Positions 1 through 64,000 of a stretch of 64,000 nt of DNA are shown here, in pieces. Position numbers and translations under genes: made by a program. The DNA comes from Bacteroidia bacterium (lineage in GTDB: Bacteria > Bacteroidota > Bacteroidia > Flavobacteriales > Schleiferiaceae). The stretch covers positions 310,001 through 374,000 of the forward strand of contig JAUHWL010000001.1 in assembly GCA_030424545.1 (NCBI GenBank). Direction: 5' to 3'. The first letter of the stretch is position 1. The number at the start of each line of letters is the position of its first letter. The notes under the pieces are model-generated. The model ran no database searches. It saw only the letters and a program-made list of their open reading frames with translations, and had not been told where the DNA came from.

Positions 1-407
1 AACGCAAGCTCAACAATGACAAACCTGAGGATGATTATTTGCAAAGCAGCCGCAAGAATCATGATTGGTTCAAACGCAATTTTAGCAATAAAAAGTTGAG
101 CAACGAGGCCAATTACAGGTAGTAAAAACAATATGCCGAGCAATATTCTAAACGCTTTGTGTATTTCTACATGAACGGTTCCGGTATACTCATTAATCTC
201 TCCGGTTAATGTGCAAAAAGCACCAAAGCCTATGGTTGCCGAAATCACCTGAAATGTATTTGCTTTAACAATGCCAATAAACGATTTATTGGTTAGCCGC
301 GAAGTTAAATTTTCCGAATATTCAGTTCTTCTTGTAAGCCTTGCTAACGTTTCTTCTTGACTATTAATTAAGCTAAACGAAATTTGCTTTGAAGGATAAA
401 TTTTCAT
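1..407 (-). CDS. Small membrane protein, 3' part outside window
   Basis: I read this frame directly from the sequence. It opens with an ATG at 407 and stays open to base 1, giving 135 codons without a stop, so the C-terminus lies outside the window. The first 50 residues are polar, with many Ser, Thr and Arg. A hydrophobic stretch follows at about residues 50-68, and then a long hydrophobic region from about 87 to the end that could form two membrane helices. I do not recognise the family. A reversed -7-like TGAATTTG lies just upstream of the ATG. The reading frame is convincing but the function is unknown. Confidence 0.6.
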   Translation of the reverse strand, partial: MKIYPSKQISFSLINSQEETLARLTRRTEYSENLTSRLTNKSFIGIVKANTFQVISATIGFGAFCTLTGEINEYTGTVHVEIHKAFRILLGILFLLPVIGLVAQLFIAKIAFEPIMILAAALQIIILRFVIVELA

Positions 408-565
408 GGTTGGGCAAATTCAAGGGTTCTTGTTGAACGAATCTTCACTTGGGTTAGAAGCCAAATTCGTTCGGGTTAAAAATAGTAGAAATGCTTAGCA
501 TGGGGTAGCACGCTCAAGATGTAAAAGCAATCGCAAAATCCTCCTTAAAAGCTTGCCCGAAAAAT

Positions 566-586
566 CATTGCGCCATTGGCGCAATG
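566..586. repeat. Perfect 9-bp-stem hairpin in the junction left of the RhuM/Fic gene
   Basis: CATTGCGCC (566-574) and GGCGCAATG (578-586) form a perfect stem around a 3-base loop. The following ATGGATTTGC resembles the ATGGATGTGC that follows the GGCGCC palindrome at 3118-3131, so this hairpin appears to belong to the same junction family. The whole gap 408-648 carries no gene that I can see. Confidence 0.6.
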
Positions 587-590
587 GATT

Positions 591-652
591 TGCTAACGCT
601 ACGTGTATGGTGCGTATCCCGAAGGGTATGCATTATATATCTTGTTAGCTAC
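591..652. repeat. Cassette-junction element ending in GTTAGCTAC
   Basis: The element starts with GCTAACGC (591-598) and ends with GTTAGCTAC (644-652). In between is an imperfect hairpin, with TATCCC and GGGTAT arms around a GAA loop at about 614-629 and unpaired or wobble positions in the longer arms. The last bases include the TAG stop of the RhuM/Fic gene. GCTAACGC recurs at 1921-1928. The structure recalls recombination sites with extrahelical bases, but it does not match the classical integron attC consensus, and no integrase is present. Confidence 0.4.
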
Positions 653-1611
653 TGATTTAATTTATTTATAGAATTGATAATTACTCGAATCATTAACTCT
701 TTTTCTTCAGGTTTACTTAGAGCAATAACCAATGTCAACGAGGCAAGCGCATTGTTTTCAATCACCAACTTTCCTTCTATGGTGTAGAGATATTTGTTTT
801 TATTTAAGTACCAGACAAATAGCCAAGCTGCTATTCGTTTGTTGCCATCACTAAACGAATGATTTTTCACAATAAAGTATAGAAGGTTTGCAGCTTTTTC
901 TTCTATGCTCTGATATAACTCAATTCCATCAAAAGTCTGGTCGATTGATGCAATTGAGCTCTTAAACGATTCATCTTTTTCGTTTCCAAATAGGTCAGAA
1001 CCACCAAATTTCTTTTTTAATTGGTCAATGGCTTCGATGGCTTCTTGGTATTCTATTTTGTAGATCGCTTCCTTAGAAACATCCTTAATTTCTAAAGATT
1101 GATTGTCATATCCATCAAGAATATCAAGTCCAAGAGCAAAATCTGTTAAGACAGATATAATTTCTCTTGATTGATCACTATCTAGTTCTTGTGTTGAAGT
1201 CTGAATAAGTTGGATAGATTGTTTTAGTTGGTCTAACCGATGTTGATTAATAGAATAACCTTGTATTAGATACTCTTTCAACTTGTTCGTAGCCCAAATT
1301 CTGAATTGAGTACCTTGCTTTGAGTTCACTCGGTAACCTACTGAGATAATAGCATCGAGGTTGTAAAACTCAATGTCTCTTTTGATTTCTCTTTTTCCTT
1401 CAATTTGAACTGTTGCATTTTTTGCAACGGTTGCTTCTTTTTCTAATTCCCCCTCTTTGTAGATGTTTCGAAGGTGTCTTGAAATAACGGATTTATCCCT
1501 TCCAAATAGATCTGTTATTTGATTGAGACTTAACCAAACTGTTTCTTTCTCAAATTTGACTTCAATCTGAGTCTCGCCACCTGAATTATATATTTCTACT
1601 GAATTATTCAC
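649..1611 (-). CDS. RhuM-like / Fic-Doc fusion protein
   Basis: The N-terminal half (about residues 1-115) has the RhuM-type virulence-protein signature, including GYRVNSKQGTQFRIWAT at about 92-108. The C-terminal part is a Fic/Doc domain with motif HSFSDGNKR at 251-259. The Lys at the GNK position is the Doc-type variant; Doc is a kinase that acts on EF-Tu, whereas GNG-type Fic enzymes AMPylate, so phosphorylation is more likely than AMPylation (inference). RhuM/Fic fusions of about 320-340 residues are a known family with no settled role. The start is GTG at 1611, overlapping the upstream gene's TAA by 8 bases; no nearby ATG fits. It sits in an accessory island, and a toxin or defence effector role is inference. 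Confidence 0.85.
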   Translation of the reverse strand: MNNSVEIYNSGGETQIEVKFEKETVWLSLNQITDLFGRDKSVISRHLRNIYKEGELEKEATVAKNATVQIEGKREIKRDIEFYNLDAIISVGYRVNSKQGTQFRIWATNKLKEYLIQGYSINQHRLDQLKQSIQLIQTSTQELDSDQSREIISVLTDFALGLDILDGYDNQSLEIKDVSKEAIYKIEYQEAIEAIDQLKKKFGGSDLFGNEKDESFKSSIASIDQTFDGIELYQSIEEKAANLLYFIVKNHSFSDGNKRIAAWLFVWYLNKNKYLYTIEGKLVIENNALASLTLVIALSKPEEKELMIRVIINSINKLNQ

Positions 1612-1909
1612 TTACTTTTTTTGTACTAAACAGTTTGTCGTTAACGGCAATTGCGCCAACTACAGCAATCATTGTTATAAAGTAATCATAAATAAAGTTG
1701 TTTCCGTTCCAGCCTCCAAATGTTTTTTCTGGGCCCAATGTGAACTGATAATAAAATTGAAAAGGGAATCCAATTTCGATTCTTAAATCGGTTGGCAAAT
1801 CATGCCATTGAGAGCCAATATTATTTAGGATACTCAAGAATGAAATAGCAAAGAAAAATAAGGTTGAGATTGCAAAAACTCTAATTGCGTATTTCAAATA
1901 TTGTTTCAT
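1604..1909 (-). CDS. Small two-helix membrane protein
   Basis: This 101-residue protein has two hydrophobic segments, at about residues 12-30 (rich in Phe and Ile) and 75-92, with a polar, aromatic-rich loop between them. I do not recognise the family. Its stop overlaps the GTG start of the RhuM/Fic gene, so the two are translationally coupled and probably act or travel together. It could be a membrane partner or immunity-like protein, but nothing in the sequence proves that. An ATG at 1909 is preceded by a GTAGCTAAC motif that mirrors the one at the other end of the gene pair. Confidence 0.6.
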   Translation of the reverse strand: MKQYLKYAIRVFAISTLFFFAISFLSILNNIGSQWHDLPTDLRIEIGFPFQFYYQFTLGPEKTFGGWNGNNFIYDYFITMIAVVGAIAVNDKLFSTKKVSE

Positions 1910-1917
1910 GATTAATT

Positions 1918-1926
1918 GTAGCTAAC
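1918..1926. repeat. GTAGCTAAC, inverted partner of GTTAGCTAC at 644-652
   Basis: The 9-base motif is the exact reverse complement of 644-652. The two copies enclose exactly the RhuM/Fic gene and its coupled membrane-protein gene (644-1926). Nine bases alone could match by chance, but their location at both outer gene boundaries makes them candidate cassette ends. Confidence 0.4.
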
Positions 1927-1931
1927 GCCAA

Positions 1932-1960
1932 AATAAAAACCGTTTTCAATGGTTTTTATT
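1932..1960 (-). terminator. Hairpin terminator after the 322-residue secreted protein
   Basis: AATAAAAACC (1932-1941) pairs with GGTTTTTATT (1951-1960) around a 9-base loop. On the minus strand it lies about 10 bases past the stop of the gene at 1971 and ends in a T-rich run. Confidence 0.6.
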
Positions 1961-1970
1961 GTAAGTAGTT

Positions 1971-2939
1971 TTATTCTTTAAAATTTTCATCTCTAAATAT
2001 TTCGTATTCAGAACTATTCCCAGTCCAATCACGAATAAAAAAAGGTTCATTGTCTTTTATTACCCAAAAGGAAGTGGGTGCATTTGTCCAAGATGAAGGG
2101 TTTTTATCAATACTTATTACATGGTTCAAGTATTCCATTAGTTCCCTTTTAGATAGCTTTTGTTCCTTAACTTTAAAGACATCAGCACTTTTTTCATCAA
2201 CTTCAGTTTTACATGTAGGATGGTCTTTCCAAAAGACACCTTTTAATTTTCCATTTTTATAGTAACATTTTATATACTCAAGATGACCACCAAATTCGCC
2301 ACAATCTCTCAATTCGCTCATAATTAAAAGAGTGTCAAAATCTCCATCTATAGAAAGAGGTTGCAATGGAATGTTTAACACTTCAGCTTTTGTTTCTTTG
2401 GCTATATACAAGAATTCATAAGAGTCAGGGACGTATTCTTTATTGAGCACTGCTGATTTTTTGACAAGTAATTCAGCTCTATTAATCAGGTTTATAAAAT
2501 CACTACTGTCCAGATTGACAGGGGAGCTGGAGTCATTACATGCAACCAGATAATTCAAGTAATATACACCGAGGTTATATAAAATAAGGCTTGTGTCTGA
2601 ATCCTTACCAAGCGCAAGAGCGAGTCTTAAATTATTGAGATAAACTGTGTCGTAAATATTGTGTTCTACTTGAAAATGAGTTTTTACATGATATAACTTA
2701 TTATTAGTCGAGTTCGTTTCAATTAGGCTATCTAAAAGTTTCATCCCTTTTTGATATTGATTTCTAATTATTAGGCACTCCACATCTTTTAATGCAGTAT
2801 CCACCGCGGTTGGAATATCAACAAGGTCAAATTTCCAGTTTAGCAGTTCACAATTATAATCTTCATCTATGTAACTCTGGCAAATGCTATTGAAGTGAAG
2901 AATAATAAACGATGTTATTAGAAAAAGCTTTGTTTTCAT
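1971..2939 (-). CDS. Secreted protein of unknown function with TPR-like helices
   Basis: The 322-residue protein starts with a clear signal peptide (about residues 1-20, ending in NSICQ). The middle is helical and reads like degenerate TPR units (QYQKGMKLLDSL..., LALALGKDSDTSLILYNLG). Near residue 230 is a MORN-like turn, CYYKNGKLKGVFWK. I do not recognise the family. It is alone between two junction elements, with its own terminator on the left and the 156-base repeat on the right, so it looks like a single-gene cassette. A periplasmic or secreted location is likely; function is unknown. Confidence 0.65.
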   Translation of the reverse strand: MKTKLFLITSFIILHFNSICQSYIDEDYNCELLNWKFDLVDIPTAVDTALKDVECLIIRNQYQKGMKLLDSLIETNSTNNKLYHVKTHFQVEHNIYDTVYLNNLRLALALGKDSDTSLILYNLGVYYLNYLVACNDSSSPVNLDSSDFINLINRAELLVKKSAVLNKEYVPDSYEFLYIAKETKAEVLNIPLQPLSIDGDFDTLLIMSELRDCGEFGGHLEYIKCYYKNGKLKGVFWKDHPTCKTEVDEKSADVFKVKEQKLSKRELMEYLNHVISIDKNPSSWTNAPTSFWVIKDNEPFFIRDWTGNSSEYEIFRDENFKE

Positions 2940-2956
2940 TTAGCAGGAATTACTTA

Positions 2957-3112
2957 CAACAATTGAATAAACACAACTCAGTTGCGTTTATTTTTTCCTT
3001 TGGAGTTTCATATATATGGTAACTCTTCGCTTTCAAAAATATGGTTTTGTGCGTGCAAGTGAAATATGCACCAGCAAAACCGCCTATAAAAAAGTACCTG
3101 AAAAATTGGTTT
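2957..3112. repeat. 156-base direct repeat, copy A
   Basis: This copy matches 4459-4614 over its whole length with few differences. It contains three hairpins: AATAAACACAACT/AGTTGCGTTTATT with a 1-base loop, a GAGTT...AACTC arm pair around CATATATATG, and GGTTTTGTGCGTGCA/TGCACCAGCAAAACC with a 3-base internal bulge. It lies downstream of the antitoxin gene. The rest of the gap (3113-3195) holds an ATGGCGCCAT palindrome and GCCAG...CTGGC arms. Confidence 0.85.
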
Positions 3113-3195
3113 TCCTATGGCGCCATGGATGTGCCAGCAGTTACATATACACTGGCGATAGCTTGGGTTTATTTGTTTTTGTAGAGCGTTCTTTT

Positions 3196-3474
3196 TTAAA
3201 CCGGTTTTACATTTAGCTGCCCTCCAATTGCTTGCAGTACTTTCACAATAGTTTCGAATTGAGGTTTTGCACCTACTGAAAGTGCTTTATACAAACTTGG
3301 TCTACTCATTCCTGTTTCTTTGGCAATTTTAGACATACCTATAGCTTTAGCAATATGGCCTATGGCTATTACAACATCAGAACTATTGCCTTCTTCAAGA
3401 ACTGTATTTAAGTATTCAGCAATCATTTCTTTACTATCCAAATAGTTAGCTATGTCAAACTTTGTTGCACTCAT
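3196..3474 (-). CDS. Antitoxin of a HI1420-type addiction module
   Basis: The 92-residue protein matches the pattern of the HI1420-type addiction-module antidote family: an N-terminal segment (DIANYLDSKEMIAEYLN), a central GDVVIAIGHIAKA-like stretch, and an HTH (MSKIAKETGMSRPSLYKALS). It neutralises the toxin encoded just upstream and should repress the operon through its HTH. The toxin gene comes first, as in higBA-type loci, with one base between the toxin stop and this ATG. Cassette arrays often carry such modules, which stabilise the surrounding DNA. Confidence 0.9.
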   Translation of the reverse strand: MSATKFDIANYLDSKEMIAEYLNTVLEEGNSSDVVIAIGHIAKAIGMSKIAKETGMSRPSLYKALSVGAKPQFETIVKVLQAIGGQLNVKPV

Positions 3475-3475
3475 T

Positions 3476-3778
3476 TTAATTGTCTTTTAGTTTTTTCCAA
3501 ATTTCTTTTGCCTTCTTTATGTCATTTTGTTGCGATGACTTTTCACCGCCAATAAGCAGGATTATTATAGTCATATCCTTTTCTTTAAAGTAAACTCGAT
3601 ATCCTTTTGCGTAATTGATTCTGAGCTCGCTTATTCCATCGCCTACCGGTTTACAGTCTCCAAGATGTCCTTCTGATTCTATTTTCTGGATTCTGAAAAG
3701 AATTTTGGCTTTTGCTCTAATGTCTTTTAGCTTCCCAAACCATTTATCAAACTCTGAGGTTTTCTCAACAAACTTCAT
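3476..3778 (-). CDS. Toxin of a HI1419-type addiction module (RelE/HigB superfamily)
   Basis: The 100-residue protein has the typical length and motifs of the HI1419/Gp49-like killer family: KWFGKLKDIRAKAKILFRI near the start, the G-D-KPVGDGISELRI core, then YRVYFKEKD and LLIGGEKSSQQNDIKKAKE at the end. Members of the RelE/HigB superfamily cleave mRNA at the ribosome. It is the first gene of the pair. A promoter and a perfect 7-bp inverted operator lie directly upstream of its ATG at 3778. Confidence 0.9.
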   Translation of the reverse strand: MKFVEKTSEFDKWFGKLKDIRAKAKILFRIQKIESEGHLGDCKPVGDGISELRINYAKGYRVYFKEKDMTIIILLIGGEKSSQQNDIKKAKEIWKKLKDN

Positions 3779-3785
3779 AAACAGG

Positions 3786-3809
3786 TGTATCCATTCGGAT
3801 ACAAAAGTA
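3786..3809 (-). promoter_or_regulatory. Toxin-antitoxin promoter overlapped by an inverted-repeat operator
   Basis: On the minus strand TACTTTTG (3809-3802) fits the Bacteroidota -7 consensus TAnnTTTG. It runs directly into TGTATCC-GAAT-GGATACA (3803-3786), a perfect inverted repeat that covers the expected transcription start, 8 bases before the toxin ATG. This is the classic place for an antitoxin to autorepress. I see no convincing -33 TTG. Confidence 0.7.
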
Positions 3810-3810
3810 A

Positions 3811-3826
3811 TCTTAATTAATTAAGA
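3811..3826. promoter_or_regulatory. 16-bp perfect palindrome upstream of the toxin promoter
   Basis: TCTTAATTAATTAAGA is self-complementary and lies in the -33/-7 spacer of the toxin-antitoxin promoter. A similar 18-bp palindrome stands at 9779-9796. It may be a second operator or simply AT-rich spacer. Confidence 0.35.
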
Positions 3827-3865
3827 ATGATTGCTTTTCGAAAATTCGTTTAAATGAACGTCAAT

Positions 3866-3893
3866 GGTTTGACTTTGCGTAGCGCAGTCAACC
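3866..3893. repeat. Imperfect hairpin between toxin and lipoprotein genes
   Basis: GGTTTGACTTTGCG and CGCAGTCAACC pair around a TAG loop, with two unpaired bases in the left arm. It lies in the gap between two minus-strand genes, and its GGTTT...AACC layout resembles the hairpins at the other junctions of the island. Confidence 0.5.
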
Positions 3894-3951
3894 GTGGCGA
3901 AATTTGAATGAGAAAGATAATTAGTATTAACCCGCAAAAACCGCTTGAATT

Positions 3952-4443
3952 TTATTTTTTGTTGGGCACAGTTTTAATTTTACTTAGTTTCATCAAAATT
4001 CGATCTGCGAGTGTTTTATTTTTCTTTTTCCATTCTGGATCATCAGTTGTTTTCCATTCTTCTTTTGACCCTGGTGGAGGGGGCGCAGGAGGTGGGTAAA
4101 TATGAGGATCTGAAACATTGAAATATGGTGCGCAACCATCCATTTTGAATGAATCGTTTAAGGTGCCAAAAAGAAGCCATTTGCCCTTTTTGTCCATGAC
4201 TGAGTTGCAATTTATTTTAGTTGAATGAACAAAAATGTCTCCAGCTTTAGCACTGCCTTTATAAGTTTCGACAACTCTAATTTTGCAAATGTTTTCGGAG
4301 TTATTAATCTCAAATATCTCAGCTAAGAAAATGTCATTAGTCTCTTCAATGACTATATTTATTTCGTTGTCAGTTTCAGCGATTGGTGGACACATGCAAT
4401 TCAAAAAGCAAATGGATAGAAAAAATATAGTTACTCGTTTCAT
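3952..4443 (-). CDS. Lipoprotein, possibly NTR/TIMP-like, with a proline-rich C-terminus
   Basis: I start this gene at the ATG at 4443 (163 residues). A longer frame to 4476 would run into the 156-base repeat, while the chosen start gives a lipoprotein signal with the lipobox cysteine in FLNC at about residue 16. The body reads D-I-F-L-A-E-I...VVETYKGSAKAGD...GKWLLFGTL...CAPYF, a strand pattern with paired cysteines that resembles NTR/TIMP-like Bacteroidota proteins (weak inference). A run of prolines (YPPPAPPPPG) precedes a charged Lys/Trp-rich tail. It lies between the toxin-antitoxin promoter and repeat copy B. Confidence 0.6.
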   Translation of the reverse strand: MKRVTIFFLSICFLNCMCPPIAETDNEINIVIEETNDIFLAEIFEINNSENICKIRVVETYKGSAKAGDIFVHSTKINCNSVMDKKGKWLLFGTLNDSFKMDGCAPYFNVSDPHIYPPPAPPPPGSKEEWKTTDDPEWKKKNKTLADRILMKLSKIKTVPNKK

Positions 4444-4458
4444 TTTTTTTATTGTGCC

Positions 4459-4614
4459 CAACAATTGAATAAACACAACTCAGTTGCGTTTATCTTTTCC
4501 TTTTGAGTTACATATATGTGGTAACTCTTCGCTTTCAAAAATATGGTTTTGTACGTGCAAGTGGTATATGCACCAGCAAAACCGCCTATAAAAAAGTACC
4601 TGAAAAATTGGTTT
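4459..4614. repeat. 156-base direct repeat, copy B
   Basis: This is the second copy of 2957-3112, in the same orientation 1,502 bases away. The same three hairpins are kept, and one (GAGTTAC...GTAACTC) is better paired than in copy A. The two copies enclose the toxin-antitoxin pair and the lipoprotein gene, so recombination between them would remove exactly those three genes. Confidence 0.85.
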
Positions 4615-4635
4615 CGCCATAGCGTACGGATTCGT

Positions 4636-4686
4636 CAATAAGGCATTCATATTTGGGATATCGACAATAAGAATGCTTGTTTATTG
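4636..4686. repeat. Imperfect hairpin at the right edge of the island
   Basis: CAATAAGGCATTC (4636-4648) pairs with GAATGC...TTTATTG (4671-4686) with a bulge. It lies downstream of the minus-strand acylphosphatase gene and could end its transcript or belong to the junction family. Confidence 0.4.
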
Positions 4687-4731
4687 GCACATGTTTTTTA
4701 CGGTAAGTAAAGATTACGAAACCAGTGCAGC

Positions 4732-5001
4732 CTACCTATGTATATCAAAAGAAAAACATTCTTCGGTAGCAATGTTTTCGGTTTCTACACCTGTAACAAT
4801 GGCTGCTTCTGGGCCTTGGTAGCACCACGTAATAAATTGTTGCAATGCGGCATTTTCGCCTTGTGCTTCGGCCAATACATGTCCGTTGCTTGTGTTTTTA
4901 ACCCAACCATTTAACCCAAGTTCTTGTGCTTTTGCTTGGGCATTTTTTCGGTACCACACGCCTTGTACTTGGCCGCTAATGGTTATGCGTACACGCTTCA
5001 T
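4732..5001 (-). CDS. acyP: Acylphosphatase
   Basis: The 89-residue enzyme hydrolyses carboxyl-phosphate bonds of acylphosphates. It shows the family signature GQVQGVWYRK with the phosphate-binding Arg18, and the catalytic Asn36 in GWVKN. I start at the ATG at 5001; a longer in-frame start at 5043 would add a basic stretch inside the upstream gene. The ATGA overlap with the stop of the FRG gene shows the two are translationally coupled. Confidence 0.93.
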   Translation of the reverse strand: MKRVRITISGQVQGVWYRKNAQAKAQELGLNGWVKNTSNGHVLAEAQGENAALQQFITWCYQGPEAAIVTGVETENIATEECFSFDIHR

Positions 5002-5798
5002 TCTTCTTCGCTGTTTTTGCTGCTGTATTGTCTTTTTAGCCATTGGCTTAACCCATCTAATCCCGGAAAAAGTACGCGCTCGGTTATGTTGGCTTGATCT
5101 AATTTATCTCTGATCTCCCACTTTAATTCTTTGGGTAAAATTACGCGCTCGCAAAACTGATTGTGATCTTCTAGCCAATCGTCAAGTAATCGGGTTGGGT
5201 TTGAGAGCAAACTAAAAAGCGCAAATTGGTTTACAATTCTATCGTCTAAACTTGGGGGTTCTAAAAACAGTAAAAATTCTTCTTCAGAGAGCTGGTCAAG
5301 CTCACCCAAGGTTTTACATACTCCGTCTAGCATTTCGGCTGTAAACGTATTGCTTTGCTCTTGGTTTATTGCCTCCTTTAATTTTTCGGGCATGTATTGG
5401 TTAAGCTTTACGTAGTTAAGCACCCAAATTACACCGTCTTCGTTGTAGCGTTGCAAATCGTTGGTGGCAAAATGTAGAGCCACGTAAGGCGAATATGTCC
5501 AATCTAACAGTCTGCTCGGTAAGCCGTGGTGTTGTGCTAAGGCTAGCCAATTCCAATTGCTTTGGCCAGAAAGTACGTTGGTGTGCGCATACTTTTTAAA
5601 GTTACGCAACAGGTGGTGCTCAAGTTTATCAAACGGCCCACCAAGACGCGCCAAACTTGTTTTTAGGGTTTTGTTGGCATCGTTCATGCCGCGGTAAATA
5701 AAGGGCGAACGGTGGCGTTGAATTTTATCGTCAAACGTATTGCTAAATAGTTTGTCTTGTAAATCGGCCCAACTTTTTATACGGTATTCTGTGCTCAT
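4998..5798 (-). CDS. FRG-domain protein
   Basis: The 266-residue protein has an FRG domain. Its N-terminal motif is FIYRGMNDANKTLKTSLAR (about residues 33-51) and its second block is QHHGLPSRLLDWTYSPYVAL with the invariant HGLPSRLLDWT. The C-terminal half is helical and acidic. The biochemical function of FRG proteins is not settled; they often occur in accessory or defence-rich regions. Here the gene overlaps the acylphosphatase by four bases and borders the cassette-like island, which may indicate an accessory origin. Confidence 0.85.
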   Translation of the reverse strand: MSTEYRIKSWADLQDKLFSNTFDDKIQRHRSPFIYRGMNDANKTLKTSLARLGGPFDKLEHHLLRNFKKYAHTNVLSGQSNWNWLALAQHHGLPSRLLDWTYSPYVALHFATNDLQRYNEDGVIWVLNYVKLNQYMPEKLKEAINQEQSNTFTAEMLDGVCKTLGELDQLSEEEFLLFLEPPSLDDRIVNQFALFSLLSNPTRLLDDWLEDHNQFCERVILPKELKWEIRDKLDQANITERVLFPGLDGLSQWLKRQYSSKNSEEE

Positions 5799-5806
5799 AG
5801 TAGTGG

Positions 5807-5814
5807 CAAATGTA
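5807..5814 (-). promoter_or_regulatory. -7 element for the FRG gene
   Basis: On the minus strand TACATTTG matches TAnnTTTG, 8 bases before the ATG, so the leader would be only a few bases long. No -33 TTG is obvious. Confidence 0.45.
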
Positions 5815-5898
5815 GTGGGGCGCGTTTAAATTAAATCAGCCCTTTAAACCTTTTTTTAAAATCGGCATCAAAACAATTGATACTTAAATACAAAAAAG

Positions 5899-6255
5899 AT
5901 GAAAAAGCAAATTTTAGGATTATTGGTGTTTTTTATTTCTGTATCGGCATTTGGGCAGAAAAAAGAGGGGGATGCGCAAACACGCCTAGACCGCATGAAT
6001 GAAAAAATGAAAAAGGAGCTTAATTTAACGGATAAGCAGTACGAAAAAGTAAGTGCAATAAATGCCGATTTTGTAAATGCAAGAGAAGCTAACAAAGATT
6101 CTGAAAGCCCCGAAGCGCGCAAAGAAGCAATGAAATCTTATCACGCAGAAATGGAAAAAGTTTTAACTGCAGAGCAAATGGAAAAATTTGAAACGCAGAT
6201 TAAAGAAAGAAGAAAAAAAGGTGGACATGGCCCAAAAAACAGAATGGACAAGTAG
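5899..6255 (+). CDS. Spy/CpxP-like periplasmic protein
   Basis: The 118-residue protein begins with a signal peptide ending near FGQ (about residue 20). The rest is almost entirely charged helix: MNEKMKKELNLTDKQYEKVSAINADF, and then a second helix ending in LTAEQMEKFETQIKERRKK. That L-T-x-x-Q pattern in two hairpins is typical of Spy/CpxP-like and related Bacteroidota periplasmic proteins with chaperone or stress-sensing roles. It is a lone gene, followed by a strong terminator and facing trpS. Confidence 0.75.
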   Translation: MKKQILGLLVFFISVSAFGQKKEGDAQTRLDRMNEKMKKELNLTDKQYEKVSAINADFVNAREANKDSESPEARKEAMKSYHAEMEKVLTAEQMEKFETQIKERRKKGGHGPKNRMDK

Positions 6256-6277
6256 AAGTAGGTTTTGACTTGGATGT

Positions 6278-6316
6278 AAAAGGCCGCAAAACATGTCATG
6301 CTTTGCGGCCTTTTTT
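6278..6316. terminator. Bidirectional terminator between the CpxP-like gene and trpS
   Basis: AAAAGGCCGCAAA (6278-6290) pairs with TTTGCGGCCTTTT (6302-6314). T-tracts on both strands suit the convergent genes on each side. Confidence 0.9.
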
Positions 6317-6332
6317 GTTTTTAAAACGTTTG

Positions 6333-7301
6333 CTAGTACCCTAATTTTTCGCGAACGCGTTTTAGCGTTTCTTGGGCAATGGGCCTTGCCATGGTTGCAC
6401 CAGATTGCAACGCATTTTCTATTTCGGCAGGGTTGGCCATAAGTTCATCAAAACGTGCTCTTTCTGTAGCAAACTTTTCTAGTATGGCATCAAGCAAAGC
6501 AAGTTTTGCGTGGCCATAGCCGTAACCGCCAGCACGGTAGTTGGTTTCCATTTCTGCAACCTTCTCGGCAGGAGCAATTAGTTTGTACAGTGCTACAACA
6601 TTACACGTATCTGGGTCTTTGGGCTCTTCTAGCTCTTTGCTATCCGTAACAATACCCATTACCTGTTTTTTTAGCTGCTTTTTGGGCAAAAATATATCTA
6701 TTATGTTCCCGTAGCTCTTGCTCATTTTGCGGCCATCAGTTCCGGGAATAATCATGACATCTTCACTAATAGAAGCTTCTGGAACGACAAAGGTTTCGCC
6801 AAATTTATTATTGAAAGAGTTGGCGATGTCGCGTGTTATTTCTAAATGTTGTTTTTGGTCTTTACCAACGGGAACCACTTCGGCATCATACAAAATAATG
6901 TCGCTAGTCATTAGCACAGGGTAGGTAAACAAACCGGCATTTACATCGGCCAAGTTTGCGCTTTTGTCTTTAAAACTGTGCGCATTTGCCAACATGGGGT
7001 AAGGCGTTAAACAGCTTAAATACCAGGTAAGCTCTGTGCATTCTGGCAGGGCGCTTTGTAAATAAAAAATCGATTTCTCGGTGTTTAATCCGCATGCCAA
7101 CCAAGCGGCAGCAGTGGCCAATACATTTTGTTTGCGTTGTGCTGCATCTTTAATGGTAGTTAAAGAATGTAAATCGGCTATAAATAAAAAAGATTCGTTT
7201 TTTGGATTGTTGGCTAATTCTATGGCGGGTTTTATGGCGCCCAAAATATTGCCTAAATGTTGTCTTCCAGAACTTTGTATTCCAGTTAAAATACGGGCCA
7301 T
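6333..7301 (-). CDS. trpS: Tryptophanyl-tRNA synthetase
   Basis: The 322-residue class I synthetase charges tRNA-Trp. The HIGH-equivalent HLGN lies at residues 15-18 after GIQSSGRQ, and the KMSKS loop is at 192-196 (GRKMSKSYGN). The length is normal for bacterial TrpRS. It is the last gene of a minus-strand run that starts with the trans-sulfuration enzyme; the lipoprotein gene ends only 15 bases upstream, so it is probably co-transcribed. Confidence 0.97.
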   Translation of the reverse strand: MARILTGIQSSGRQHLGNILGAIKPAIELANNPKNESFLFIADLHSLTTIKDAAQRKQNVLATAAAWLACGLNTEKSIFYLQSALPECTELTWYLSCLTPYPMLANAHSFKDKSANLADVNAGLFTYPVLMTSDIILYDAEVVPVGKDQKQHLEITRDIANSFNNKFGETFVVPEASISEDVMIIPGTDGRKMSKSYGNIIDIFLPKKQLKKQVMGIVTDSKELEEPKDPDTCNVVALYKLIAPAEKVAEMETNYRAGGYGYGHAKLALLDAILEKFATERARFDELMANPAEIENALQSGATMARPIAQETLKRVREKLGY

Positions 7302-7316
7302 TATAAATGTTAAATA

Positions 7317-7826
7317 TTATTTTTTAGTCATTGCTGCTTGTACCTGTACAGGAATTGAATCTAATCCTGCACCATAATCTAAAACAATAGATGTACGCCA
7401 AACTTGGCTGGTAGATAAATTGGTAATTACTTTCCAGTTGGTAATGGTATCATTACTCCACATTTTTACATACGCATCTTGGTCTGTAGGTTCCCATAAT
7501 CCAGACTGACCTTGATTTACGGTTACAGCCAAGGGTTGCCCTAAGCCAATATCTATCTTGGCAATAAAATTTATATCAAACGCACCGGTGTTGGTGTCTG
7601 AGTCAAACTGAAAATAGCCGCTCACATTTTCTCCTTCTCCGGCAAATGGTGTTCCTTGGTTTGGGTTTTGTTGGTCGGGCAACATACCGCTGTAGTTTAC
7701 TGCGGTAATCTCCCATGTTCCAGGCAATCTATCAGAAAGTGGTGCAGAAGGATCAATTTGATTTTTATCTTTTTTACAGCTCATAATCATTAAGCCGATA
7801 GATAATAATAATGCGAATCGTTTCAT
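7317..7826 (-). CDS. Lipocalin-like lipoprotein
   Basis: The 169-residue protein has a lipoprotein signal with lipobox IMSC at about residues 14-17. LPGTWEITAVNYSG near residue 34 is the start of a lipocalin-like beta-barrel of the kind annotated as DUF5004 or lipocalin-like in Bacteroidota. Strands with alternating hydrophobic residues follow. The ATG overlaps the SDR stop as ATGA, so it is coupled to the SDR. Its ligand is unknown. Confidence 0.65.
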   Translation of the reverse strand: MKRFALLLSIGLMIMSCKKDKNQIDPSAPLSDRLPGTWEITAVNYSGMLPDQQNPNQGTPFAGEGENVSGYFQFDSDTNTGAFDINFIAKIDIGLGQPLAVTVNQGQSGLWEPTDQDAYVKMWSNDTITNWKVITNLSTSQVWRTSIVLDYGAGLDSIPVQVQAAMTKK

Positions 7827-8557
7827 TTTTTGTTTGGATTTAAATCTCGTAAAGAAAACACCTTTTCTGGAATTTCGTTTGAGTTATTGATTAAATGAAT
7901 AATTTTTTGCGCAACCTGCTCTGGCGAATCTAAATTTCCCTGATTTTTTAAATCAACAAAGCGGTCTAAATCTTCAAATAATGCGGGTTTTGCATTTCTT
8001 ATGCTTTGCTGCATGGCCGTATCTACAACTCCAGGAGAAATAGCATAAGATTCTATTTGAGGATGTTCTTCGTTGATAACGCGCGTTAACATATCTAAAC
8101 CCGCCTTGCTGGTACAGTAGGTTCCCCAACTTTTAATGGGATATTTTCCTGCGCCCGAGCTTATGTTTACAATAACCCGTCTGTTTGTTAACGCATGTAC
8201 ACGGCTAATAAATTGGTTAATGAGTATGCTGGGAGATGTTAAATTTATATTCAAGCACTCTGTAATGGCATCAAAATCTTGTTGCCCCATGGGTGCAATT
8301 TCTCCAACCCAACCGGCATTGTTTATCAGTACTGTTTCGGTTTCATCGCCATCTATAGGTAAGGTAAAATTTCCAACATCATCTACGTTGCTTAAATCTA
8401 GTTGATGATGCGTAAACCGCGGATGTTTAATGAAATTTCTCCGGCTAATACCTGCTACAAAAGTGTGCTCATCTTGCAATAGTGCGTTTGCCAAAGCTAA
8501 GCCAATACCGCTGCTAGTACCTGTTATGATGTAACGTTTTTTAAAGGCAGAGCTCAT
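7823..8557 (-). CDS. Short-chain dehydrogenase/reductase
   Basis: This 244-residue classical SDR has TGTSSGIG at residues 12-19 for NAD(P) binding, INNAGWVG in the central region, a serine in NISSGAG, and the YCTSK catalytic Tyr and Lys. It resembles sepiapterin-reductase or YdfG-like members, but the substrate cannot be read from the sequence. It lies 5 bases downstream of the trans-sulfuration gene and overlaps the lipoprotein gene. Confidence 0.9.
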   Translation of the reverse strand: MSSAFKKRYIITGTSSGIGLALANALLQDEHTFVAGISRRNFIKHPRFTHHQLDLSNVDDVGNFTLPIDGDETETVLINNAGWVGEIAPMGQQDFDAITECLNINLTSPSILINQFISRVHALTNRRVIVNISSGAGKYPIKSWGTYCTSKAGLDMLTRVINEEHPQIESYAISPGVVDTAMQQSIRNAKPALFEDLDRFVDLKNQGNLDSPEQVAQKIIHLINNSNEIPEKVFSLRDLNPNKK

Positions 8558-8562
8558 GCTAA

Positions 8563-9729
8563 TTATATTTTTTCTAGGGCTTGTTCTAAGTCAAAAATTA
8601 AATCTTCTTGGTCTTCTATGCCAACGCTTAAGCGTATTAGAGAATCTACAATGCCCGTTTTTTCGCGAACGTTTTTTGGTATGCTGGCGTGCGTCATGGT
8701 TGCTGGATGACCTACTAGGCTTTCTACACCGCCTAAACTTTCGGCCAAAGTAAACACGTTTAAATGAGAAATGATTGTTTTTACCTGATCTAAACCGCCA
8801 TTTTTCAAGTTAAAACTCAGCATACCTCCAAAACCGCTCATTTGGCTGTTGGCAATTTCATGGTTCGGATGGGTTTTAAAACCGGGCCAATACACATCGC
8901 CAACCTTTGGGTGGTTTTGTAAAAAATGTGCAATAGCCTCACCATTTTTACAATGATGATTCATGCGCACGTGCAACGTTTTTATACCGCGTAGTGCCAA
9001 GAAGCTATCCATCGGGCCACAAATGGCCCCACTAGCATTTTGTATAAAATGTATTTTTTCTGCAAGCTCCTCCGTTTTAGCAACTACGGCACCAAGCACA
9101 ACATCGCTATGGCCACCCAAGTATTTGGTGGCCGAGTGCATGACCAAATCGGCACCCAACTGGATGGGTTGTTGCAAATAAGGCGTGGCAAATGTGTTAT
9201 CTACCACCAACAATGCGTTGGCTTTTTTGGCAATTGCAGAAACCGCCCGCACATCTATTACATTGAGCATTGGGTTGGTGGGGGTTTCTACCCATATCAT
9301 TTTGGTTTTGGGGGTGATGGCTTCTTCTAGCTGAGCTAGATTGCCTATGGGCAAAAACTTAAAAACAATGCCATATTTGGCAAAAATGGTGTTGAAAAGC
9401 CTGTAAGTTCCTCCGTATAAATCGTTGGTAGAAATCAGCTCGTCCCCCGGTTCTAGCAATTTTATTAGCGCATCTATTGCGGCCATGCCGCTACCAAAAC
9501 AAGCGGCCCCGGCACCGCCTTCAAGGGCAGCCAAGCTGTTTTCTAAAGCCGAACGGGTTGGGTTTGCTGTACGCGAATATTCATAGGCTTGATGCGCACC
9601 AAACTCTTTTTGGGCATAGGTGCTTGTTTGGTAGATAGGTGGCATAACAGCGCCCGTTGCGGGATCTGGTTTCTGACCTCCGTGTATGGCTAGTGTACCA
9701 AATTTGTAGCTGTTTTTCTTACTCACCAT
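8563..9729 (-). CDS. Cystathionine gamma-synthase/lyase family enzyme (PLP)
   Basis: The 388-residue protein belongs to the trans-sulfuration PLP family (MetB/MetC/CGL). It has YSRTANPTR near residue 51, DNTFATPYLQQP near 177, and the PLP lysine K202 in SATKYLGGHSD. The family includes cystathionine gamma-synthase, beta-lyase and gamma-lyase, and I cannot separate these from sequence alone. It catalyses a step in Cys/Met interconversion. It is the first gene of a minus-strand operon leading to trpS. A -7 element and an 18-bp palindrome lie upstream. Confidence 0.93.
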   Translation of the reverse strand: MVSKKNSYKFGTLAIHGGQKPDPATGAVMPPIYQTSTYAQKEFGAHQAYEYSRTANPTRSALENSLAALEGGAGAACFGSGMAAIDALIKLLEPGDELISTNDLYGGTYRLFNTIFAKYGIVFKFLPIGNLAQLEEAITPKTKMIWVETPTNPMLNVIDVRAVSAIAKKANALLVVDNTFATPYLQQPIQLGADLVMHSATKYLGGHSDVVLGAVVAKTEELAEKIHFIQNASGAICGPMDSFLALRGIKTLHVRMNHHCKNGEAIAHFLQNHPKVGDVYWPGFKTHPNHEIANSQMSGFGGMLSFNLKNGGLDQVKTIISHLNVFTLAESLGGVESLVGHPATMTHASIPKNVREKTGIVDSLIRLSVGIEDQEDLIFDLEQALEKI

Positions 9730-9746
9730 TGTTTGATTTGAGGGAG

Positions 9747-9796
9747 CAAATGTAAAAAACCGAAAATGGCTTGAAGAGTATTCTTAATTAAGAATA
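9747..9796 (-). promoter_or_regulatory. -7 element and 18-bp palindrome upstream of the trans-sulfuration gene
   Basis: On the minus strand TACATTTG (9754-9747) is a -7 match 17 bases before the ATG. Upstream, TATTCTTAATTAAGAATA (9779-9796) is a perfect palindrome at about the -33 position or just beyond, a likely site for a dimeric regulator. No SAM riboswitch is evident. Confidence 0.5.
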
Positions 9797-9913
9797 AACC
9801 GATCAATACGATGAAGAGTAACGCATAACAGGAATGTACTTTCGGTTTAGAAAAGGTCTTTAAAAATCAGCAAAACGAATCGTCTGTAAGTGCTTTCGGC
9901 AACTTTTGAATGC

Positions 9914-9921
9914 TATTTTTG
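9914..9921 (+). promoter_or_regulatory. -7 element for purD
   Basis: TATTTTTG matches TAnnTTTG and lies 18 bases before the purD ATG. The -33 region is weak. Confidence 0.5.
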
Positions 9922-9939
9922 CAACCAAATTTTTAGCAC

Positions 9940-11211
9940 ATGAATGTACTTGTACTTGGCTCTGGCGGAAGAGAGCATGCACTTTCTTGGAAGATTGCCC
10001 AAAGTAAAAATATTGATCAACTTTTTATTGCTCCGGGAAATCCGGGAACGGCTAGTTTAGGTACAAATGTGGCCATGGGCGTAAACGATTTTGATGCCAT
10101 TGCAGATTTTGTTCGCTTAAATAGAATTAATTGTGTGGTTATTGGGCCAGAAGATCCGCTGGTAAATGGGCTAACCGATTTTCTACGCAATACGTCTGGC
10201 GGCAAAGATTTAATTATTGTAGGCCCAAGCAAAGCTGGTGCAGCATTAGAAGGAAGTAAAGATGTGGCCAAGGCTTTTATGGCGCGTCACAACATCCCCA
10301 CAGCAAAATACCAAACATTTACAGCCCAAACGTTAGAGGCGGGTTATGCATTTTTAGAAACGTTGCAACCTCCTTACGTACTTAAAGCCGATGGACTTGC
10401 AGCCGGAAAAGGGGTGCTGATTATTGACAATTTGCCCGAAGCAAAAACCGAATTGAAAAACATGCTGGTTAATGCAAAATTTGGCAATGCCAGCGCACAA
10501 GTGGTTATAGAAGAATTTTTAGACGGAATTGAGTTTTCGGTATTTGCCCTAACCGATGGTAAATATTTTGTTGTATTGCCCGAGGCCAAGGATTATAAAC
10601 GCATTGGCGAAGGAGATAAAGGGTTAAACACCGGAGGTATGGGAGCAATTTCGCCTGTACCATTTGTAGATGAAAAACTCATGGATAAAGTACGTTCTCA
10701 AATTATTGAGCCCACCATTAAAGGGTTTGAAATAGAAAATATAGACTATCAAGGGTTTGTGTTTTTTGGATTAATAAAAGTAGGAGACAACCCGTTGGTT
10801 ATAGAATATAATGTGCGCATGGGCGATCCGGAAACGGAAGTTGTTATGCCACGCATAGAGTCTGACATTTTAGATTTGTTTGCGCTTATGCACAAAAAAG
10901 AACTAAACACGGCCAACATAACATTTAGCAATAAAACGGCAACAACGGTAATGGTGGTTTCTGGTGGATATCCAGAGAGCTATAAAAAAGGAATGGAAAT
11001 TACAGGCTTAGAAAATGTTGAAGGATGCACCGTTTTTCATGCCGGTACTGCAATGGCCAACGAGAAGTTGGTAACAAGTGGTGGCCGCGTAATGGCTTTT
11101 ACAAGTTTAGGAGATAACAAAGAAAAAGCACTAGAGCAAAGCTATAGTGCTATTGATAAAATAGATTTTACAGGTATGAACTACCGTATGGATATAGGGT
11201 TTGATTTGTAA
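9940..11211 (+). CDS. purD: Phosphoribosylamine-glycine ligase (GAR synthetase)
   Basis: The 423-residue ATP-grasp enzyme joins glycine to phosphoribosylamine in de novo purine synthesis. It starts MNVLVLGSGGREHALSWK, the typical PurD N-terminus. PPYVLKADGLAAGKGV marks the ATP-grasp region, and EYNVRMGDPETEVVMPR marks the metal- and ATP-binding end. The length is normal. It ends in a palindrome that also contains the stop of the convergent DUF6341-like gene. Confidence 0.98.
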   Translation: MNVLVLGSGGREHALSWKIAQSKNIDQLFIAPGNPGTASLGTNVAMGVNDFDAIADFVRLNRINCVVIGPEDPLVNGLTDFLRNTSGGKDLIIVGPSKAGAALEGSKDVAKAFMARHNIPTAKYQTFTAQTLEAGYAFLETLQPPYVLKADGLAAGKGVLIIDNLPEAKTELKNMLVNAKFGNASAQVVIEEFLDGIEFSVFALTDGKYFVVLPEAKDYKRIGEGDKGLNTGGMGAISPVPFVDEKLMDKVRSQIIEPTIKGFEIENIDYQGFVFFGLIKVGDNPLVIEYNVRMGDPETEVVMPRIESDILDLFALMHKKELNTANITFSNKTATTVMVVSGGYPESYKKGMEITGLENVEGCTVFHAGTAMANEKLVTSGGRVMAFTSLGDNKEKALEQSYSAIDKIDFTGMNYRMDIGFDL

Positions 11212-11224
11212 CCTTAAAGGTTAC
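11208..11224. terminator. 17-base palindrome across two convergent stop codons
   Basis: GTAACCTTAAAGGTTAC contains the purD TAA at 11209-11211 and the opposing TAA at 11221-11223. It could act as a weak bidirectional terminator, but it lacks T-tracts. Confidence 0.4.
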
Positions 11225-11409
11225 TTCTCGCCACGTTTAGCTTGGCCAATCATCTGGCCAATCCAATATATATTCAAGGCAGCAATTACCAAAATCCAGA
11301 ACACGTTAAAGGCACCAATACCGTTAAAACCTGAACCTAATATTTCTAATAATCCAAATGCCCATTCAGACAACTCTCCAATTCCTTCAAAAAATGCTCT
11401 CCAAGTCAT
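11221..11409 (-). CDS. DUF6341-like small membrane protein
   Basis: The 62-residue protein begins MTWRAFFEGIGELSEWAF and has one clear membrane segment (FNVFWILVIAALNIYWIGQMI). It resembles the small DUF6341 family found in Flavobacteriia next to DUF6427 and purD, which fits this neighbourhood exactly. The function is unknown. An overlapping plus-strand frame at 11201-11446 is compositionally poor and I reject it. Confidence 0.7.
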   Translation of the reverse strand: MTWRAFFEGIGELSEWAFGLLEILGSGFNGIGAFNVFWILVIAALNIYWIGQMIGQAKRGEK

Positions 11410-11457
11410 AATAAAATGCTTAATTAGTTTGCGCGCACAAAAATAAACATAAGCTTT

Positions 11458-12408
11458 ATGCTCACAAGATTATTTGCACAGATCAATTCATCAACCTCAT
11501 TTTTTGTGGGGCTATTTGCTGTGTGCCTTGCTGTGGCTAGCTTTTTTATATCGCCAAACAACATATTTTTTTTAAAAACCGCTTACAACACAATTAATTT
11601 TGGAATTTGGATTGGTTTAGCATTAACAATCGTAATCTCGCTTGTTGTCATTTTCGGCTTTCAAGGGTTATTTCAAAATCATAAATTGCTTAAGAGAAAT
11701 GCCTATTTAGGTGTTTTTTTGCCCGTACTCATTCCCATTTTCTTCACGTTAGGCAATATAAATTTTTTAATAAACTTGGTTTTTCTGCTGTTTATTTATT
11801 GGAGTTGGTTAGCCATATTTCAAGGAGAAAAACTGTTGGCAAGAACGTTAAACACGGGTTTACTTATTGGGGCCGCAAGTATTTTTGATGTTAGAATGGG
11901 GTTTTTACTCCTCATCAGCATGGTTGTTTATATAATTTTTGGCCGATTAAATGTGCGCACCTTCTTAATTCTACTTATTGGGTTTTTGTCTATATGGCTA
12001 AATGCGCTCATGTTAGAATTTATTTTTTTAGACAGTAGTAGTGTGTATGATGTGTTTTTAACCCAGTTTAACGGAAAAAACATACATGACATCAATAGTA
12101 TTTCTGTGGTTTACATTGTAATAGTAGCCGCATGTTTGTTACCGGCCATTTTAGAGTTTGCAAAAACGTTTAGCAGAGAAGGTGTTTTTAAAAGGCAAGC
12201 GTTTACTGTGCTCATGGTTATGCTTTTCTTGGGCATCTTGTTAGCCTTTGTATTAGGTGTAGAAGTAATAAGTTTGGTGCTAATTGTCCCCGCATTGGCT
12301 GTATTGTTCGTCAATTTTTTTCAGAATATTTCTCGCATTTGGGTAAAAGAGCTTATCATTTGGTGTTCTATAGCAAGTATGCTTTTTATTAATTCTGCTT
12401 GGTTATGA
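11458..12408 (+). CDS. DUF6427-like polytopic membrane protein
   Basis: The 316-residue protein is hydrophobic throughout, with about nine or ten predicted membrane helices and very short loops. Its position, beside the DUF6341-like protein and purD and overlapping a GT9 gene, matches the DUF6427 family of Flavobacteriia. The function is unknown; a role in envelope glycan assembly is inference from its coupling to the glycosyltransferase. The TGA overlaps the next ATG (ATGA). Confidence 0.7.
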   Translation: MLTRLFAQINSSTSFFVGLFAVCLAVASFFISPNNIFFLKTAYNTINFGIWIGLALTIVISLVVIFGFQGLFQNHKLLKRNAYLGVFLPVLIPIFFTLGNINFLINLVFLLFIYWSWLAIFQGEKLLARTLNTGLLIGAASIFDVRMGFLLLISMVVYIIFGRLNVRTFLILLIGFLSIWLNALMLEFIFLDSSSVYDVFLTQFNGKNIHDINSISVVYIVIVAACLLPAILEFAKTFSREGVFKRQAFTVLMVMLFLGILLAFVLGVEVISLVLIVPALAVLFVNFFQNISRIWVKELIIWCSIASMLFINSAWL

Positions 12409-13391
12409 TTAAAAAGTATCTCATCATTCGGTTTAGCTCTATTGGCGACATTGTATTAACTACTCCAGTTATACGTTGTTTAAAAAAGCAAACCAATGCC
12501 GAGATACACTTTTTAAGTAAAGCACAGTTTAAAAGCGTGTTGGCACCCAACCCGTATATAGACCAATTGCATCTTATAGACCAGCATGTAGAAGAGGTTA
12601 TTGCCGATTTAAAAGCCCAGAATTTTACAGAAATTATAGATTTACACAATAATTTGCGCACGTTAAAAGTAAAGCGTGCCCTCGGCATTAAGGCTACTAG
12701 TTTTAAAAAGCACAATTGGGAAAAGTTTGTTTTGGTAAACTTTAAACTAAACATGCTGCCCGATGTACATATTGTAGATAGATACATGCAAACCGTGGCG
12801 CATTTGGGCGTAAAAAATGATTTAGAAGGCTTAGATTTTTTTTTAACAGAAAATGATGAGGTTGATTTAAAATCGGCATTACCAGAAAAATTCCAGAACG
12901 GTTTTGTTGCTTTTGTTATTGGTGGCCAGCACGATGGTAAAATGTGCTCGTTAAAAAAAATTGTGGAGATCTGCCAAAAAATAAACGTGCCAGTATTGCT
13001 TTTGGGCGGGCCCGAAGATGCAGAGCGTGGTGCAGAAATTGCAGAGCGCGTTGGCGCAAACGTGTACAACGCTGCGGGTAAATTTAAACTAGGGCAGAGT
13101 GCTTTTTTACTAAATCAAGCAGAGGCTGTAATAACTCATGATACAGGATTAATGCACATTGCATCGGCCTTTAAAAAGAAAATTATTTCGCTCTGGGGAG
13201 GAACTGTTCCCGAATTAGGCATGTATCCTTATCTACCAGGAAAGGGCTCTAAAATTGTAGAGGTGAAGCATTTTATGCGCCCAAGTTCTAAACTGGGTAG
13301 CCGCAAAGGCATTTACAAACTTTGGAATTTTATGGATATGATTCCAACAGATGAAATTACAGCTTTTCTTCAGGAAAAAACAAGGCCTTAA
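12405..13391 (+). CDS. Glycosyltransferase family 9 (heptosyltransferase-like)
   Basis: The 328-residue GT-B enzyme starts MIKKYLIIRFSSIGDIVLT, the N-terminal motif of GT9 ADP-heptose:LPS heptosyltransferases. VITHDTGLMHIASAFKK near the end is the nucleotide-sugar-binding region. I start at the ATG at 12405, which overlaps the preceding TGA, rather than at upstream codons. It probably adds heptose or a related sugar to the LPS core; rfaE2 for ADP-heptose synthesis is also in this window. Its last 35 bases overlap the convergent thioesterase gene. Confidence 0.9.
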   Translation: MIKKYLIIRFSSIGDIVLTTPVIRCLKKQTNAEIHFLSKAQFKSVLAPNPYIDQLHLIDQHVEEVIADLKAQNFTEIIDLHNNLRTLKVKRALGIKATSFKKHNWEKFVLVNFKLNMLPDVHIVDRYMQTVAHLGVKNDLEGLDFFLTENDEVDLKSALPEKFQNGFVAFVIGGQHDGKMCSLKKIVEICQKINVPVLLLGGPEDAERGAEIAERVGANVYNAAGKFKLGQSAFLLNQAEAVITHDTGLMHIASAFKKKIISLWGGTVPELGMYPYLPGKGSKIVEVKHFMRPSSKLGSRKGIYKLWNFMDMIPTDEITAFLQEKTRP

Positions 13392-13884
13392 GCTCGTGGG
13401 CATCCTCCGGTTTCATTTTTCCAGATAGGATTAAAGAGAGTTGTTTTCTGCGCAAAGCACCTTCATGTCTTTTCTTTTCCAAATCGGTTTCAGGCTCAAC
13501 CGGTGCTATTTGTATAGGGTTGCCTAACTGGTCTACCGCTACAAATGTATAAATGGCTTCATTGGTTTTTGTGCGTTTTCTGCCACCGCGATTGTCTTCT
13601 ATAAACACATCAACAAATACTTCTATAGATGAATTAAACGCTCTAGAAACCGTTGCTTCTAGCGTTACAATGCTGGCTTGCGCAATGGGTTGAGCAAAAC
13701 TCACATTGTTTACTGCAGCGGTTACTACTTGCCTAGAGCTATGTCTATGGGCAGATATTGCTGCACATCTATCCATCCAAGAAAGTAATTGTCCCCCAAA
13801 AAGATTGTTTAGATTATTTGTGTCATTTGGCAGAACAAGTTCTGTCATAATGGTTAAAGATTCACTCGGATTTTTCGCTTTCAT
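13357..13884 (-). CDS. Acyl-CoA thioesterase (hotdog fold)
   Basis: The 175-residue protein has the YciA/BFIT-type hotdog signature: LPNDTNNLNNLFGGQLLSWMD with the catalytic Asn/Asp region, then RHSSRQVVTAAVNNVSF. It hydrolyses acyl-CoA thioesters; the chain preference is not evident. The C-terminus has a charged extension that overlaps the GT9 gene by 35 bases on the opposite strand. On the minus strand TACCTTTG (13911-13904) is a good -7 element. Confidence 0.92.
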   Translation of the reverse strand: MKAKNPSESLTIMTELVLPNDTNNLNNLFGGQLLSWMDRCAAISAHRHSSRQVVTAAVNNVSFAQPIAQASIVTLEATVSRAFNSSIEVFVDVFIEDNRGGRKRTKTNEAIYTFVAVDQLGNPIQIAPVEPETDLEKKRHEGALRRKQLSLILSGKMKPEDAHELKALFFPEEKL

Positions 13885-13903
13885 ACCCTGTTTTATGTGG
13901 CTG

Positions 13904-13911
13904 CAAAGGTA
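13904..13911 (-). promoter_or_regulatory. -7 element for the thioesterase gene
   Basis: TACCTTTG on the minus strand fits TAnnTTTG and lies 19 bases before the ATG. The -33 box is unclear. Confidence 0.45.
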
Positions 13912-13998
13912 AGTTTAGCGTATGTAATATGCATTTATAAAAGCAGTTTTTGCTGATAAAATGTAGAACCTCTAAAATGATAAAATGAAAAAGTGAAT

Positions 13999-15000
13999 TT
14001 AATTGCTATAAATCCAAGCGCCTTTGTGTGCACTAAGTTTATAGGCACGCATTGCTTTAACAGCCTCTATTCTTGTAGAAAAACCCTCTATACTTACTTT
14101 AGAAAAATTTCCACCATCTTTTATTATAGAAGAATTATGTCCCTCTGCGCGCAATTGGGCAAGTAAATCTATAGCGTTAGATTCTTCTTTAAAAGAGCCA
14201 ACAATAATTTGATAAGGCATAGATGCGCTATTAGATTGTGCTACAGGTTGCTCTTTTTTTATTGGCGCAACTTCTACCTCGTTGTAATGAACGGTTTCTT
14301 CGGTGGCCGTTGGGGTAGTTTCTGTTGCTGTTTCTTCGGTAGCATCTACAGGTGTAACTTCTGCCGGAGGTAATTCTATTTTTTGTGCGTAGTGTAGTGG
14401 GTTAAAGTTAGCCAACATTCCGTCTTTTAAAGAAAGGTCGGCTTTAAAAAAGCCAACAGTTAGCAATGCGCCCACGCCAATAAATACGGCTGCAGCTCTC
14501 CAAAAAGGAAACGCATTGTTTGTTTTTTTAACACTTTCAGAAATGGCAACGGTAACGGCTTCTTTAATTTCAGAATCGCGTTTAATGGCTGTTGCTCTAA
14601 ACATATCTAAGCCAAAGGCATCTAAATCAAAGTTAGATTCTAGGCTTTGGTTAAAACAAATGGCGTTTTGTTTGTCTAAATAGAATCGGCCAACACTGTC
14701 TATTTTAACCGAATTTTTAGCATTTAAATCGGCTTTCCAAACGTCTACAACTTCGGCAATAAGTTGGTTTGCCTTGTCGGCAGAAACTTTTTGCAACGCT
14801 GCAATTTTATTGGTAAGCAAATGTGCATTTGACGTTAAATCGGCATGAAAACTAACGCGTTTTGTTGGAGGACGCATGATGTTAGTTCCAGGGTTAATTT
14901 CAGCACGGAAACGTTGCGCCACCAATCCACCAAAATTGGGGATGGAAACACAATCGTGTTCTAGTAGTAATTCGTGAATATGTGCCGCCAGATTTAACAT
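13999..15000 (-). CDS. HU-CCDC81-like and SPOR-domain envelope protein
   Basis: The 333-residue protein has two parts. Residues 1-115 resemble the bacterial HU-CCDC81 double domain (HIHELLLEHDCVSIPNFGGLVAQ, DSVGRFYLD). A membrane helix lies at about 167-186, followed by a Thr/Glu/Pro-rich linker. Residues 260-333 form a SPOR domain (YQIIVGSFKEESNAIDLLAQL), which binds denuded peptidoglycan at division sites. The N-terminus would be in the cytoplasm and SPOR in the periplasm. It is characteristic of Bacteroidota and may link DNA or the cytoskeleton to cell division (inference). It follows the TonB receptor gene by 64 bases. Confidence 0.85.
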   Translation of the reverse strand: MLNLAAHIHELLLEHDCVSIPNFGGLVAQRFRAEINPGTNIMRPPTKRVSFHADLTSNAHLLTNKIAALQKVSADKANQLIAEVVDVWKADLNAKNSVKIDSVGRFYLDKQNAICFNQSLESNFDLDAFGLDMFRATAIKRDSEIKEAVTVAISESVKKTNNAFPFWRAAAVFIGVGALLTVGFFKADLSLKDGMLANFNPLHYAQKIELPPAEVTPVDATEETATETTPTATEETVHYNEVEVAPIKKEQPVAQSNSASMPYQIIVGSFKEESNAIDLLAQLRAEGHNSSIIKDGGNFSKVSIEGFSTRIEAVKAMRAYKLSAHKGAWIYSN

Positions 15001-15004
15001 AGAG

Positions 15005-15012
15005 CAAAACTA
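15005..15012 (-). promoter_or_regulatory. -7 element four bases before the HU/SPOR ATG
   Basis: TAGTTTTG on the minus strand is followed by only CTCT and then ATG. Transcription would start at or next to the start codon, which suggests a leaderless or near-leaderless mRNA. Confidence 0.45.
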
Positions 15013-15064
15013 ATCGATTACACCGATTTTAAAAAGTTTTACACCCTTATTTGTTTAATAAATT

Positions 15065-17371
15065 TTAGATGGAAAACTTTACTTGAACGGTGTATTTTCT
15101 GGGAGGTCCGAGTTGTGATGGACGGCTTACAACTTCTCGGTTTGTAAGGTTATCTACAATAAAAGAAACGCGCCAATTTTTGGTAATGTCGTAATAGGCT
15201 CTTGCATCAAAAATGAGATCGCCAGATTTAAAATTTTGGCGAGATTCTTTTACCCCGGGGAACAATTCAAAATTGCCTAAACTTTCTTCGAAAATCTTGT
15301 CAATATTCTGCATATAATCATTGTACTTTATGCTCGTTCCCAAACCAATTTTTTTATACTCAAATTGTACATCAAATCTAAATAAATGCTTGTATCGGTA
15401 TTTCAATATATTGTTTGTAGGGTCAGAACTGGTGCTTTCGTATGATACATCTTCGGTTTTACCACCAGCAAGTTTATAGTTGGCATATACTAAATCAGGG
15501 GCTAAAGAAACAGGATTCATAAACGAGTATCCGGTAAGTAATCTCAATCCAACGGGGCCAATTTTACCTTGGCTTGTAATGGTGGCTTCTAGGCCTCTTA
15601 TTTCTGTAGCACCTACGTTAACCGATTTAAACCCAAGGTTATCAAAAGGATTTGGACTGCTGCCCCAAAAGCCAAAACTAAACTCGGTCATATTATCAAA
15701 GTGGTTAATGAAGGCCGCTATATCTAAAAATCCCTTCCATGTATCACTTACCTGAAACCCTTGTTTAAGGCCTATTTCTGCTGTCCATCCGCTTTCAGGC
15801 AATAATTCGTAATTGGGATAAACGCCTGTAGAGCCTACGTTGGTTTTTGTAAAAACTTCGGCCATACTTGGGAACCTATATCCCCCACCATAACTTGCTC
15901 TTAAAAAGGTTGCTTTGGCAATTTTATAATTTGCTCCAGCCCGCAAAACGGGTTTGCTAAAGTTGCGGTCGTCTAGTTTAAATGCTTCGTAGCGAAATCC
16001 GCCAGAAATACTTAAGCGCTTGAATGTTTTATCCACTTGGGCAAAAAAGGCACCGTTTTCCGATTCGTGATAACCATCAAAAACTGCGCTTTGCGAGTAT
16101 GCCAATGCACCAACCATACCCGCTGTTATCCATAAATCGTCTGATAAAAAGTGCTGGTATTGATATTCTGCATAATAATACGTGCTGTTGTTTGCGTAGT
16201 TTGTAGATTCATTGGCTACATCATTATTGATACCTAAATACCGTCCGCGCAAGGTGTGTTTGCCCCTTCCGTGCCGAAACATGACAAATGGGTCTATGTA
16301 ATAATCCCAACCGCTAGCAAGGGCGCTAGAGCTATCTCTTGGGATGTAAGCATTTTCATAATCCCACCATAAAAGTGCGTCACCAGATTCTGAGTACAAA
16401 GCGCTAGCATTTACGCCCCAAGTTAAGCCCTTTACGCGTTTCGGATAAAATTGTGTTTTCACGTTTATTCTGTTTCTATCATCGGTTTCTTGCCATCTAA
16501 AACCTTGATCTCGTGTAAATATGCCTGATATAGTAAAATCTGTTGTTCCAATTTTACGGCTGTGTAAAAATGTTAAACCGCCAATGGCTTGCGGGCTGGT
16601 CCACCATTTAAGCGATTTTCTTTTCGGAGCATCATAAGCGCCACCATATAAAACAACTTCGGTAAACGGTTCTTGTTTTGGTATGGCTGTTCGCACATTT
16701 ATTAAGCCGTTCATGGCACCTGTACCAAACAAGGCACTTGCGGCACCCTTAATAACTTCCATTTGGTAAATGGCTTCGTTAGGCAAAAGTTTCCATTGTA
16801 TTTGTCCGGCATCAGGGCTCATCAATGGCATATCATCTACCATCATTAGCACTCTAGAGCCCGCACCAAAACTCCAGCCGCTACCACTGCGAATGTTTGC
16901 TTGATCGTCTGTAACAATTACTCCGGGTACCTGATTAAAGGCATCTTGTAAAGCAATGATGTTTTTTTCTTCTACTAGATTAGGTTTTATCACTTCGAGC
17001 GAAACCGTAGTTTCTTCTATGCGTTGTTCAAACTTTCCTGCAGAAATTACAACTGTTTCTAACACTTCGTTGCGGGGAATTAAGGAAATATCTATGTTTT
17101 TGGTTTCACCGTTTTTAAGCGAAACTTCCATTTCTTGCGCATCGTAGCCTATATAACTAATTTGAATTTTGCTTGTTCCCGCAGTAAGCGGAAGTATAAA
17201 TTCACCTTTGTTGTTGGTAACAGTACCCTGCCTATTAGGTCCTAAAACGTTTACCATGATTAAGGTTTCTCCGGTATTAGCATCTTTAACCGTGCCCGTA
17301 AGCGTTTGAGATTGAGCTGTTACAAAACAGAAAAAGAGTAGTATGGAAAGCGAGAATAGTTTTTTTATCAT
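15065..17371 (-). CDS. TonB-dependent receptor
   Basis: I start at the ATG at 17371 (768 residues), where a signal peptide (IKKLFSLSILLFFCF) begins; a longer frame to 17467 would precede the signal and overlap the divergent SDR. A carboxypeptidase-regulatory-like domain (LTGTVKDANTGETLIMVNV) comes next, then the plug (QDAFNQVPGVIVTDDQANI) and a beta-barrel ending in VQVKFSI with a terminal-strand aromatic. It imports a ligand across the outer membrane using TonB energy. No SusD gene is adjacent, so the ligand may be a siderophore, cobalamin-like compound or metal complex rather than a glycan; this is inference. Confidence 0.95.
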   Translation of the reverse strand: MIKKLFSLSILLFFCFVTAQSQTLTGTVKDANTGETLIMVNVLGPNRQGTVTNNKGEFILPLTAGTSKIQISYIGYDAQEMEVSLKNGETKNIDISLIPRNEVLETVVISAGKFEQRIEETTVSLEVIKPNLVEEKNIIALQDAFNQVPGVIVTDDQANIRSGSGWSFGAGSRVLMMVDDMPLMSPDAGQIQWKLLPNEAIYQMEVIKGAASALFGTGAMNGLINVRTAIPKQEPFTEVVLYGGAYDAPKRKSLKWWTSPQAIGGLTFLHSRKIGTTDFTISGIFTRDQGFRWQETDDRNRINVKTQFYPKRVKGLTWGVNASALYSESGDALLWWDYENAYIPRDSSSALASGWDYYIDPFVMFRHGRGKHTLRGRYLGINNDVANESTNYANNSTYYYAEYQYQHFLSDDLWITAGMVGALAYSQSAVFDGYHESENGAFFAQVDKTFKRLSISGGFRYEAFKLDDRNFSKPVLRAGANYKIAKATFLRASYGGGYRFPSMAEVFTKTNVGSTGVYPNYELLPESGWTAEIGLKQGFQVSDTWKGFLDIAAFINHFDNMTEFSFGFWGSSPNPFDNLGFKSVNVGATEIRGLEATITSQGKIGPVGLRLLTGYSFMNPVSLAPDLVYANYKLAGGKTEDVSYESTSSDPTNNILKYRYKHLFRFDVQFEYKKIGLGTSIKYNDYMQNIDKIFEESLGNFELFPGVKESRQNFKSGDLIFDARAYYDITKNWRVSFIVDNLTNREVVSRPSQLGPPRKYTVQVKFSI

Positions 17372-17404
17372 ATTTGGAGAAATAGCAAACCGAAGGTATA
17401 AAAA

Positions 17405-18178
17405 ATGAATAATAGAATAGTATTTATTACAGTAGCAACAGCAGGTATTGGAAAGGCCACGGCACACCTATTTGCGCAGCATAAATGTAACATTGTTATT
17501 ACAGGCAGAAGAGAGCAGCGCCTTCATTCTCTAGCAGATTTGTTGGGCGATAAATACGGTATTGAAGTATTGCCATTAACATTTGATGTGTGCAAGCAAA
17601 CGGAAGTTCAGTACGCCATAGAAAACTTGCCTACCAATTGGAAAAACATTGATGTATTGATCAATAACGCAGGGCTGGCTGCGGGCAAAGATGCCATCCA
17701 AAATGGAAAAAGAAACAACTGGGAACGTATGATTGATACAAACGTAAAAGGTTTGTTGTATGTGAGTGAACAAATTATTTCGGGGATGATAGAGAGAAAA
17801 AATGGACACATTATTAATGTGAGCAGTACGGCTGGAAAAGAAGCATATCCTGGAGGTAACGTTTATTGCGCAAGTAAACATGCTGTTGAAGCCATAACCA
17901 AAGGTATGCGCATAGATTTGTTGCCACACAACATTCGCGTTAGCCAAATTAGCCCTGGAATGGTAGAAACAGAGTTTAGCATTGTACGCTATGATGGCGA
18001 TAAAAAAGCAGCCGATGAAACATATACAGGAATGCAACCGTTAAAGGCAGAAGATGTAGCGGATGCAATTTATTACATGGCAAGCCGTCCGGCACATGTT
18101 TGTGTAAACGATTTGGTGTTGTTACCAACCGCGCAATCAAACTCAACAACCGTGTTTAAAGCCGGGCATATTTCATAG
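17405..18178 (+). CDS. Short-chain dehydrogenase with altered cofactor motif
   Basis: The 257-residue protein is a classical YdfG-like SDR with NNAG at 87-90, Ser140/141, Tyr154 and Lys158 (YCASK). The glycine-rich cofactor motif reads TVATAGIG at 9-16 where the family has TGxxxGxG, so the first Gly is Val. The codon is GTA, one base from GGA. The last two glycines are intact, so binding may be reduced rather than lost. It diverges from the TonB receptor with only 33 bases between starts. Confidence 0.9.
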   Translation: MNNRIVFITVATAGIGKATAHLFAQHKCNIVITGRREQRLHSLADLLGDKYGIEVLPLTFDVCKQTEVQYAIENLPTNWKNIDVLINNAGLAAGKDAIQNGKRNNWERMIDTNVKGLLYVSEQIISGMIERKNGHIINVSSTAGKEAYPGGNVYCASKHAVEAITKGMRIDLLPHNIRVSQISPGMVETEFSIVRYDGDKKAADETYTGMQPLKAEDVADAIYYMASRPAHVCVNDLVLLPTAQSNSTTVFKAGHIS

Positions 18179-18252
18179 AGAATGCAACATTTCAATTACA
18201 CCTTGGTCCCAAAATCAGATATCTTTAAGAGATAATTTTTAAACTTAAAATC

Positions 18253-18429
18253 ATGTCTAATCAAGAAAGAAATATCGAAGTAGAAAATCAAAGCAATTTT
18301 GAGAGCCTTGAAAGTGATATGTTAACCAGAAAAAATACGGACCAAACAAAAGGTGGGCTTTCTCGCAACGTAAATAAAGGCGAAACGCAAGAGAAAGAAA
18401 AAGGTACATCTACCACAGAGATAGGATAA
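18253..18429 (+). CDS. Small hydrophilic protein, 58 residues
   Basis: I read this frame directly. It starts with ATG at 18253, ends with TAA at 18429, and encodes 58 residues. The sequence is very polar with no hydrophobic core (MSNQERNIEV..., many Glu, Lys, Asn, Thr), so the product is probably disordered. It sits alone between the SDR and dprA, followed 28 bases later by a strong terminator, which supports it as an independent transcript. A TATCTTTA near-match to -7 lies at 18220-18227. The family is not recognised. Confidence 0.55.
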   Translation: MSNQERNIEVENQSNFESLESDMLTRKNTDQTKGGLSRNVNKGETQEKEKGTSTTEIG

Positions 18430-18457
18430 CATACCCAGTTAAATAAAACGATATTTT

Positions 18458-18485
18458 AAAAGCGCATTTTTTATGCGCTTTTTTA
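18458..18485 (+). terminator. Terminator after the 58-residue gene
   Basis: AAAAGCGCAT (18458-18467) pairs with ATGCGCTTTT (18473-18482) over a T5 loop, followed by a T-tract. It lies directly upstream of dprA and argues against the longer dprA start at 18473. Confidence 0.9.
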
Positions 18486-18508
18486 TTTCTTTATCACAAA
18501 CTTTAACC

Positions 18509-19621
18509 ATGTTAGATAAGCGGATTTACCAAATTGCAATGACCATGTTGCCGGGTGTTGGAGATATAAACGCAAAAAACTTAATTGCCTATTGTGGTAG
18601 CGCACAAGCCGTTTTTGAGCAGAGTAAAAAATCGTTAGAAAAAATTCCAGGTATAGGTAGCCATGTTGCCTCAAAAATTAAAGAAGCAAACGCCCTAAAA
18701 AAAGCAGAAAAAGAATTAGAGTTTGTAACCAAAAACCAAATTGACGTACTTTTTTATCTAGATAGCCATTATCCGAAAAGATTAAAACTTTGTGCAGATA
18801 GCCCCGTTGTACTTTATTTTAAAGGTAAAGGAGAGATAAATTCGCCCAGGGCTATATCGGTAGTTGGCACCAGAAACGCTACTGCGCACGGCAAAGAAAT
18901 TACCAACACCTTTATTGAGGGTTTAGCGCCTTATTCTAGCACTGTTTTTAGCGGATTGGCATATGGAATAGATATAACCGCACATAAAGCATGTTTAGAT
19001 TTTAATGTACCAACCATCGGGATTTTGGCCCATGGGCTTGATAGGATTTACCCGCAAATGCACGCAAAAATTGCAGACCAGATGTTGGCTCAAGGTGGTT
19101 TGCTTACCGAGTTTCCGAGTGGTACAAATCCTGATAGAGAAAATTTTCCGAAACGAAATAGAATTATTGCGGGAATTGCTGATGCTACAATAGTTGTAGA
19201 AGCTGCAATAAAAGGAGGCGCGTTGATCACCGCAGAGTTGGCCGCGGGTTACAATAGAGATGTGTTTGCGTTTCCGGGTAGAATTGATGACAAGTTTTCT
19301 GAAGGCTGCAACAAGCTTATTTTTTTAAACAAAGCGAGTATAGTAAGGTCTGCCAAGGATTTAGAATTTTACCTTAATTGGGAGTTGGAAAGTAAAACCA
19401 ACCTGATAAAATTTGGTCAGGCTTTGTTGTTTGTAGAATTAACCAAAGAGGAAGAACCAATTGCTGCTATATTAAAAAAAGAAGGTAAAATCCATATTGA
19501 GAATCTGTGTCTTCAGGCAGCAATACCGATATCTAAAATTGTAGCTATACTTTTTAATTTAGAGTTAAAAGGAGCCGTTAGAACCCATCCAGGAAAGGTT
19601 TATGAGTGGCTGGCCCAATAG
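18509..19621 (+). CDS. dprA: DNA processing protein DprA
   Basis: The 370-residue protein loads RecA onto incoming single-stranded DNA during transformation. A helix-hairpin-helix-like segment lies at the N-terminus (LPGVGDINAKNLI, KIPGIGSHVASKI). The Rossmann-like DprA core follows (AISVVGTRNATAHG, FSGLAYGIDITAH, GILAHGLDRIYP, NFPKRNRIIAG). The C-terminal winged-helix region is present (KEGKIHIENLC...). The start is ATG at 18509, downstream of the terminator, rather than an earlier ATG within that hairpin. Confidence 0.96.
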   Translation: MLDKRIYQIAMTMLPGVGDINAKNLIAYCGSAQAVFEQSKKSLEKIPGIGSHVASKIKEANALKKAEKELEFVTKNQIDVLFYLDSHYPKRLKLCADSPVVLYFKGKGEINSPRAISVVGTRNATAHGKEITNTFIEGLAPYSSTVFSGLAYGIDITAHKACLDFNVPTIGILAHGLDRIYPQMHAKIADQMLAQGGLLTEFPSGTNPDRENFPKRNRIIAGIADATIVVEAAIKGGALITAELAAGYNRDVFAFPGRIDDKFSEGCNKLIFLNKASIVRSAKDLEFYLNWELESKTNLIKFGQALLFVELTKEEEPIAAILKKEGKIHIENLCLQAAIPISKIVAILFNLELKGAVRTHPGKVYEWLAQ

Positions 19622-19654
19622 AAAAAAGTATGTTATGCCTGTATGAAAATCATG

Positions 19655-19662
19655 TATTTTTG
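19655..19662 (+). promoter_or_regulatory. -7 element for gdhA
   Basis: TATTTTTG matches TAnnTTTG, 28 bases before the ATG. The -33 region is weak. Confidence 0.5.
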
Positions 19663-19684
19663 CCGCCTAAATTTCCTTAAATAA

Positions 19685-21043
<1,359 letters not shown>

Positions 21044-21062
21044 ACAAAACCTGAAGTAAAAT

Positions 21063-21100
21063 AAAAAACCCTGACAACGTTAAATCTGTCAGGGTTTTTT
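21063..21100. terminator. Terminator between gdhA and gatC
   Basis: AAAAAACCCTGACA (21063-21076) pairs with TGTCAGGGTTTTTT (21087-21100). It is symmetrical, so it can serve both convergent transcripts. Confidence 0.93.
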
Positions 21101-21130
21101 GTTTCCATTTGTTTTAAAAACAAAGTATGT

Positions 21131-21418
21131 TTATCGCAAAACTTTTGGCACTCTAAAATAATCAGTGTCTTTGTCTGGGGCATTTTTTAGCGCCTCTTCA
21201 TGCGTAATTTCTTGCTTTATTTCATCGGCACGCAACACATTTACTTCATCGCTCATGTAAGCCAAAGGCTCAACGCCTTCTAAATCAAGCTCATTAATCT
21301 TTTCTACAAAGCTCAACATCTTATTCATGTCTTTTTGCATAGATGTTACAGCCGTTTCGTCTAGTTGTAGTCGGCTTAAGTGAGCCAATTTTTCTACTTC
21401 TTCTTTAGAGATTTTCAT
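21131..21418 (-). CDS. gatC: Aspartyl/glutamyl-tRNA(Asn/Gln) amidotransferase subunit C
   Basis: The 95-residue GatC starts MKISKEEVEKLAHLSRLQL and contains VEPLAYMSDEVNVLRAD, both standard for the subunit. It stabilises the GatCAB complex that converts mis-charged Glu-tRNA(Gln) to Gln-tRNA(Gln). It is the third gene of a lepA-plsC-gatC run with a 9-base gap. A TAATTTTG lies 4 bases before its ATG, but it overlaps the plsC TAA stop. Confidence 0.95.
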   Translation of the reverse strand: MKISKEEVEKLAHLSRLQLDETAVTSMQKDMNKMLSFVEKINELDLEGVEPLAYMSDEVNVLRADEIKQEITHEEALKNAPDKDTDYFRVPKVLR

Positions 21419-21427
21419 GCGCCAAAA

Positions 21428-22198
21428 TTACTTTTTTTCTTGGGTATAATTTGTTTTTCCTTGTTGGCCATTTTTTACCAATTCATCATGAATAATAGCA
21501 TAACATTTATCCATTAATTTCGGAATGTCGTTTTCTGTTAATCCGGTAGTATCAATAGTCTGGTGGATGGTTGCTTTTAGCTTTCCTGGATACCCACCAT
21601 CTAGAAACTCGCCAAAATGTTGTTTATTATTTATAAAGGTAATAGGCAGAATAGACACGTTGCTTTCTATGGCAATCTTAAAAGCGCCTGCTTTAAATGG
21701 TGCAAGTAAATAATCTGGAGTTGGTATGCCGCCTTCTGGAAAAATGCAAATTCCGGCACCCGTTTTTAATTTTTCTGCTGCTTTTGTTAAAACTTGCTTT
21801 TTGCTAGAAATGCTGTTTCGGTTTACAAGAATGTTGGTGCGTTTATAGAAATAGCCAAACAAAGGCATTTTGGCTAATTCGGCTTTTCCAATAAAAACAA
21901 ATCTGTTTTTTACCAATACCAAAGCCATCATAATATCTAGTTCACTGGCGTGATTACCTATTATGATATACGGTTTATCGGGGTCTAACGTGGCCAGGTT
22001 GTTCGCGTTCCAGCGGTAACCCATAAGTCTTAAAACCAGCTTCGCCCAAATGCGGCACCACCAAAAAAAGTTGTTGTGGGTATCTTCTTTTAGTGTGGTG
22101 ATGTAGATAAAAGGTAAAATTAGAATGATGCTAATAAAAACAACTAGATAATACCAGATGTGATAAATAGCGCTCCAGATTTTCCTCAAAAATCCCAC
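21428..22198 (-). CDS. plsC: 1-acyl-sn-glycerol-3-phosphate acyltransferase
   Basis: The 256-residue membrane protein acylates lysophosphatidic acid to phosphatidic acid. A hydrophobic helix lies at about residues 15-33. The HX4D acyltransferase motif is NHASELD (82-88, His83 and Asp88). FPEGG lies at 153-157. It is 6 bases downstream of lepA and 9 bases upstream of gatC. Confidence 0.93.
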   Translation of the reverse strand: MGFLRKIWSAIYHIWYYLVVFISIILILPFIYITTLKEDTHNNFFWWCRIWAKLVLRLMGYRWNANNLATLDPDKPYIIIGNHASELDIMMALVLVKNRFVFIGKAELAKMPLFGYFYKRTNILVNRNSISSKKQVLTKAAEKLKTGAGICIFPEGGIPTPDYLLAPFKAGAFKIAIESNVSILPITFINNKQHFGEFLDGGYPGKLKATIHQTIDTTGLTENDIPKLMDKCYAIIHDELVKNGQQGKTNYTQEKK

Positions 22199-22204
22199 AA
22201 ATAA

Positions 22205-24004
22205 TTAATCGTTTAATTTTAATACAGCCAAAAATGCCTGCTGCGGTACTTCTACATTACCCAATTGGCGCATGCGTTTTTTTCCTGCTTTTTGTTTTTC
22301 TAGTAGTTTACGCTTACGCGAAATATCGCCCCCATAACATTTTGCAGTAACATCTTTTCTAAGTGCACTTACCGTTTCGCGCGAAATAATTTTGGCACCA
22401 ATGGCCGCCTGTATGGCAATAACAAACTGTTGGCGCGGAATAAGTTCTTTTAATTTTGCACAAATTTTACGTCCAATAAATTCGGCATTTGTGCGGTGAA
22501 TTAAAGCCGAAAGGGCATCAATGGGTTCGCTGTTTAACAGTATATCCACTTTAACCAAGTGCGATTCGCGGTAGCCGATAGGGTGATAATCAAAAGAAGC
22601 GTAGCCGCGCGAAATGGTTTTTAGCTTATCGTAAAAGTCAAACACAATTTCGGCCAATGGCATATCAAAACTAAGTTCAACGCGCTCACTAGTTAGATAA
22701 GTTTGGTTGGTTAACACACCACGTTTTTCAATGCAAAGCGTCATTATAGAGCCCACATAGTCACTTTTGGTAATAATTTGTGCTTTAATAAAAGGCTCTT
22801 CAATTCGTTCCAAATGCATCGGATCAGGAAAATCAGAAGGGTTTTGCACCAGTACGGCAACCTCCGGATTTTTCTTCATGTATGCGTTGTAGCTCACGTT
22901 AGGTACGGTAGTTATTACCGTCATGTCAAACTCACGTTCTAAACGTTCTTGAATGATTTCCATGTGCAACATGCCCAAAAATCCGCATCGGAAACCAAAG
23001 CCTAATGCCGCAGAAGTTTCAGCTTCAAACGTGAGCGAAGCATCGTTGAGTTGTAGTTTTTCTAATGATGCGCGAAGGTCTTCGTATTCATCTGTATCTA
23101 CCGGATAAATACCGGCAAACACCATGGGTTTAACGTCTTCAAAACCGCCAATGGCTTTGGTGGCGGGGTTTTCTACGGTGGTAATGGTATCGCCCACTTT
23201 TACCTCGCGGGCTTCTTTTATACCTGAAATAATGTAGCCAACATCACCAGCTTTAATTTCGTTGGTTGGCGATTTCTGCAATTTCAGAATGCCTATTTCA
23301 TCGGCATGATAGGTATTATCTGTGGCCATAAATTTCACTTTTTGGCCTTTTTTCAACGTGCCATTCATCACTCTAAAAATGGCTTCAATACCGCGGAATG
23401 AGTTGTATTCTGAATCGAAAACCAAGGCTTGTAATGGGGCATCTTCATCACCCGTAGGAGCAGGCACTTTGGCAATGATGGCGTCTAAAATTTCTTGTAC
23501 TCCTTGTCCTGTTTTGGCACTGGCATGCAAAATATCTTCTAAATCACAGCCAATTAAATCTATAATTTGGTCAGAAACTTCGTCTGGATTAGCACTGGGC
23601 AAATCTATTTTATTAAGCACGGGGATGATTTCTAAATCATGCTCTAGTGCCAAATACAAGTTAGAAATGGTTTGTGCTTGAATGCCTTGTGCGGCATCTA
23701 CAATTAAAAGGGCACCTTCGCAAGCGGCAATGCTGCGGCTAACCTCATAGCTAAAATCTACGTGGCCGGGTGTGTCTATTAAATTTAGTCTATACGTTTC
23801 GCCATCTTTTACATAATTCATTTGTATGGCGTGGCTTTTAATGGTAATGCCACGTTCGCGTTCAAGGTCCATATTGTCTAACAATTGGGCTTTTTGTTCG
23901 CGTGCCGTTACGGTTTGCGTGGCGTCTAAAAGTCTATCGGCCAAAGTGCTTTTACCGTGATCTATATGCGCAATAATGCAAAAGTTGCGTATGTTCTTCA
24001 TCAT
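22205..24004 (-). CDS. lepA: Elongation factor 4 (back-translocating GTPase LepA)
   Basis: The 599-residue GTPase has AHIDHGKST (P-loop), the switch region [23 protein letters not shown], and NKIDLP. The C-terminal [16 protein letters not shown] and the [16 protein letters not shown] tail are specific to LepA. It acts on stalled or misplaced ribosomes. Start could be the ATG at 24004 or 24001; both are in frame and the difference is one Met. Confidence 0.97.
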
Positions 24005-24038
24005 TCAGTCTAATCGTCTTCTAAAAAAAATCTGGCTG

Positions 24039-24068
24039 CAAAACTAGCGTATTTCGCACTCTTCAAAA
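24039..24068 (-). promoter_or_regulatory. Promoter of the lepA-plsC-gatC operon
   Basis: On the minus strand TTTTG (24068-24064) and TAGTTTTG (24046-24039) are separated by 17 bases, matching the Bacteroidota TTG-N17-23-TAnnTTTG promoter very well. Confidence 0.75.
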
Positions 24069-24141
24069 CATGCTAATCTCCACATTTTTATTGTTGGTTT
24101 GTGGCGTTGATTGATTATTTTTCGCCCTCAAAACCAAGCAC

Positions 24142-24684
24142 ATGAAAAGTTATAGCGACATTAACAATAGGTTAGGTCATATTTACAATTTTCCGATTAG
24201 AATAGGTGGATTTTTAATTGCCGTAATTGGCGTAGCCATTTTACTTACCCGTGGATGGGGTTTTTTAGTTGGCCCAATATTAATGTTAGCGGGCTTGTAT
24301 TTTGCTACGGCTCTTAGTGGTATATCTATAAATTTAAAAGATAAAGCCGTTTGGCAATACAACAGTTACATTGGTTATAGAACGGGCAAATGGAAAGAAT
24401 ACCCTACTTACAAATACATTTGTATTATTAAAAAAAACATAAAAGGGCAAAAATTTAAGCAAGTGCCAGAGGCTTCTATAGGTGCTTCTTATCAGTTTGA
24501 AATAAATTTGGTAAGTCGCTCGCAACGGGGTAAAGTTTTGCTAGATATACTATACAACAGGGAAGATGCTGAGTTTAAAGCGAAACGATATGCAGAAGAA
24601 ATGAGTATTTCTGTTGTTGAATATGAACCACCTTCTCGCGCAAAAACCAGAGTTAGCTCTGCTAAAAAAACCAAGGAAGAATAA
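24142..24684 (+). CDS. Conserved two-helix membrane protein
   Basis: The 180-residue protein has a short cytoplasmic N-terminus, then two helices close together (about residues 20-36 and 40-57) and a soluble C-terminal part with a strand-rich layout. The tail is very basic (KKTKEE). I do not recognise a family. A TATTTTTC near-match to -7 lies 20 bases upstream. It diverges from lepA and is not clearly in an operon with sod. Confidence 0.6.
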   Translation: MKSYSDINNRLGHIYNFPIRIGGFLIAVIGVAILLTRGWGFLVGPILMLAGLYFATALSGISINLKDKAVWQYNSYIGYRTGKWKEYPTYKYICIIKKNIKGQKFKQVPEASIGASYQFEINLVSRSQRGKVLLDILYNREDAEFKAKRYAEEMSISVVEYEPPSRAKTRVSSAKKTKEE

Positions 24685-24783
24685 ATCAGCGCACTTTTAT
24701 CTTCTCACAATTTTTTGTGACAACATTATCTTAATAGATTTGTTGCTTAGTAAAGAAACGTATAATAATAAAAACAAAATATT

Positions 24784-25386
24784 ATGGCTTTTGAATTACC
24801 AAAATTACCTTATGCATATGATGCATTAGAACCACATATTGATGCTCGTACTATGGAAATACACCACGGTAAGCACCACCAAGGTTATACAAACAATTTA
24901 AACAACGCCATTAAAGGCACCGAAATGGAAAAATTATCGATAGAAGAAATTCTACAGTTCCATAGCGATGTACCTGCAATAAAAAACAATGGTGGAGGAT
25001 TTTTTAACCACACTTTATTTTGGAACTCGATGAGCCCAAATGGTGGAGGCCAACCTAAAGGAGAGCTAGCAGAAGCAATTAATAAATCTTTTGGTTCTTT
25101 TGAAGGGTTTAAAGAAAAGTTTGCTGCTGCTGCTGCAACAAGATTTGGGTCTGGCTGGGCATGGCTTTGCCAGATTAAAGGCGGTAACTTAGAAATTTGC
25201 TCAACAGCAAATCAAGATAACCCAATGATGCCCGGTGTAGGATGTAGCGGAATGCCGCTTCTAGGTCTTGATGTTTGGGAGCATGCATATTATTTGCATT
25301 ATCAAAACAGAAGACCAGATTACATAAACGCATTCTGGAATGTGGTAGATTGGGATGCTGTGGCGTCTCGTTTAAATAAAGGTTAG
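24784..25386 (+). CDS. sodA: Superoxide dismutase (Fe/Mn)
   Basis: The 200-residue enzyme dismutates superoxide. The metal ligands are visible: His27 (MEIHHGKHH), His76 (FFNHTLFW), Asp163 and His167 ([15 protein letters not shown]). The symbol could equally be sodB; the metal (Fe or Mn) cannot be assigned with confidence. It is a single gene with a strong terminator. Confidence 0.97.
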
Positions 25387-25409
25387 TAAATAACAACATA
25401 TTTATGTTT

Positions 25410-25444
25410 AAAAATCCGCAGTCATTTCGCTGCGGATTTTTTTA
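25410..25444 (+). terminator. Terminator after superoxide dismutase
   Basis: AATCCGCAG (25413-25421) pairs with CTGCGGATT (25430-25438), followed by a long T-tract. Confidence 0.93.
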
Positions 25445-25532
25445 TGGATTGGAGCATTGCCTAAACGCCATAAAAAAAAATAAAAATTTTGTGCGGACTT
25501 TTTTCACAACTGTCGCTTATTAAAATGAAAAA

Positions 25533-25592
25533 GGGAAGTTTTTCATGGTTTTTGGTTCCCGGTTCCAACTTCGGTTGGGGCCGGGTTTTTTA
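25533..25592 (+). promoter_or_regulatory. UUCG-capped hairpin with possible alternative pairing, upstream of the sigma gene
   Basis: CCCGGTTCCAAC (25558-25569) and GTTGGGGCCGGG (25574-25585) form a 12-pair stem, two of them G-U, with a TTCG loop closed by C-G. A T-tract follows, so it looks like an intrinsic terminator. But sod already has its own terminator 120 bases upstream, so this one ends something else. GGGAA (25533-25537) could instead pair with TTCCC (25556-25560) and disrupt the stem, as in an attenuator. Confidence 0.6.
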
Positions 25593-25631
25593 TTTTGCTT
25601 ATGCTAAATTGCATCAACCCAATTTAATGCC

Positions 25632-26210
25632 ATGAGCGAAGATTCTAAAGACTACACCAAAACTCTATTAGACCTTGTAGAAGGGAAAGTAGATGCCCAA
25701 GAGCTTTTTGTAGAACTCTATCCGGAGTTGCATAAAATGGCAAAAAACTATATGCGATTTGAGCAAAAAGCCGAAACCCTACAAGCTACAGGGTTGCTGC
25801 ATGAAGCGTATGTAAAGTTGATAGACCAAAGTAAAGTTGATTGGCAAGGAAGAACTCATTTTTTAGCCGTAAGCGCAACCGCCATGCGCAGAATTTTGGT
25901 TGATAATGCTCGCGCCAAAATGAGAGAGAAGCGTGGAGGAGACAAGCAGAATATTTCTTTAGACGAAGCTTGGATGGCCATGAGCCCTGAAAAAGAAGCT
26001 CATATTTTGGCTATTGAAGACGCACTTATGAAGCTTGAAAAAATAGATCCAGAACAGGCCGAAATAGTTGTATTGCGTTTTTACGGGGGCTTTTCTGTGC
26101 AAGATGTTGCAGACCAGTTTGGGTGGAGCAAACGCAAAGTAGAAAAAGAATGGACCGCCACAAAAGCATGGTTACGTAAAGAGCTTAAAAACGACCTAGG
26201 TTTAGCATGA
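25632..26210 (+). CDS. ECF-like RNA polymerase sigma factor (TIGR02999 type)
   Basis: The 192-residue sigma factor resembles the TIGR02999 group. ELFVELYPELHKMAKNYMR and LLHEAYVKLID correspond to region 2, and PEQAEIVVLRFYGGFSVQDVADQFGWSKRKVEKEW to region 4 with its HTH. It should direct transcription of a small regulon, probably including its own operon (inference). The TGA overlaps the ATG of the kinase gene (ATGA), so sigma and kinase are coupled. Confidence 0.92.
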   Translation: MSEDSKDYTKTLLDLVEGKVDAQELFVELYPELHKMAKNYMRFEQKAETLQATGLLHEAYVKLIDQSKVDWQGRTHFLAVSATAMRRILVDNARAKMREKRGGDKQNISLDEAWMAMSPEKEAHILAIEDALMKLEKIDPEQAEIVVLRFYGGFSVQDVADQFGWSKRKVEKEWTATKAWLRKELKNDLGLA

Positions 26211-28414
26211 ACAAAGATCTTTACAAGAAAGCAAAAGAATTATTTGCACGTGCAAGGGCGTTGCCAAAGAAAAATCAAGCAGCTTTTGTAAGCGCAGAAG
26301 CAAAAGAAAATAGCGAACTAAAAAAAGAAGTTTTGGCTATGCTTGAAAATGATTTTGATGAAACTATTTTGGCAGTAGATCAGCAAAAAAAGAAAACCCA
26401 ATACATAGACCCATTGGGGTTAAATAAGTTACAGCAAAGTAGCGCGTCAAGTAAATTTATTCAGGCTTTTTTTAATACACGAGGCAGAGCTGCATTAGCC
26501 TTTTTCGTATTGGCGTTAATTATTGCCATACTTGGTTTTGCAGCCATTTCTAATACCAAAAAACAATTGGCAAATATTAGAGGAGAAGAAACCTCCACTA
26601 TTCTACTATCAAACGTACAAGCCTTAAAATATTGGTTAGAAAATTATAAAAATGTTACAGAATTGGCGGTGGCAGATGTGCACATCGCTAAGGCAATAGA
26701 GCTGTTTAATCACAATACTACCGATACGGTATTTGCAAACAAAATAGACTCTTTATTAGTGCCCTATTTAAAGCATGCACAAGCATTTGAGTACACTATT
26801 TCTTCGTTAAGCGGAGAAATAACATTTTCCTCATATAAGCCACTAATCGGAAAGAAAATGGGTAGCCGTTTTGGGCGGCAATTACTTTTAGTAAGCGAAG
26901 GAAAGCCACAATTTGTTTTGCCCTTTTATGCTGATTTAAATGTAAAAAGCAGAAACCAAAAACCATTGGTTTGGATGATGGTGCCTGTTAGAAATGAAGC
27001 AGGAGAAGTTTTTGCAACTTTTGGTATCGGGCGGCAAGCGGATAGTGAATTCACAAAAATATTGCGGACAGCACGCATGGGTTTAACAGGCGAAACGTAT
27101 GCGATAAATAGAGAAGGTTGGTTTATTTCAGAAAGTAGGCATGAACATGATCTAAGAACCAAAGGCATGATGCATGAAGACACCAATGTAAGTAGCATTT
27201 TAAACCTTCAAGCACGAGAATTAAATTCAATCCAAACCATTCCTCAACTTACGAAATTGGCAAGCAATATTGTTGTGGCCGCTACAGACTCTACTACCTT
27301 AAAGATGGGGGTTAATTCAGAACCAACACAAGATTATAAAGGAGAAAGTGTAATTGGCGCGTGGATTTGGTTGCCGCAGTACAACTTTGGTGTAATCTCT
27401 CAAGTAAATGCTAATGAAGCTTTTCGGCCAGCAAGAAAGTTTTATTTTATAATTGGTATTGCCATTTTGTTGTTATTGGCGGCATCAATGTTTTCTTTTT
27501 ACAATGCGCTGGAGCTTGTAAAGTTTAAAAGTGCAGTTTCTACAGCAACACGTTTAGGACAGTATGAATTAAAAAATGTTTTGGGCGAAGGCGGTATGGG
27601 CACTGTATATTTTGCACAACACAGCCTGCTAAAACGGCCAACAGCTATTAAAGTGGTACGTGTAGACAAACAAGAAGAAACGGTTGTAAACAGGTTTGAA
27701 AGAGAAGTAAAATTAGCGAGCCAATTATCATATCCGAACACAGTAGAAATTTTTGATTACGGATTTACACAAGAAGGGCAAGCGTATTATGCCATGGAAT
27801 TTATAGATGGAATAAATCTAAACGATGTGGTTAAAAAAAGTGGACCCATGGACCCCTCAAGGGTAATTTATATTCTTAAACAAATATGCGGCTCTTTGGT
27901 AGAAGCGCATACATTAGGCTTGGTACATAGAGATATTAAACCACAAAACATAATGCTTTGCAACCGCATAGGTCTGCCTGATTTTGTTAAGGTTTTAGAT
28001 TTTGGTTTGGCCAAAATGTTTACACAATCTCAAGATACCGAAGAAACCAGAGAAATTACAGGTACGCCAGTATACATGGCTCCAGAACGCATAAAACGGC
28101 CAGGCACCGCGCACCCAAGCGGAGATATTTATGCGGTAGGCGCTTTGGCCTATTTTCTATTGGCGGGTTTTCCTATGTTTAGTTTTTCTTCAGATTTAGA
28201 TGTTTTGTATCAGGTGCTTAATGATAAGCCTAAAGAACTGCCTAGCCACATTCCTGAAGAGCTGAGAAGATTGGTGTTTCATTGCGTAGAAAAAGATGAA
28301 GATGAACGACCAAACAGCATAGAAGAACTAAAAATGTTCTTAGATAATTTGGCCGATAAGTATACTTGGACCAAGGAAGAATCTGACTTATGGTGGAAAA
28401 AATATAAGAATTAA
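26207..28414 (+). CDS. Membrane Ser/Thr protein kinase with extracytoplasmic sensor
   Basis: The 735-residue protein has an acidic cytoplasmic N-terminus and a helix at about 95-115. A Cache-like extracytoplasmic domain of about 290 residues follows (GLTGETYAINREGWFISESR at 292-311). A second helix lies at about 411-432, and a C-terminal kinase domain at about 453-712. Kinase motifs are complete: GEGGMGTV (460-467), Lys482, HRDIKPQN (574-581), DFG (598-600) and APE (625-627). It is therefore predicted to be active and to signal from an envelope cue to cytoplasmic targets. Placement with a sigma factor and a PP2C phosphatase gives a kinase-phosphatase-sigma circuit. Confidence 0.92.
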   Translation: MNKDLYKKAKELFARARALPKKNQAAFVSAEAKENSELKKEVLAMLENDFDETILAVDQQKKKTQYIDPLGLNKLQQSSASSKFIQAFFNTRGRAALAFFVLALIIAILGFAAISNTKKQLANIRGEETSTILLSNVQALKYWLENYKNVTELAVADVHIAKAIELFNHNTTDTVFANKIDSLLVPYLKHAQAFEYTISSLSGEITFSSYKPLIGKKMGSRFGRQLLLVSEGKPQFVLPFYADLNVKSRNQKPLVWMMVPVRNEAGEVFATFGIGRQADSEFTKILRTARMGLTGETYAINREGWFISESRHEHDLRTKGMMHEDTNVSSILNLQARELNSIQTIPQLTKLASNIVVAATDSTTLKMGVNSEPTQDYKGESVIGAWIWLPQYNFGVISQVNANEAFRPARKFYFIIGIAILLLLAASMFSFYNALELVKFKSAVSTATRLGQYELKNVLGEGGMGTVYFAQHSLLKRPTAIKVVRVDKQEETVVNRFEREVKLASQLSYPNTVEIFDYGFTQEGQAYYAMEFIDGINLNDVVKKSGPMDPSRVIYILKQICGSLVEAHTLGLVHRDIKPQNIMLCNRIGLPDFVKVLDFGLAKMFTQSQDTEETREITGTPVYMAPERIKRPGTAHPSGDIYAVGALAYFLLAGFPMFSFSSDLDVLYQVLNDKPKELPSHIPEELRRLVFHCVEKDEDERPNSIEELKMFLDNLADKYTWTKEESDLWWKKYKN

Positions 28415-28449
28415 ATGCGGATTTTGGCGTCAATAACGCGTATTTATAC

Positions 28450-29166
28450 ATGAGGTACACTTACTACACATGCAGCCATAAAGGGAAAAGAGCAAGAAAT
28501 GAAGACGACTTTTTTCCACACCCAAAACAGCAGCACAATAACTTGTTTTTTGTGTGCGATGGCTTGGGCGGGCACGGAGATGGTGACATTGCTTCGGCTT
28601 TTGTGCAGCAAAACTTACCGCTAGAACTAAACAGATCTGCAGAAAAAAACACGGATGTATTGAATGATGCTATCTTAAAAACGCACCATAATTTATGCAG
28701 ATATGCCTTGCAAGCCGGAAACCTTAAAATGGGCAGTACAGTAGCCGCGTTACAGTTTTATAAGAACAATGCCTTTGTGGGTTGGGTTGGCGATAGCCGT
28801 ATTTATCACATTAGAAATGGGAGGGTTTTAGGAAAAACAAAAGACCACTCTATTTATCAATTAATGATAGATAACGGGCAAATAATGAACGAAGAAATTA
28901 TAGACCCTAGTTTAAAAAATGTAATATATCAAGCATTAGGCAGCGATGGAAAGCGGATAAAACCATCTAACTATGTGGCTGAAAATGTAGCTGTTGGTGA
29001 TGTTTTTGTCTTGGCCACAGATGGTGTTTTTGAGGCGTTAAACGAAGAAGAGTTAATTATGATTTCTGCCAAAACAGGGCAATCTAAGATGGATGAAATA
29101 AGAGAATTGTGCGAATTAAAATCAACCGACAATTTTACGTGCATGCTTATTGAAGTTCAAGAATGA
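28450..29166 (+). CDS. PP2C-family Ser/Thr phosphatase
   Basis: The 238-residue cytoplasmic phosphatase has the PP2C metal-binding motifs: RNEDDFF near residue 16, DGLGGHGDGD near 37, GDSRIYHIRNGRV in the middle, ATDGVFEAL and the final DNFTCMLIEV. It lies 36 bases after the kinase gene and most likely reverses its phosphorylations. Confidence 0.93.
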   Translation: MRYTYYTCSHKGKRARNEDDFFPHPKQQHNNLFFVCDGLGGHGDGDIASAFVQQNLPLELNRSAEKNTDVLNDAILKTHHNLCRYALQAGNLKMGSTVAALQFYKNNAFVGWVGDSRIYHIRNGRVLGKTKDHSIYQLMIDNGQIMNEEIIDPSLKNVIYQALGSDGKRIKPSNYVAENVAVGDVFVLATDGVFEALNEEELIMISAKTGQSKMDEIRELCELKSTDNFTCMLIEVQE

Positions 29167-29202
29167 CGTGTTTTTAATTTTCTTAAGAACAAATCAAAAC
29201 AA

Positions 29203-29210
29203 TAGATTTG
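29203..29210 (+). promoter_or_regulatory. -7 element for the DUF4136 lipoprotein
   Basis: TAGATTTG matches TAnnTTTG, 19 bases before the ATG. It suggests the gene can be expressed apart from the kinase operon. The -33 box is unclear. Confidence 0.45.
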
Positions 29211-29229
29211 CCCACCTCAAAAAGAAGTC

Positions 29230-29799
29230 ATGAAAAAAGCATTTATTTTTATTATCGCCCTAACAGCTATTTTGTCTACAGGCTGTGTTTCTAATTTTAC
29301 AGCAAGCGCAGATTATGATAAAACCACAGATTTTACGAAATACAAAACATACTCTGTTTTACCATGGAACGCACAAGCCAGTACAGATATAGGTGAATCT
29401 CCAAAAGCAAAAATATATGCGGCCATTAACAATGAAATGCAAAAACGCGGCTATAAATACCAAGAAAAAGGTGGAGATTTAACCATTGGCTTAAGCGTTT
29501 TAATAGAAGAAAAAGTAGAGATTAGAAGCGATGGAAGCGTAAACTACAATGTAGGTTACGGTTATTACGGCTATTACGGTGCAGTAGGTATGGGCTATGG
29601 CTCGCCAACCACCTATAGAGAGTATTACTACAATGATGGCAGCATTGTGATTGATATTTTTGATGAAAAGCAAAAAAACTTAGTATGGCAGGGATATGGG
29701 TTTGATAGATTAGATGACAACCCACATAAAAACGAAGAAAAAATAGACATTTATGTAAAGTACATTTTTCATAAATTCCCTGGAAAAGTAAAGCAATAA
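29230..29799 (+). CDS. DUF4136-like lipoprotein
   Basis: The 189-residue protein has a lipoprotein signal with lipobox STGC at about residues 16-19. It continues with the DUF4136 pattern: SADYDKTTDFTKYKTYSVLPW and IYAAINNEMQKRGYKYQ. A central Gly/Tyr-rich stretch (YGYYGYYG) is followed by GSIVIDIFDEKQKNLVWQG. Such proteins are outer-membrane-anchored with no defined function. It ends in a strong terminator. Confidence 0.85.
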   Translation: MKKAFIFIIALTAILSTGCVSNFTASADYDKTTDFTKYKTYSVLPWNAQASTDIGESPKAKIYAAINNEMQKRGYKYQEKGGDLTIGLSVLIEEKVEIRSDGSVNYNVGYGYYGYYGAVGMGYGSPTTYREYYYNDGSIVIDIFDEKQKNLVWQGYGFDRLDDNPHKNEEKIDIYVKYIFHKFPGKVKQ

Positions 29800-29822
29800 C
29801 AAAACTCGAGTTTTTTAAAATG

Positions 29823-29857
29823 ACCAGCTAAATAGGCAGTTTAGCTGGTTTTTTTAT
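29823..29857 (+). terminator. Terminator after the DUF4136 gene
   Basis: ACCAGCTAAA (29823-29832) pairs with TTTAGCTGGT (29840-29849), followed by a T7 tract. Confidence 0.92.
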
Positions 29858-29923
29858 GAATTATATTTCGGAGGTTATTCACCTTTGCTTTCTTACATTT
29901 GGTTTTACTTAAAAAAATGTTGC

Positions 29924-30781
29924 ATGAAAATTTATCCTCTAAATACTGGTAATTTTAAGCTAGATGGTGGAGCCATGTTTGGCGTTGTACCCAAAAGTTT
30001 GTGGCAGCGTACCAACCCAGCAGATGCCAACAATATGTGCAGCTGGGCCATGCGAAGCATGTTAATAGAAGATGGAAAGAGACTTATACTTATTGATACA
30101 GGTATTGGCGATAAACAAGACGCGAAATTTTTTGGCTACTACTTTATGTATGGCGATGATAGCCTGGATAAAGGCCTAAATGCCCACGGTTTTACCCGAG
30201 ATGATATTACAGATGTGTTTTTAACACACTTGCATTTTGATCATTGTGGTGGCGCCATTAAATGGAACAATGATAAAACCGGCTTCGAACCTTCGTTTAA
30301 AAATGCAACATTTTGGAGCAACAAACGCCATTGGAATTGGGCCACAAAACCCAACGCCAGAGAAAAAGCATCGTTCTTAAAAGAAAATATTTTGCCCATA
30401 CAAGAAAGCGGCCAACTAAAGTTTATAGATGTTGCCCAAGATGCTTTTGTAGCTCCAACCCCTTTGGGTTTTGATGCCGTTGTAGTAAACGGACATACCG
30501 ATGCACAAATGTGCCCCATACTAAACTATAACGGTAATAAAATTGTGTTTATGGCCGATTTACTTCCCAGCACGGGACATATTCCGTTGCCGTATGTAAT
30601 GGGTTATGATACGCGCCCTTTGCTAACGCTAACAGAAAAAGAACGTTTCTTAAACATGGCTGCCGATGAAAATCTCATCCTTTTTTTAGAGCACGATTCG
30701 GTTAACGAGGCATGCACCGTAAAACACACAGAAAAAGGCGTGCGATTAAATAACACAGGCTTATTGTCAGAATTTTTATAA
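29924..30781 (+). CDS. Metallo-beta-lactamase-fold hydrolase
   Basis: I choose the ATG at 29924 (285 residues) over one at 29885, because a 13-residue hydrophobic extension does not fit the family. HLHFDHCGG is the HxHxDH zinc motif, and HTDAQM and DLLPSTGHIP carry later ligands. It resembles the lactonase/hydroxyacyl-hydrolase side of the superfamily. A quorum-quenching lactonase is possible, but the substrate is unknown. Confidence 0.88.
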   Translation: MKIYPLNTGNFKLDGGAMFGVVPKSLWQRTNPADANNMCSWAMRSMLIEDGKRLILIDTGIGDKQDAKFFGYYFMYGDDSLDKGLNAHGFTRDDITDVFLTHLHFDHCGGAIKWNNDKTGFEPSFKNATFWSNKRHWNWATKPNAREKASFLKENILPIQESGQLKFIDVAQDAFVAPTPLGFDAVVVNGHTDAQMCPILNYNGNKIVFMADLLPSTGHIPLPYVMGYDTRPLLTLTEKERFLNMAADENLILFLEHDSVNEACTVKHTEKGVRLNNTGLLSEFL

Positions 30782-30938
30782 CAATTTATTTAACCATTAG
30801 GTGCATTTTTTGGTGCCTTTTTTAAGCGCAAATGCCAAAAAAGGTAAAGCAACGTTAATTAAGACAAACGATTTTTTTTATCATTTGTACTTGTTGTATC
30901 ATTGCGCAAATCCGTATTTATAAAGCGTATAAAGCAAT

Positions 30939-32768
30939 ATGAAGCATATTTTCACTCTCACTTTTTTTATCGCCTCATTTTTTTCTATAGCCCAATCAGG
31001 CTATTGGCAGCAGCACGCATCTTACAAGATGGATGTAAAATTAAACGTAGAAAACCACCAGATTACCGGAACCCAAGAGTTGGTTTATACAAATAACTCT
31101 CCAGATACACTACATCAAGTGTTTTACCACTTGTACTTTAATGCATTTCAGCCGGGGAGCATGATGGCCGTGCGTAGCGATAATTTACCCGATACAGACA
31201 AGCGCCTTAAAGGAAGGTTTGTAGATTTATCGCAAAGCGAGATTGGTTTTCAGAAAATATTGAGTTTAAAACAAAACGGAGTTGGCCTTGCATACAACAC
31301 AACGGGTACCATTCTACAGGTAAAATTGAACCAACCAATTTTACCTGGTACAAGCACTACGTTTAGCATGAGTTTTCTATCGCAAGTGCCTGTGCAAATA
31401 AGGAGATCTGGCAGAAACAACCAAGAGGGAATAGAGTACACCATGACCCAGTGGTACCCAAAAATGGCCGAGTACGACAAGGATGGTTGGCACCCAGACC
31501 AATATGTAGAACGAGAATATTACGGTGTTTTTGGCAACTTTGATGTTTCAATTACACTGCCCAAAAAATATGTGGTTGGTGGTACAGGTGTTTTGCAAAA
31601 CGCTAATGAAATAGGCTATGGCTATAGCACAGAAAAAGTAAAAATTAAAAGATCTGTAAAAGAATTAACCTGGCATTTTAAAGCAGAAAATGTGCATGAT
31701 TTTGCTTGGGCTGCAGACCCCGATTTTATACACAAATCATTTCAAGTAGAAGATGGGCCGTTGGTGCATTTGTTGTTCGACCCTAAAACGGCAAACAAAG
31801 AAAATTGGGAAAATATTGAAGGTGATGTGGTAAAAACATTTCAATATATGAGAGAACATTATGGTAAATATCCTTACCCTCAGTTTTCTTTAATTCAAGG
31901 GGGAGATGGCGGAATGGAATACCCGATGTGCACCATGGTTTTAGGTTCTGGAAAAAATTATAAAAGGTTTTTTAAGCTTTTTGTACATGAAGCATTGCAC
32001 AATTGGTTCTACGCTGTACTTGGCACAAACGAGCAATTGTACCCATGGATGGACGAAGGGTTTACCAGTTTTGCCGAAGAGGAAGTGATGAACTTTGTTT
32101 ATGATACTCCAAAAGCAAATCCCAATATTGCAGCGGTTTCTAGATATATAGAACATGTAAAAAGCGGAGAATTGGTACCTATTACCACACCTGCAGATCA
32201 CTACAATTCTAAGAAAGCTTATGTTACCTCATCATACTATATGGGTGAGTTGTTTTTAATGCAAATGCAATATGTTATTGGCCAAGAAAAGTTTAAAAAA
32301 GGGATGAAAACATATTTTAATCGCTGGAAATTTAAACACCCTACGCCTGCAGATTTTACCAAAGTAATGGAAGAGGTAAGCGGTTTGCAGCTAGATTGGC
32401 TTTTAATTTATTGGACACAGTTAGTTAAAACTACAGACTATGCTTTAGGAGCCATAGAGCCAGAAGGGCCCAAAGGCACCAAGATTGTATTAAAAAACCT
32501 AGGAGAAAGACCTATGCCGGTTGATGTGGTGGTAATGTTTAAAAACGGAAACTTTAGTTTTTATACCATCCCATTAGTGAGTATGTACGGTGCAAAAGAA
32601 GAATCGCCCTACCAACAATTACCACCATGGGCTTGGACTAACCCAGAATACGAATTGCATATTAATGCGCAATTACAAGAAATAGAGTCGGTGCAAATAG
32701 ACCCGTTTTATAGAAGTTGTGATGTTGATCCCGCAAACAATGTTTGGCCAATCATTATAGAAGAATAA
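30939..32768 (+). CDS. Secreted M1-family metallopeptidase
   Basis: The 609-residue gluzincin has a signal peptide (MKHIFTLTFFIASFFSIAQS). GGMEYP at 324-329 is the M1 exopeptidase-type loop, and the zinc site is HEALH at 350-354 with Glu373 in MDEGF, at the usual 19-residue spacing. It is likely periplasmic or secreted and trims N-terminal residues from peptides. It lacks a T9SS sorting domain. It meets the convergent membrane protein with only 2 bases between stops. Confidence 0.94.
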   Translation: MKHIFTLTFFIASFFSIAQSGYWQQHASYKMDVKLNVENHQITGTQELVYTNNSPDTLHQVFYHLYFNAFQPGSMMAVRSDNLPDTDKRLKGRFVDLSQSEIGFQKILSLKQNGVGLAYNTTGTILQVKLNQPILPGTSTTFSMSFLSQVPVQIRRSGRNNQEGIEYTMTQWYPKMAEYDKDGWHPDQYVEREYYGVFGNFDVSITLPKKYVVGGTGVLQNANEIGYGYSTEKVKIKRSVKELTWHFKAENVHDFAWAADPDFIHKSFQVEDGPLVHLLFDPKTANKENWENIEGDVVKTFQYMREHYGKYPYPQFSLIQGGDGGMEYPMCTMVLGSGKNYKRFFKLFVHEALHNWFYAVLGTNEQLYPWMDEGFTSFAEEEVMNFVYDTPKANPNIAAVSRYIEHVKSGELVPITTPADHYNSKKAYVTSSYYMGELFLMQMQYVIGQEKFKKGMKTYFNRWKFKHPTPADFTKVMEEVSGLQLDWLLIYWTQLVKTTDYALGAIEPEGPKGTKIVLKNLGERPMPVDVVVMFKNGNFSFYTIPLVSMYGAKEESPYQQLPPWAWTNPEYELHINAQLQEIESVQIDPFYRSCDVDPANNVWPIIIEE

Positions 32769-32770
32769 GA

Positions 32771-33478
32771 CTAAGCCATTTTTGCTTTAATTTCTTGCAA
32801 TTGCTCTTTTGCTTTTTCTTGTAGATAATAATTTGCCAAGCCAAAAATGCTGGTAGCTACCAAAAAAATGCTGAGGTATATGGGATGAGTAATTAGCTCT
32901 AAATTGTTTGTTTGCCCAGGGTTTACCCAAAACCCTTGCAAAGGGATGTAAAGCAGCAAGTAGCTAAAAATGGTAAAACCGCCACCTCTAGATGCCCCAG
33001 CCATTAAAACAGTTTGTTCATCTCCGAGTGCCTTTTTATTGTTTAAAAACTGTTTGATTGTTAAAGTAATAGACAACAAAAAAAGAGCAAGCCCAAGAAA
33101 GAACAATGGCATACGTGTAGCTTCTAAAGCATCGGCTAGATAGTATATTCCTACGGAAGCGCTTAGCGTTAAAAGCACGCGGGGTGGAGTAATACAAGAT
33201 TTTGTGTATTGCCATATTTCTCGCCAATAGCGCTTTCTCATTTGGTTTTCGTGCTGGGCAGCAATATCCATAAAACCAAAAATGCCAAAAGATTTATACA
33301 CGCCATGAAAAGCATCGTGAAACGAGGTGTTTGGGTGTTTTTCTTGATATGCCAAAACCATCTCAGCCAAATGGTCTACCAACTCAATGCGCAAATCGAT
33401 GTAACAAACATCTTTTTTCTTGCAAAAGCCATCTATGTATTTTAGCTCTTCGGCTGTAAGTTGTTTTGGTGTGCTCAT
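32771..33478 (-). CDS. PadR-partner membrane protein
   Basis: The 235-residue protein has a soluble N-terminal motif (IDLRIELVDHLAEMVLAYQ) seen in HAAS-like and related proteins encoded downstream of PadR regulators. About four membrane helices follow. The ATG overlaps the PadR stop, so the two are coupled. It may act as a sensor or target of the PadR regulator; function is not known. Confidence 0.7.
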   Translation of the reverse strand: MSTPKQLTAEELKYIDGFCKKKDVCYIDLRIELVDHLAEMVLAYQEKHPNTSFHDAFHGVYKSFGIFGFMDIAAQHENQMRKRYWREIWQYTKSCITPPRVLLTLSASVGIYYLADALEATRMPLFFLGLALFLLSITLTIKQFLNNKKALGDEQTVLMAGASRGGGFTIFSYLLLYIPLQGFWVNPGQTNNLELITHPIYLSIFLVATSIFGLANYYLQEKAKEQLQEIKAKMA

Positions 33479-33813
33479 TTTACCACAGGTTTTAGATTAA
33501 AAATTTGCTGCATACCGCTAAAAAAATCAATTAACTCTGTAGAGCTTGAAGCAACGGTTTTGCCACCTTCGGGCGTAATTGTGTAGTATTTGCGCGTTCT
33601 ACCATCAACCTTTTTAAACGTTGCGGTTAGCTTTTTTTCGTTTTCTAATTTGTGTAGAATAGGGTATAATGCACCTTCAGAAACGGCAATGGCGCCTTTG
33701 GTAAGATTTTGTACTTTTTTGGTTATTTCATAACCATACATTTCATCTTGCTCGTTTATCAGATGCAATACAATATCTTCTAAAAATCCTTTGATGTACT
33801 TTTTGTTTTTCAT
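33475..33813 (-). CDS. PadR-family transcriptional regulator
   Basis: The 112-residue winged-helix protein has the PadR pattern: DIVLHLINEQDEMYGYEITKKVQ, then GALYPILHKLENEKKLTA and GRTRKYYTITPEG. It probably represses its own operon with the downstream membrane protein. A -7 element TACATTTG lies on the minus strand at 33831-33824, 10 bases before the ATG. Confidence 0.93.
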   Translation of the reverse strand: MKNKKYIKGFLEDIVLHLINEQDEMYGYEITKKVQNLTKGAIAVSEGALYPILHKLENEKKLTATFKKVDGRTRKYYTITPEGGKTVASSSTELIDFFSGMQQIFNLKPVVK

Positions 33814-33823
33814 ACCTAAGAAT

Positions 33824-33831
33824 CAAATGTA
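33824..33831 (-). promoter_or_regulatory. -7 element for the PadR operon
   Basis: TACATTTG on the minus strand fits TAnnTTTG. The -33 region is not convincing. Confidence 0.45.
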
Positions 33832-33949
33832 TTATAATTGGTTTAACATAAAGCATAGATTTTTTAAAAATCACATTTAATTCGTTTTAGAAATTGATGG
33901 TTGACTTCTTTACGTGTATATTTTCGTCTAAAAAACGTATCGTTGTTAC

Positions 33950-34873
33950 ATGAATGCATCGTGGTTTTTTGTTATCAATCCGGTTTCTGGTAAAAGCGCT
34001 GGATTGGCTTGTTGGCAAAAAGTACAACCTCTTTTAGTTGCGGCAGAAATTGATTTTAAGTTTGCGATTTCTGAGTATCATACCCACACCATTTTGCTAG
34101 TTGCAGACGCTTACAAAAGCGGAATTAGAAACTTTATGGGTATTGGCGGAGATGGCACCATTAACGAAATTGTAAACGGTATTTATCATGATTCCCAAAA
34201 TGCTTCACCCGATTTATGTACGATAAACTTATTGGCTGTGGGCACAGGGAATGATTGGGTGCGCGGACAGCGCAAAAAATTAAGCGTGCAAAATCTTGTT
34301 GGCAGAATTAAAGAACACAAAAAGTCAGTGGAGCATATAGGGGTGGTTACGTTAAATAATCATTCGCAAAAAAGGTTTTTTATAAATGTAGCTGGCGCAG
34401 GTATAGATGGCCAAGTGGTGCGCGAAATAGAAAAATTGAGTAAGGCAGGCAAAGGTGGTAGGCTTGTTTATATACAAGGTCTGCTTAAAGCATTGTTAAA
34501 CTTTAAGCCGTTTCAATTGGATTTGAAACTAGATAAAAACCAAGTGAATATTGGAGAAAGCTATACGGCAATTGCAGCGCTTGGCAAATATTTTGGCGGT
34601 GGAATGATAATAAACCCAGCACATGATATCAGAGAAAATGCGTTGAGATTTACGTTAGTGAATAAATCAAACAAACTAAAAATACTTTGGCATATTTCTA
34701 GACTTTTTACGGGAACAATAGAGAAAGCACCTTTTGTGATTGTAAAAAGTGGTGAGCAGCTCAAACTAAAGAGCAAAACAAATGTACCGGTGCAGGCAGA
34801 TGGTGAATACTTTGGCAACGCTACTCAAGTTGAGTTTAAAATTCTGCCAAACGCCATTGAGGTTTTGGATTAA
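33950..34873 (+). CDS. Diacylglycerol-kinase-family lipid kinase
   Basis: The 307-residue protein has the catalytic-domain start NPVSGKSAGLACWQKV, the core motif GIGGDGTINEIVNG, and GTGNDWVRG. These are shared by DgkB/YegS-like lipid kinases. It phosphorylates a lipid such as diacylglycerol; the exact substrate is not shown. It is a lone gene. Confidence 0.92.
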   Translation: MNASWFFVINPVSGKSAGLACWQKVQPLLVAAEIDFKFAISEYHTHTILLVADAYKSGIRNFMGIGGDGTINEIVNGIYHDSQNASPDLCTINLLAVGTGNDWVRGQRKKLSVQNLVGRIKEHKKSVEHIGVVTLNNHSQKRFFINVAGAGIDGQVVREIEKLSKAGKGGRLVYIQGLLKALLNFKPFQLDLKLDKNQVNIGESYTAIAALGKYFGGGMIINPAHDIRENALRFTLVNKSNKLKILWHISRLFTGTIEKAPFVIVKSGEQLKLKSKTNVPVQADGEYFGNATQVEFKILPNAIEVLD

Positions 34874-34889
34874 AATGTGCCAAGAAATA

Positions 34890-35579
34890 TTAGGGTTCTA
34901 AAACAACATCTTTTAGTTCGTGTAAAACATCAACTCCGTTAGACTCTCCATATCCGCGCACTATTAGCAGCACTCCAAAAATGATTAAGATAACGCCTAC
35001 AATTTTTTCAATTTTTATTAGAACCAGTGGGGTTAGTTTTTCTTTAATGCGTCTTGCGGTTAAAATTTTGGCCACATCAGTTAAAAAATAGGCCGCTACA
35101 GTAACCGTAAAGTATATAAGCATGAGTTTATCTAACTGGCTGTCTTGAGGTAAACTAGCCCTTAGTGTAATTGATGTTGCAAGCCAATAAACAAACACAC
35201 CAACATTTAAAAAATTTAGAAAAAAGCCTTTTATAAAATAAACAAAGTATGAAGAATTGTTGGCGGGTATTTCGTCATTTTCGGCAAGGTGTATTTTCTT
35301 TTTCTTGGCATTTTGAATGTTATATATGCCGTAGGATATAATGAGGATTCCACCTATAGAATACACCCAGATTACATATTCTACAATGTTGATAAAATGT
35401 GAACCAATGGCAACGAGAATAATAAAAGCAATATCTGCAGAGAGAACTCCAAAATCAAAAACAAATGCTTTTTTAATGCCTTTTGTGAGAGCAGTTTCTA
35501 TTAATAAAAAGAAAACGGGCCCTACCATAAATGCTAAGGTAACCCCAAGAATAACTCCGGCTATAATAACTTCTAACAC
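34890..35579 (-). CDS. LysE/RhtB-family exporter
   Basis: The 229-residue protein has five or six hydrophobic helices and the family start (GVILGVTLAFMVGPVFFLLIE) with a conserved GP near the first helix. LysE-like proteins export amino acids. It follows the coiled-coil protein gene by 26 bases on the same strand and ends with a Val/Glu-rich tail. Confidence 0.88.
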   Translation of the reverse strand: MLEVIIAGVILGVTLAFMVGPVFFLLIETALTKGIKKAFVFDFGVLSADIAFIILVAIGSHFINIVEYVIWVYSIGGILIISYGIYNIQNAKKKKIHLAENDEIPANNSSYFVYFIKGFFLNFLNVGVFVYWLATSITLRASLPQDSQLDKLMLIYFTVTVAAYFLTDVAKILTARRIKEKLTPLVLIKIEKIVGVILIIFGVLLIVRGYGESNGVDVLHELKDVVLEP

Positions 35580-35605
35580 GTATATAACTACAGTTTAAAA
35601 GAAGC

Positions 35606-36022
35606 TTACTCGTCTTCTTTTTTTAATTGAGATTCTAGCTCAGAAATTTTTAAAACAGCTTTTTTCAGTTCTTCAGACGATTTGCTTAACGCTGCATTAG
35701 CTTGCTCAAGGTCTTGTGTAAGGGTAGTGATATTCTGATTTTTTTCAAGAATGGTTGCATCTCTTTTTGCAACAGTGGCCGTAAGCCTTCCCACTTCTTC
35801 TTTTAAATTATGTACAATTTTATTCAGACCATTTATTTCTTTATTAAGGTTTTGAGAAAGAATGAATGAATATAAAATGTAGATGATAAAGCCGAGCGAA
35901 AAGATGATGTTAACAGATCTAGCAGCAACACCTTCTGTATCTACATACATTAAAAAGACGGCCGCACCAATTACCAAAAGGCCCAAGCCTAAAACAATAT
36001 TTTCTAATACTTTTCCCTTCAT
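35606..36022 (-). CDS. Membrane-anchored coiled-coil protein
   Basis: The 138-residue protein has two close membrane helices (about residues 7-27 and 37-55), then a long coiled coil rich in Leu, Glu and Lys (about 60-135) with heptad-like spacing. It lies between rnr and the LysE exporter in one minus-strand run. I do not recognise the family. Confidence 0.65.
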   Translation of the reverse strand: MKGKVLENIVLGLGLLVIGAAVFLMYVDTEGVAARSVNIIFSLGFIIYILYSFILSQNLNKEINGLNKIVHNLKEEVGRLTATVAKRDATILEKNQNITTLTQDLEQANAALSKSSEELKKAVLKISELESQLKKEDE

Positions 36023-36024
36023 AT

Positions 36025-38190
36025 CTAGGTGGTTTTAATGGGTTTTTCTAAAGGTACAAAATCAAGCTGTTTGCGCTCTAAATCTGCATTTTTAACGCGA
36101 ATGCCTAGTGCATCGCCCAGCTGATATATTTTTCCATATCGTTCGCCAAAGATGCAGTAATTTTTTTCATCAAAAACGTAATAATCATCTTTAAAGTCTC
36201 GCATGCGCACCATGCCTTCGCAATGATTGTCTAGCAACTCTACATATACGCCCCATTCTGTAATTCCGCTAATTACTCCGGTAAATGCCTCGCCAACAAA
36301 TTGCTCCATGTATTTAACCTGCATGTATTTAATGCTATCTCGTTCTGCCATGGTGGCCATTTTTTCGCGTTCGCTGCAATGCACACAAAGGTCTTCTAGC
36401 TCTTGCTGGTCTCCTGGTTTTTGCTTGTCTAAATATTGTTGTAAAAGGCGATGAACAAGAACATCGGGGTAGCGCCTTATGGGCGAGGTAAAGTGCGTAT
36501 AATAATCAAAGGCTAAACCGTAATGACCAATGTTATGCGTAGTATAAACGGCTTTTGCCATGCTGCGTACCGTTAGTGTTTCTACCATATTTGCTTGTGG
36601 CGTGTCTTTAACTTCGCCCAACATTTTGTTTAGCGATGCCGATATTGCCTTGCGCCCAACGGTAGAAACTTTGTAGCCAAATTGTTTTACAAAGCCGGCT
36701 AGATCAAACAACTTTGCGGGGTCAGGATCGTCATGTACGCGGTAAACAAATGTGTTATCAGAGGCTTTTCCATCGGCAGCTTTGCCAATAAATTCGGCCA
36801 CGCTGCGATTGGCCAACAACATAAATTCTTCTATAAGGTGGTTGGCCTCTTTGCTAATTTTAAAATAAACACCGGTGGGCTGATTTTCTTCGTCTAAGCT
36901 AAATTTAACCTCGTGCTTATCAAAACTTATGGCGCCATCTTTCATGCGTTTGGCACGAAGAATTTTTGCCAACTTATCTAACGTGTTTATCTCGTCTGCC
37001 AATTCTCCATCGGCACCTTCTATAATGGCTTGGGCGTCTTCGTAGGCAAAGCGTTTGTCAGAATAAATAAGGGTTCGGCCAAACCATTTGCTTTTTATTT
37101 TGGCTTGGTCGTCCATTTCAAACACCGCACTAAACGTTAGTTTTTCTTCATGCGGACGTAAACTGCACACACCATTGCTAAGCACTTCGGGCAACATGGG
37201 CACAACCCGATCTACCAAATACACACTAGTGGCGCGGGTTACAGCTTCTTCGTCTAGCTCGGTACCGGGTTTTAAATAATGGGTAACATCGGCAATGTGC
37301 ACACCAATTTCCCAGTTGCCGTTTTCTAATTTTTGTATGGAAAGCGCATCATCAAAATCTTTGGCATCGGCCGGATCTATGGTAAATGTGGTGATGTCTC
37401 TAAAATCTCTGCGGCCTTTGCGGTCTTCGTCTGTAATGCCCAAACTAAGATCATTGGCTTCGGCTTCTACCTCGGCCGGAAAATCATACGGCAAGCCATA
37501 ATCGGCAAGAATGGCGTGTATTTCTGTATTGTGCTCTCCGGCATTGCCCAGCACTCGTGTAATTTTTCCAAATGGGTTTTGCGCATTTTCAGGCCAATCA
37601 GTTAACTCGGCCACCACTTTTTGGTTATTCTCGGCATCTAGAATATGCTCTAATGGAATAAAAATATCGGTAGTCATCTTGCGGCTATCAGGTATAACAA
37701 AGGCAAACGTTTTTCCAATTTCTATGCGCCCAACAAATTGATTTTTAGCTCTTTCTAAAACCTCTACAACTTCGCCTTCTGGTCTGCTGCTGCGTTTGCT
37801 TGCAAAAACAGAAACGCTAACCAAATCTCCGTGCAATGCTCTGTTCAGGTGATTGGCTTTTACAAGAACATCGCTTTCTTGGTCTTTAGAAACGATGTAT
37901 GCGTTTCCAGAACTCGTCATATCTACTTTTCCTTCTACAAGAGATGCCGTAAATTTTAGTTTAAAACGCCCGCGATCTACGGGTACAATTTTGCCCTGTT
38001 CTGCCAAGAGCTTTAAACATTGCTCCATTGAATATTGAATTGAGGCAGGCTTGTAACCCATTTTAGCGGCTACTTGCTTATAATTTAAAGTACGCGTTGG
38101 GAATTTTCGGAATACATCTAAGACTTTATGACTTAATTGTATTACGTTGCCTTTGGCTCCCTGCGGCCCTTTTCTTTTCTTTTTTGACAT
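36025..38190 (-). CDS. rnr: Ribonuclease R
   Basis: The 721-residue 3'-5' exoribonuclease has an N-terminal winged-helix and cold-shock region, then the RNB domain (TIDPADAKDFDDALSIQK, with the metal-binding aspartates). The YTHFTSPIRRYPDVLVHRLL motif and a C-terminal S1 domain (GVISGITEWGVYVEL) follow. It degrades structured RNA. TACTTTTA lies 4 bases before the ATG on the minus strand. Confidence 0.96.
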   Translation of the reverse strand: MSKKKRKGPQGAKGNVIQLSHKVLDVFRKFPTRTLNYKQVAAKMGYKPASIQYSMEQCLKLLAEQGKIVPVDRGRFKLKFTASLVEGKVDMTSSGNAYIVSKDQESDVLVKANHLNRALHGDLVSVSVFASKRSSRPEGEVVEVLERAKNQFVGRIEIGKTFAFVIPDSRKMTTDIFIPLEHILDAENNQKVVAELTDWPENAQNPFGKITRVLGNAGEHNTEIHAILADYGLPYDFPAEVEAEANDLSLGITDEDRKGRRDFRDITTFTIDPADAKDFDDALSIQKLENGNWEIGVHIADVTHYLKPGTELDEEAVTRATSVYLVDRVVPMLPEVLSNGVCSLRPHEEKLTFSAVFEMDDQAKIKSKWFGRTLIYSDKRFAYEDAQAIIEGADGELADEINTLDKLAKILRAKRMKDGAISFDKHEVKFSLDEENQPTGVYFKISKEANHLIEEFMLLANRSVAEFIGKAADGKASDNTFVYRVHDDPDPAKLFDLAGFVKQFGYKVSTVGRKAISASLNKMLGEVKDTPQANMVETLTVRSMAKAVYTTHNIGHYGLAFDYYTHFTSPIRRYPDVLVHRLLQQYLDKQKPGDQQELEDLCVHCSEREKMATMAERDSIKYMQVKYMEQFVGEAFTGVISGITEWGVYVELLDNHCEGMVRMRDFKDDYYVFDEKNYCIFGERYGKIYQLGDALGIRVKNADLERKQLDFVPLEKPIKTT

Positions 38191-38194
38191 GGGC

Positions 38195-38202
38195 TAAAAG
38201 TA
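38195..38202 (-). promoter_or_regulatory. Near-consensus -7 element four bases before the rnr ATG
   Basis: TACTTTTA differs from TAnnTTTG only at the last base. GCCC separates it from ATG, giving the same 4-base spacing as the HU/SPOR and panD genes. Confidence 0.3.
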
Positions 38203-38271
38203 AGGAAGGCACAAGAAATATTGTGTACTTAATTAGTTAAGAGAATGTTTTGTTTTAAACTCAAAAAACCA

Positions 38272-38465
38272 CTAAATCCCTTAAAGGGAAATTTTTGCTT
38301 TTGGGGAAACTTTATCGTTCACTCCCAACCCCCTAAAGGGGGCTTTCATTCGAGTAGAAAAAAATCCATTGTTGTTCAACCCTAAATTCCCTAAAGGGGA
38401 CTTTCTTTAAAAGTGAAAAAAATCCAGTCGCTAAAAAGCTCCCTTTAGGGGGTTGGGGGTTTTAG
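38272..38465. repeat. REP-like palindromic repeats, left block (four units)
   Basis: Four related units have a core of CCCTAAAGGGG and a flank ending GACTTTC or GCTTTC. They lie at 38272-38296, 38324-38347, 38380-38405 and, in reverse orientation, 38435-38465. The third and fourth units face each other and can form a long stem-loop. The fourth overlaps the 3' end of the DUF559 gene. Confidence 0.85.
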
Positions 38466-38843
38466 CTCTTCAACTCGCACAGCAATTTCTTTTTCCAGCT
38501 CCTTAATCACATTTTGCAAATCAGAATAGATTTCCTCATTTCTAAACCTAATTACTTTCACACCAAAAGTTTCAATTTCTGCCGTGCGGCCTTCGTCCCA
38601 TAAGGCTTGCTCAAACTCATTGTGTACATCGCCATCCACTTCAATTATTAGGCGTAATGCATGACAATAAAAATCCGCAACAAAAAAGGAAATGGGGTGT
38701 TGCCTTCTAAATTTAAAACCAAGAAGATTTTTCTGGATGACAGTCCAAAGGCGCTTTTCAGCGTCAGTTTCTTTGCTTCGTAAAATTCTTGCCAGAGCAA
38801 AAACTTCGGGCTTTGCCCCGTAAAACATGTCGGTGGCGGTCAT
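38445..38843 (-). CDS. DUF559 endonuclease-domain protein
   Basis: The 132-residue protein has the DUF559 pattern: ARILRSKETDAEKRLWTVIQ, GFKFRRQHPISFFVADFYC, LIIEVDGDVH and VKVIRFRNEEI. This is a PD-(D/E)XK fold related to Vsr; D92-like, EVDG and FRRQ residues are in place, so nuclease activity is plausible. It is a lone gene inside REP-like repeats. Its last residues (KPPTP) and TAA come from a repeat unit. The start is the ATG at 38843. Confidence 0.9.
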   Translation of the reverse strand: MTATDMFYGAKPEVFALARILRSKETDAEKRLWTVIQKNLLGFKFRRQHPISFFVADFYCHALRLIIEVDGDVHNEFEQALWDEGRTAEIETFGVKVIRFRNEEIYSDLQNVIKELEKEIAVRVEELKPPTP

Positions 38844-38870
38844 TGTTGGGTTTTTGTTTCGTAAATATAA

Positions 38871-38939
38871 CCCCTAAATCCCGTAAAGGGGACTTTTCTT
38901 AAGGTGTTAAAAAACTCCCTTTAGGGGATTTAGGGGTCA
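38871..38939. repeat. REP-like palindromic repeats, right block (two units)
   Basis: CCCCTAAATCCCGTAAAGGG at 38871-38890 continues as GACTTTTC to 38898. The mirrored unit lies at 38911-38939 (CTCCCTTTAGGGGATTTAGG). The two arms fold into a hairpin of about 25 pairs with a 12-base loop, upstream of the DUF559 gene and before the T9SS gene. Confidence 0.85.
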
Positions 38940-39037
38940 TTTAACTTCCGCTAACTAACTTCTAGACGTACTTGCCGAATTATGCCTCCAATATGAAACC
39001 AGAACACTTTACATTCCTAACCCATTATAATTTAATC

Positions 39038-40528
39038 ATGAAAAAAGCGCTTTGTTTTTTGGTTTTGGCTTTTGCTTGTGGCATTGTTTCGGCACAAAAT
39101 GGGACGTTAAATTTAAATTTTGGAGATAGCGGCACAACTGTTATACAACAAGGATGCTCAGATAGTCAAGGTACTTCGTTGTTGCTTCAGCCCGATGGAA
39201 AAATAATATTAGGTGGCGATGCCCAACATCCGTTTTTTAACTATACCGGTATTTTAGCTCGCTTTTTACCTTCTGGAGATTTAGACAGCACCTTTGGTAT
39301 ACACGGTGTTACAGACCCTAAGTTGTTTTTAGATTGGAACATTTATGATTTAGCCTTCCAAGCGGATGGTAAAATTGTTGCCGCAGGAATAATTGGCACT
39401 TACAATTTTGCTGTTTTTCGGTTTTTGCCCAACGGTAGTTTAGATAGCAATTTTGGTACAAATGGCGTTTTTTCTTTTGAACCTGCATGGTTTTTAGGCA
39501 ACGGTTATGCCGCAAGTATTGCCGTGTATGGCACAAAAATTTTGGTTTGCGGAGAAACCGACAGAGACTCGGCAGCGGTTGTATTGCAATTAACAAACAC
39601 GGGCAAGCGCGATAGCACTTTTAACGGCAACGGCACAAAGGTTTTGGCATTTAATGGGCAAAACACAAAAGCCAACGATTTACACATTCAACCCGATGGT
39701 AAAATATTAATTGGCGGAAGTGTAAGCGTAAACGGAACGGAAGACATGGCCTTGTTTCGCTTAAACAGCAACGGAGATTTTGATCAATCTTTTGGGAAAA
39801 AAGGCATTGTACATATAAATGCAAACAACCAAGAAGAAGTACAAAATGTGCTGGTGCAATCTGACCACACAATAATTGCAGTAAGAAATCGAACAGATTC
39901 AGGGATAAATAAAATTGTGGTTTCGCGGCATATGGCCAATGGCGATGTAGATTTAACCTACGGCCTTAATGGCGAAACCGAAATTGCGGCAACAGGGTTT
40001 ACATCAACCGCGGCAAAAAGCGCATGTATGTTGCCCGATGATGGTGTGCTAATTGCTGGTAGTGCAGACTCGCTATACCAGGCGCAAATGGTTACCCGCG
40101 TGTTTTCTAATGGCTTGGTAGATGGCAATTTTGGTTGGAACGGATTTGTTCTCATTAAAGATTCGGTTGATTCCTTTTTGAGCGATATTGTTGCTCAAGG
40201 TTCGGCCCACTTTTTTGTAGCGGGTAAAATGTTAGACACGTGTTATTTCGAGGCTTTTTTAAGCGGATATCAATATCAGAACAGCATTGGTTTGGATGAG
40301 TTTACTGCGCCAGATTTTAAAATTTACCCCAACCCAAGTTCTGGCATGTTAACCATCGCCACCAAAACCCCAGGAGTTTTTACGCTCTACAACAACCTTG
40401 GCCAAGAAGTTTGGCGTGGCTTTGTAAGTGCAGAACCTTCAACTATAAACCTAGAACATCTCCCAGCAGGGCTCTATTTTATGGTTGATAATCGCGGTAG
40501 CTCACAAGCCATTGCGCTATCTAATTGA
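39038..40528 (+). CDS. Delta-60-repeat protein with T9SS sorting domain
   Basis: I start at the ATG at 39038 (496 residues), where a signal peptide begins (MKKALCFLVLAFACGIVSAQ); an earlier frame start precedes it. The body has at least seven delta-60-type repeats, each about 50-60 residues, with QxDGKI and LDxxFGxxG motifs (LQPDGKIILGGDA, LDSTFGIHGV). The last 70 residues form a T9SS type A sorting domain (IYPNPSSGMLTIATKTPG). The protein is thus likely exported by T9SS and attached to the surface. It is a paralogue of the gene at 43086. Confidence 0.9.
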   Translation: MKKALCFLVLAFACGIVSAQNGTLNLNFGDSGTTVIQQGCSDSQGTSLLLQPDGKIILGGDAQHPFFNYTGILARFLPSGDLDSTFGIHGVTDPKLFLDWNIYDLAFQADGKIVAAGIIGTYNFAVFRFLPNGSLDSNFGTNGVFSFEPAWFLGNGYAASIAVYGTKILVCGETDRDSAAVVLQLTNTGKRDSTFNGNGTKVLAFNGQNTKANDLHIQPDGKILIGGSVSVNGTEDMALFRLNSNGDFDQSFGKKGIVHINANNQEEVQNVLVQSDHTIIAVRNRTDSGINKIVVSRHMANGDVDLTYGLNGETEIAATGFTSTAAKSACMLPDDGVLIAGSADSLYQAQMVTRVFSNGLVDGNFGWNGFVLIKDSVDSFLSDIVAQGSAHFFVAGKMLDTCYFEAFLSGYQYQNSIGLDEFTAPDFKIYPNPSSGMLTIATKTPGVFTLYNNLGQEVWRGFVSAEPSTINLEHLPAGLYFMVDNRGSSQAIALSN

Positions 40529-40601
40529 TAGGCCTGCTTTATTGTTTATCCATTCTTATCATTGAACGGTTCATTTATATTTGATTTTAAATGAGCGCAC
40601 A

Positions 40602-42977
40602 ATGAAAATACCTTATACCATATCATTCCTATTCTTTTTGTTAACGAGCCTTTTGGTAAATGCACAATCCACCAATAAATATTGGCACACGGTTAATACA
40701 CCTAGCGATTCCATTCATTTTGTAGAAGATTTAAATGACACACTCTATGGGCTTACTTTAGTAGGGAATACGGTTGAAGTAAGGAGAAGGTTATTCAATA
40801 CTTGGATGTCAATACAGCCTATTTCGTTGGCTGCAAATGAAAACTATAAGCAACTTGTTAAATATAAAAATGAGCTTTACGCGCTTACAAGTAATAGACT
40901 ATTAAAATATTCTGGCTCAAGTTGGACTACCGTGTTAAATCAAAGTTTTTTAGAAAAGATGATTGTTTTTCGCAATCGACTTTTACTTCATGGTGGTTTT
41001 AGTTCGTTTCAAGGAAACACTGCTTACGGCTTTATTTACTATGATGGGGCCTCGTTTGGTGTTTTAAAATATGCCAACAATCAAGTTTTTGGCTTTACAG
41101 GCACCTTAAATGATTGGCTCGTTTTTAATAATAAATTGTACTTAGGCGGAGACATATACAACACCTCTGCTGGTCAAATACCATCTGATTTATTAATATG
41201 GAATGACTCAACAGTGGTTGAAGCTTATGTTGCAACCACGAATAACCCTATTGTAAAGGATATTCATGTTTTTAATGGTGAGGTTTACATAGTTTCAGCA
41301 AAAGGATATGCCCGCAAAGTGTATAAATTAAACGGTTCATCATTGGTAGATTTAAACTCATTTGCTCATCCTAATTTAAACGTTGTTAATTCAGATTTTG
41401 GAGGTCTATCTCATTACAATAACCAACTGGTTATTTCTGGATTTGTGGCTGATACCTTTACCTACTTTTATACAACATTAGCATATAACGGAAGCAATTG
41501 GGAGAGCCTAGGAGATTCTATTTACCCTTATTCCAGCATAATAAGGTATAATGAATATTTTAAGCCAATGATTAATTCAGCTGGTGTTTTATACCGATTT
41601 GGGAAAATAAACAGGCAAAAACCTTTTGTATTTTATCGCGATACTAATCTTGTTTCTTTAGAATATTCAGTTACAGATGCTTTGCCAGATTCTTGTTACT
41701 TAAAAGATGCGCGCTATTTTTTATCTAAAAAAATAAGTATGAACAACAATGTATCTCGCGTGTATTCATCATCAAAGGGAGTTTCAACAGTAGAAATTCC
41801 AGCTAACCAGATTCAAGGTTTACACTTAAAATTATCAGAAAAAGAAATTAGCTATTACCAACCTTTAGCCTGTAGCGATTCTATTATACCCGTTATAAAA
41901 AATAGCGCAGGAACTTATGAGGCACATTTTTTTGTAAAACCCATTGTAGCTATAAATGATGTCAAGGTTACTGTTTCTGGCGAAACAGGTTGGCGAGCAA
42001 GACAAGGATTTAAGCAAAACTATTACATAGATGTATCTAACGTGGGAACAGAACCACTTACTAATGTAACAACCAATTTTAGTTTTTCATCAAATTCTAT
42101 CGTAGTAAACAGCTCAGATGTACCAACAAGTGCTCAGGCAACAAACCTCACATTCTTAATAGATTCTTTAAATGTTGGCGAACAAAGAACCATTCGCGTA
42201 AAGCTGGAAAACACGCTCGGTTATGTAATAGGAGATAGTATTCAATTTACAGCGCAAGCATCTATTGCTCAAGTAGATGCAGATTCAACCAATAATACAT
42301 ATAGTTTGAATCAACTAGTTACAGCAGCTGTAGATCCCAATAGCAAAAAAGTAAATAGAGAAGCTATTACAAGCTGGGGAGGACCGTTACGATATCAAAT
42401 TAATTTTCAAAATTTTGGAAATGATACGGCCTATACCGTGGTGATTGTAGACACCCTTTCTCTAAGCTTAAAAAGGGAATCATTTGAGTTGGTTTCTAGC
42501 AGCCATCCGGTAGAATTTGAATTGATGGGCAACGTAATAGTTTTTAGATTTAAAAATATTTTGTTAGTAGATTCTGCCAGTAATGCAGATGCCAGCAAGG
42601 GTTTTGTGCAGTTTGATATAGATATGAAATCGCAATTAGCAAAAACAGATACCATAAAAAATCGTGCACATATTTATTTTGACTTTCAACCAGCGGTAAT
42701 TACCAATTACGCAAAAACCTATCGTATGTCACAAGTTGGTATATCAGAAAATCAAAAAAGAAAATTCAAAATTTTCCCCAACCCAAGTTCTGGCATGTTA
42801 ACCATCGCCACCAAAACACCCGGTGTTTTTACGCTCTACAACAATCTTGGCCAAGAAGTTTGGCGTGGCCAAATAAACCTTGAACCTATATCATTAAACT
42901 TAGAACATCTTCCAGCGGGCCTCTATTTTATAGTTAATGAACTTGGAGCGAGCCAGAAAATGATCTTAAGCAAATAA
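40602..42977 (+). CDS. Large surface protein with CARDB/DUF7619-like domain and T9SS sorting domain
   Basis: I start at the ATG at 40602 (791 residues), at a signal peptide (KIPYTISFLFFLLTS). The first half reads as Kelch- or beta-propeller-like repeats with Gly-Asn turns. Around residues 580-720 is a conserved repeat-type Ig-like domain (VDPNSKKVNREAITSWGGP, LRYQINFQNFGNDTA, AHIYFDFQPAVITN), typical of DUF7619-like surface proteins. The C-terminal 70 residues are a T9SS type A sorting domain almost identical in DNA to its neighbours. Confidence 0.85.
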   Translation: MKIPYTISFLFFLLTSLLVNAQSTNKYWHTVNTPSDSIHFVEDLNDTLYGLTLVGNTVEVRRRLFNTWMSIQPISLAANENYKQLVKYKNELYALTSNRLLKYSGSSWTTVLNQSFLEKMIVFRNRLLLHGGFSSFQGNTAYGFIYYDGASFGVLKYANNQVFGFTGTLNDWLVFNNKLYLGGDIYNTSAGQIPSDLLIWNDSTVVEAYVATTNNPIVKDIHVFNGEVYIVSAKGYARKVYKLNGSSLVDLNSFAHPNLNVVNSDFGGLSHYNNQLVISGFVADTFTYFYTTLAYNGSNWESLGDSIYPYSSIIRYNEYFKPMINSAGVLYRFGKINRQKPFVFYRDTNLVSLEYSVTDALPDSCYLKDARYFLSKKISMNNNVSRVYSSSKGVSTVEIPANQIQGLHLKLSEKEISYYQPLACSDSIIPVIKNSAGTYEAHFFVKPIVAINDVKVTVSGETGWRARQGFKQNYYIDVSNVGTEPLTNVTTNFSFSSNSIVVNSSDVPTSAQATNLTFLIDSLNVGEQRTIRVKLENTLGYVIGDSIQFTAQASIAQVDADSTNNTYSLNQLVTAAVDPNSKKVNREAITSWGGPLRYQINFQNFGNDTAYTVVIVDTLSLSLKRESFELVSSSHPVEFELMGNVIVFRFKNILLVDSASNADASKGFVQFDIDMKSQLAKTDTIKNRAHIYFDFQPAVITNYAKTYRMSQVGISENQKRKFKIFPNPSSGMLTIATKTPGVFTLYNNLGQEVWRGQINLEPISLNLEHLPAGLYFIVNELGASQKMILSK

Positions 42978-43085
42978 TGTGCGTAGCGTTTCACGCTTTC
43001 CTCATTAAAAAGACAAAGAATTTTAAGCCAATTTACGGGCAACGTTTTTAACGTTTGTGAATCTATTTAGAAAAGTCAAAAGCTC

Positions 43086-44609
43086 ATGAAAAATAGTATT
43101 CTATCTACATTTTTCTTTTCGTTCTACTTATTATCGGCCCAAAATGGCATATTAGACTCTAGTTTTGGTCATCAAGGCCACGTAATAAAAACGCTTAACA
43201 CAGATTATGGCTCGGGCACTACGGCACATATTTTACCCAACAATAAAATATTGGTGGGAGGTTATGCTGGCATTTCCTCACAACAGGTTCACTTAAAAGG
43301 CGTGCTGCATAAATACAATGCAGATGGTACGGCAGATACGGGTTTTGCCGACCAGGGTGAGGTTAATCAAAATTTATTGCCCAACAATTGGGCACTGATG
43401 AAGCTTGCCGTGCAGCCCGATGGAAAAATAGTTGCCAGTGGTCATTACGATTTTTCTAGCATCGGCCTTTTGGCCAGATTTCATCCTGATGGCACGTTAG
43501 ATTCTAGTTTTGGAACGGATGGCGTAAACATTATCGATTTTTCATCAACTGCAACTGAGGCTACATACGTGAGTGATTTGGCACTTTTACCAGACGGTAA
43601 AATTTTAATTTGTGGCTACACAGATGATGGCGGTACGCCTTTAAGCTACGTTGCACGTTACACCACAGCAGGAAAACGAGATACCAGTTATGGCAATTTT
43701 GGGATTAATATATTACCACAAGTTGGCATTTATGAGTTTTATGCAGACGGCATGATGGTTCGGCCAGACGGAAAAATTGTGTTAAACGGCTCCTCGTCTA
43801 TTTGGGGAGGTAGCCGCATGATGGTTGTTCGATTACATGCAAACGGCAATTTTGACTTTACGTTTGGCACCAACGGTGTAGTGCGCCATGCGTTGTTTTC
43901 TAGCGAATGGCTCCAGAAAACCATATTGCTTCCAAATCAGAAAATGATATGTGTTGGAAGTGTGGGAACAAATTATGCAGATGTTTTTATTTCGAATATA
44001 TCATCGAACGGAGATTTAGATTCTAGCTACGGAACAAACGGAGTGTTAACGTTTAATTTAGCTTCGGGTTATTCTTATTCGGTTGCAGATGCGCATCTTT
44101 TGGCAGATAATTCGGTGCTTATTTCCATTCGGGCAACGTTTGGTAGTCAAACAAAATCTATTGTAACCAGAGTTCTAGAAGATGGGAAAATAGACTTTTC
44201 GTTTGGCGCAAATGGTTTTATTCATCCTGCTTTTCCAGGCAATTCAGCATACCATTCTATTGCAATTGTAGATCATCAAAGCTTTGTTATGTCAGGGTTT
44301 CAGAGCGATTCGCTAGGCGCGTCTTTGCTGCTTTCTAAATATGTAATAAAAAGTTACTTTTCTATTGCAGAATCTAGCCTACCTAAAACAGATTTTAATA
44401 TTTACCCCAACCCAAGTTCTGGCATTTTAACCATCGCCACCAAAACACCCGGTGTTTATACGCTCTACAACAATCTTGGCCAACAAGTTTGGCGCGGCCA
44501 AATAAACCTTGAGCAATCAACATTAAACCTAGAACATCTCTCGTCTGGCCTCTATTTTATGGTTGATGAAGTTGGCACGAGCCAGAAAATCATCATCGCA
44601 AAAAATTAA
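43086..44609 (+). CDS. Delta-60-repeat protein with T9SS sorting domain (paralogue)
   Basis: The 507-residue protein has a signal peptide (KNSILSTFFFSFYLLSAQ), at least six delta-60 repeats (VQPDGKIVASGHYD, LDSSFGTDGVN, MMVRPDGKIVLNGSS) and a T9SS type A sorting domain ending in KIIIAKN. It is a clear paralogue of the gene at 39038, with many differences in the repeats but a nearly identical sorting domain. Confidence 0.9.
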   Translation: MKNSILSTFFFSFYLLSAQNGILDSSFGHQGHVIKTLNTDYGSGTTAHILPNNKILVGGYAGISSQQVHLKGVLHKYNADGTADTGFADQGEVNQNLLPNNWALMKLAVQPDGKIVASGHYDFSSIGLLARFHPDGTLDSSFGTDGVNIIDFSSTATEATYVSDLALLPDGKILICGYTDDGGTPLSYVARYTTAGKRDTSYGNFGINILPQVGIYEFYADGMMVRPDGKIVLNGSSSIWGGSRMMVVRLHANGNFDFTFGTNGVVRHALFSSEWLQKTILLPNQKMICVGSVGTNYADVFISNISSNGDLDSSYGTNGVLTFNLASGYSYSVADAHLLADNSVLISIRATFGSQTKSIVTRVLEDGKIDFSFGANGFIHPAFPGNSAYHSIAIVDHQSFVMSGFQSDSLGASLLLSKYVIKSYFSIAESSLPKTDFNIYPNPSSGILTIATKTPGVYTLYNNLGQQVWRGQINLEQSTLNLEHLSSGLYFMVDEVGTSQKIIIAKN

Positions 44610-44675
44610 ATTTTTACCCCTCAAGCAACCTTTGACTTACTTTGTGGTGTCTTTGTAATTGTAAGACCACAAAAA

Positions 44676-45233
44676 GTGAAAGTGCTACGACTAAAACCTA
44701 CCCTTGAAACGCTTATTGAGCGCTGCCGCAAAAACGACAGCAAGGCACAATATGCGCTTTACCAAATGATGGGAGCAAAAATGCTGGGGGTTTGTAGGCG
44801 GTACGTAAAAAGCATAGAAGAGGCAGAAGAAATACTTAGCAATGGTTTTGTAAAAGTGTTTACCAAGCTAGATCAATTTAATGGCGAGGGTTCTTTTGAA
44901 GGTTGGGTAAGAAAAATTATGGTGCGCGAAAGCCTGAATTACATCCGCTATCAACGCAACATTTTTGTTGAGGTAAATCCGGACTGGGTGCCAGAACAAG
45001 GACATAGCCCCATAGAAGAAGAAACAGAGGCCGAAGAGCTTTTGTGCCTTATAGATGAGCTACCCATTGGGTACAAAACAGTATTTAACCTGTATGCAAT
45101 AGAAGGGTTTGCACACAAAGAAATTGGCGAAATGTTAGGCGTAACAGAAAACACCAGCAAAAGCCAATTAAGCAAAGCCCGTAAATATTTAAAGGAGAGA
45201 ATAAATCAAACACAATATCTTTCTAAAACATGA
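44676..45233 (+). CDS. ECF sigma factor
   Basis: The 185-residue protein starts with a GTG at 44676. It has region 2 (IERCRKNDSKAQYALYQMMG, VCRRYVKSIEEAEEIL, FVKVFTKLDQFNGEG) and region 4 (VFNLYAIEGFAHKEIGEMLG). It resembles the SigW/RpoE-like group of Bacteroidota. It overlaps the next gene as ATGA, so the sigma factor and its likely anti-sigma partner are coupled. Confidence 0.92.
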   Translation: MKVLRLKPTLETLIERCRKNDSKAQYALYQMMGAKMLGVCRRYVKSIEEAEEILSNGFVKVFTKLDQFNGEGSFEGWVRKIMVRESLNYIRYQRNIFVEVNPDWVPEQGHSPIEEETEAEELLCLIDELPIGYKTVFNLYAIEGFAHKEIGEMLGVTENTSKSQLSKARKYLKERINQTQYLSKT

Positions 45234-45916
45234 AGAATCCGATAGATGAACATTTTGAAAGGGGATTAGAAAGCTTAGAGTTTAAACCCAATGCAGAATT
45301 ATGGAGCCAAAAAATTGCTCCGAAACTAGAACGTAAAAAAGTAGTGCCTCTATTTTGGTACAGAACGGCCGCTGTAATTGTTTTGCTTTTATGCGGGTGG
45401 TTTACGGCCGAATATTTTACGGCTAACAATGGCGAGCAGCGCATAGAACCAGAGCAAAACATTGCCCAAGAACAAACGCCAGAAGTGTTGCCACAAGTGG
45501 TGATTACTATTACCGATGAAGAAAAAACAGAAAAGGAACCGAAAATCCCAGCCTTAGAAAACATAAACCAAAAGTTAAAGAAAAGGAGAATGATTGCGGT
45601 AAACGAGCAACCCATTAAAAAAGAGGTTGTAAAAGATAAAGCTGCACCTGTGCAACTTGCCATGGCAGAAACAGAACCTACCGAAACGGTTTACAAAGTG
45701 CATTTGAGTTTAAACAGCATAAAAAATGTAATGGCTGTAGAAGAAGTTGAAGATCAACAACAAGAATTGGGCATTGTTAAATACGCAAGAGACCAGTGGA
45801 AAAATGTAAAAACGGGCAACAAATTAGAGGCACCAACAAGAGAAACATTTTCTTCTATTCCAAAACTAGGTGTACGTTTTGAAGGCAACCCACTAAAGAG
45901 AATTTTAAATAACTAA
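45230..45916 (+). CDS. Membrane protein, probable anti-sigma factor
   Basis: The 228-residue protein has a short polar N-terminus (about 40 residues), one helix at about 44-62 (RTAAVIVLLLCGWFTAEYF) and a charged periplasmic domain. Its place, overlapping the ECF sigma and followed by an outer-membrane protein, supports an anti-sigma role (inference). It lacks an obvious zinc-binding ZAS motif. Confidence 0.6.
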   Translation: MKNPIDEHFERGLESLEFKPNAELWSQKIAPKLERKKVVPLFWYRTAAVIVLLLCGWFTAEYFTANNGEQRIEPEQNIAQEQTPEVLPQVVITITDEEKTEKEPKIPALENINQKLKKRRMIAVNEQPIKKEVVKDKAAPVQLAMAETEPTETVYKVHLSLNSIKNVMAVEEVEDQQQELGIVKYARDQWKNVKTGNKLEAPTRETFSSIPKLGVRFEGNPLKRILNN

Positions 45917-45982
45917 GCACATACACACAAAAGAGTAACATAAAAACTAAACACTAAAACTAACAATTAACACAACATCAAA

Positions 45983-47233
45983 ATGAAAAAACGAGCCATC
46001 ATTTTAGCCTTTCTAGTTTGTTTAACTACGGCATGGGCACAACAAAAAGACACGCTTCAAATTAATGTGAATAACAATGAAATGGTTATTTATACCAGCG
46101 ACATTAATAGTCTTTCTAAAACAGATTACAACGCCATAATTGGAAAAATCACCAATGAAACCAATGCGCTTGCAAAAGAGTATCAAACAGAAGTAGAACG
46201 AATTAATAAATTAGAAAAAAACGGAGATATAACTTCAGAAAAGGCGCAAGAATTAAGAAAGAGCAACGATGCTTTTTTGGCCACAAGCATGGAAGCACTA
46301 ACAAGTAAAATAGAACGTTGGGCAGATGAATATGGAGAATCTTTACATGAAGATGCCAACAATGCTGATGATTGGGCGAAGCAATGGGAGTACAATGCAG
46401 AAAAGTATGAAACTATAAATCCGCCAGACGCGCCAACACCGCCAGCCACAGATTCTGAAGATGGAAATACAGTAGTTGTGATTAATGATGATGGAATTTC
46501 AGTAACAGGCAACACAGATTGGGATCCAGACGACATTAAAGAGGCCAGAAGCAACTACAAACGCAACCAAACTATTGGATATTTTGATATGTATTTTGGA
46601 TGGAACAATTGGGTAAACGGTGATGGGTTTGCCGTAAATCAAACACCTGAAAATGGAGAGCCAAATGCTACCGCAGAGTTGAACTTTTGGCCAAGTATGG
46701 TTTGGGGATTTGGATTTGGAGGTAAATCTAGAATGGGTACAAGCAAGCTTTATGTGCGCTATGGAGCACAGTTTAATTGGCACTACTTTCAATTAAAAGG
46801 GAACACCATTGTAAACAAAATGGCAGATCCCAATACGGGCTTTGATGGTGTTTCTTTTGTGCAAGACAATACCAAAAACTATTCAAAATCATCTTTTAGA
46901 ATGGTGTACTTAGATGTACCTGTAATGTTAGAATTTGACAGTAGCAAACCTGGACGCAGCAACGGATTTTCGCTTGGTGTTGGAGGTTATGGTGGCGTAA
47001 GATTGAGCTCCAAAACAAAAGTTTACTACAGCGACTTTAATGGTGATAAAACCAAAGTGAAACAAAACAACAACTATTACACCAATGGCTTTAGATATGG
47101 TTTGCTTGGTCAAATAGGATTTGGGACTTTTAAAATAACCGCCAAATATGATATGAATGAGCTGTTTAGAGATGACAGAACAACACCAGATTATCAAATT
47201 GCAAGCTTGACTTTAGGGTGGGTGTTTCCATAA
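45983..47233 (+). CDS. Outer-membrane beta-barrel protein, third gene of the ECF operon
   Basis: The 416-residue protein begins with a signal peptide (KKRAIILAFLVCLTTAWAQ). A helical, coiled-coil-like region (about 60-140) comes next, with the acidic segment NADDWAKQWEYNAEKYETI. The C-terminal part, from about residue 185, looks like an outer-membrane barrel (PorT-like or OmpA-like) with alternating aromatic strands (MYFGWNNWVNGDGFAV, FWPSMVWGFGFGGKS). It lies 66 bases after the anti-sigma gene and is a likely target of the sigma factor. Confidence 0.75.
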   Translation: MKKRAIILAFLVCLTTAWAQQKDTLQINVNNNEMVIYTSDINSLSKTDYNAIIGKITNETNALAKEYQTEVERINKLEKNGDITSEKAQELRKSNDAFLATSMEALTSKIERWADEYGESLHEDANNADDWAKQWEYNAEKYETINPPDAPTPPATDSEDGNTVVVINDDGISVTGNTDWDPDDIKEARSNYKRNQTIGYFDMYFGWNNWVNGDGFAVNQTPENGEPNATAELNFWPSMVWGFGFGGKSRMGTSKLYVRYGAQFNWHYFQLKGNTIVNKMADPNTGFDGVSFVQDNTKNYSKSSFRMVYLDVPVMLEFDSSKPGRSNGFSLGVGGYGGVRLSSKTKVYYSDFNGDKTKVKQNNNYYTNGFRYGLLGQIGFGTFKITAKYDMNELFRDDRTTPDYQIASLTLGWVFP

Positions 47234-47247
47234 AAAAAGCTAATAAT

Positions 47248-47285
47248 TAAAAAACCCGAAAACATTTTGTTTTCGGGTTTTTTTA
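47248..47285 (+). terminator. Terminator of the ECF/anti-sigma/OMP operon
   Basis: AAAACCCGAAAA (47251-47262) pairs with TTTTCGGGTTTT (47269-47282 region), followed by more T residues. Confidence 0.92.
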
Positions 47286-47411
47286 TGTGATTTATTATAT
47301 AAAAACAAAGAGTGCATATGCGTAAATAATCTCACACATCAAGGTGTTTTCTGTAGACTCAATAGGTGTTTAAACATTGTATATTTAACTCCTAGAATAA
47401 TATTACGCCTA

Positions 47412-47442
47412 TTGTCGTAGGTTTAATATTACATTATTTTTG
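47412..47442 (+). promoter_or_regulatory. Promoter of the glycine-rich T9SS protein
   Basis: TTG (47412-47414) and TATTTTTG (47435-47442) are separated by 20 bases, a good Bacteroidota promoter. The ATG lies 22 bases downstream. Confidence 0.7.
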
Positions 47443-47464
47443 CAGGCAATAAATGCAAAAAATC

Positions 47465-50362
47465 ATGAAAAAAATCACTTCATTATTACTCTTTTTATTT
47501 TTTACATCTTTAATTTCAAATGGCGCAACGTATTACACGTGCAATGTTTCAAGTGGAACAAACTTAACTACCAGTTCAACGGGAGGCGGTACATGTAATG
47601 TGGCCATTGGAACGTGGAATAACGCATCGCACACCATAGTTATTCGTACGGGGACAACTTTTAATTTATCGGGTAACTTAACTTTAAATTGTCAGGTTAT
47701 AGTAGAAGATGGTGGTGTTCTTAATAACATTACTTCTGTAAATACCACAACATTAAACACATCGGGAAATTACAATGTCCCAGCTAATATTAGCCAATTA
47801 ACGGTTACTGCTTGGGGCGGTGGCGGTGCAGGTGGTGGTTCTACCATTGCAAACGCATTTGAAGGTCGTGGCGGTGCAGGAGGAGGCGGTGGCGCGAGAG
47901 CGCAAAGCGTAATTACTGTAACACCAGGTTCTGTTCTAGCTGTAGTTGTAGGCGCAGGTGGAACAGGTGTAGTTGCCGGAAATGGAAACAATGGAGGAAA
48001 CTCAACAATAACTGGTTTTTCAACTCAAATTTTTGCTGAAGGTGGCAAAGGTGGTGGCGTAAATACAGGAAATACGCCATCAGGTGGTGCAGCAGGTCTT
48101 GCTGCTAATTCTATAGGGGCTACCGTATCTAGCGGAACAGGTGGAGAAAATGGTGCCTCAGGATTTGGAATATCGTCAGGATCTGGAGGAGAGGCCGCAA
48201 ACCCAGGGGGTGGCACAGGTGGTGCATCAATAGGAAGTGGCTCTTCTAACGGTAACAATGGAAATGCTCCAGGAGGAGCAGGAGGAGGTGCCCGTTCAAG
48301 TGGAGGTTTTACAGGTGGTGGTGGAAATCGCCCTGGAGGTAATGGAGGTGCAGGCCGTGTTGTTATTGAGTATAACGTTGCTGCCGCATTAACCTTTGCT
48401 AATAATGTTACATTAAGCGGTACTGTAAATGGAGGTGCTGTAACCATAGGAACAGCATCTGTATTTGTTGGTACGGGTGCCCTAAACTTTAGCTCATTAA
48501 CCGTTAACGCTACCACGCCAGCAAGTTTTGTTGATAATTTTAGACTAAGCCAAGGTGCCGTTTCAGGTACAGGTAGCATAAAAATATTGCGTAATTTATC
48601 TACATCTAACAATTGGTATGAGCTTGGTTTTGCTGTTAAAAGTGGTACAGTGGCAGATTTAGTTTCTACCGGATTCCCAATTCGTGATGCTTCATACCCT
48701 GCAAATTTGCGCAATATTTATCGCTGGGATGCCGGAGCTGCAGACTGGGTAGCCGCAGCTACTACAACATCTTTAACGGAAACTGCACTTAAGATATTTG
48801 CGTTTGGAACAAGCCCATCAATTTCTATAACCGTTAGTGCAACAAATTTTAATAATTCAACATTGGCAGAAGCGCTAGACTGGAACGATGGACAAAGTTC
48901 TATTTATTTGACAGGAGGAATTGACGTAACCGAAGGATGGAACAACCACTACAATCCATTTCAGGCTTTTATAGACTGGGATAATGTAGAGCCTGTTTTA
49001 GATGCAAATTCAGAATTCACCAATCTTGGCGTAGCAGTAAAAAATAACACCGGTAGTTATGAGTATTACAATGGTGGTGTTGGTACAGCAAGATACATTG
49101 CACCTACTCAAGGCTTTTGGCTTCAGTCAAATAATACAGTAGCGGCTCCTACCACATTTAGCTATACAAATGCAATGCGTAATAGTACACCAGGTACACC
49201 GGTTTCTTCGTTTAAAACCAATACCATTACTCCTAAACAAATTACCTTAAAATTAAATGGTCCAAATGGCGAAGTTCTTACACATGTAGCAAAAAATGTA
49301 AATGCTACAGATAGCTTTGATGCTGGATTTGATATGCGCTGGTTCCAAGGAGACCATGAACATTTTTATACGCTTGATAACAATGGAAATAAGTACGGTA
49401 TTAACCAAAGTGGCGCTGTAGGAAATGCTCCAATACCATTAGCCTTTTCTCACACCAATAATGGTGTAACGTATTCTATTTCTGCGGATTTAGAAGATTG
49501 GGATAATAACATTGAAGTTTTTGTTAAAGACACCTATTTAAATATTACCACAAGTTTGTCAAACAATAACAGCTATACTTTTAGTAATGTAACTGCAGCA
49601 TCAGAAAATCGTTTTATGGTTTTGTTTGTTCCGGTACTTCCATGTATAACAAACACATTTACACCAATGTTAACGGCTAATATGTATGCCAACGCAGGTG
49701 CAAATCAAGTTGAAACTTATTATTGGGGATTATCTACGGGCTTTATCCAAGCAAACCCTGAAAATGGCGTTGGCCCATACACATATAATTGGACGAATAG
49801 CGCGGGTTACAGTATGAAAGGTACATCAAATAAAAAAGCACGATTATTATACCCAACGGGTCCTACTTGGGTTAAAGTGGCCATTACCGATGAAGGTGCC
49901 GGTTGTACTACAGAAGACTCTATCTACATAGACTGGATAGACTTTACCTGTAACCAACCAGACATTTGGTTTTATGAAATGTGTAACTTAAATACATTAA
50001 CAAGCGTATGTGTAGCAGGAACACGAAACATGAGAGATTCTGTAAAAACAGGAAACTACATTTTTGGTTCTTGCAACCAACCGGTTAAAACGGGTGTTGC
50101 CACACAAAGCAATTTTGGCGTAAATGTATTTCCTAATCCGAGCAACGGAAAAGTTTCTATTATCATGGCAAATGCTAATAAAAGCATGTATGATATTCAT
50201 GTAATGGATATAAACGGAAGAGTGTTGTTTTCAACCCAATTAAATAGTACAGACGGTTACGCAAGTAAAGAATTAGACTTATCTGAATTGGCCAGAGGTG
50301 TATATATAATGCGAGTTTCTGATGAAAACAATAGTGCAACACAGCGTATTGTTATTCAATAA
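47465..50362 (+). CDS. Glycine-rich surface protein with T9SS sorting domain
   Basis: I start at the ATG at 47465 (965 residues), at a signal peptide (KKITSLLLFLFFTSLISNG); an ATG four codons earlier is also possible. Residues about 100-290 form a glycine-rich domain (AWGGGGAGGG, VVVGAGGTGV). The middle has beta-rich segments (WNNHYNPFQAFIDWDN). A domain with several Cys (about 755-910) follows. The end is a T9SS type A sorting domain (VFPNPSNGKVSIIM, LSELARGVYIMRV). The protein is probably a surface adhesin or matrix component. Confidence 0.88.
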   Translation: MKKITSLLLFLFFTSLISNGATYYTCNVSSGTNLTTSSTGGGTCNVAIGTWNNASHTIVIRTGTTFNLSGNLTLNCQVIVEDGGVLNNITSVNTTTLNTSGNYNVPANISQLTVTAWGGGGAGGGSTIANAFEGRGGAGGGGGARAQSVITVTPGSVLAVVVGAGGTGVVAGNGNNGGNSTITGFSTQIFAEGGKGGGVNTGNTPSGGAAGLAANSIGATVSSGTGGENGASGFGISSGSGGEAANPGGGTGGASIGSGSSNGNNGNAPGGAGGGARSSGGFTGGGGNRPGGNGGAGRVVIEYNVAAALTFANNVTLSGTVNGGAVTIGTASVFVGTGALNFSSLTVNATTPASFVDNFRLSQGAVSGTGSIKILRNLSTSNNWYELGFAVKSGTVADLVSTGFPIRDASYPANLRNIYRWDAGAADWVAAATTTSLTETALKIFAFGTSPSISITVSATNFNNSTLAEALDWNDGQSSIYLTGGIDVTEGWNNHYNPFQAFIDWDNVEPVLDANSEFTNLGVAVKNNTGSYEYYNGGVGTARYIAPTQGFWLQSNNTVAAPTTFSYTNAMRNSTPGTPVSSFKTNTITPKQITLKLNGPNGEVLTHVAKNVNATDSFDAGFDMRWFQGDHEHFYTLDNNGNKYGINQSGAVGNAPIPLAFSHTNNGVTYSISADLEDWDNNIEVFVKDTYLNITTSLSNNNSYTFSNVTAASENRFMVLFVPVLPCITNTFTPMLTANMYANAGANQVETYYWGLSTGFIQANPENGVGPYTYNWTNSAGYSMKGTSNKKARLLYPTGPTWVKVAITDEGAGCTTEDSIYIDWIDFTCNQPDIWFYEMCNLNTLTSVCVAGTRNMRDSVKTGNYIFGSCNQPVKTGVATQSNFGVNVFPNPSNGKVSIIMANANKSMYDIHVMDINGRVLFSTQLNSTDGYASKELDLSELARGVYIMRVSDENNSATQRIVIQ

Positions 50363-50393
50363 GGCTGTTTATTTTGTATAAAAATTAGTGTTT

Positions 50394-50423
50394 GAGGCTG
50401 TCTGAAAAGGCAGCCTCTTTTTT
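50394..50423 (+). terminator. Terminator of the glycine-rich T9SS gene
   Basis: GAGGCTG (50394-50400) pairs with CAGCCTC (50411-50417) and runs into T6. The T-tract overlaps the radA stop codon on the other strand. Confidence 0.85.
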
Positions 50424-51786
50424 ACCCAAACAACGCGCTTAACAAATCTTCAAACTTGGCCAATTCAATAACCTTTATTCCGAATTGCCCGGCTTTTACT
50501 TTGTTAAAACTGCTGATGTAAATTTCTTCAAAACCCAATTTTTCGGCTTCGCGGATGCGTTGCTCAATGCGGGCAACGGGTCTAATTTCTCCTGTTAATC
50601 CAACCTCGCCAGCAAAACAAGCATGTTTGGGCAACGGCAAATCTTGGTCAGACGAAAGAATAGCTGCACACACCGCCAAATCCAACCCAGGATCGGTAAC
50701 TTTTAGGCCGCCAGTAATATTCAAGAAAACATCTTTGGCACCTAATTTAAACCCGCATCTTTTTTCTAAAACGGCCAAAAGCATGTTTAATCTGCGCGAC
50801 TCAAACCCCGTGGTGCTGCGCTGTGGCGTGCCATAAACGGCCGTGCTTACCAAACCTTGAATTTCTACCAACAATGGTCGCGCACCTTCGGTCATTACGC
50901 CAATGGCGGTGCCGCTTAGTTGCTCGTCATTTTTACCGATTAGAATTTCGCTGGGGTTGCTCACTTCGCGCAAGCCGCTCTCAATCATCTCGTAAATCCC
51001 AATCTCGGCCGTAGCGCCAAAACGATTTTTATGGGCACGAATTAATCGGTATAAATAATGTTGGTCGCCCTCAAACTGAAGCACCACATCTACCATATGC
51101 TCCAGCACTTTTGGCCCAGCCAAATGGCCATCTTTTGTGATGTGCCCAATTAAGAAAACGGGTGTGTTGGTAGCTTTTGCGTAGCTGATGAGCTGGGCCG
51201 TGCATTCGCGAATTTGGCTAATGCTGCCGGGCGATGACTCGATGCCCGCTGCTTGCAAAGTTTGTATAGAATCGATAATGACCAACTCCGGTTCGATGTG
51301 GTTGAGCTGGTTAAAAATATTTTCAGTTTGCGTTTCGGTTAACACAAAACATTGTTCGTTTTTAATCCCGATGCGCTCGGCCCGCATTTTAATTTGTTGG
51401 CCACTTTCTTCGCCCGAAACGTAGGCCACGTTAACATTTAATCGCAGCGCCAATTGCAGCAAAAGCGTACTTTTTCCAATGCCGGGCTCTCCGCCCAAAA
51501 GCACCACAGAACCGGGCACAATGCCACCACCTAACACACGGTTTAATTCTTTGCCGGGTGCTTTTATGCGCGTGCCTTCATCATAGGTAATTTGTTTAAT
51601 TGGTGCTGCCACGGCTGCTTTTATGGGGGCATTTTGGCTTTGCAACCAAGGCTGACTTTTTGTGGTTTTGGTTACAATTTCTTCTACCAATGTATTCCAC
51701 TCGTGGCAACTGGTGCATTGCCCCAACCATTTGCTGTGGTTGGCTCCACAATTCTGACAAACAAATGATTTTTTAACCTTCGCCAT
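50422..51786 (-). CDS. radA: DNA repair protein RadA
   Basis: The 454-residue RecA-like ATPase processes recombination intermediates. It has an N-terminal zinc finger (Cys10, Cys13, Cys24, Cys27), a Walker A box GGEPGIGKST (98-107), the RadA-specific KNRFG at 253-257, and a Lon-like C-terminal domain. The start is ATG at 51786 and overlaps the rfaE2 stop by 14 bases, so the genes are co-translated. Confidence 0.97.
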   Translation of the reverse strand: MAKVKKSFVCQNCGANHSKWLGQCTSCHEWNTLVEEIVTKTTKSQPWLQSQNAPIKAAVAAPIKQITYDEGTRIKAPGKELNRVLGGGIVPGSVVLLGGEPGIGKSTLLLQLALRLNVNVAYVSGEESGQQIKMRAERIGIKNEQCFVLTETQTENIFNQLNHIEPELVIIDSIQTLQAAGIESSPGSISQIRECTAQLISYAKATNTPVFLIGHITKDGHLAGPKVLEHMVDVVLQFEGDQHYLYRLIRAHKNRFGATAEIGIYEMIESGLREVSNPSEILIGKNDEQLSGTAIGVMTEGARPLLVEIQGLVSTAVYGTPQRSTTGFESRRLNMLLAVLEKRCGFKLGAKDVFLNITGGLKVTDPGLDLAVCAAILSSDQDLPLPKHACFAGEVGLTGEIRPVARIEQRIREAEKLGFEEIYISSFNKVKAGQFGIKVIELAKFEDLLSALFG

Positions 51787-52270
51787 GTTTTATTTTTTTG
51801 ATGAGGTTGGTGGTAGAAAAACCATCTTCGAACGGAATAACGGCAACTTGTCCGCCATAGCTTTGCACCAAATCGGCTCCAACAATAGTATTTATTGTGT
51901 AATCGCCACCTTTAACCAACACGTCTGGTTTTAATGTTTGCAGCAATTCCATGGGCGTGTCTTCTTCAAAAATAACCACCGCATCTACCACTTGTAAGGC
52001 TGCCATTAATTCTGCTCGGGTGGTTTCGTTTTGCATGGGTCTGCTGGGGCCTTTTAAGCGTTGCACGCTGGCATCGGCATTTAAACCAATAACTAAAAAG
52101 TTACCCATATCGCGCGCAGCCGCCAAATAACGTATGTGGCCAGGGTGCAACAAATCAAAACAACCGTTGGTAAAAACTACTTTTTTGCCAGTAATTTTTA
52201 GCGATTGAATCTTTCGCGCAAGCGTGAATTTATCCGTTATTTTCTGTTGTATTATTTGCTGATAGCTCAT
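51773..52270 (-). CDS. rfaE2: D-glycero-beta-D-manno-heptose 1-phosphate adenylyltransferase
   Basis: The 165-residue nucleotidyltransferase makes ADP-heptose for the LPS core. It has the cytidylyltransferase-like signature FTNGCFDLLHPGHIRYL, then LNADASVQRLKGPSRP and VKGGDYTINTIVGA. This is the adenylyltransferase half only, as in RfaE2, not the fused HldE. It overlaps the flippase-like gene by 41 bases and radA by 14. Confidence 0.94.
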   Translation of the reverse strand: MSYQQIIQQKITDKFTLARKIQSLKITGKKVVFTNGCFDLLHPGHIRYLAAARDMGNFLVIGLNADASVQRLKGPSRPMQNETTRAELMAALQVVDAVVIFEEDTPMELLQTLKPDVLVKGGDYTINTIVGADLVQSYGGQVAVIPFEDGFSTTNLIKKIKHGEG

Positions 52271-53267
52271 CTGCTTTGCGTTTTTTATTGGCGAAACTAA
52301 AATAGATTAATCCAATTAAACCGGCAGACAACAACATGATGGTTTGCGAGGTATGCACAATGGTGGCGAATGTAAAGCCAATGCTTTTATCTATAGCCAA
52401 AACAACCATTGCCAAAGTTACCAAGTAATGGTAAGAGCCCATGCCTCCGGGTGCTGGTATAACAATGCCGAGGCTGGCCGCAACCATTATAAAAAATCCG
52501 TCTGAAATGGTGAGGTGTGATGTTTCTGGCAAGCTAAAAAAACAGATGTACACCATAAAGTAGTAAATGGCCCAGATAAAAACAGAATGTGCGATAAAGG
52601 CCCATTTGTTCTTTAATTTTTTAATAGATGCAAAACCTTCTTTTAAGCCATACCAAAAGTTGCGTACAACCTCGAATTTTGGGTGATTTATTATGCGCTT
52701 TCTAAACACCAAAAACAGTACGAGAAATAGTAACGCTGTAGTGCCAAGAATGTATTTTGCAGTGTGATCTGATGCTTCTTCCGTCATGGCCACAGGGTCA
52801 ACAATTTCAACCTCAAACATCCCTAAAAAGTTATTGATGTTGAGCAAAAATGCTGTTGCCATAATGCCGATAAGAAAAATAAAATCGATAACGCGTTCTA
52901 AAATAACGGTACCAAAAAGTTTGTCAACAGGAATTTTTTCGGCTCTGCTCATTACGCCACAACGACCTAACTCGCCACCCCGTGGTACAAATATGTTAAA
53001 CATATAGCCAAAACTTACGGCATGTATACTGCTCCATAATCTAGGTTTGTAACCAAGTGGCTCTAGCAACATCAGCCAACGGTAACCCCGGCTAATTACT
53101 GCTGCGTAACCCATTAAAATACTAATGATTACCCACGTGTAGTTGGCGCTTTTAAGGTGTTCTACCAGCTCGTTAAAATCGGTACCCTTAAATGCAAAGT
53201 ACAGCAATGCCACGGCAATGGCTATAAACAATGTGTACTTGAGAATATTTTTTGTAGTTGAACTCAA
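52230..53267 (-). CDS. LPG_synthase_TM-family (UPF0104) membrane protein
   Basis: The 345-residue protein has about eight helices and the family motifs GYMFNIFVPRGGELGRCG and IPAPGGMGSYHYLVTL. Members include the flippase part of lysylphosphatidylglycerol synthases and transport-like proteins. It lacks the synthase domain. It lies 6 bases after panD and overlaps rfaE2. A role in envelope lipid handling is inference. Confidence 0.88.
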   Translation of the reverse strand: MSSTTKNILKYTLFIAIAVALLYFAFKGTDFNELVEHLKSANYTWVIISILMGYAAVISRGYRWLMLLEPLGYKPRLWSSIHAVSFGYMFNIFVPRGGELGRCGVMSRAEKIPVDKLFGTVILERVIDFIFLIGIMATAFLLNINNFLGMFEVEIVDPVAMTEEASDHTAKYILGTTALLFLVLFLVFRKRIINHPKFEVVRNFWYGLKEGFASIKKLKNKWAFIAHSVFIWAIYYFMVYICFFSLPETSHLTISDGFFIMVAASLGIVIPAPGGMGSYHYLVTLAMVVLAIDKSIGFTFATIVHTSQTIMLLSAGLIGLIYFSFANKKRKADELSANNTTENNG

Positions 53268-53273
53268 CGGGCG

Positions 53274-53624
53274 TTAATCTATGCGATTGGTTTCTTCGTT
53301 TGGGAAGACAATGGCTGGGCTAAAAGTTTTAGCCTCTTCAAATGCCAATTGTGCATAGCTTATGATTATAATAATATCGCCTTTTTGCACTCTGCGTGCG
53401 GCAGGACCATTCATGGTTATTTCACCCGAATTACGTTTGCCTTTAATAACATAAGTATCTATGCGCTCGCCATTATTAATGTTAACAATGTATACGCGCT
53501 CGCCTTCAATAATGTTAGCGGCATCCATCAAGTCTTCATCTATGGTAATACTACCGATGTAATTTAAATCGGCACCTGTAACTTTTACCCTGTGAATTTT
53601 GCTTTTTACAACCTCAATCTGCAT
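53274..53624 (-). CDS. panD: Aspartate 1-decarboxylase
   Basis: The 116-residue pyruvoyl enzyme makes beta-alanine from aspartate for pantothenate. The self-cleavage site is Gly-Ser in YIGSITID (residues 24-25), and [19 protein letters not shown] is typical. The start [13 protein letters not shown] is the standard one. It lies 114 bases after panC and has its own -7-like element TAATTTTG, 4 bases before the ATG. Confidence 0.97.
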
Positions 53625-53628
53625 GGCG

Positions 53629-53665
53629 CAAAATTATAAATATTGAACTGTTATTTAACACAAAA
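53629..53665 (-). promoter_or_regulatory. panD promoter with start codon four bases from the -7 element
   Basis: On the minus strand TTTTG (53665-53661) and TAATTTTG (53636-53629) are 24 bases apart. CGCC alone separates the -7 element from ATG, so the mRNA may be leaderless. Confidence 0.5.
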
Positions 53666-53738
53666 TAACTCATTGGTTATCAGTGCTAAAGGATTAAAAT
53701 ATACTGAAAAGTGTAAAAATTTTTGCTTAATGCAGCGG

Positions 53739-54587
53739 TTAGAAAAGCAGAATATTGTCTATGACTTTTACCTGACCAATAAAAACCGAAACAAATGCAC
53801 GAACACTTTTACATTCGTCCCAATTAGAGATAGGTTTAAGCGTTTGTGCGTTGCATATTTCTAAATATTCTACAGCCAACCTTGGGTGGCTATTTATGGT
53901 TTCAATAGCCTTGGCAATGGTTCTGTTGAAGTCTTTATTTTGCGTGGCTCTTTCTTTAATTTGAAGCAAAGCTTGGTAGATGGCCGGTGCTTCTTGCCTT
54001 TCATTGGCTGATAAACGCATGTTTCTACTGCTCATGGCAAGGCCATCAACTTCGCGCACAATGGGGCAACCAACTATGTTTACAGGAATACTTTCTTGCT
54101 CCACTAGCTTTTTAATAATGAGCAACTGTTGGAAATCTTTTTCGCCAAAGTATGCGTTTTTAGGCTGTACAATTTCTAGCAATTTTTTAACAATTGTGGC
54201 CATGCCTTCAAAATGCCCCGGCCTATGTTTACCTTCCATGTACAGTCCTAATTCGCCAAAGTTAAAACGATCAGAAACTACGGTTTCCGTATACATTTCT
54301 TCTGTTTTGGGCAAGAAAACTGCATGACAACCCGCATTCTTCAAAATCAATAAATCTTGCTCTTCTACCCTTGGGTATTTATCTAAATCTTCTTGATTAT
54401 TAAATTGTGTAGGGTTAACGAATATGCTGCAAACAACAAGTTCGTTTTTTGCCAAAGATTCTGTAATTAAAGATAGATGGCCTTTGTGCAATGCGCCCAT
54501 GGTAGGGACAAAACCTACATTTTTACCGTTTTTCTTTTCTTTAGCTATAAACTTTTGAAGCTCTTGCTTTGTATGAAACTTGTGCAT
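53739..54587 (-). CDS. panC: Pantothenate synthetase
   Basis: The 282-residue enzyme joins pantoate and beta-alanine. It shows GFVPTMGALHKGHLSL (the HxGH motif), SIFVNPTQFNNQEDLDKYPR, and GEKDFQQL. It is the first gene of a pantothenate/LPS/repair run and has a good promoter at 54607-54636. It diverges from the glycogen-synthase-like gene. Confidence 0.97.
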   Translation of the reverse strand: MHKFHTKQELQKFIAKEKKNGKNVGFVPTMGALHKGHLSLITESLAKNELVVCSIFVNPTQFNNQEDLDKYPRVEEQDLLILKNAGCHAVFLPKTEEMYTETVVSDRFNFGELGLYMEGKHRPGHFEGMATIVKKLLEIVQPKNAYFGEKDFQQLLIIKKLVEQESIPVNIVGCPIVREVDGLAMSSRNMRLSANERQEAPAIYQALLQIKERATQNKDFNRTIAKAIETINSHPRLAVEYLEICNAQTLKPISNWDECKSVRAFVSVFIGQVKVIDNILLF

Positions 54588-54606
54588 ATCAGGATTTCTT
54601 GAGCAA

Positions 54607-54636
54607 CAAATCTAGACGAATTGTTGAAGCCACAAA
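54607..54636 (-). promoter_or_regulatory. panC promoter
   Basis: TTTG (54636-54633) and TAGATTTG (54614-54607) on the minus strand are 18 bases apart, a very good fit to the consensus. Confidence 0.7.
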
Positions 54637-54723
54637 GGCATTGAAAAAACAAATCGAAAATATTATAGATAATCAGGGGTTTTTTTGTAGTAGCCTTAGA
54701 TACAATGATTGCGAAGAAAGTAG

Positions 54724-54731
54724 TACTTTTG
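54724..54731 (+). promoter_or_regulatory. -7 element for the glycogen-synthase-like gene
   Basis: TACTTTTG lies 33 bases before the ATG. The -33 region is not convincing. Confidence 0.5.
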
Positions 54732-54764
54732 CATACCTTATATTTTAATGAAAATTCGAGATAA

Positions 54765-55589
54765 ATGGAGAACAAAAGGATACTGTACATTTCACAAGAA
54801 ATTCATCCTTACCTTCCTGAAAATGATCTCTCCAGAACAGCACTGGCACTTCCTAAAAAAATGAATGCTCTTGGTCATCAAGTGCGCGTTTTTATGCCGC
54901 GTTTTGGAGTAATCAACGAAAGAAGACATCAGTTACATGAGGTGATTCGATTAAGTGGAATTAACATTGTTGTTAATGACATTGATATGCCTTTGATTAT
55001 TAAAGTAGCATCTGTGCCACAAGCGCGCATGCAAGTTTACTTTATAGACAATGATGAATACTTTAAGCGTAAAGCCACGATTTATGATGAAAACAAACAA
55101 ATGTTTTCTGACAATGATGAGCGTTCAATATTTTTCGCGAAAGGTGTAATAGAAACCGTAAAAAAATTAGGCTGGAAACCAGATATTATACACATTAATG
55201 GCTGGATGCCTAGCCTGGTGCCTATGTATTTGCGCATGTTTAACCATGACAACCCGCTTTTTGCCGATGCAAAAATTGTTTACTCTGCGTACAATTCTGG
55301 GTTTGAAGGTAACTTGGGAGAAAACATGAAAAACGGTTTGCTGTTTGATGAAATTCCTGAAGAGCATTTAGCACATTTAGATAAGCCATCTTTTAACGAT
55401 TTAAACAAAGCAGCTGTAGATTTTAGTCATGCTGTAGTTAAGGCTCAATCAGAAATAGACCCTGAGTTAGAAGCTTATATAAAAGAAAAAGGTGTTGTTT
55501 ATTTTGATGGATCTGATTTAATAAACAATCCGCAAGACATACTAAACGTTTATAAGGATATAATTGTAGAAGAAGAATCAATTGCATAA
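54765..55589 (+). CDS. Truncated GT5 glycogen/starch-synthase-like protein
   Basis: At 274 residues this is only the N-terminal half of a GT5 glycogen/starch synthase, which normally has about 480. It starts with KRILYISQEIHPYLPENDLS and includes GHQVRVFMPRFG and PDIIHINGWMPSLVPMYLR. The N-terminal KxGGL motif that binds ADP-glucose is missing (LPENDLS takes its place), and the C-terminal GT-B domain is absent. It is therefore probably not a glycogen synthase. Its position before DUF4270 and glmS and opposite panC is typical of Flavobacteriia, so it is more likely a conserved protein of another function than a recent pseudogene. Confidence 0.85.
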   Translation: MENKRILYISQEIHPYLPENDLSRTALALPKKMNALGHQVRVFMPRFGVINERRHQLHEVIRLSGINIVVNDIDMPLIIKVASVPQARMQVYFIDNDEYFKRKATIYDENKQMFSDNDERSIFFAKGVIETVKKLGWKPDIIHINGWMPSLVPMYLRMFNHDNPLFADAKIVYSAYNSGFEGNLGENMKNGLLFDEIPEEHLAHLDKPSFNDLNKAAVDFSHAVVKAQSEIDPELEAYIKEKGVVYFDGSDLINNPQDILNVYKDIIVEEESIA

Positions 55590-55607
55590 AACTTCTGATA
55601 ATACTAT

Positions 55608-56930
55608 ATGAGTAATCCTTTAGCAATATTTGTAAAAAGAGCCATTTTAATAATGGCTCCTTTCTTTTTTATAGCCTGTGAAAAGAGTACAGGAGAAATT
55701 GGATTGAACCAAGTTATAGACTCACAAGCTGTACTAGGTACCAAAAAATCAATACCAATTACTACTTACAATGTTGCTTTTGATTCCGTTGTGAGTGATG
55801 GTCCATCGCAAGAAATTGCGGGCGCCTACATAGACCCCTATTTTGGCGGGGTAGATGCACGGTTTAACAGCCATATCATACTTAGTTTGTTAAGCCCAAA
55901 CTTTGGTACAGATCCAATTTGCGATTCTGTGGTGATGTTGCTTGGTTACAACGGATATTATGGTGATACAGCCATGCCTGTAACATTTGTGGTAAAAGAA
56001 TTGTCAGAATATATAGATCCGGATAGCACTTATTATAGCAATCGAGTTTTTGCTGTTGATAAAGAAATAGGCAGAATAACGCAAAACCCAAGGCCAAGAA
56101 CCGTTGTGTATTATCAAGGAGATACACTTTCGCCAGCACTTAAAATGCAATTGGATAAACAATTTTTTCAGGATAAAATTATTGATGGTGCCGTTACAAA
56201 TAGCGCCTCCTTTACAGATAATGACGAGTTTATTAAGTATTTTAATGGAATTCAATTATCGGTAGATGGATATTCTGACGGGCTGTTGTATTTCAATACA
56301 GGAAGTTTGTCTTCTAAAATAGTTGTTTATTACAGAGAAAGCCCTGCCGATACTGTGTCAGAAATTTATACCATGGATTATGGAGTACCAACATCCACTG
56401 CCTACACAACCATAAACTCATTTGCGCAAGATTTTACTTTAGGCGGACCAAACTTAGGCATGCAAGACACAGTTAATGGCGAAGAAACGTTGCTTTCTCA
56501 ATCTATGGGTGGTGTTGTACCGCGCATTGTGTTACCAAATTTAAAAGAGTATAAAGATTCTAATTGGATAATAAACAGAGCCGAGATTGTTTTTCATGTA
56601 AGAGAAGGATCTGTTGGTAAATACTCTTTGCCTGGCTCAATTATTATTTTAGAAGAAAAAGATGATAGAAGAGTGCTTATAGACGATTATGCATCAAACG
56701 GCATTTCTGCCGATGGTAATTTAGTTGTTGGTGAGTTAAGAGGTAAAACCTATACTTTTAACATAACCCGGTTGGCCAATAGATATATGAGCACAACCGA
56801 TGAAATAAAGCCCTTGATTTTATTGCCAGGGTCATCAGCCTCTAGAGGTTGGCGAGCCGTGCTTAACGGAAATAAAGATGCAGTTAGCCCTGTAGCTTTT
56901 AATATTTATTACACAAAAACCAAAGAGTAA
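55608..56930 (+). CDS. DUF4270-like lipoprotein
   Basis: The 440-residue protein has a lipoprotein signal with lipobox IAC at about residue 24 (ILIMAPFFFIACEKS). It is rich in beta structure, with motifs such as DSVVMLLGYNGYYGD and NWIINRAEIVFHVREG. The DUF4270 family occurs in Bacteroidota next to glmS and the glycogen-synthase-like gene; its function is not established. It is 18 bases after the preceding gene and 7 bases before glmS, so they form an operon. Confidence 0.88.
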   Translation: MSNPLAIFVKRAILIMAPFFFIACEKSTGEIGLNQVIDSQAVLGTKKSIPITTYNVAFDSVVSDGPSQEIAGAYIDPYFGGVDARFNSHIILSLLSPNFGTDPICDSVVMLLGYNGYYGDTAMPVTFVVKELSEYIDPDSTYYSNRVFAVDKEIGRITQNPRPRTVVYYQGDTLSPALKMQLDKQFFQDKIIDGAVTNSASFTDNDEFIKYFNGIQLSVDGYSDGLLYFNTGSLSSKIVVYYRESPADTVSEIYTMDYGVPTSTAYTTINSFAQDFTLGGPNLGMQDTVNGEETLLSQSMGGVVPRIVLPNLKEYKDSNWIINRAEIVFHVREGSVGKYSLPGSIIILEEKDDRRVLIDDYASNGISADGNLVVGELRGKTYTFNITRLANRYMSTTDEIKPLILLPGSSASRGWRAVLNGNKDAVSPVAFNIYYTKTKE

Positions 56931-56937
56931 CTAAGAT

Positions 56938-58782
56938 ATGTGTGGAATAGTTGGGTATATAGGTGCTAGAGATGCCTATCCTATATTAATAAACGGATTA
57001 AAAAGATTAGAATATAGAGGCTATGATTCTGCTGGCGTAGCAATGCTACAAGGCAACAATATTGGCCTTTATAAGTGCAAAGGAAAAGTAGTTGACTTAG
57101 AATCTATAACCGAGAATAATGATGTAAGCGGTAAACTTGGTATTGCACATACTAGGTGGGCTACGCACGGAGAGCCAAACGATATAAATTCTCACCCTCA
57201 CGTTTCTAATAACGGAAAGCTAGTTCTTATACATAATGGTATTATTGAGAATTACGCCTCGCTAAAAGAAGCGCTTATAGCAAGAGGATATACGTTTAAT
57301 AGCGAAACAGATACCGAAGTTTTAGTAAATCTTATTGAAGATGTACAAGAAACTGAAAAAGTAAGTTTAGAAGAAGCCGTACGCATTGCGCTTAACCAAG
57401 TAATTGGTGCCTATGCAATAGCTGTTTTTTCGCTAGAAAATAGCGACCATTTTGTAGTAGCCAAAATGGGAAGCCCATTGGTTGTTGGACTAGGGAATCA
57501 AGAATATTTTGTTGCCAGCGATGCAACGCCTTTCTTAGAATACACCAAAAAAGCTGTTTACTTAGAAGATGGCGAAATGGGCGTTATAGACCTAAATGAA
57601 GGTTTTAAAGTAATTCGAATTAATGATAGCAAAGTTGTAGATCCATACGTACAACAGTTGCAATTAGATTTGGCTGCCATAGAAAAAGGTGGTTATGAGC
57701 ACTTTATGCTCAAAGAAATTTATGAGCAACCAAAAGCAATAGAAGATACGTATAGAGGTAGACTACTTCCAGAACAAAACCTTATTAGGATGGCTGGGAT
57801 GGAAGAGTATATTGAAAAATTTGTACAGGCAGATCGCATAATCATTGTAGGTTGTGGCACTTCTTGGCACGCAGGTATGGTTGGCGAGTATCTCTTTGAA
57901 GATTTGGCGAGAGTTCCTGTAGAAGTTGAGTACGCATCTGAGTTTAGATATCGCAACCCGATTATTACAAGTAAAGATGTAATCATTGCTATTTCGCAGT
58001 CTGGTGAAACAGCAGATACATTGGCAGCGATAAAATTGGCTAAGAAAAGAGGTGCAACCATTTTTGGCATATGCAACGTAGTTGGTTCTTCTATTGCTAG
58101 AGAAACGCACGCTGGTGCTTATACCCATGCCGGACCGGAAATTGGAGTAGCATCTACTAAAGCATTTACAGCACAAGTTACTGTGCTAGCAATGTTGGCC
58201 TTAAAGCTTGGAAGAGAAAAAGGTACCATTCCTACAAGCAAGTATCAAGAATTGTTGTGGGAATTAAACTCTATTCCTACCAAAATTGCGGCCATGTTAA
58301 AAACAGATTCGCAGATTACAGAAATAAGCAATACCTACAAAGACGCGCCTAACTTCTTGTATTTGGGTAGAGGATACAATTTCCCTGTTGCACTAGAAGG
58401 AGCGCTAAAGCTTAAGGAGATTAGCTACATTCACGCAGAAGGATATCCAGCGGCAGAAATGAAACACGGCCCAATTGCCTTAATTGACGAGAACATGCCG
58501 GTTGTTGTTATTGCGCCTAAAAATGGGCATTACGAGAAAATTGTTAGCAACATACAAGAAGTAAAAGCACGTAGCGGTAAAGTTATTGCCATTGTTAGCG
58601 AAGGTGATACTGAAATAAAATCGAGTGCCGATTTCACTATTGAAGTGCCTGATACTTTAGAAGCATTTACACCATTGTTAACCACAATTCCATTGCAATT
58701 GTTGAGTTACCACATTGCTGTAATGAGAGGTTGTAACGTAGATCAACCGCGTAATTTGGCAAAATCTGTTACCGTAGAGTAA
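56938..58782 (+). CDS. glmS: Glucosamine-fructose-6-phosphate aminotransferase
   Basis: The 614-residue enzyme makes glucosamine-6-phosphate for cell-wall and LPS precursors. The catalytic Cys2 starts MCGIVGYIGARDAYPIL. The glutaminase domain comes first, followed by two SIS domains (GCGTSWHAGMVGEYL, ISQSGETADTLAAIKLA). The C-terminal PRNLAKSVTVE is conserved. No glmS ribozyme is expected in this phylum, and none is seen. Confidence 0.98.
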   Translation: MCGIVGYIGARDAYPILINGLKRLEYRGYDSAGVAMLQGNNIGLYKCKGKVVDLESITENNDVSGKLGIAHTRWATHGEPNDINSHPHVSNNGKLVLIHNGIIENYASLKEALIARGYTFNSETDTEVLVNLIEDVQETEKVSLEEAVRIALNQVIGAYAIAVFSLENSDHFVVAKMGSPLVVGLGNQEYFVASDATPFLEYTKKAVYLEDGEMGVIDLNEGFKVIRINDSKVVDPYVQQLQLDLAAIEKGGYEHFMLKEIYEQPKAIEDTYRGRLLPEQNLIRMAGMEEYIEKFVQADRIIIVGCGTSWHAGMVGEYLFEDLARVPVEVEYASEFRYRNPIITSKDVIIAISQSGETADTLAAIKLAKKRGATIFGICNVVGSSIARETHAGAYTHAGPEIGVASTKAFTAQVTVLAMLALKLGREKGTIPTSKYQELLWELNSIPTKIAAMLKTDSQITEISNTYKDAPNFLYLGRGYNFPVALEGALKLKEISYIHAEGYPAAEMKHGPIALIDENMPVVVIAPKNGHYEKIVSNIQEVKARSGKVIAIVSEGDTEIKSSADFTIEVPDTLEAFTPLLTTIPLQLLSYHIAVMRGCNVDQPRNLAKSVTVE

Positions 58783-58810
58783 ATTGATATTTGGGAATAT
58801 TATTATGTAA

Positions 58811-58840
58811 AAAGAGCCGCATTTCGCGGCTCTTTTTTGT
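58811..58840. terminator. Terminator between glmS and the S9 peptidase
   Basis: AAAGAGCCGC (58811-58820) pairs with GCGGCTCTTT (58826-58835), followed by T's; the left arm starts with A's, so it suits both convergent genes. Confidence 0.92.
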
Positions 58841-58867
58841 TTTATTTAAAGTAAGAAACGGCAAAAA

Positions 58868-61291
58868 CTACTTCTCAACTTTTCTGTTTTTAACATATTT
58901 TTCTAACCATTGATCTTGCTCCCAAAGCACATGTAAAATGCTTTCTATAGATTGATAGCCATGACTTTCTTTAGGGAGCATAACCAAGCGGGTAGTGGCA
59001 CCCAAACCTTTTAAGGCGTTAAAATAGCGTTCGCTTTGCATGGGGTAAGTGCCCGAGTTGTTGTCGTCTTCACCATGAATGAGTAGCAAGGGGTGTTTCA
59101 TTTTGTCGGCATGCATAAAAGGCGACATCATATTATATACCTCTGGTACTTCCCAGTAATTTCTTTCTTCGCTTTGAAAACCAAAGGGTGTTAACGTACG
59201 ATTATAGGCGCCACTTCTGGCAATTCCTGCGGCAAATAAATCGGAATGCGAAAGCAAGTTTGCCACCATAAATGCACCATAACTGTGACCTCCGCAGGCT
59301 ACTCGATTCCTGTCAATGTATCCAAGTTCATCAACAGCATCAATGGCTGCTTTTGCATTGGCTACTAATTGCTTTCTAAACGAATCATTGGGTTCTGTAT
59401 CTCCTTCGCCAATAATTGGGAACGAGGCATCATCCAACACAACATAGCCGCGCGTTACCCAATAAACCATAGATCCGTAATACGGAAATGTAAACTCATT
59501 GGAGTTTTGAGTGGTTTGGCCAGCGCTGGCTTTGTCTTTAAATTCCGTTGGATACGCCCATAAGATCATCGGCATTTTCTCTTTTTTATTTTTGTCATAA
59601 TCAACAGGCAAATACATTGTTGCCGATAATTCTAGCCCATCTTCGCGGGTGTATTTTATGACTTCTTTGTGCACATCTTGTATGCTTTTAAATGGATTTT
59701 GGAAAATGGTAATTTGGCGAAGTTTATTTGATTTTGCATTTCTAAAAAAGTAATTCGGATATTCTGTTGGTGATTCTATCCGTACCAATAATTCATCTTT
59801 TTCAGGATTATAATCGCTTAAACTTTCTTTTTTATCTGTGAGTTTTGATTGATAAATACGCGTTGTTTTTGCCGTGTTTAAATCAAAAGCATCTACAAAC
59901 GGAAACTGTCCTTTTTCTGTATATCCAGCACCCATTAAAAAAGCTTTGTTGCCAGAAACTTCTAGCACCCTACTACCCATTTTATTACGTTTGGTTGTAA
60001 ATCTTCCGGGGTCGCTGTAGCGATCTTGGTAATTTCTATCCCACAAAACTTTGGTTGTTTCTTGGCTGTTTGACGGATTGAACATGTAGGTTTTGGTGTT
60101 GCGCGTGTTCCACCAATAATCATAAGCAATGGCCATGTTTTCTGTGGCCCAAGTGATGCCAGAAAAGCGATTTATTGTTTTTAATATGCTCTTGCCACTT
60201 CCGTTGTATGGAGCTTCTAATTCAAATACTTCGTCTCTTAGTGCAACTTCATTTTCTGGGTCTCCACCGTCTAAAGCCTCCACATAAATTAAGGTTGCAG
60301 CTTTGTCATTTCTCCATTCAAAGTCACGTTTGCCGGTACGTACAGCCATAAATCCCTCTGGCAAATCTTCAATAAGTGGCACCTCTAAAACGGTTTGTAC
60401 GGCTTCGCCATCTTTTGTAAAAATGGTGGTTTTGGAAGGAAACCTGCTGTAAGGAACTAAATAAGAAAAAGGTTTTTCTACGGTGGTTATCATGATATAA
60501 TTTCCATCTGGAGAAAAATCTAACCCGCGATACATGGCACTTTCTAGCCATTTTTCGGCATTTCCATCGAGTGATATTTTGTAGATTTCAGAAAGTGCTA
60601 ATTGCTCAAAATTGTATTCGTCACTTGGGCTTTTAAGTAAATCTTGATACGTTCTGTTCTGCGCTTTTTTGCCATTGTTCTCAGAAACAATTGGCCCCGT
60701 TGGCACTTCTGTTTCTGTGTTGATGAGTGCTTTTCTGTCTGCAGAAGTCATTTTAACCAACATAGATTTACTATCATTAAACCAATTGATAACACTACCA
60801 AGATTGGCGTTTAAACGTGCAGGAGACAACCTTTTTACACTGTAAGTTTCGATATCCAATACCCAAAGTTCTACACCTTTTGCGGTTGTATTTGTAAGCG
60901 CAATTTTTGTTTGGTCTGGCGACCATGAAAAATTTGTGAGTCGTGGGTTTTGCGGTAGCCCCGTCACTTGAATTACATCGGCATTGTTCCTTTTTATGTT
61001 TTTAAGCTGAATATTGTTGTAGTAAGTAACACGGCTGCCAATGTTTGTTTTTTGGTCTATGCGCAAACCACCCAGCCTAAGTTCTTCTTCAGACAATTCT
61101 TCAATGGTTTTGTAAGCGTTTCTAGAAAGCAAAACCATGGTTTCTTTATTGTCACTTAAGAGCACCGAAGGCGCTCTGGGCACATCTACCAAGTCTAAAA
61201 TTTCTTTGGGTGGTTTTTGGTAGGTCAGGCTTTCTTGGCCAAAAGCATCAATCATAAATAATACAGTGCAAAGGATTAAAATACGCTTCAT
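58868..61291 (-). CDS. Secreted S9-family serine peptidase
   Basis: The 807-residue protein has a signal peptide (about residues 1-18) and a beta-propeller-like N-terminal half (WSPDQTKIALTN, DFSPDGNYIMITT). The catalytic domain follows, with Ser670 in GGHSYGAF, Asp742 or Asp743 in HGEDDN, and His777 in ESHGYQS. It resembles the glutamyl-peptidase-like S9 group (S9D) of Bacteroidota. It is probably periplasmic or secreted, and lacks a T9SS sorting domain. Confidence 0.92.
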   Translation of the reverse strand: MKRILILCTVLFMIDAFGQESLTYQKPPKEILDLVDVPRAPSVLLSDNKETMVLLSRNAYKTIEELSEEELRLGGLRIDQKTNIGSRVTYYNNIQLKNIKRNNADVIQVTGLPQNPRLTNFSWSPDQTKIALTNTTAKGVELWVLDIETYSVKRLSPARLNANLGSVINWFNDSKSMLVKMTSADRKALINTETEVPTGPIVSENNGKKAQNRTYQDLLKSPSDEYNFEQLALSEIYKISLDGNAEKWLESAMYRGLDFSPDGNYIMITTVEKPFSYLVPYSRFPSKTTIFTKDGEAVQTVLEVPLIEDLPEGFMAVRTGKRDFEWRNDKAATLIYVEALDGGDPENEVALRDEVFELEAPYNGSGKSILKTINRFSGITWATENMAIAYDYWWNTRNTKTYMFNPSNSQETTKVLWDRNYQDRYSDPGRFTTKRNKMGSRVLEVSGNKAFLMGAGYTEKGQFPFVDAFDLNTAKTTRIYQSKLTDKKESLSDYNPEKDELLVRIESPTEYPNYFFRNAKSNKLRQITIFQNPFKSIQDVHKEVIKYTREDGLELSATMYLPVDYDKNKKEKMPMILWAYPTEFKDKASAGQTTQNSNEFTFPYYGSMVYWVTRGYVVLDDASFPIIGEGDTEPNDSFRKQLVANAKAAIDAVDELGYIDRNRVACGGHSYGAFMVANLLSHSDLFAAGIARSGAYNRTLTPFGFQSEERNYWEVPEVYNMMSPFMHADKMKHPLLLIHGEDDNNSGTYPMQSERYFNALKGLGATTRLVMLPKESHGYQSIESILHVLWEQDQWLEKYVKNRKVEK

Positions 61292-61402
61292 TTTTTGTGG
61301 AGAATGTTATGAGTTACGTTTAATGGAGGCTGAAAATACAGTTTTTAAAGGAATGAAAAAGGGCGTTTGAGCTTTTTCGTATAGTCCTAACGATTTAAAA
61401 TT

Positions 61403-61417
61403 ACGCTGCTCCAGCGT
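61403..61417 (-). terminator. Short hairpin after the arginase-family gene
   Basis: ACGCTG and CAGCGT pair around CTC. It lies just past the stop of the gene at 61420 on the minus strand; the T-tract is weak (AATTTTAAAT), so termination may be partial. Confidence 0.45.
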
Positions 61418-61419
61418 GA

Positions 61420-62457
61420 TTACATTGTGTTGCTTTTTCCTAACAAATTGCAAAGACGGTACAGCAAACGGGCGCCTACATTTTCATCCCATTCATTTTC
61501 ACTCGGGCCTACTTCATTCAAGTCGAAACCAATAAGCGTTCTGCCGCTACCAATCAATTCTTCCACTAAATACAAAACATGGTCTGTTTCAAATCCGCCA
61601 GCAACAGGAGTACCTGTATTAGGGCAAAGCTTGGGGTCTAGGCCATCAATATCAAAGCTTAAATAAACGTTTTGGGGTAGCTCAGAAACTATCTCGGCTA
61701 CTTGTTGTTTCCAGGTTTTACCTTCAAACTGTGCCTTTTTTAAATCACGGTCAAAAAAGGTTTTTATGCGTTCGCCTTCAGTCTCCATTACATCAACTTC
61801 TTCTTGGCAATAATCTCTAATGCCCACTTGCACCAACTTTTCTACTTGCGGAATTTTTAGTGCATTGTACATGATGCTTGCATGGCTGTATTCAAAATCT
61901 TCGTACGCAATGCGCAAATCGGCATGGGCATCTATTTGTAGTATACCAAAGCTTTTGTAATGCGTGGCCAACGCTTGTAAATAACCTAAAGGTGTGCTAT
62001 GGTCTCCGCCTAGAAGCGCAACTTTTTTACCCGCGTTTAAATAGTTTAACGCTTCAGATTTTACCCAGAGTACCATCTGTGTGCATGCTTCGTTTAGTTC
62101 CTGCAATTGGGCTGGAGATGGTGGGTTGTTTTCATCTACAAATTGGTCTAAATATTTTTCGGCAAGTTTGCGGTTGTGTAAACTTTTTGCGGCCAAATCT
62201 TGGTTTACATCGGCCATCCAGATGCCTATTTGCCATGCGTTTTTTACCGCAGGATCAAACAAATCTACCTGTAAACTAGCTTGTTTTATTGCCGCAGGGG
62301 CTTTAGCCGTGCCAGGCGAATAACTTACGGTAACTTCCCACGGAACGGGTAATACAACGATTTGCGCGTGTTCTTCTGTAAAGGGTAAACCAAAAATATT
62401 GGTGTTTAACGAGGGACCGTTGATATCAAAATTTGCGATTAATTCTTGCTTTGTCAT
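61420..62457 (-). CDS. Arginase-family hydrolase (formimidoylglutamase-like)
   Basis: The 345-residue protein has the ureohydrolase Mn-binding motifs: GGDHS (150-154), DAHAD (176-180) and SFDIDGLDP (267-275). The family includes arginase, agmatinase and formimidoylglutamase. The closest in Bacteroidota are annotated as formimidoylglutamase, but no hut genes are nearby, so the substrate is uncertain. It starts 5 bases after the stop of the lamin-tail-domain gene, so the two are co-transcribed. Confidence 0.88.
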   Translation of the reverse strand: MTKQELIANFDINGPSLNTNIFGLPFTEEHAQIVVLPVPWEVTVSYSPGTAKAPAAIKQASLQVDLFDPAVKNAWQIGIWMADVNQDLAAKSLHNRKLAEKYLDQFVDENNPPSPAQLQELNEACTQMVLWVKSEALNYLNAGKKVALLGGDHSTPLGYLQALATHYKSFGILQIDAHADLRIAYEDFEYSHASIMYNALKIPQVEKLVQVGIRDYCQEEVDVMETEGERIKTFFDRDLKKAQFEGKTWKQQVAEIVSELPQNVYLSFDIDGLDPKLCPNTGTPVAGGFETDHVLYLVEELIGSGRTLIGFDLNEVGPSENEWDENVGARLLYRLCNLLGKSNTM

Positions 62458-62462
62458 TTTAT

Positions 62463-64000
62463 TTATCGGCTAACAGATACATTTAGTTTAGTGCCACCTT
62501 GCGTGCCATCTGGCGTTTGCCATTCTGCTAAGATTAGGTATATGCCAGAACTTGCAATTTGGCCCATATTATTTTGTCCGTGCCAGATGATCTGGCGAGA
62601 TTGATCAGTTAAATAATTTTCGGCAATAGTATGAATTAGGTTACCATCTGTACCAAAAACTTTAAGTGTTAAAGCGGTGCCTATTGGGAGATCGTAATAC
62701 ACAATAAGCAGGTCGTTTTGGCCATCGTTATTTGGCGATATAAAATTGTTATTCAGCCAAATAATTTTTTCATTATTGGCCATGCTAGAGAATTGCGAAT
62801 TGATTTTTCCAGGAGTTGCATAGTTGGCCGATGAACCTGCACTATGCCAAGAGTTTGGTTTTTCGGCAGGTAAAGAAGGGTGTATGCGCTCTAAAGAAAC
62901 CCCTTGCGTAACATTTAGCACAGGGTGATGCCAACTAGATTGATATGGCACATGCTCTATAATTTGCAAATCGGGGGTAACGAGGGCAATGTTGCCTTCT
63001 GTATTTGGCATGCTAGGCATTTGTTTTATGTTGAAGAAACTCTTGGGATTTGGGCAATCGTTTACCGTACAAATTTTACGGTAATCGGTACTAATCGCCA
63101 AAAAGCTTTTTGCCGGAAAAAGAATAATTTCGTCTGTAATATGGTATTGGTTCTGAATTAAATTTTCTTGACTTAATGTTGCAATCCGCAGGGTAGAGAG
63201 GTTTATGGTTTTGTCAGAAATATTCCAGATTTCTATAAAATCGGTGCCAGAGTCTTTGGGTTCAAATAAAATTTCGTTCAGCACAACATCGCCCATTTTT
63301 GCCGCTTGGGGAGATGAAATAACAAGTGTGTCTGCCAAAAATCTGCTTTGGCAACTCGGCATATCAGCGATGTAAATAGATACGTTTTGTGTGCCAATGT
63401 CTGCTTTAAAATTTACGGTTACCTCGTTGTTTTGGTTTACGCTATGAATAATTTCTTCAATACTTAACGAACTAGTAATTGCATTTTTAACGGTGTTATT
63501 TAAGCCGTTTGTAAACGTTAATTTTATGCTTCGCTGATTTATAAACGTTGCGTAAAACAAGGCAGTTTGTTCTGCTTTAAAATTAAACTCAGGACTGTTT
63601 TTACTACCGGGAGTACCGCCTAATGCGTGTTTGCTCGGGCTCCAATTGCTAAAATCTGTACAAGGTAAATAAGCCTGAATTTGTTCTAAACTCCATCCTC
63701 CGTCTGCTTTAGGGCTCTTGTTGTAGAAATCTTCAGCATACTCTATGGCGTCAATTACAACGTTGTGTTCATCAAGCAATACTAGTGGTTCGCCATCATT
63801 TTTTAGCCAATTTGTTTTGTTTATAAAAACCCGATTGATTGTATCATAAAATGCAGAATCGTTTTTACCTAAAATAAGTGCAAAATTGTATGGCTGTATG
63901 GTAAATGTTGGCAATAAAATGGTGTCTTCATCGGCAACCAATTTCCAGTTTTCTATGGTGGCAGAAAACAGTGTGTTGTTGTAAAGTTCTATGTACTCAA
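62463..64000 (-). CDS. Lamin-tail-domain surface protein, N-terminus outside window
   Basis: The open frame continues to base 64000 without a stop, so the gene starts outside the window. At least 511 residues are visible. The visible N-terminal part matches a lamin tail domain (YIELYNNTLFSATIENWKL), and a second follows in the middle (GDVVLNEILFEPKDSGTDFI). The C-terminus (FISPNNDGQNDLLIVYY, SGIYLILAEWQTPDGTQGG) looks like a FlgD-Ig or gliding-motility-type end. Such proteins are exported surface or matrix proteins. It is followed by the arginase-family gene. Confidence 0.8.
   Translation of the reverse strand, partial: EYIELYNNTLFSATIENWKLVADEDTILLPTFTIQPYNFALILGKNDSAFYDTINRVFINKTNWLKNDGEPLVLLDEHNVVIDAIEYAEDFYNKSPKADGGWSLEQIQAYLPCTDFSNWSPSKHALGGTPGSKNSPEFNFKAEQTALFYATFINQRSIKLTFTNGLNNTVKNAITSSLSIEEIIHSVNQNNEVTVNFKADIGTQNVSIYIADMPSCQSRFLADTLVISSPQAAKMGDVVLNEILFEPKDSGTDFIEIWNISDKTINLSTLRIATLSQENLIQNQYHITDEIILFPAKSFLAISTDYRKICTVNDCPNPKSFFNIKQMPSMPNTEGNIALVTPDLQIIEHVPYQSSWHHPVLNVTQGVSLERIHPSLPAEKPNSWHSAGSSANYATPGKINSQFSSMANNEKIIWLNNNFISPNNDGQNDLLIVYYDLPIGTALTLKVFGTDGNLIHTIAENYLTDQSRQIIWHGQNNMGQIASSGIYLILAEWQTPDGTQGGTKLNVSVSR

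Follow-up and report, generated by a model that had tools for sequence, protein, structure and literature searches.

A gene for a DUF559 nuclease seated between C-rich palindromic repeats, with repeat pairs of the same plan dispersed without the gene, forms an arrangement like that of REP sequences and their RAYT transposases, and this arrangement is well supported across the loci and genomes analyzed here. The window, the 64,000-nucleotide stretch of Bacteroidia DNA that was analyzed, holds one such locus. We read it, with a probability of roughly 55%, as an instance of a composite mobile element (repeat–nuclease–repeat) whose nuclease would cut and move the repeats. Comparison with other bacteria suggests that DUF559 may be the missing enzyme behind a widespread bacterial repeat family. 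The in-frame insertions and the reach beyond Bacteroidota described below were outside the view of the sequence-only reading of the window.

Repeat units around the DUF559 gene of the window

The whole window was searched with the TCCCCTAAAGGGGACTTT pattern, allowing up to three mismatches. Six matches were found, all around the DUF559 gene (Table 1), against a chance level of 0.02; the maximum in dinucleotide shuffles was one, and 0 of 100 shuffles gave six. The sequence-only reading had described six CCCTAAAGGG units flanking a lone DUF559 gene, four on one side and two on the other. This was borne out, with the four units lying 3' and the two lying 5' of the gene, as was their arrangement in mirrored pairs (38387/38435 and 38879/38911). 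The second pair forms a single long hairpin on folding (z, -6.15; equaled in 0 of 200 shuffles), while the first folds more weakly (z, -2.73; equaled in 2 of 200 shuffles). The TAA stop of the nuclease gene lies inside the unit at 38435, which extends over the 3' end of that gene. With a score of 105 bits against a curated cut-off of 20.6, the encoded protein is a member of Pfam DUF559 (PF04480).

Table 1. Repeat units and nuclease gene of the DUF559 locus, in window coordinates
Feature	Position	Strand	Remark
Repeat unit 1 (TCCCTTAAAGGGAAATTT)	38277..38294	+	3 mismatches
Repeat unit 2	38329..38346	+	2 mismatches
Repeat unit 3, left half of mirrored pair with unit 4	38387..38404	+	1 mismatch
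Repeat unit 4, right half of mirrored pair with unit 3	38435..38452	-	Pattern match
DUF559 nuclease gene, 132 aa, motif FRRQH...ADF...IEVDG..H	38445..38843	-	Pfam DUF559
Repeat unit 5, left half of mirrored pair, 5' side of gene	38879..38896	+	1 mismatch
Repeat unit 6, right half of mirrored pair with unit 5	38911..38928	-	3 mismatches
Whole 5'-side mirrored pair, REPIN-like, one hairpin	38867..38940	.	Arms 84% complementary; folding

Across the whole 3.375-Mb genome, the same search returned eight matches (control pattern, two): the six window units, one solo copy (contig C10, position 114184), and one weak match. The CCCTAAAGGG repeat is real and nonrandom, and in the source genome it is almost confined to the window's DUF559 gene.

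The source genome contains five DUF559 genes, all five flanked by repeats, which are of at least four types. One gene (L001) has flanking repeats of the form CCCCTCTCC...GGAGAGGGG and lies between a cysteine desulfurase-like and a SufE-like gene (assigned by inspection). Another (L002), flanked by a 102-nt direct repeat, lies in frame within metH, giving a single 1,092-aa frame (Pfam) that is the sole MetH found in this genome. A 227-nt direct repeat (89%), which also contains CCTCTCC...GGAGAGG, flanks a third gene (L003), and CCCCGCTCAAGAGGGGAA is the flanking repeat of L005. CCTCTCC...GGAGAGG occurs at eight sites in the source genome, three beside DUF559 (two on contig C11 and one on C18) and five away from it. 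At one of the source-genome DUF559 genes, a mannosidase-like gene that follows it (assigned by inspection; L010:4611-6731) has a frame starting within both the nuclease gene and the repeat; the start region of the mannosidase-like gene may thus come from the repeat.

DUF559 genes and C-rich palindromes in other genomes

DUF559 loci were collected from species genomes, using the best 80 of 572, and their flanks were compared over 350 nt on each side, with a score of at least 34 taken as matching. Both flanks were available for 78 of 85 loci (L002, L016, L029, L030, L065, L089, and L090 were dropped). Matching flanks were found at 38 of the 78 DUF559 loci but at only 14 of 414 control open reading frames from the same loci, with one DUF559 locus (L004) measured on the wrong strand. 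The matches consist either of palindromic units in inverted orientation or of direct repeats up to about 300 nt long.

The set was enlarged to 172 distinct DUF559 domains, 166 of them with both flanks. Across these 166 loci, C-rich palindromes reached 1.356 per kb in DUF559 flanks, compared with 0.057 per kb elsewhere in the loci, a 24-fold difference. Among standalone genes (n = 87), the palindromes lay on both sides of 35 and on one side of 25; among in-frame copies (n = 79), they lay on both sides of 6 and on one side of 28. The detector found nothing in the flanks of the other 27 standalone and 45 in-frame copies. Two DUF559 genes stand in tandem, with starts about 560 nt apart (L104 and L195).

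At the level of whole genomes, the pattern CCTCTCCN{1,8}GGAGAGG was found at 1,154 sites in 149 genomes of the same class, against 12 sites for the pattern read backwards. Strong DUF559 matches were present in 31 of the 35 genomes with at least five CCTCTCC...GGAGAGG sites and in 41 of the 114 others (P = 2.2e-8, an optimistic value, as the genomes and loci are akin and kinship inflates the test). By choice, this strong count treats 11 genomes whose DUF559 matches are weak as having none; with weak matches counted as well, the figures were 31/35 and 52/114 (P = 3.3e-6, inflated in the same way). Every genus with at least 10 sites holds a DUF559 genome (15 of 15), compared with 37 of 85 other genera. 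Four of the 149 genomes (G045, G083, G117, and G120) have at least five sites and no DUF559 match. The sequence-only reading would have failed had the repeats been equally common in genomes lacking DUF559, and for the CCTCTCC...GGAGAGG type they are not. The window's own type, ACCCCN{1,5}CCCTNAAGGG, occurs in 25 of the 149 genomes, mostly in one or two copies each, and little could be tested with so rare a repeat.

RAYT-family genes served as a comparison. Y1_Tnp is present in 114 of the 149 genomes, with three copies in the source genome. Twenty Y1 and 20 DUF559 loci were hand-picked from printed lists, 13 and 17 of them, respectively, from six shared genomes. C-rich palindromes were detected in the 450-nt flanks of 19 of the 20 DUF559 genes and of none of the 20 Y1_Tnp genes, the gap left beside the gene being 120 nt for Y1 and 40 nt for DUF559. 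A looser detector found two C-rich palindromes in 67.6 kb of Y1 loci. Flank scores of at least 34 did not separate the two groups (DUF559, 11/20; Y1_Tnp, 9/20; P = 0.40), since Y1 genes are flanked by repeats of a different kind; the two systems (Y1, L166 to L185) therefore appear to run side by side. The proposed analogy with REP/RAYT stands as an arrangement, on the strength of the genome-level association and this comparison; it does not extend to the spread of the window's own unit, which has a single solo copy.

Architecture of solo repeat pairs and nuclease cassettes

In two repeat-rich genomes and in the source genome, a CCTCACCCC-like head often precedes the palindrome of solo repeats. 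Among 20 stretches inspected, exact inverted solo pairs ending in GGGGTGAGG were found in L218, L223, and L224, and judged by their sequence, these inverted pairs match a REPIN in plan; such gene-free pairs occur in genomes that also carry DUF559. The ends of DUF559 cassettes are like those of the solo pairs, with the gene occupying the spacer. In the cassette of L165, for example, the order is GCCTCACC-...-CCTCTCCAAAGGAGAGG ... CCTCTCCTTTGGAGAGG-...-GGTGAGGC.

In many cassettes, the two ends resemble each other more than they resemble those of other cassettes: the upstream unit had its best match in its own downstream unit in 24 of 42 cassettes, where about one was expected, and the mean score between upstream and downstream units was 49.1, compared with 20.7 after permutation. 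Furthermore, similarity between nucleases was correlated with similarity between their repeats (Mantel r = 0.283; 4,259 pairs of 93 cassettes; reached in 0 of 500 permutations), a test that kinship inflates. These data fit nucleases that have their own cognate repeats, and shared ancestry can contribute to the pattern.

Among the 60 best cassette pairs listed, none was a near-identical cassette at two unrelated sites, and no target-site duplication was noticed by eye. A known RNA family was rejected as the identity of the repeats: all eight Rfam matches scored under the gathering score, and seven of the eight were microRNA hairpins, probably matched through hairpin shape. A defense system was likewise set aside, PADLOC matches being weak.

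In-frame DUF559 copies inside conserved enzymes

In different genomes, the same loops of conserved enzymes hold cassettes or, in a single case, only a repeat pair, and the reading frame is kept. DUF559 lay in open frames of at least 300 aa in 54 of 150 among the matches listed; the 40 large-frame loci studied were chosen for their long frames. Pfam identified as hosts LeuRS (in two loops), IleRS, MetH (in two places), AcsA, RecG, RecJ, and MutS, together with CinA, Ham1, HisF, CoA-transferase, SpoIIE-type phosphatases, and restriction enzymes; additional insertions in LeuRS, MetH, AcsA, RecG, and RecJ were recognized from sequence alone. Strain genomes are included, with Pfam-supported copies in MetH of Flavobacterium cucumis (L067) and LeuRS of Ilyomonas limi (L077). 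A 1,890-aa frame with SpvB, Rhs, and TcdB-type domains opens with a DUF559 domain (L126:5576-11245).

The interrupted LeuRS was the sole LeuRS found in all 22 genome entries that have one (21 genomes, G126 and G151 being the same genome), and each entry has one full LeuRS editing domain, located within the interrupted gene. In one entry (G057), the LeuRS frame is split, with DUF559 in a frame of 235 aa and the editing domain in one of 700 aa. A second LeuRS-type match, short and weak, was seen in 20 of the 22 entries and is, we infer, ValRS. Similarly, one MetH was found in each of the seven genomes with an interrupted MetH. In a Sphingobacteriales bin (L065), a single LeuRS carries two DUF559 domains, one at each recurrent loop.

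The insert in the LeuRS of L165 is about 140 aa long, with DUF559 at residues 348-452, and replaces residues 236-238 of Thermus LeuRS (1h3n). The loop that holds a cassette in L165 is occupied in L157 by a nuclease-free repeat pair. Palindromic repeats inserted in frame in coding genes were found in L157, L098, and L103. Translation can continue in frame across CCTCTCC...GGAGAGG units, as in L165, whereas the CCCTAAAGGG unit brings the stop of the window gene.

The insertion sites were placed on a quick tree of 168 short DUF559 domains, on which the following minimum changes were counted with no shuffled-label comparison: at least six at LeuRS site 1 (12 rows), at least seven at LeuRS site 2 (10 rows), and three each in the MetH linker (4 rows), the MetH activation domain (4 rows), and AcsA (3 rows). 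Given at least six and seven changes at the two LeuRS loops, entry into the same loop looks recurrent. Vertical inheritance as the sole cause of the shared sites was rejected, in view of the multiple minimum changes at LeuRS, MetH, and AcsA. A nuclease domain carried by the cell's only LeuRS, recurrent in the same two loops, would represent mobile DNA that persists in essential proteins without splicing.

Fusions to HisF gave three changes for 13 rows on the same tree; these look inherited and settled, and flank scores were below 34 in 9 of the 13. DUF559 is fused to the N terminus of HisF in L013, L014, L015, L017, L019, L020, L021, L026, L040, L042, L044, L048, and L056, from Pedobacter, Mucilaginibacter, and a Bacteroidetes bin (Pfam for L013; frame and similarity for the others).

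Predicted fold and catalytic residues

The catalytic residues E, D, E, and H correspond to E29, D57, E68, and H74 of the window protein. All four are preserved in 79 of 81 in-frame and in all 87 standalone DUF559 domains, and dN/dS was about 0.03 to 0.25 in 8 of 12 pairs (dS was saturated in the other four). On this basis, selection seems to maintain the in-frame copies as nucleases.

The window protein was modeled with AlphaFold (pLDDT, 88.4), and the solved fold nearest to the model was a gonococcal endonuclease-like protein (3hrl; E = 2e-6). The catalytic domain of the homing endonuclease I-Bth0305I (3r3p) followed at ranks 2 and 3 (E = 4.9e-4; TM-score on the target, 0.79), so that the modeled protein is predicted to share the catalytic fold of the EDxHD family. 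The match to Vsr (1vsr) was far weaker (E = 0.56).

Inteins are the usual seat of homing enzymes. No intein family was found at E values up to 1 in eight of the nine in-frame proteins scanned, and inteins were rejected as a general explanation of in-frame DUF559, with one exception in Microcystis (see below). The L165 insert, mostly DUF559 and replacing three residues, is too small to accommodate an intein splicing domain. The exception is a DNA methylase of Microcystis wesenbergii (L078:4867-7767), in which DUF559 lies in an intein-like part with the ends C...VHN/C and an Intein_splicing match under the curated cut-off (E = 3.4e-4). This case speaks for a homing role. The intein-like segment of L078 also holds C-rich repeats.

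Proposed mechanism and alternative explanations

In the composite element that we propose, a DUF559 gene (PD-(D/E)XK, Vsr/I-Bth0305I-like) would lie between C-rich palindromic ends, each consisting of CCTCACCCC or ACCCC, a short spacer, and the C-rich palindrome, mirrored at the far end. The nuclease would recognize the palindrome, as hairpin or duplex, in its own ends and in dispersed copies, and would cut or nick it; repair or recombination could then carry a copy of the cassette, or of the repeat pair, into a new location. In this model, nonautonomous derivatives would account for the solo pairs. Insertions would survive between genes, or within genes if the repeat is readable in frame and the loop is tolerant.

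The strongest alternative is that another enzyme spreads the repeats and that DUF559 is a passenger homing nuclease, which cuts them and copies itself in by recombination. A homing endonuclease, I-Bth0305I, as the nearest functional fold, a cassette consisting of a gene inside a repeat pair, the four repeat-rich genomes without DUF559, and the placement of a Thermosynechococcus DUF559 gene in the EDxHD homing family in a passage of PMC9403480 are all consistent with this. The intein-like setting in Microcystis also agrees with it; since that case favors homing both for a passenger and for the composite element, it leaves the odds between them unchanged. However, no other enzyme emerged, and Y1_Tnp, the sole one examined, adjoins the C-rich repeats at none of 20 loci. 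Moreover, among the 77 genomes lacking a strong DUF559 match, only 4 had at least five repeats, compared with 31 of the 72 genomes with such a match, a distribution poorly explained by a mere passenger. We consider a passenger role unlikely, at around half the weight of an even chance.

DUF559 might instead act as a guardian, nicking mismatches or the hairpins or triplexes of the repeats in the manner of Vsr and being selected beside them with no role in spreading. A trans-acting enzyme of this kind needs no seat between matching ends or inside LeuRS, MetH, or MutS, and the end pairs are cassette specific; such a role is improbable, even though there is a distant relation to Vsr (1vsr), a YcjD profile reaches Vsr at 1e-5 in a passage of PMC1189080, VsrA of Caulobacter, a DUF559 protein, has a proposed mismatch-repair role in a passage of PMC12907096, and BoxC-type motifs are tied to instability in parts of PMC4666352.

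That the repeats are ordinary REPs of RAYT (Y1/HUH) transposases, with DUF559 a bystander, is very improbable: Y1_Tnp is common and has its own flanking repeats at 9 of 20 loci, but a RAYT origin of the C-rich repeats was rejected on the lack of C-rich palindromes in the 450-nt flanks of all 20 Y1 loci, against 19 of 20 for DUF559. Least credible of all is chance or artifact, with C-rich hairpins as terminators or assembly noise and in-frame cases as misassemblies; many loci do come from metagenome bins, but the backward control pattern gave 12 sites against 1,154, strain genomes carry in-frame copies, and these copies are under purifying selection.

Comparison with known repeat systems

Like REP/REPIN sequences with RAYT (TnpA-REP), the composite element proposed here has short palindromes with an adjacent tag, inverted pairs, cognate repeats flanking an enzyme gene, and nonautonomous pairs elsewhere; inverted pairs dispersed without the enzyme gene were found in L218, L223, L224, and L157. 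The differences lie in the enzyme, a PD-(D/E)XK nuclease fold in place of a repeat-flanked Y1/HUH transposase, in the tag (CCTCACCCC/ACCCC, not GTAG), and in the many DUF559 repeats that sit in frame in proteins along with the nuclease. CGTC-tagged REPs (Di Nocera, 2013) are described in a passage of PMC3733652 as a class without a dedicated transposase; their tag and palindrome differ from those of the DUF559 repeats.

Rickettsia palindromic elements, compared by description, are similar in being in-frame palindromes in unrelated metabolic genes (in a passage of PMC10969869). None is described there with a nuclease, whereas the DUF559 nuclease is itself within the host protein. I-Bth0305I, which comes from a group I intron, is the nearest solved functional fold to the DUF559 model; in contrast to it, most DUF559 cases show no intein, and their ends are palindromic repeats. 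To the Vsr mismatch endonuclease there is a distant likeness of fold, with the weak structural match given above. In Legionella, a recurring segment that carries a transposase together with DUF559 is named as a recombination hotspot (in a passage of PMC12308824).

C-rich repeats at DUF559 loci beyond Bacteroidota and the E. coli gene ycjD

By inspection, repeats like CCCTCACCC or CCTCTCCC-GGGAGAGGG were found at DUF559 loci of Desulfuromonadales, Chloroflexi, Omnitrophota, WOR-3, Patescibacteria, and Geomonas. Plasmid DUF559 loci of Azospirillum lipoferum, Pseudanabaena, Picosynechococcus PCC 7002, Sinorhizobium meliloti, and Deinococcus proteolyticus have C-rich repeat forms of their own. Also by inspection, a Sphingomonas locus has a C-rich repeat on one side only, and the repeat is absent from a Parageobacillus locus.

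In Escherichia coli, the gene flanked by sapF and fabI, ycjD, belongs to DUF559 (NF007294). It was found in 3,365 of 5,426 E. coli genomes; in all seven inspected strains without it, an efflux and regulator locus adjoins fabI, in agreement with a passage on eefRABCD and ycjD in PMC12817139. The stop codon of K-12 ycjD lies within a C-rich stretch, CACCCTCTCCCTGA, and about 180 nt 3' of the gene is GGGGAGAGGGTTAGGGTGAGGGG (position 3312 of L236). This repeat has three C/G-rich blocks and a TTA loop (GAGAGGG-TTA-GGGTGAGGG) and, compared by description, fits the BoxC/PIT/triplex motif (TM), with which the DUF559 repeats also share inverted pairs.

BoxC/PIT repeats have been known since the 1990s. 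According to passages of PMC4666352 (Holder, 2015), they are reported in more than 260 genomes but have neither an enzyme nor an agreed origin; these passages also report that BoxC-type motifs accompany instability; BoxC is included in a repeat survey as well (in a passage of PMC2267715). The words "DUF" and "nuclease" are absent from the main text of PMC4666352, which thus names no link between BoxC and DUF559, and no link of DUF559 to these repeats was found in the titles, abstract openings, and passages of the open-license literature searched. We infer that BoxC/PIT/TM and the DUF559-flanking repeats are one family. More tentatively, and at somewhat less than even odds, DUF559 proteins may be the mobilizing enzymes of a bacteria-wide superfamily of C-rich palindromes (BoxC/PIT/triplex and kin), with the nuclease persisting unspliced and active in essential enzymes. 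The kin meant are Bacteroidota, cyanobacterial, and proteobacterial repeats, and a lone PD-(D/E)XK nuclease between palindromic ends could then, with the same slightly-below-even confidence, define a class of element. If true, a dedicated nuclease would explain the BoxC/PIT repeats, and E. coli K-12 carries a candidate in ycjD. A long inverted repeat, CACCTCATTCTGACAA...TTGTCAGAATGAGGTG, lies right at the start of K-12 ycjD (L236:2738-2781), and its CACCTCA tag resembles repeat heads seen elsewhere.
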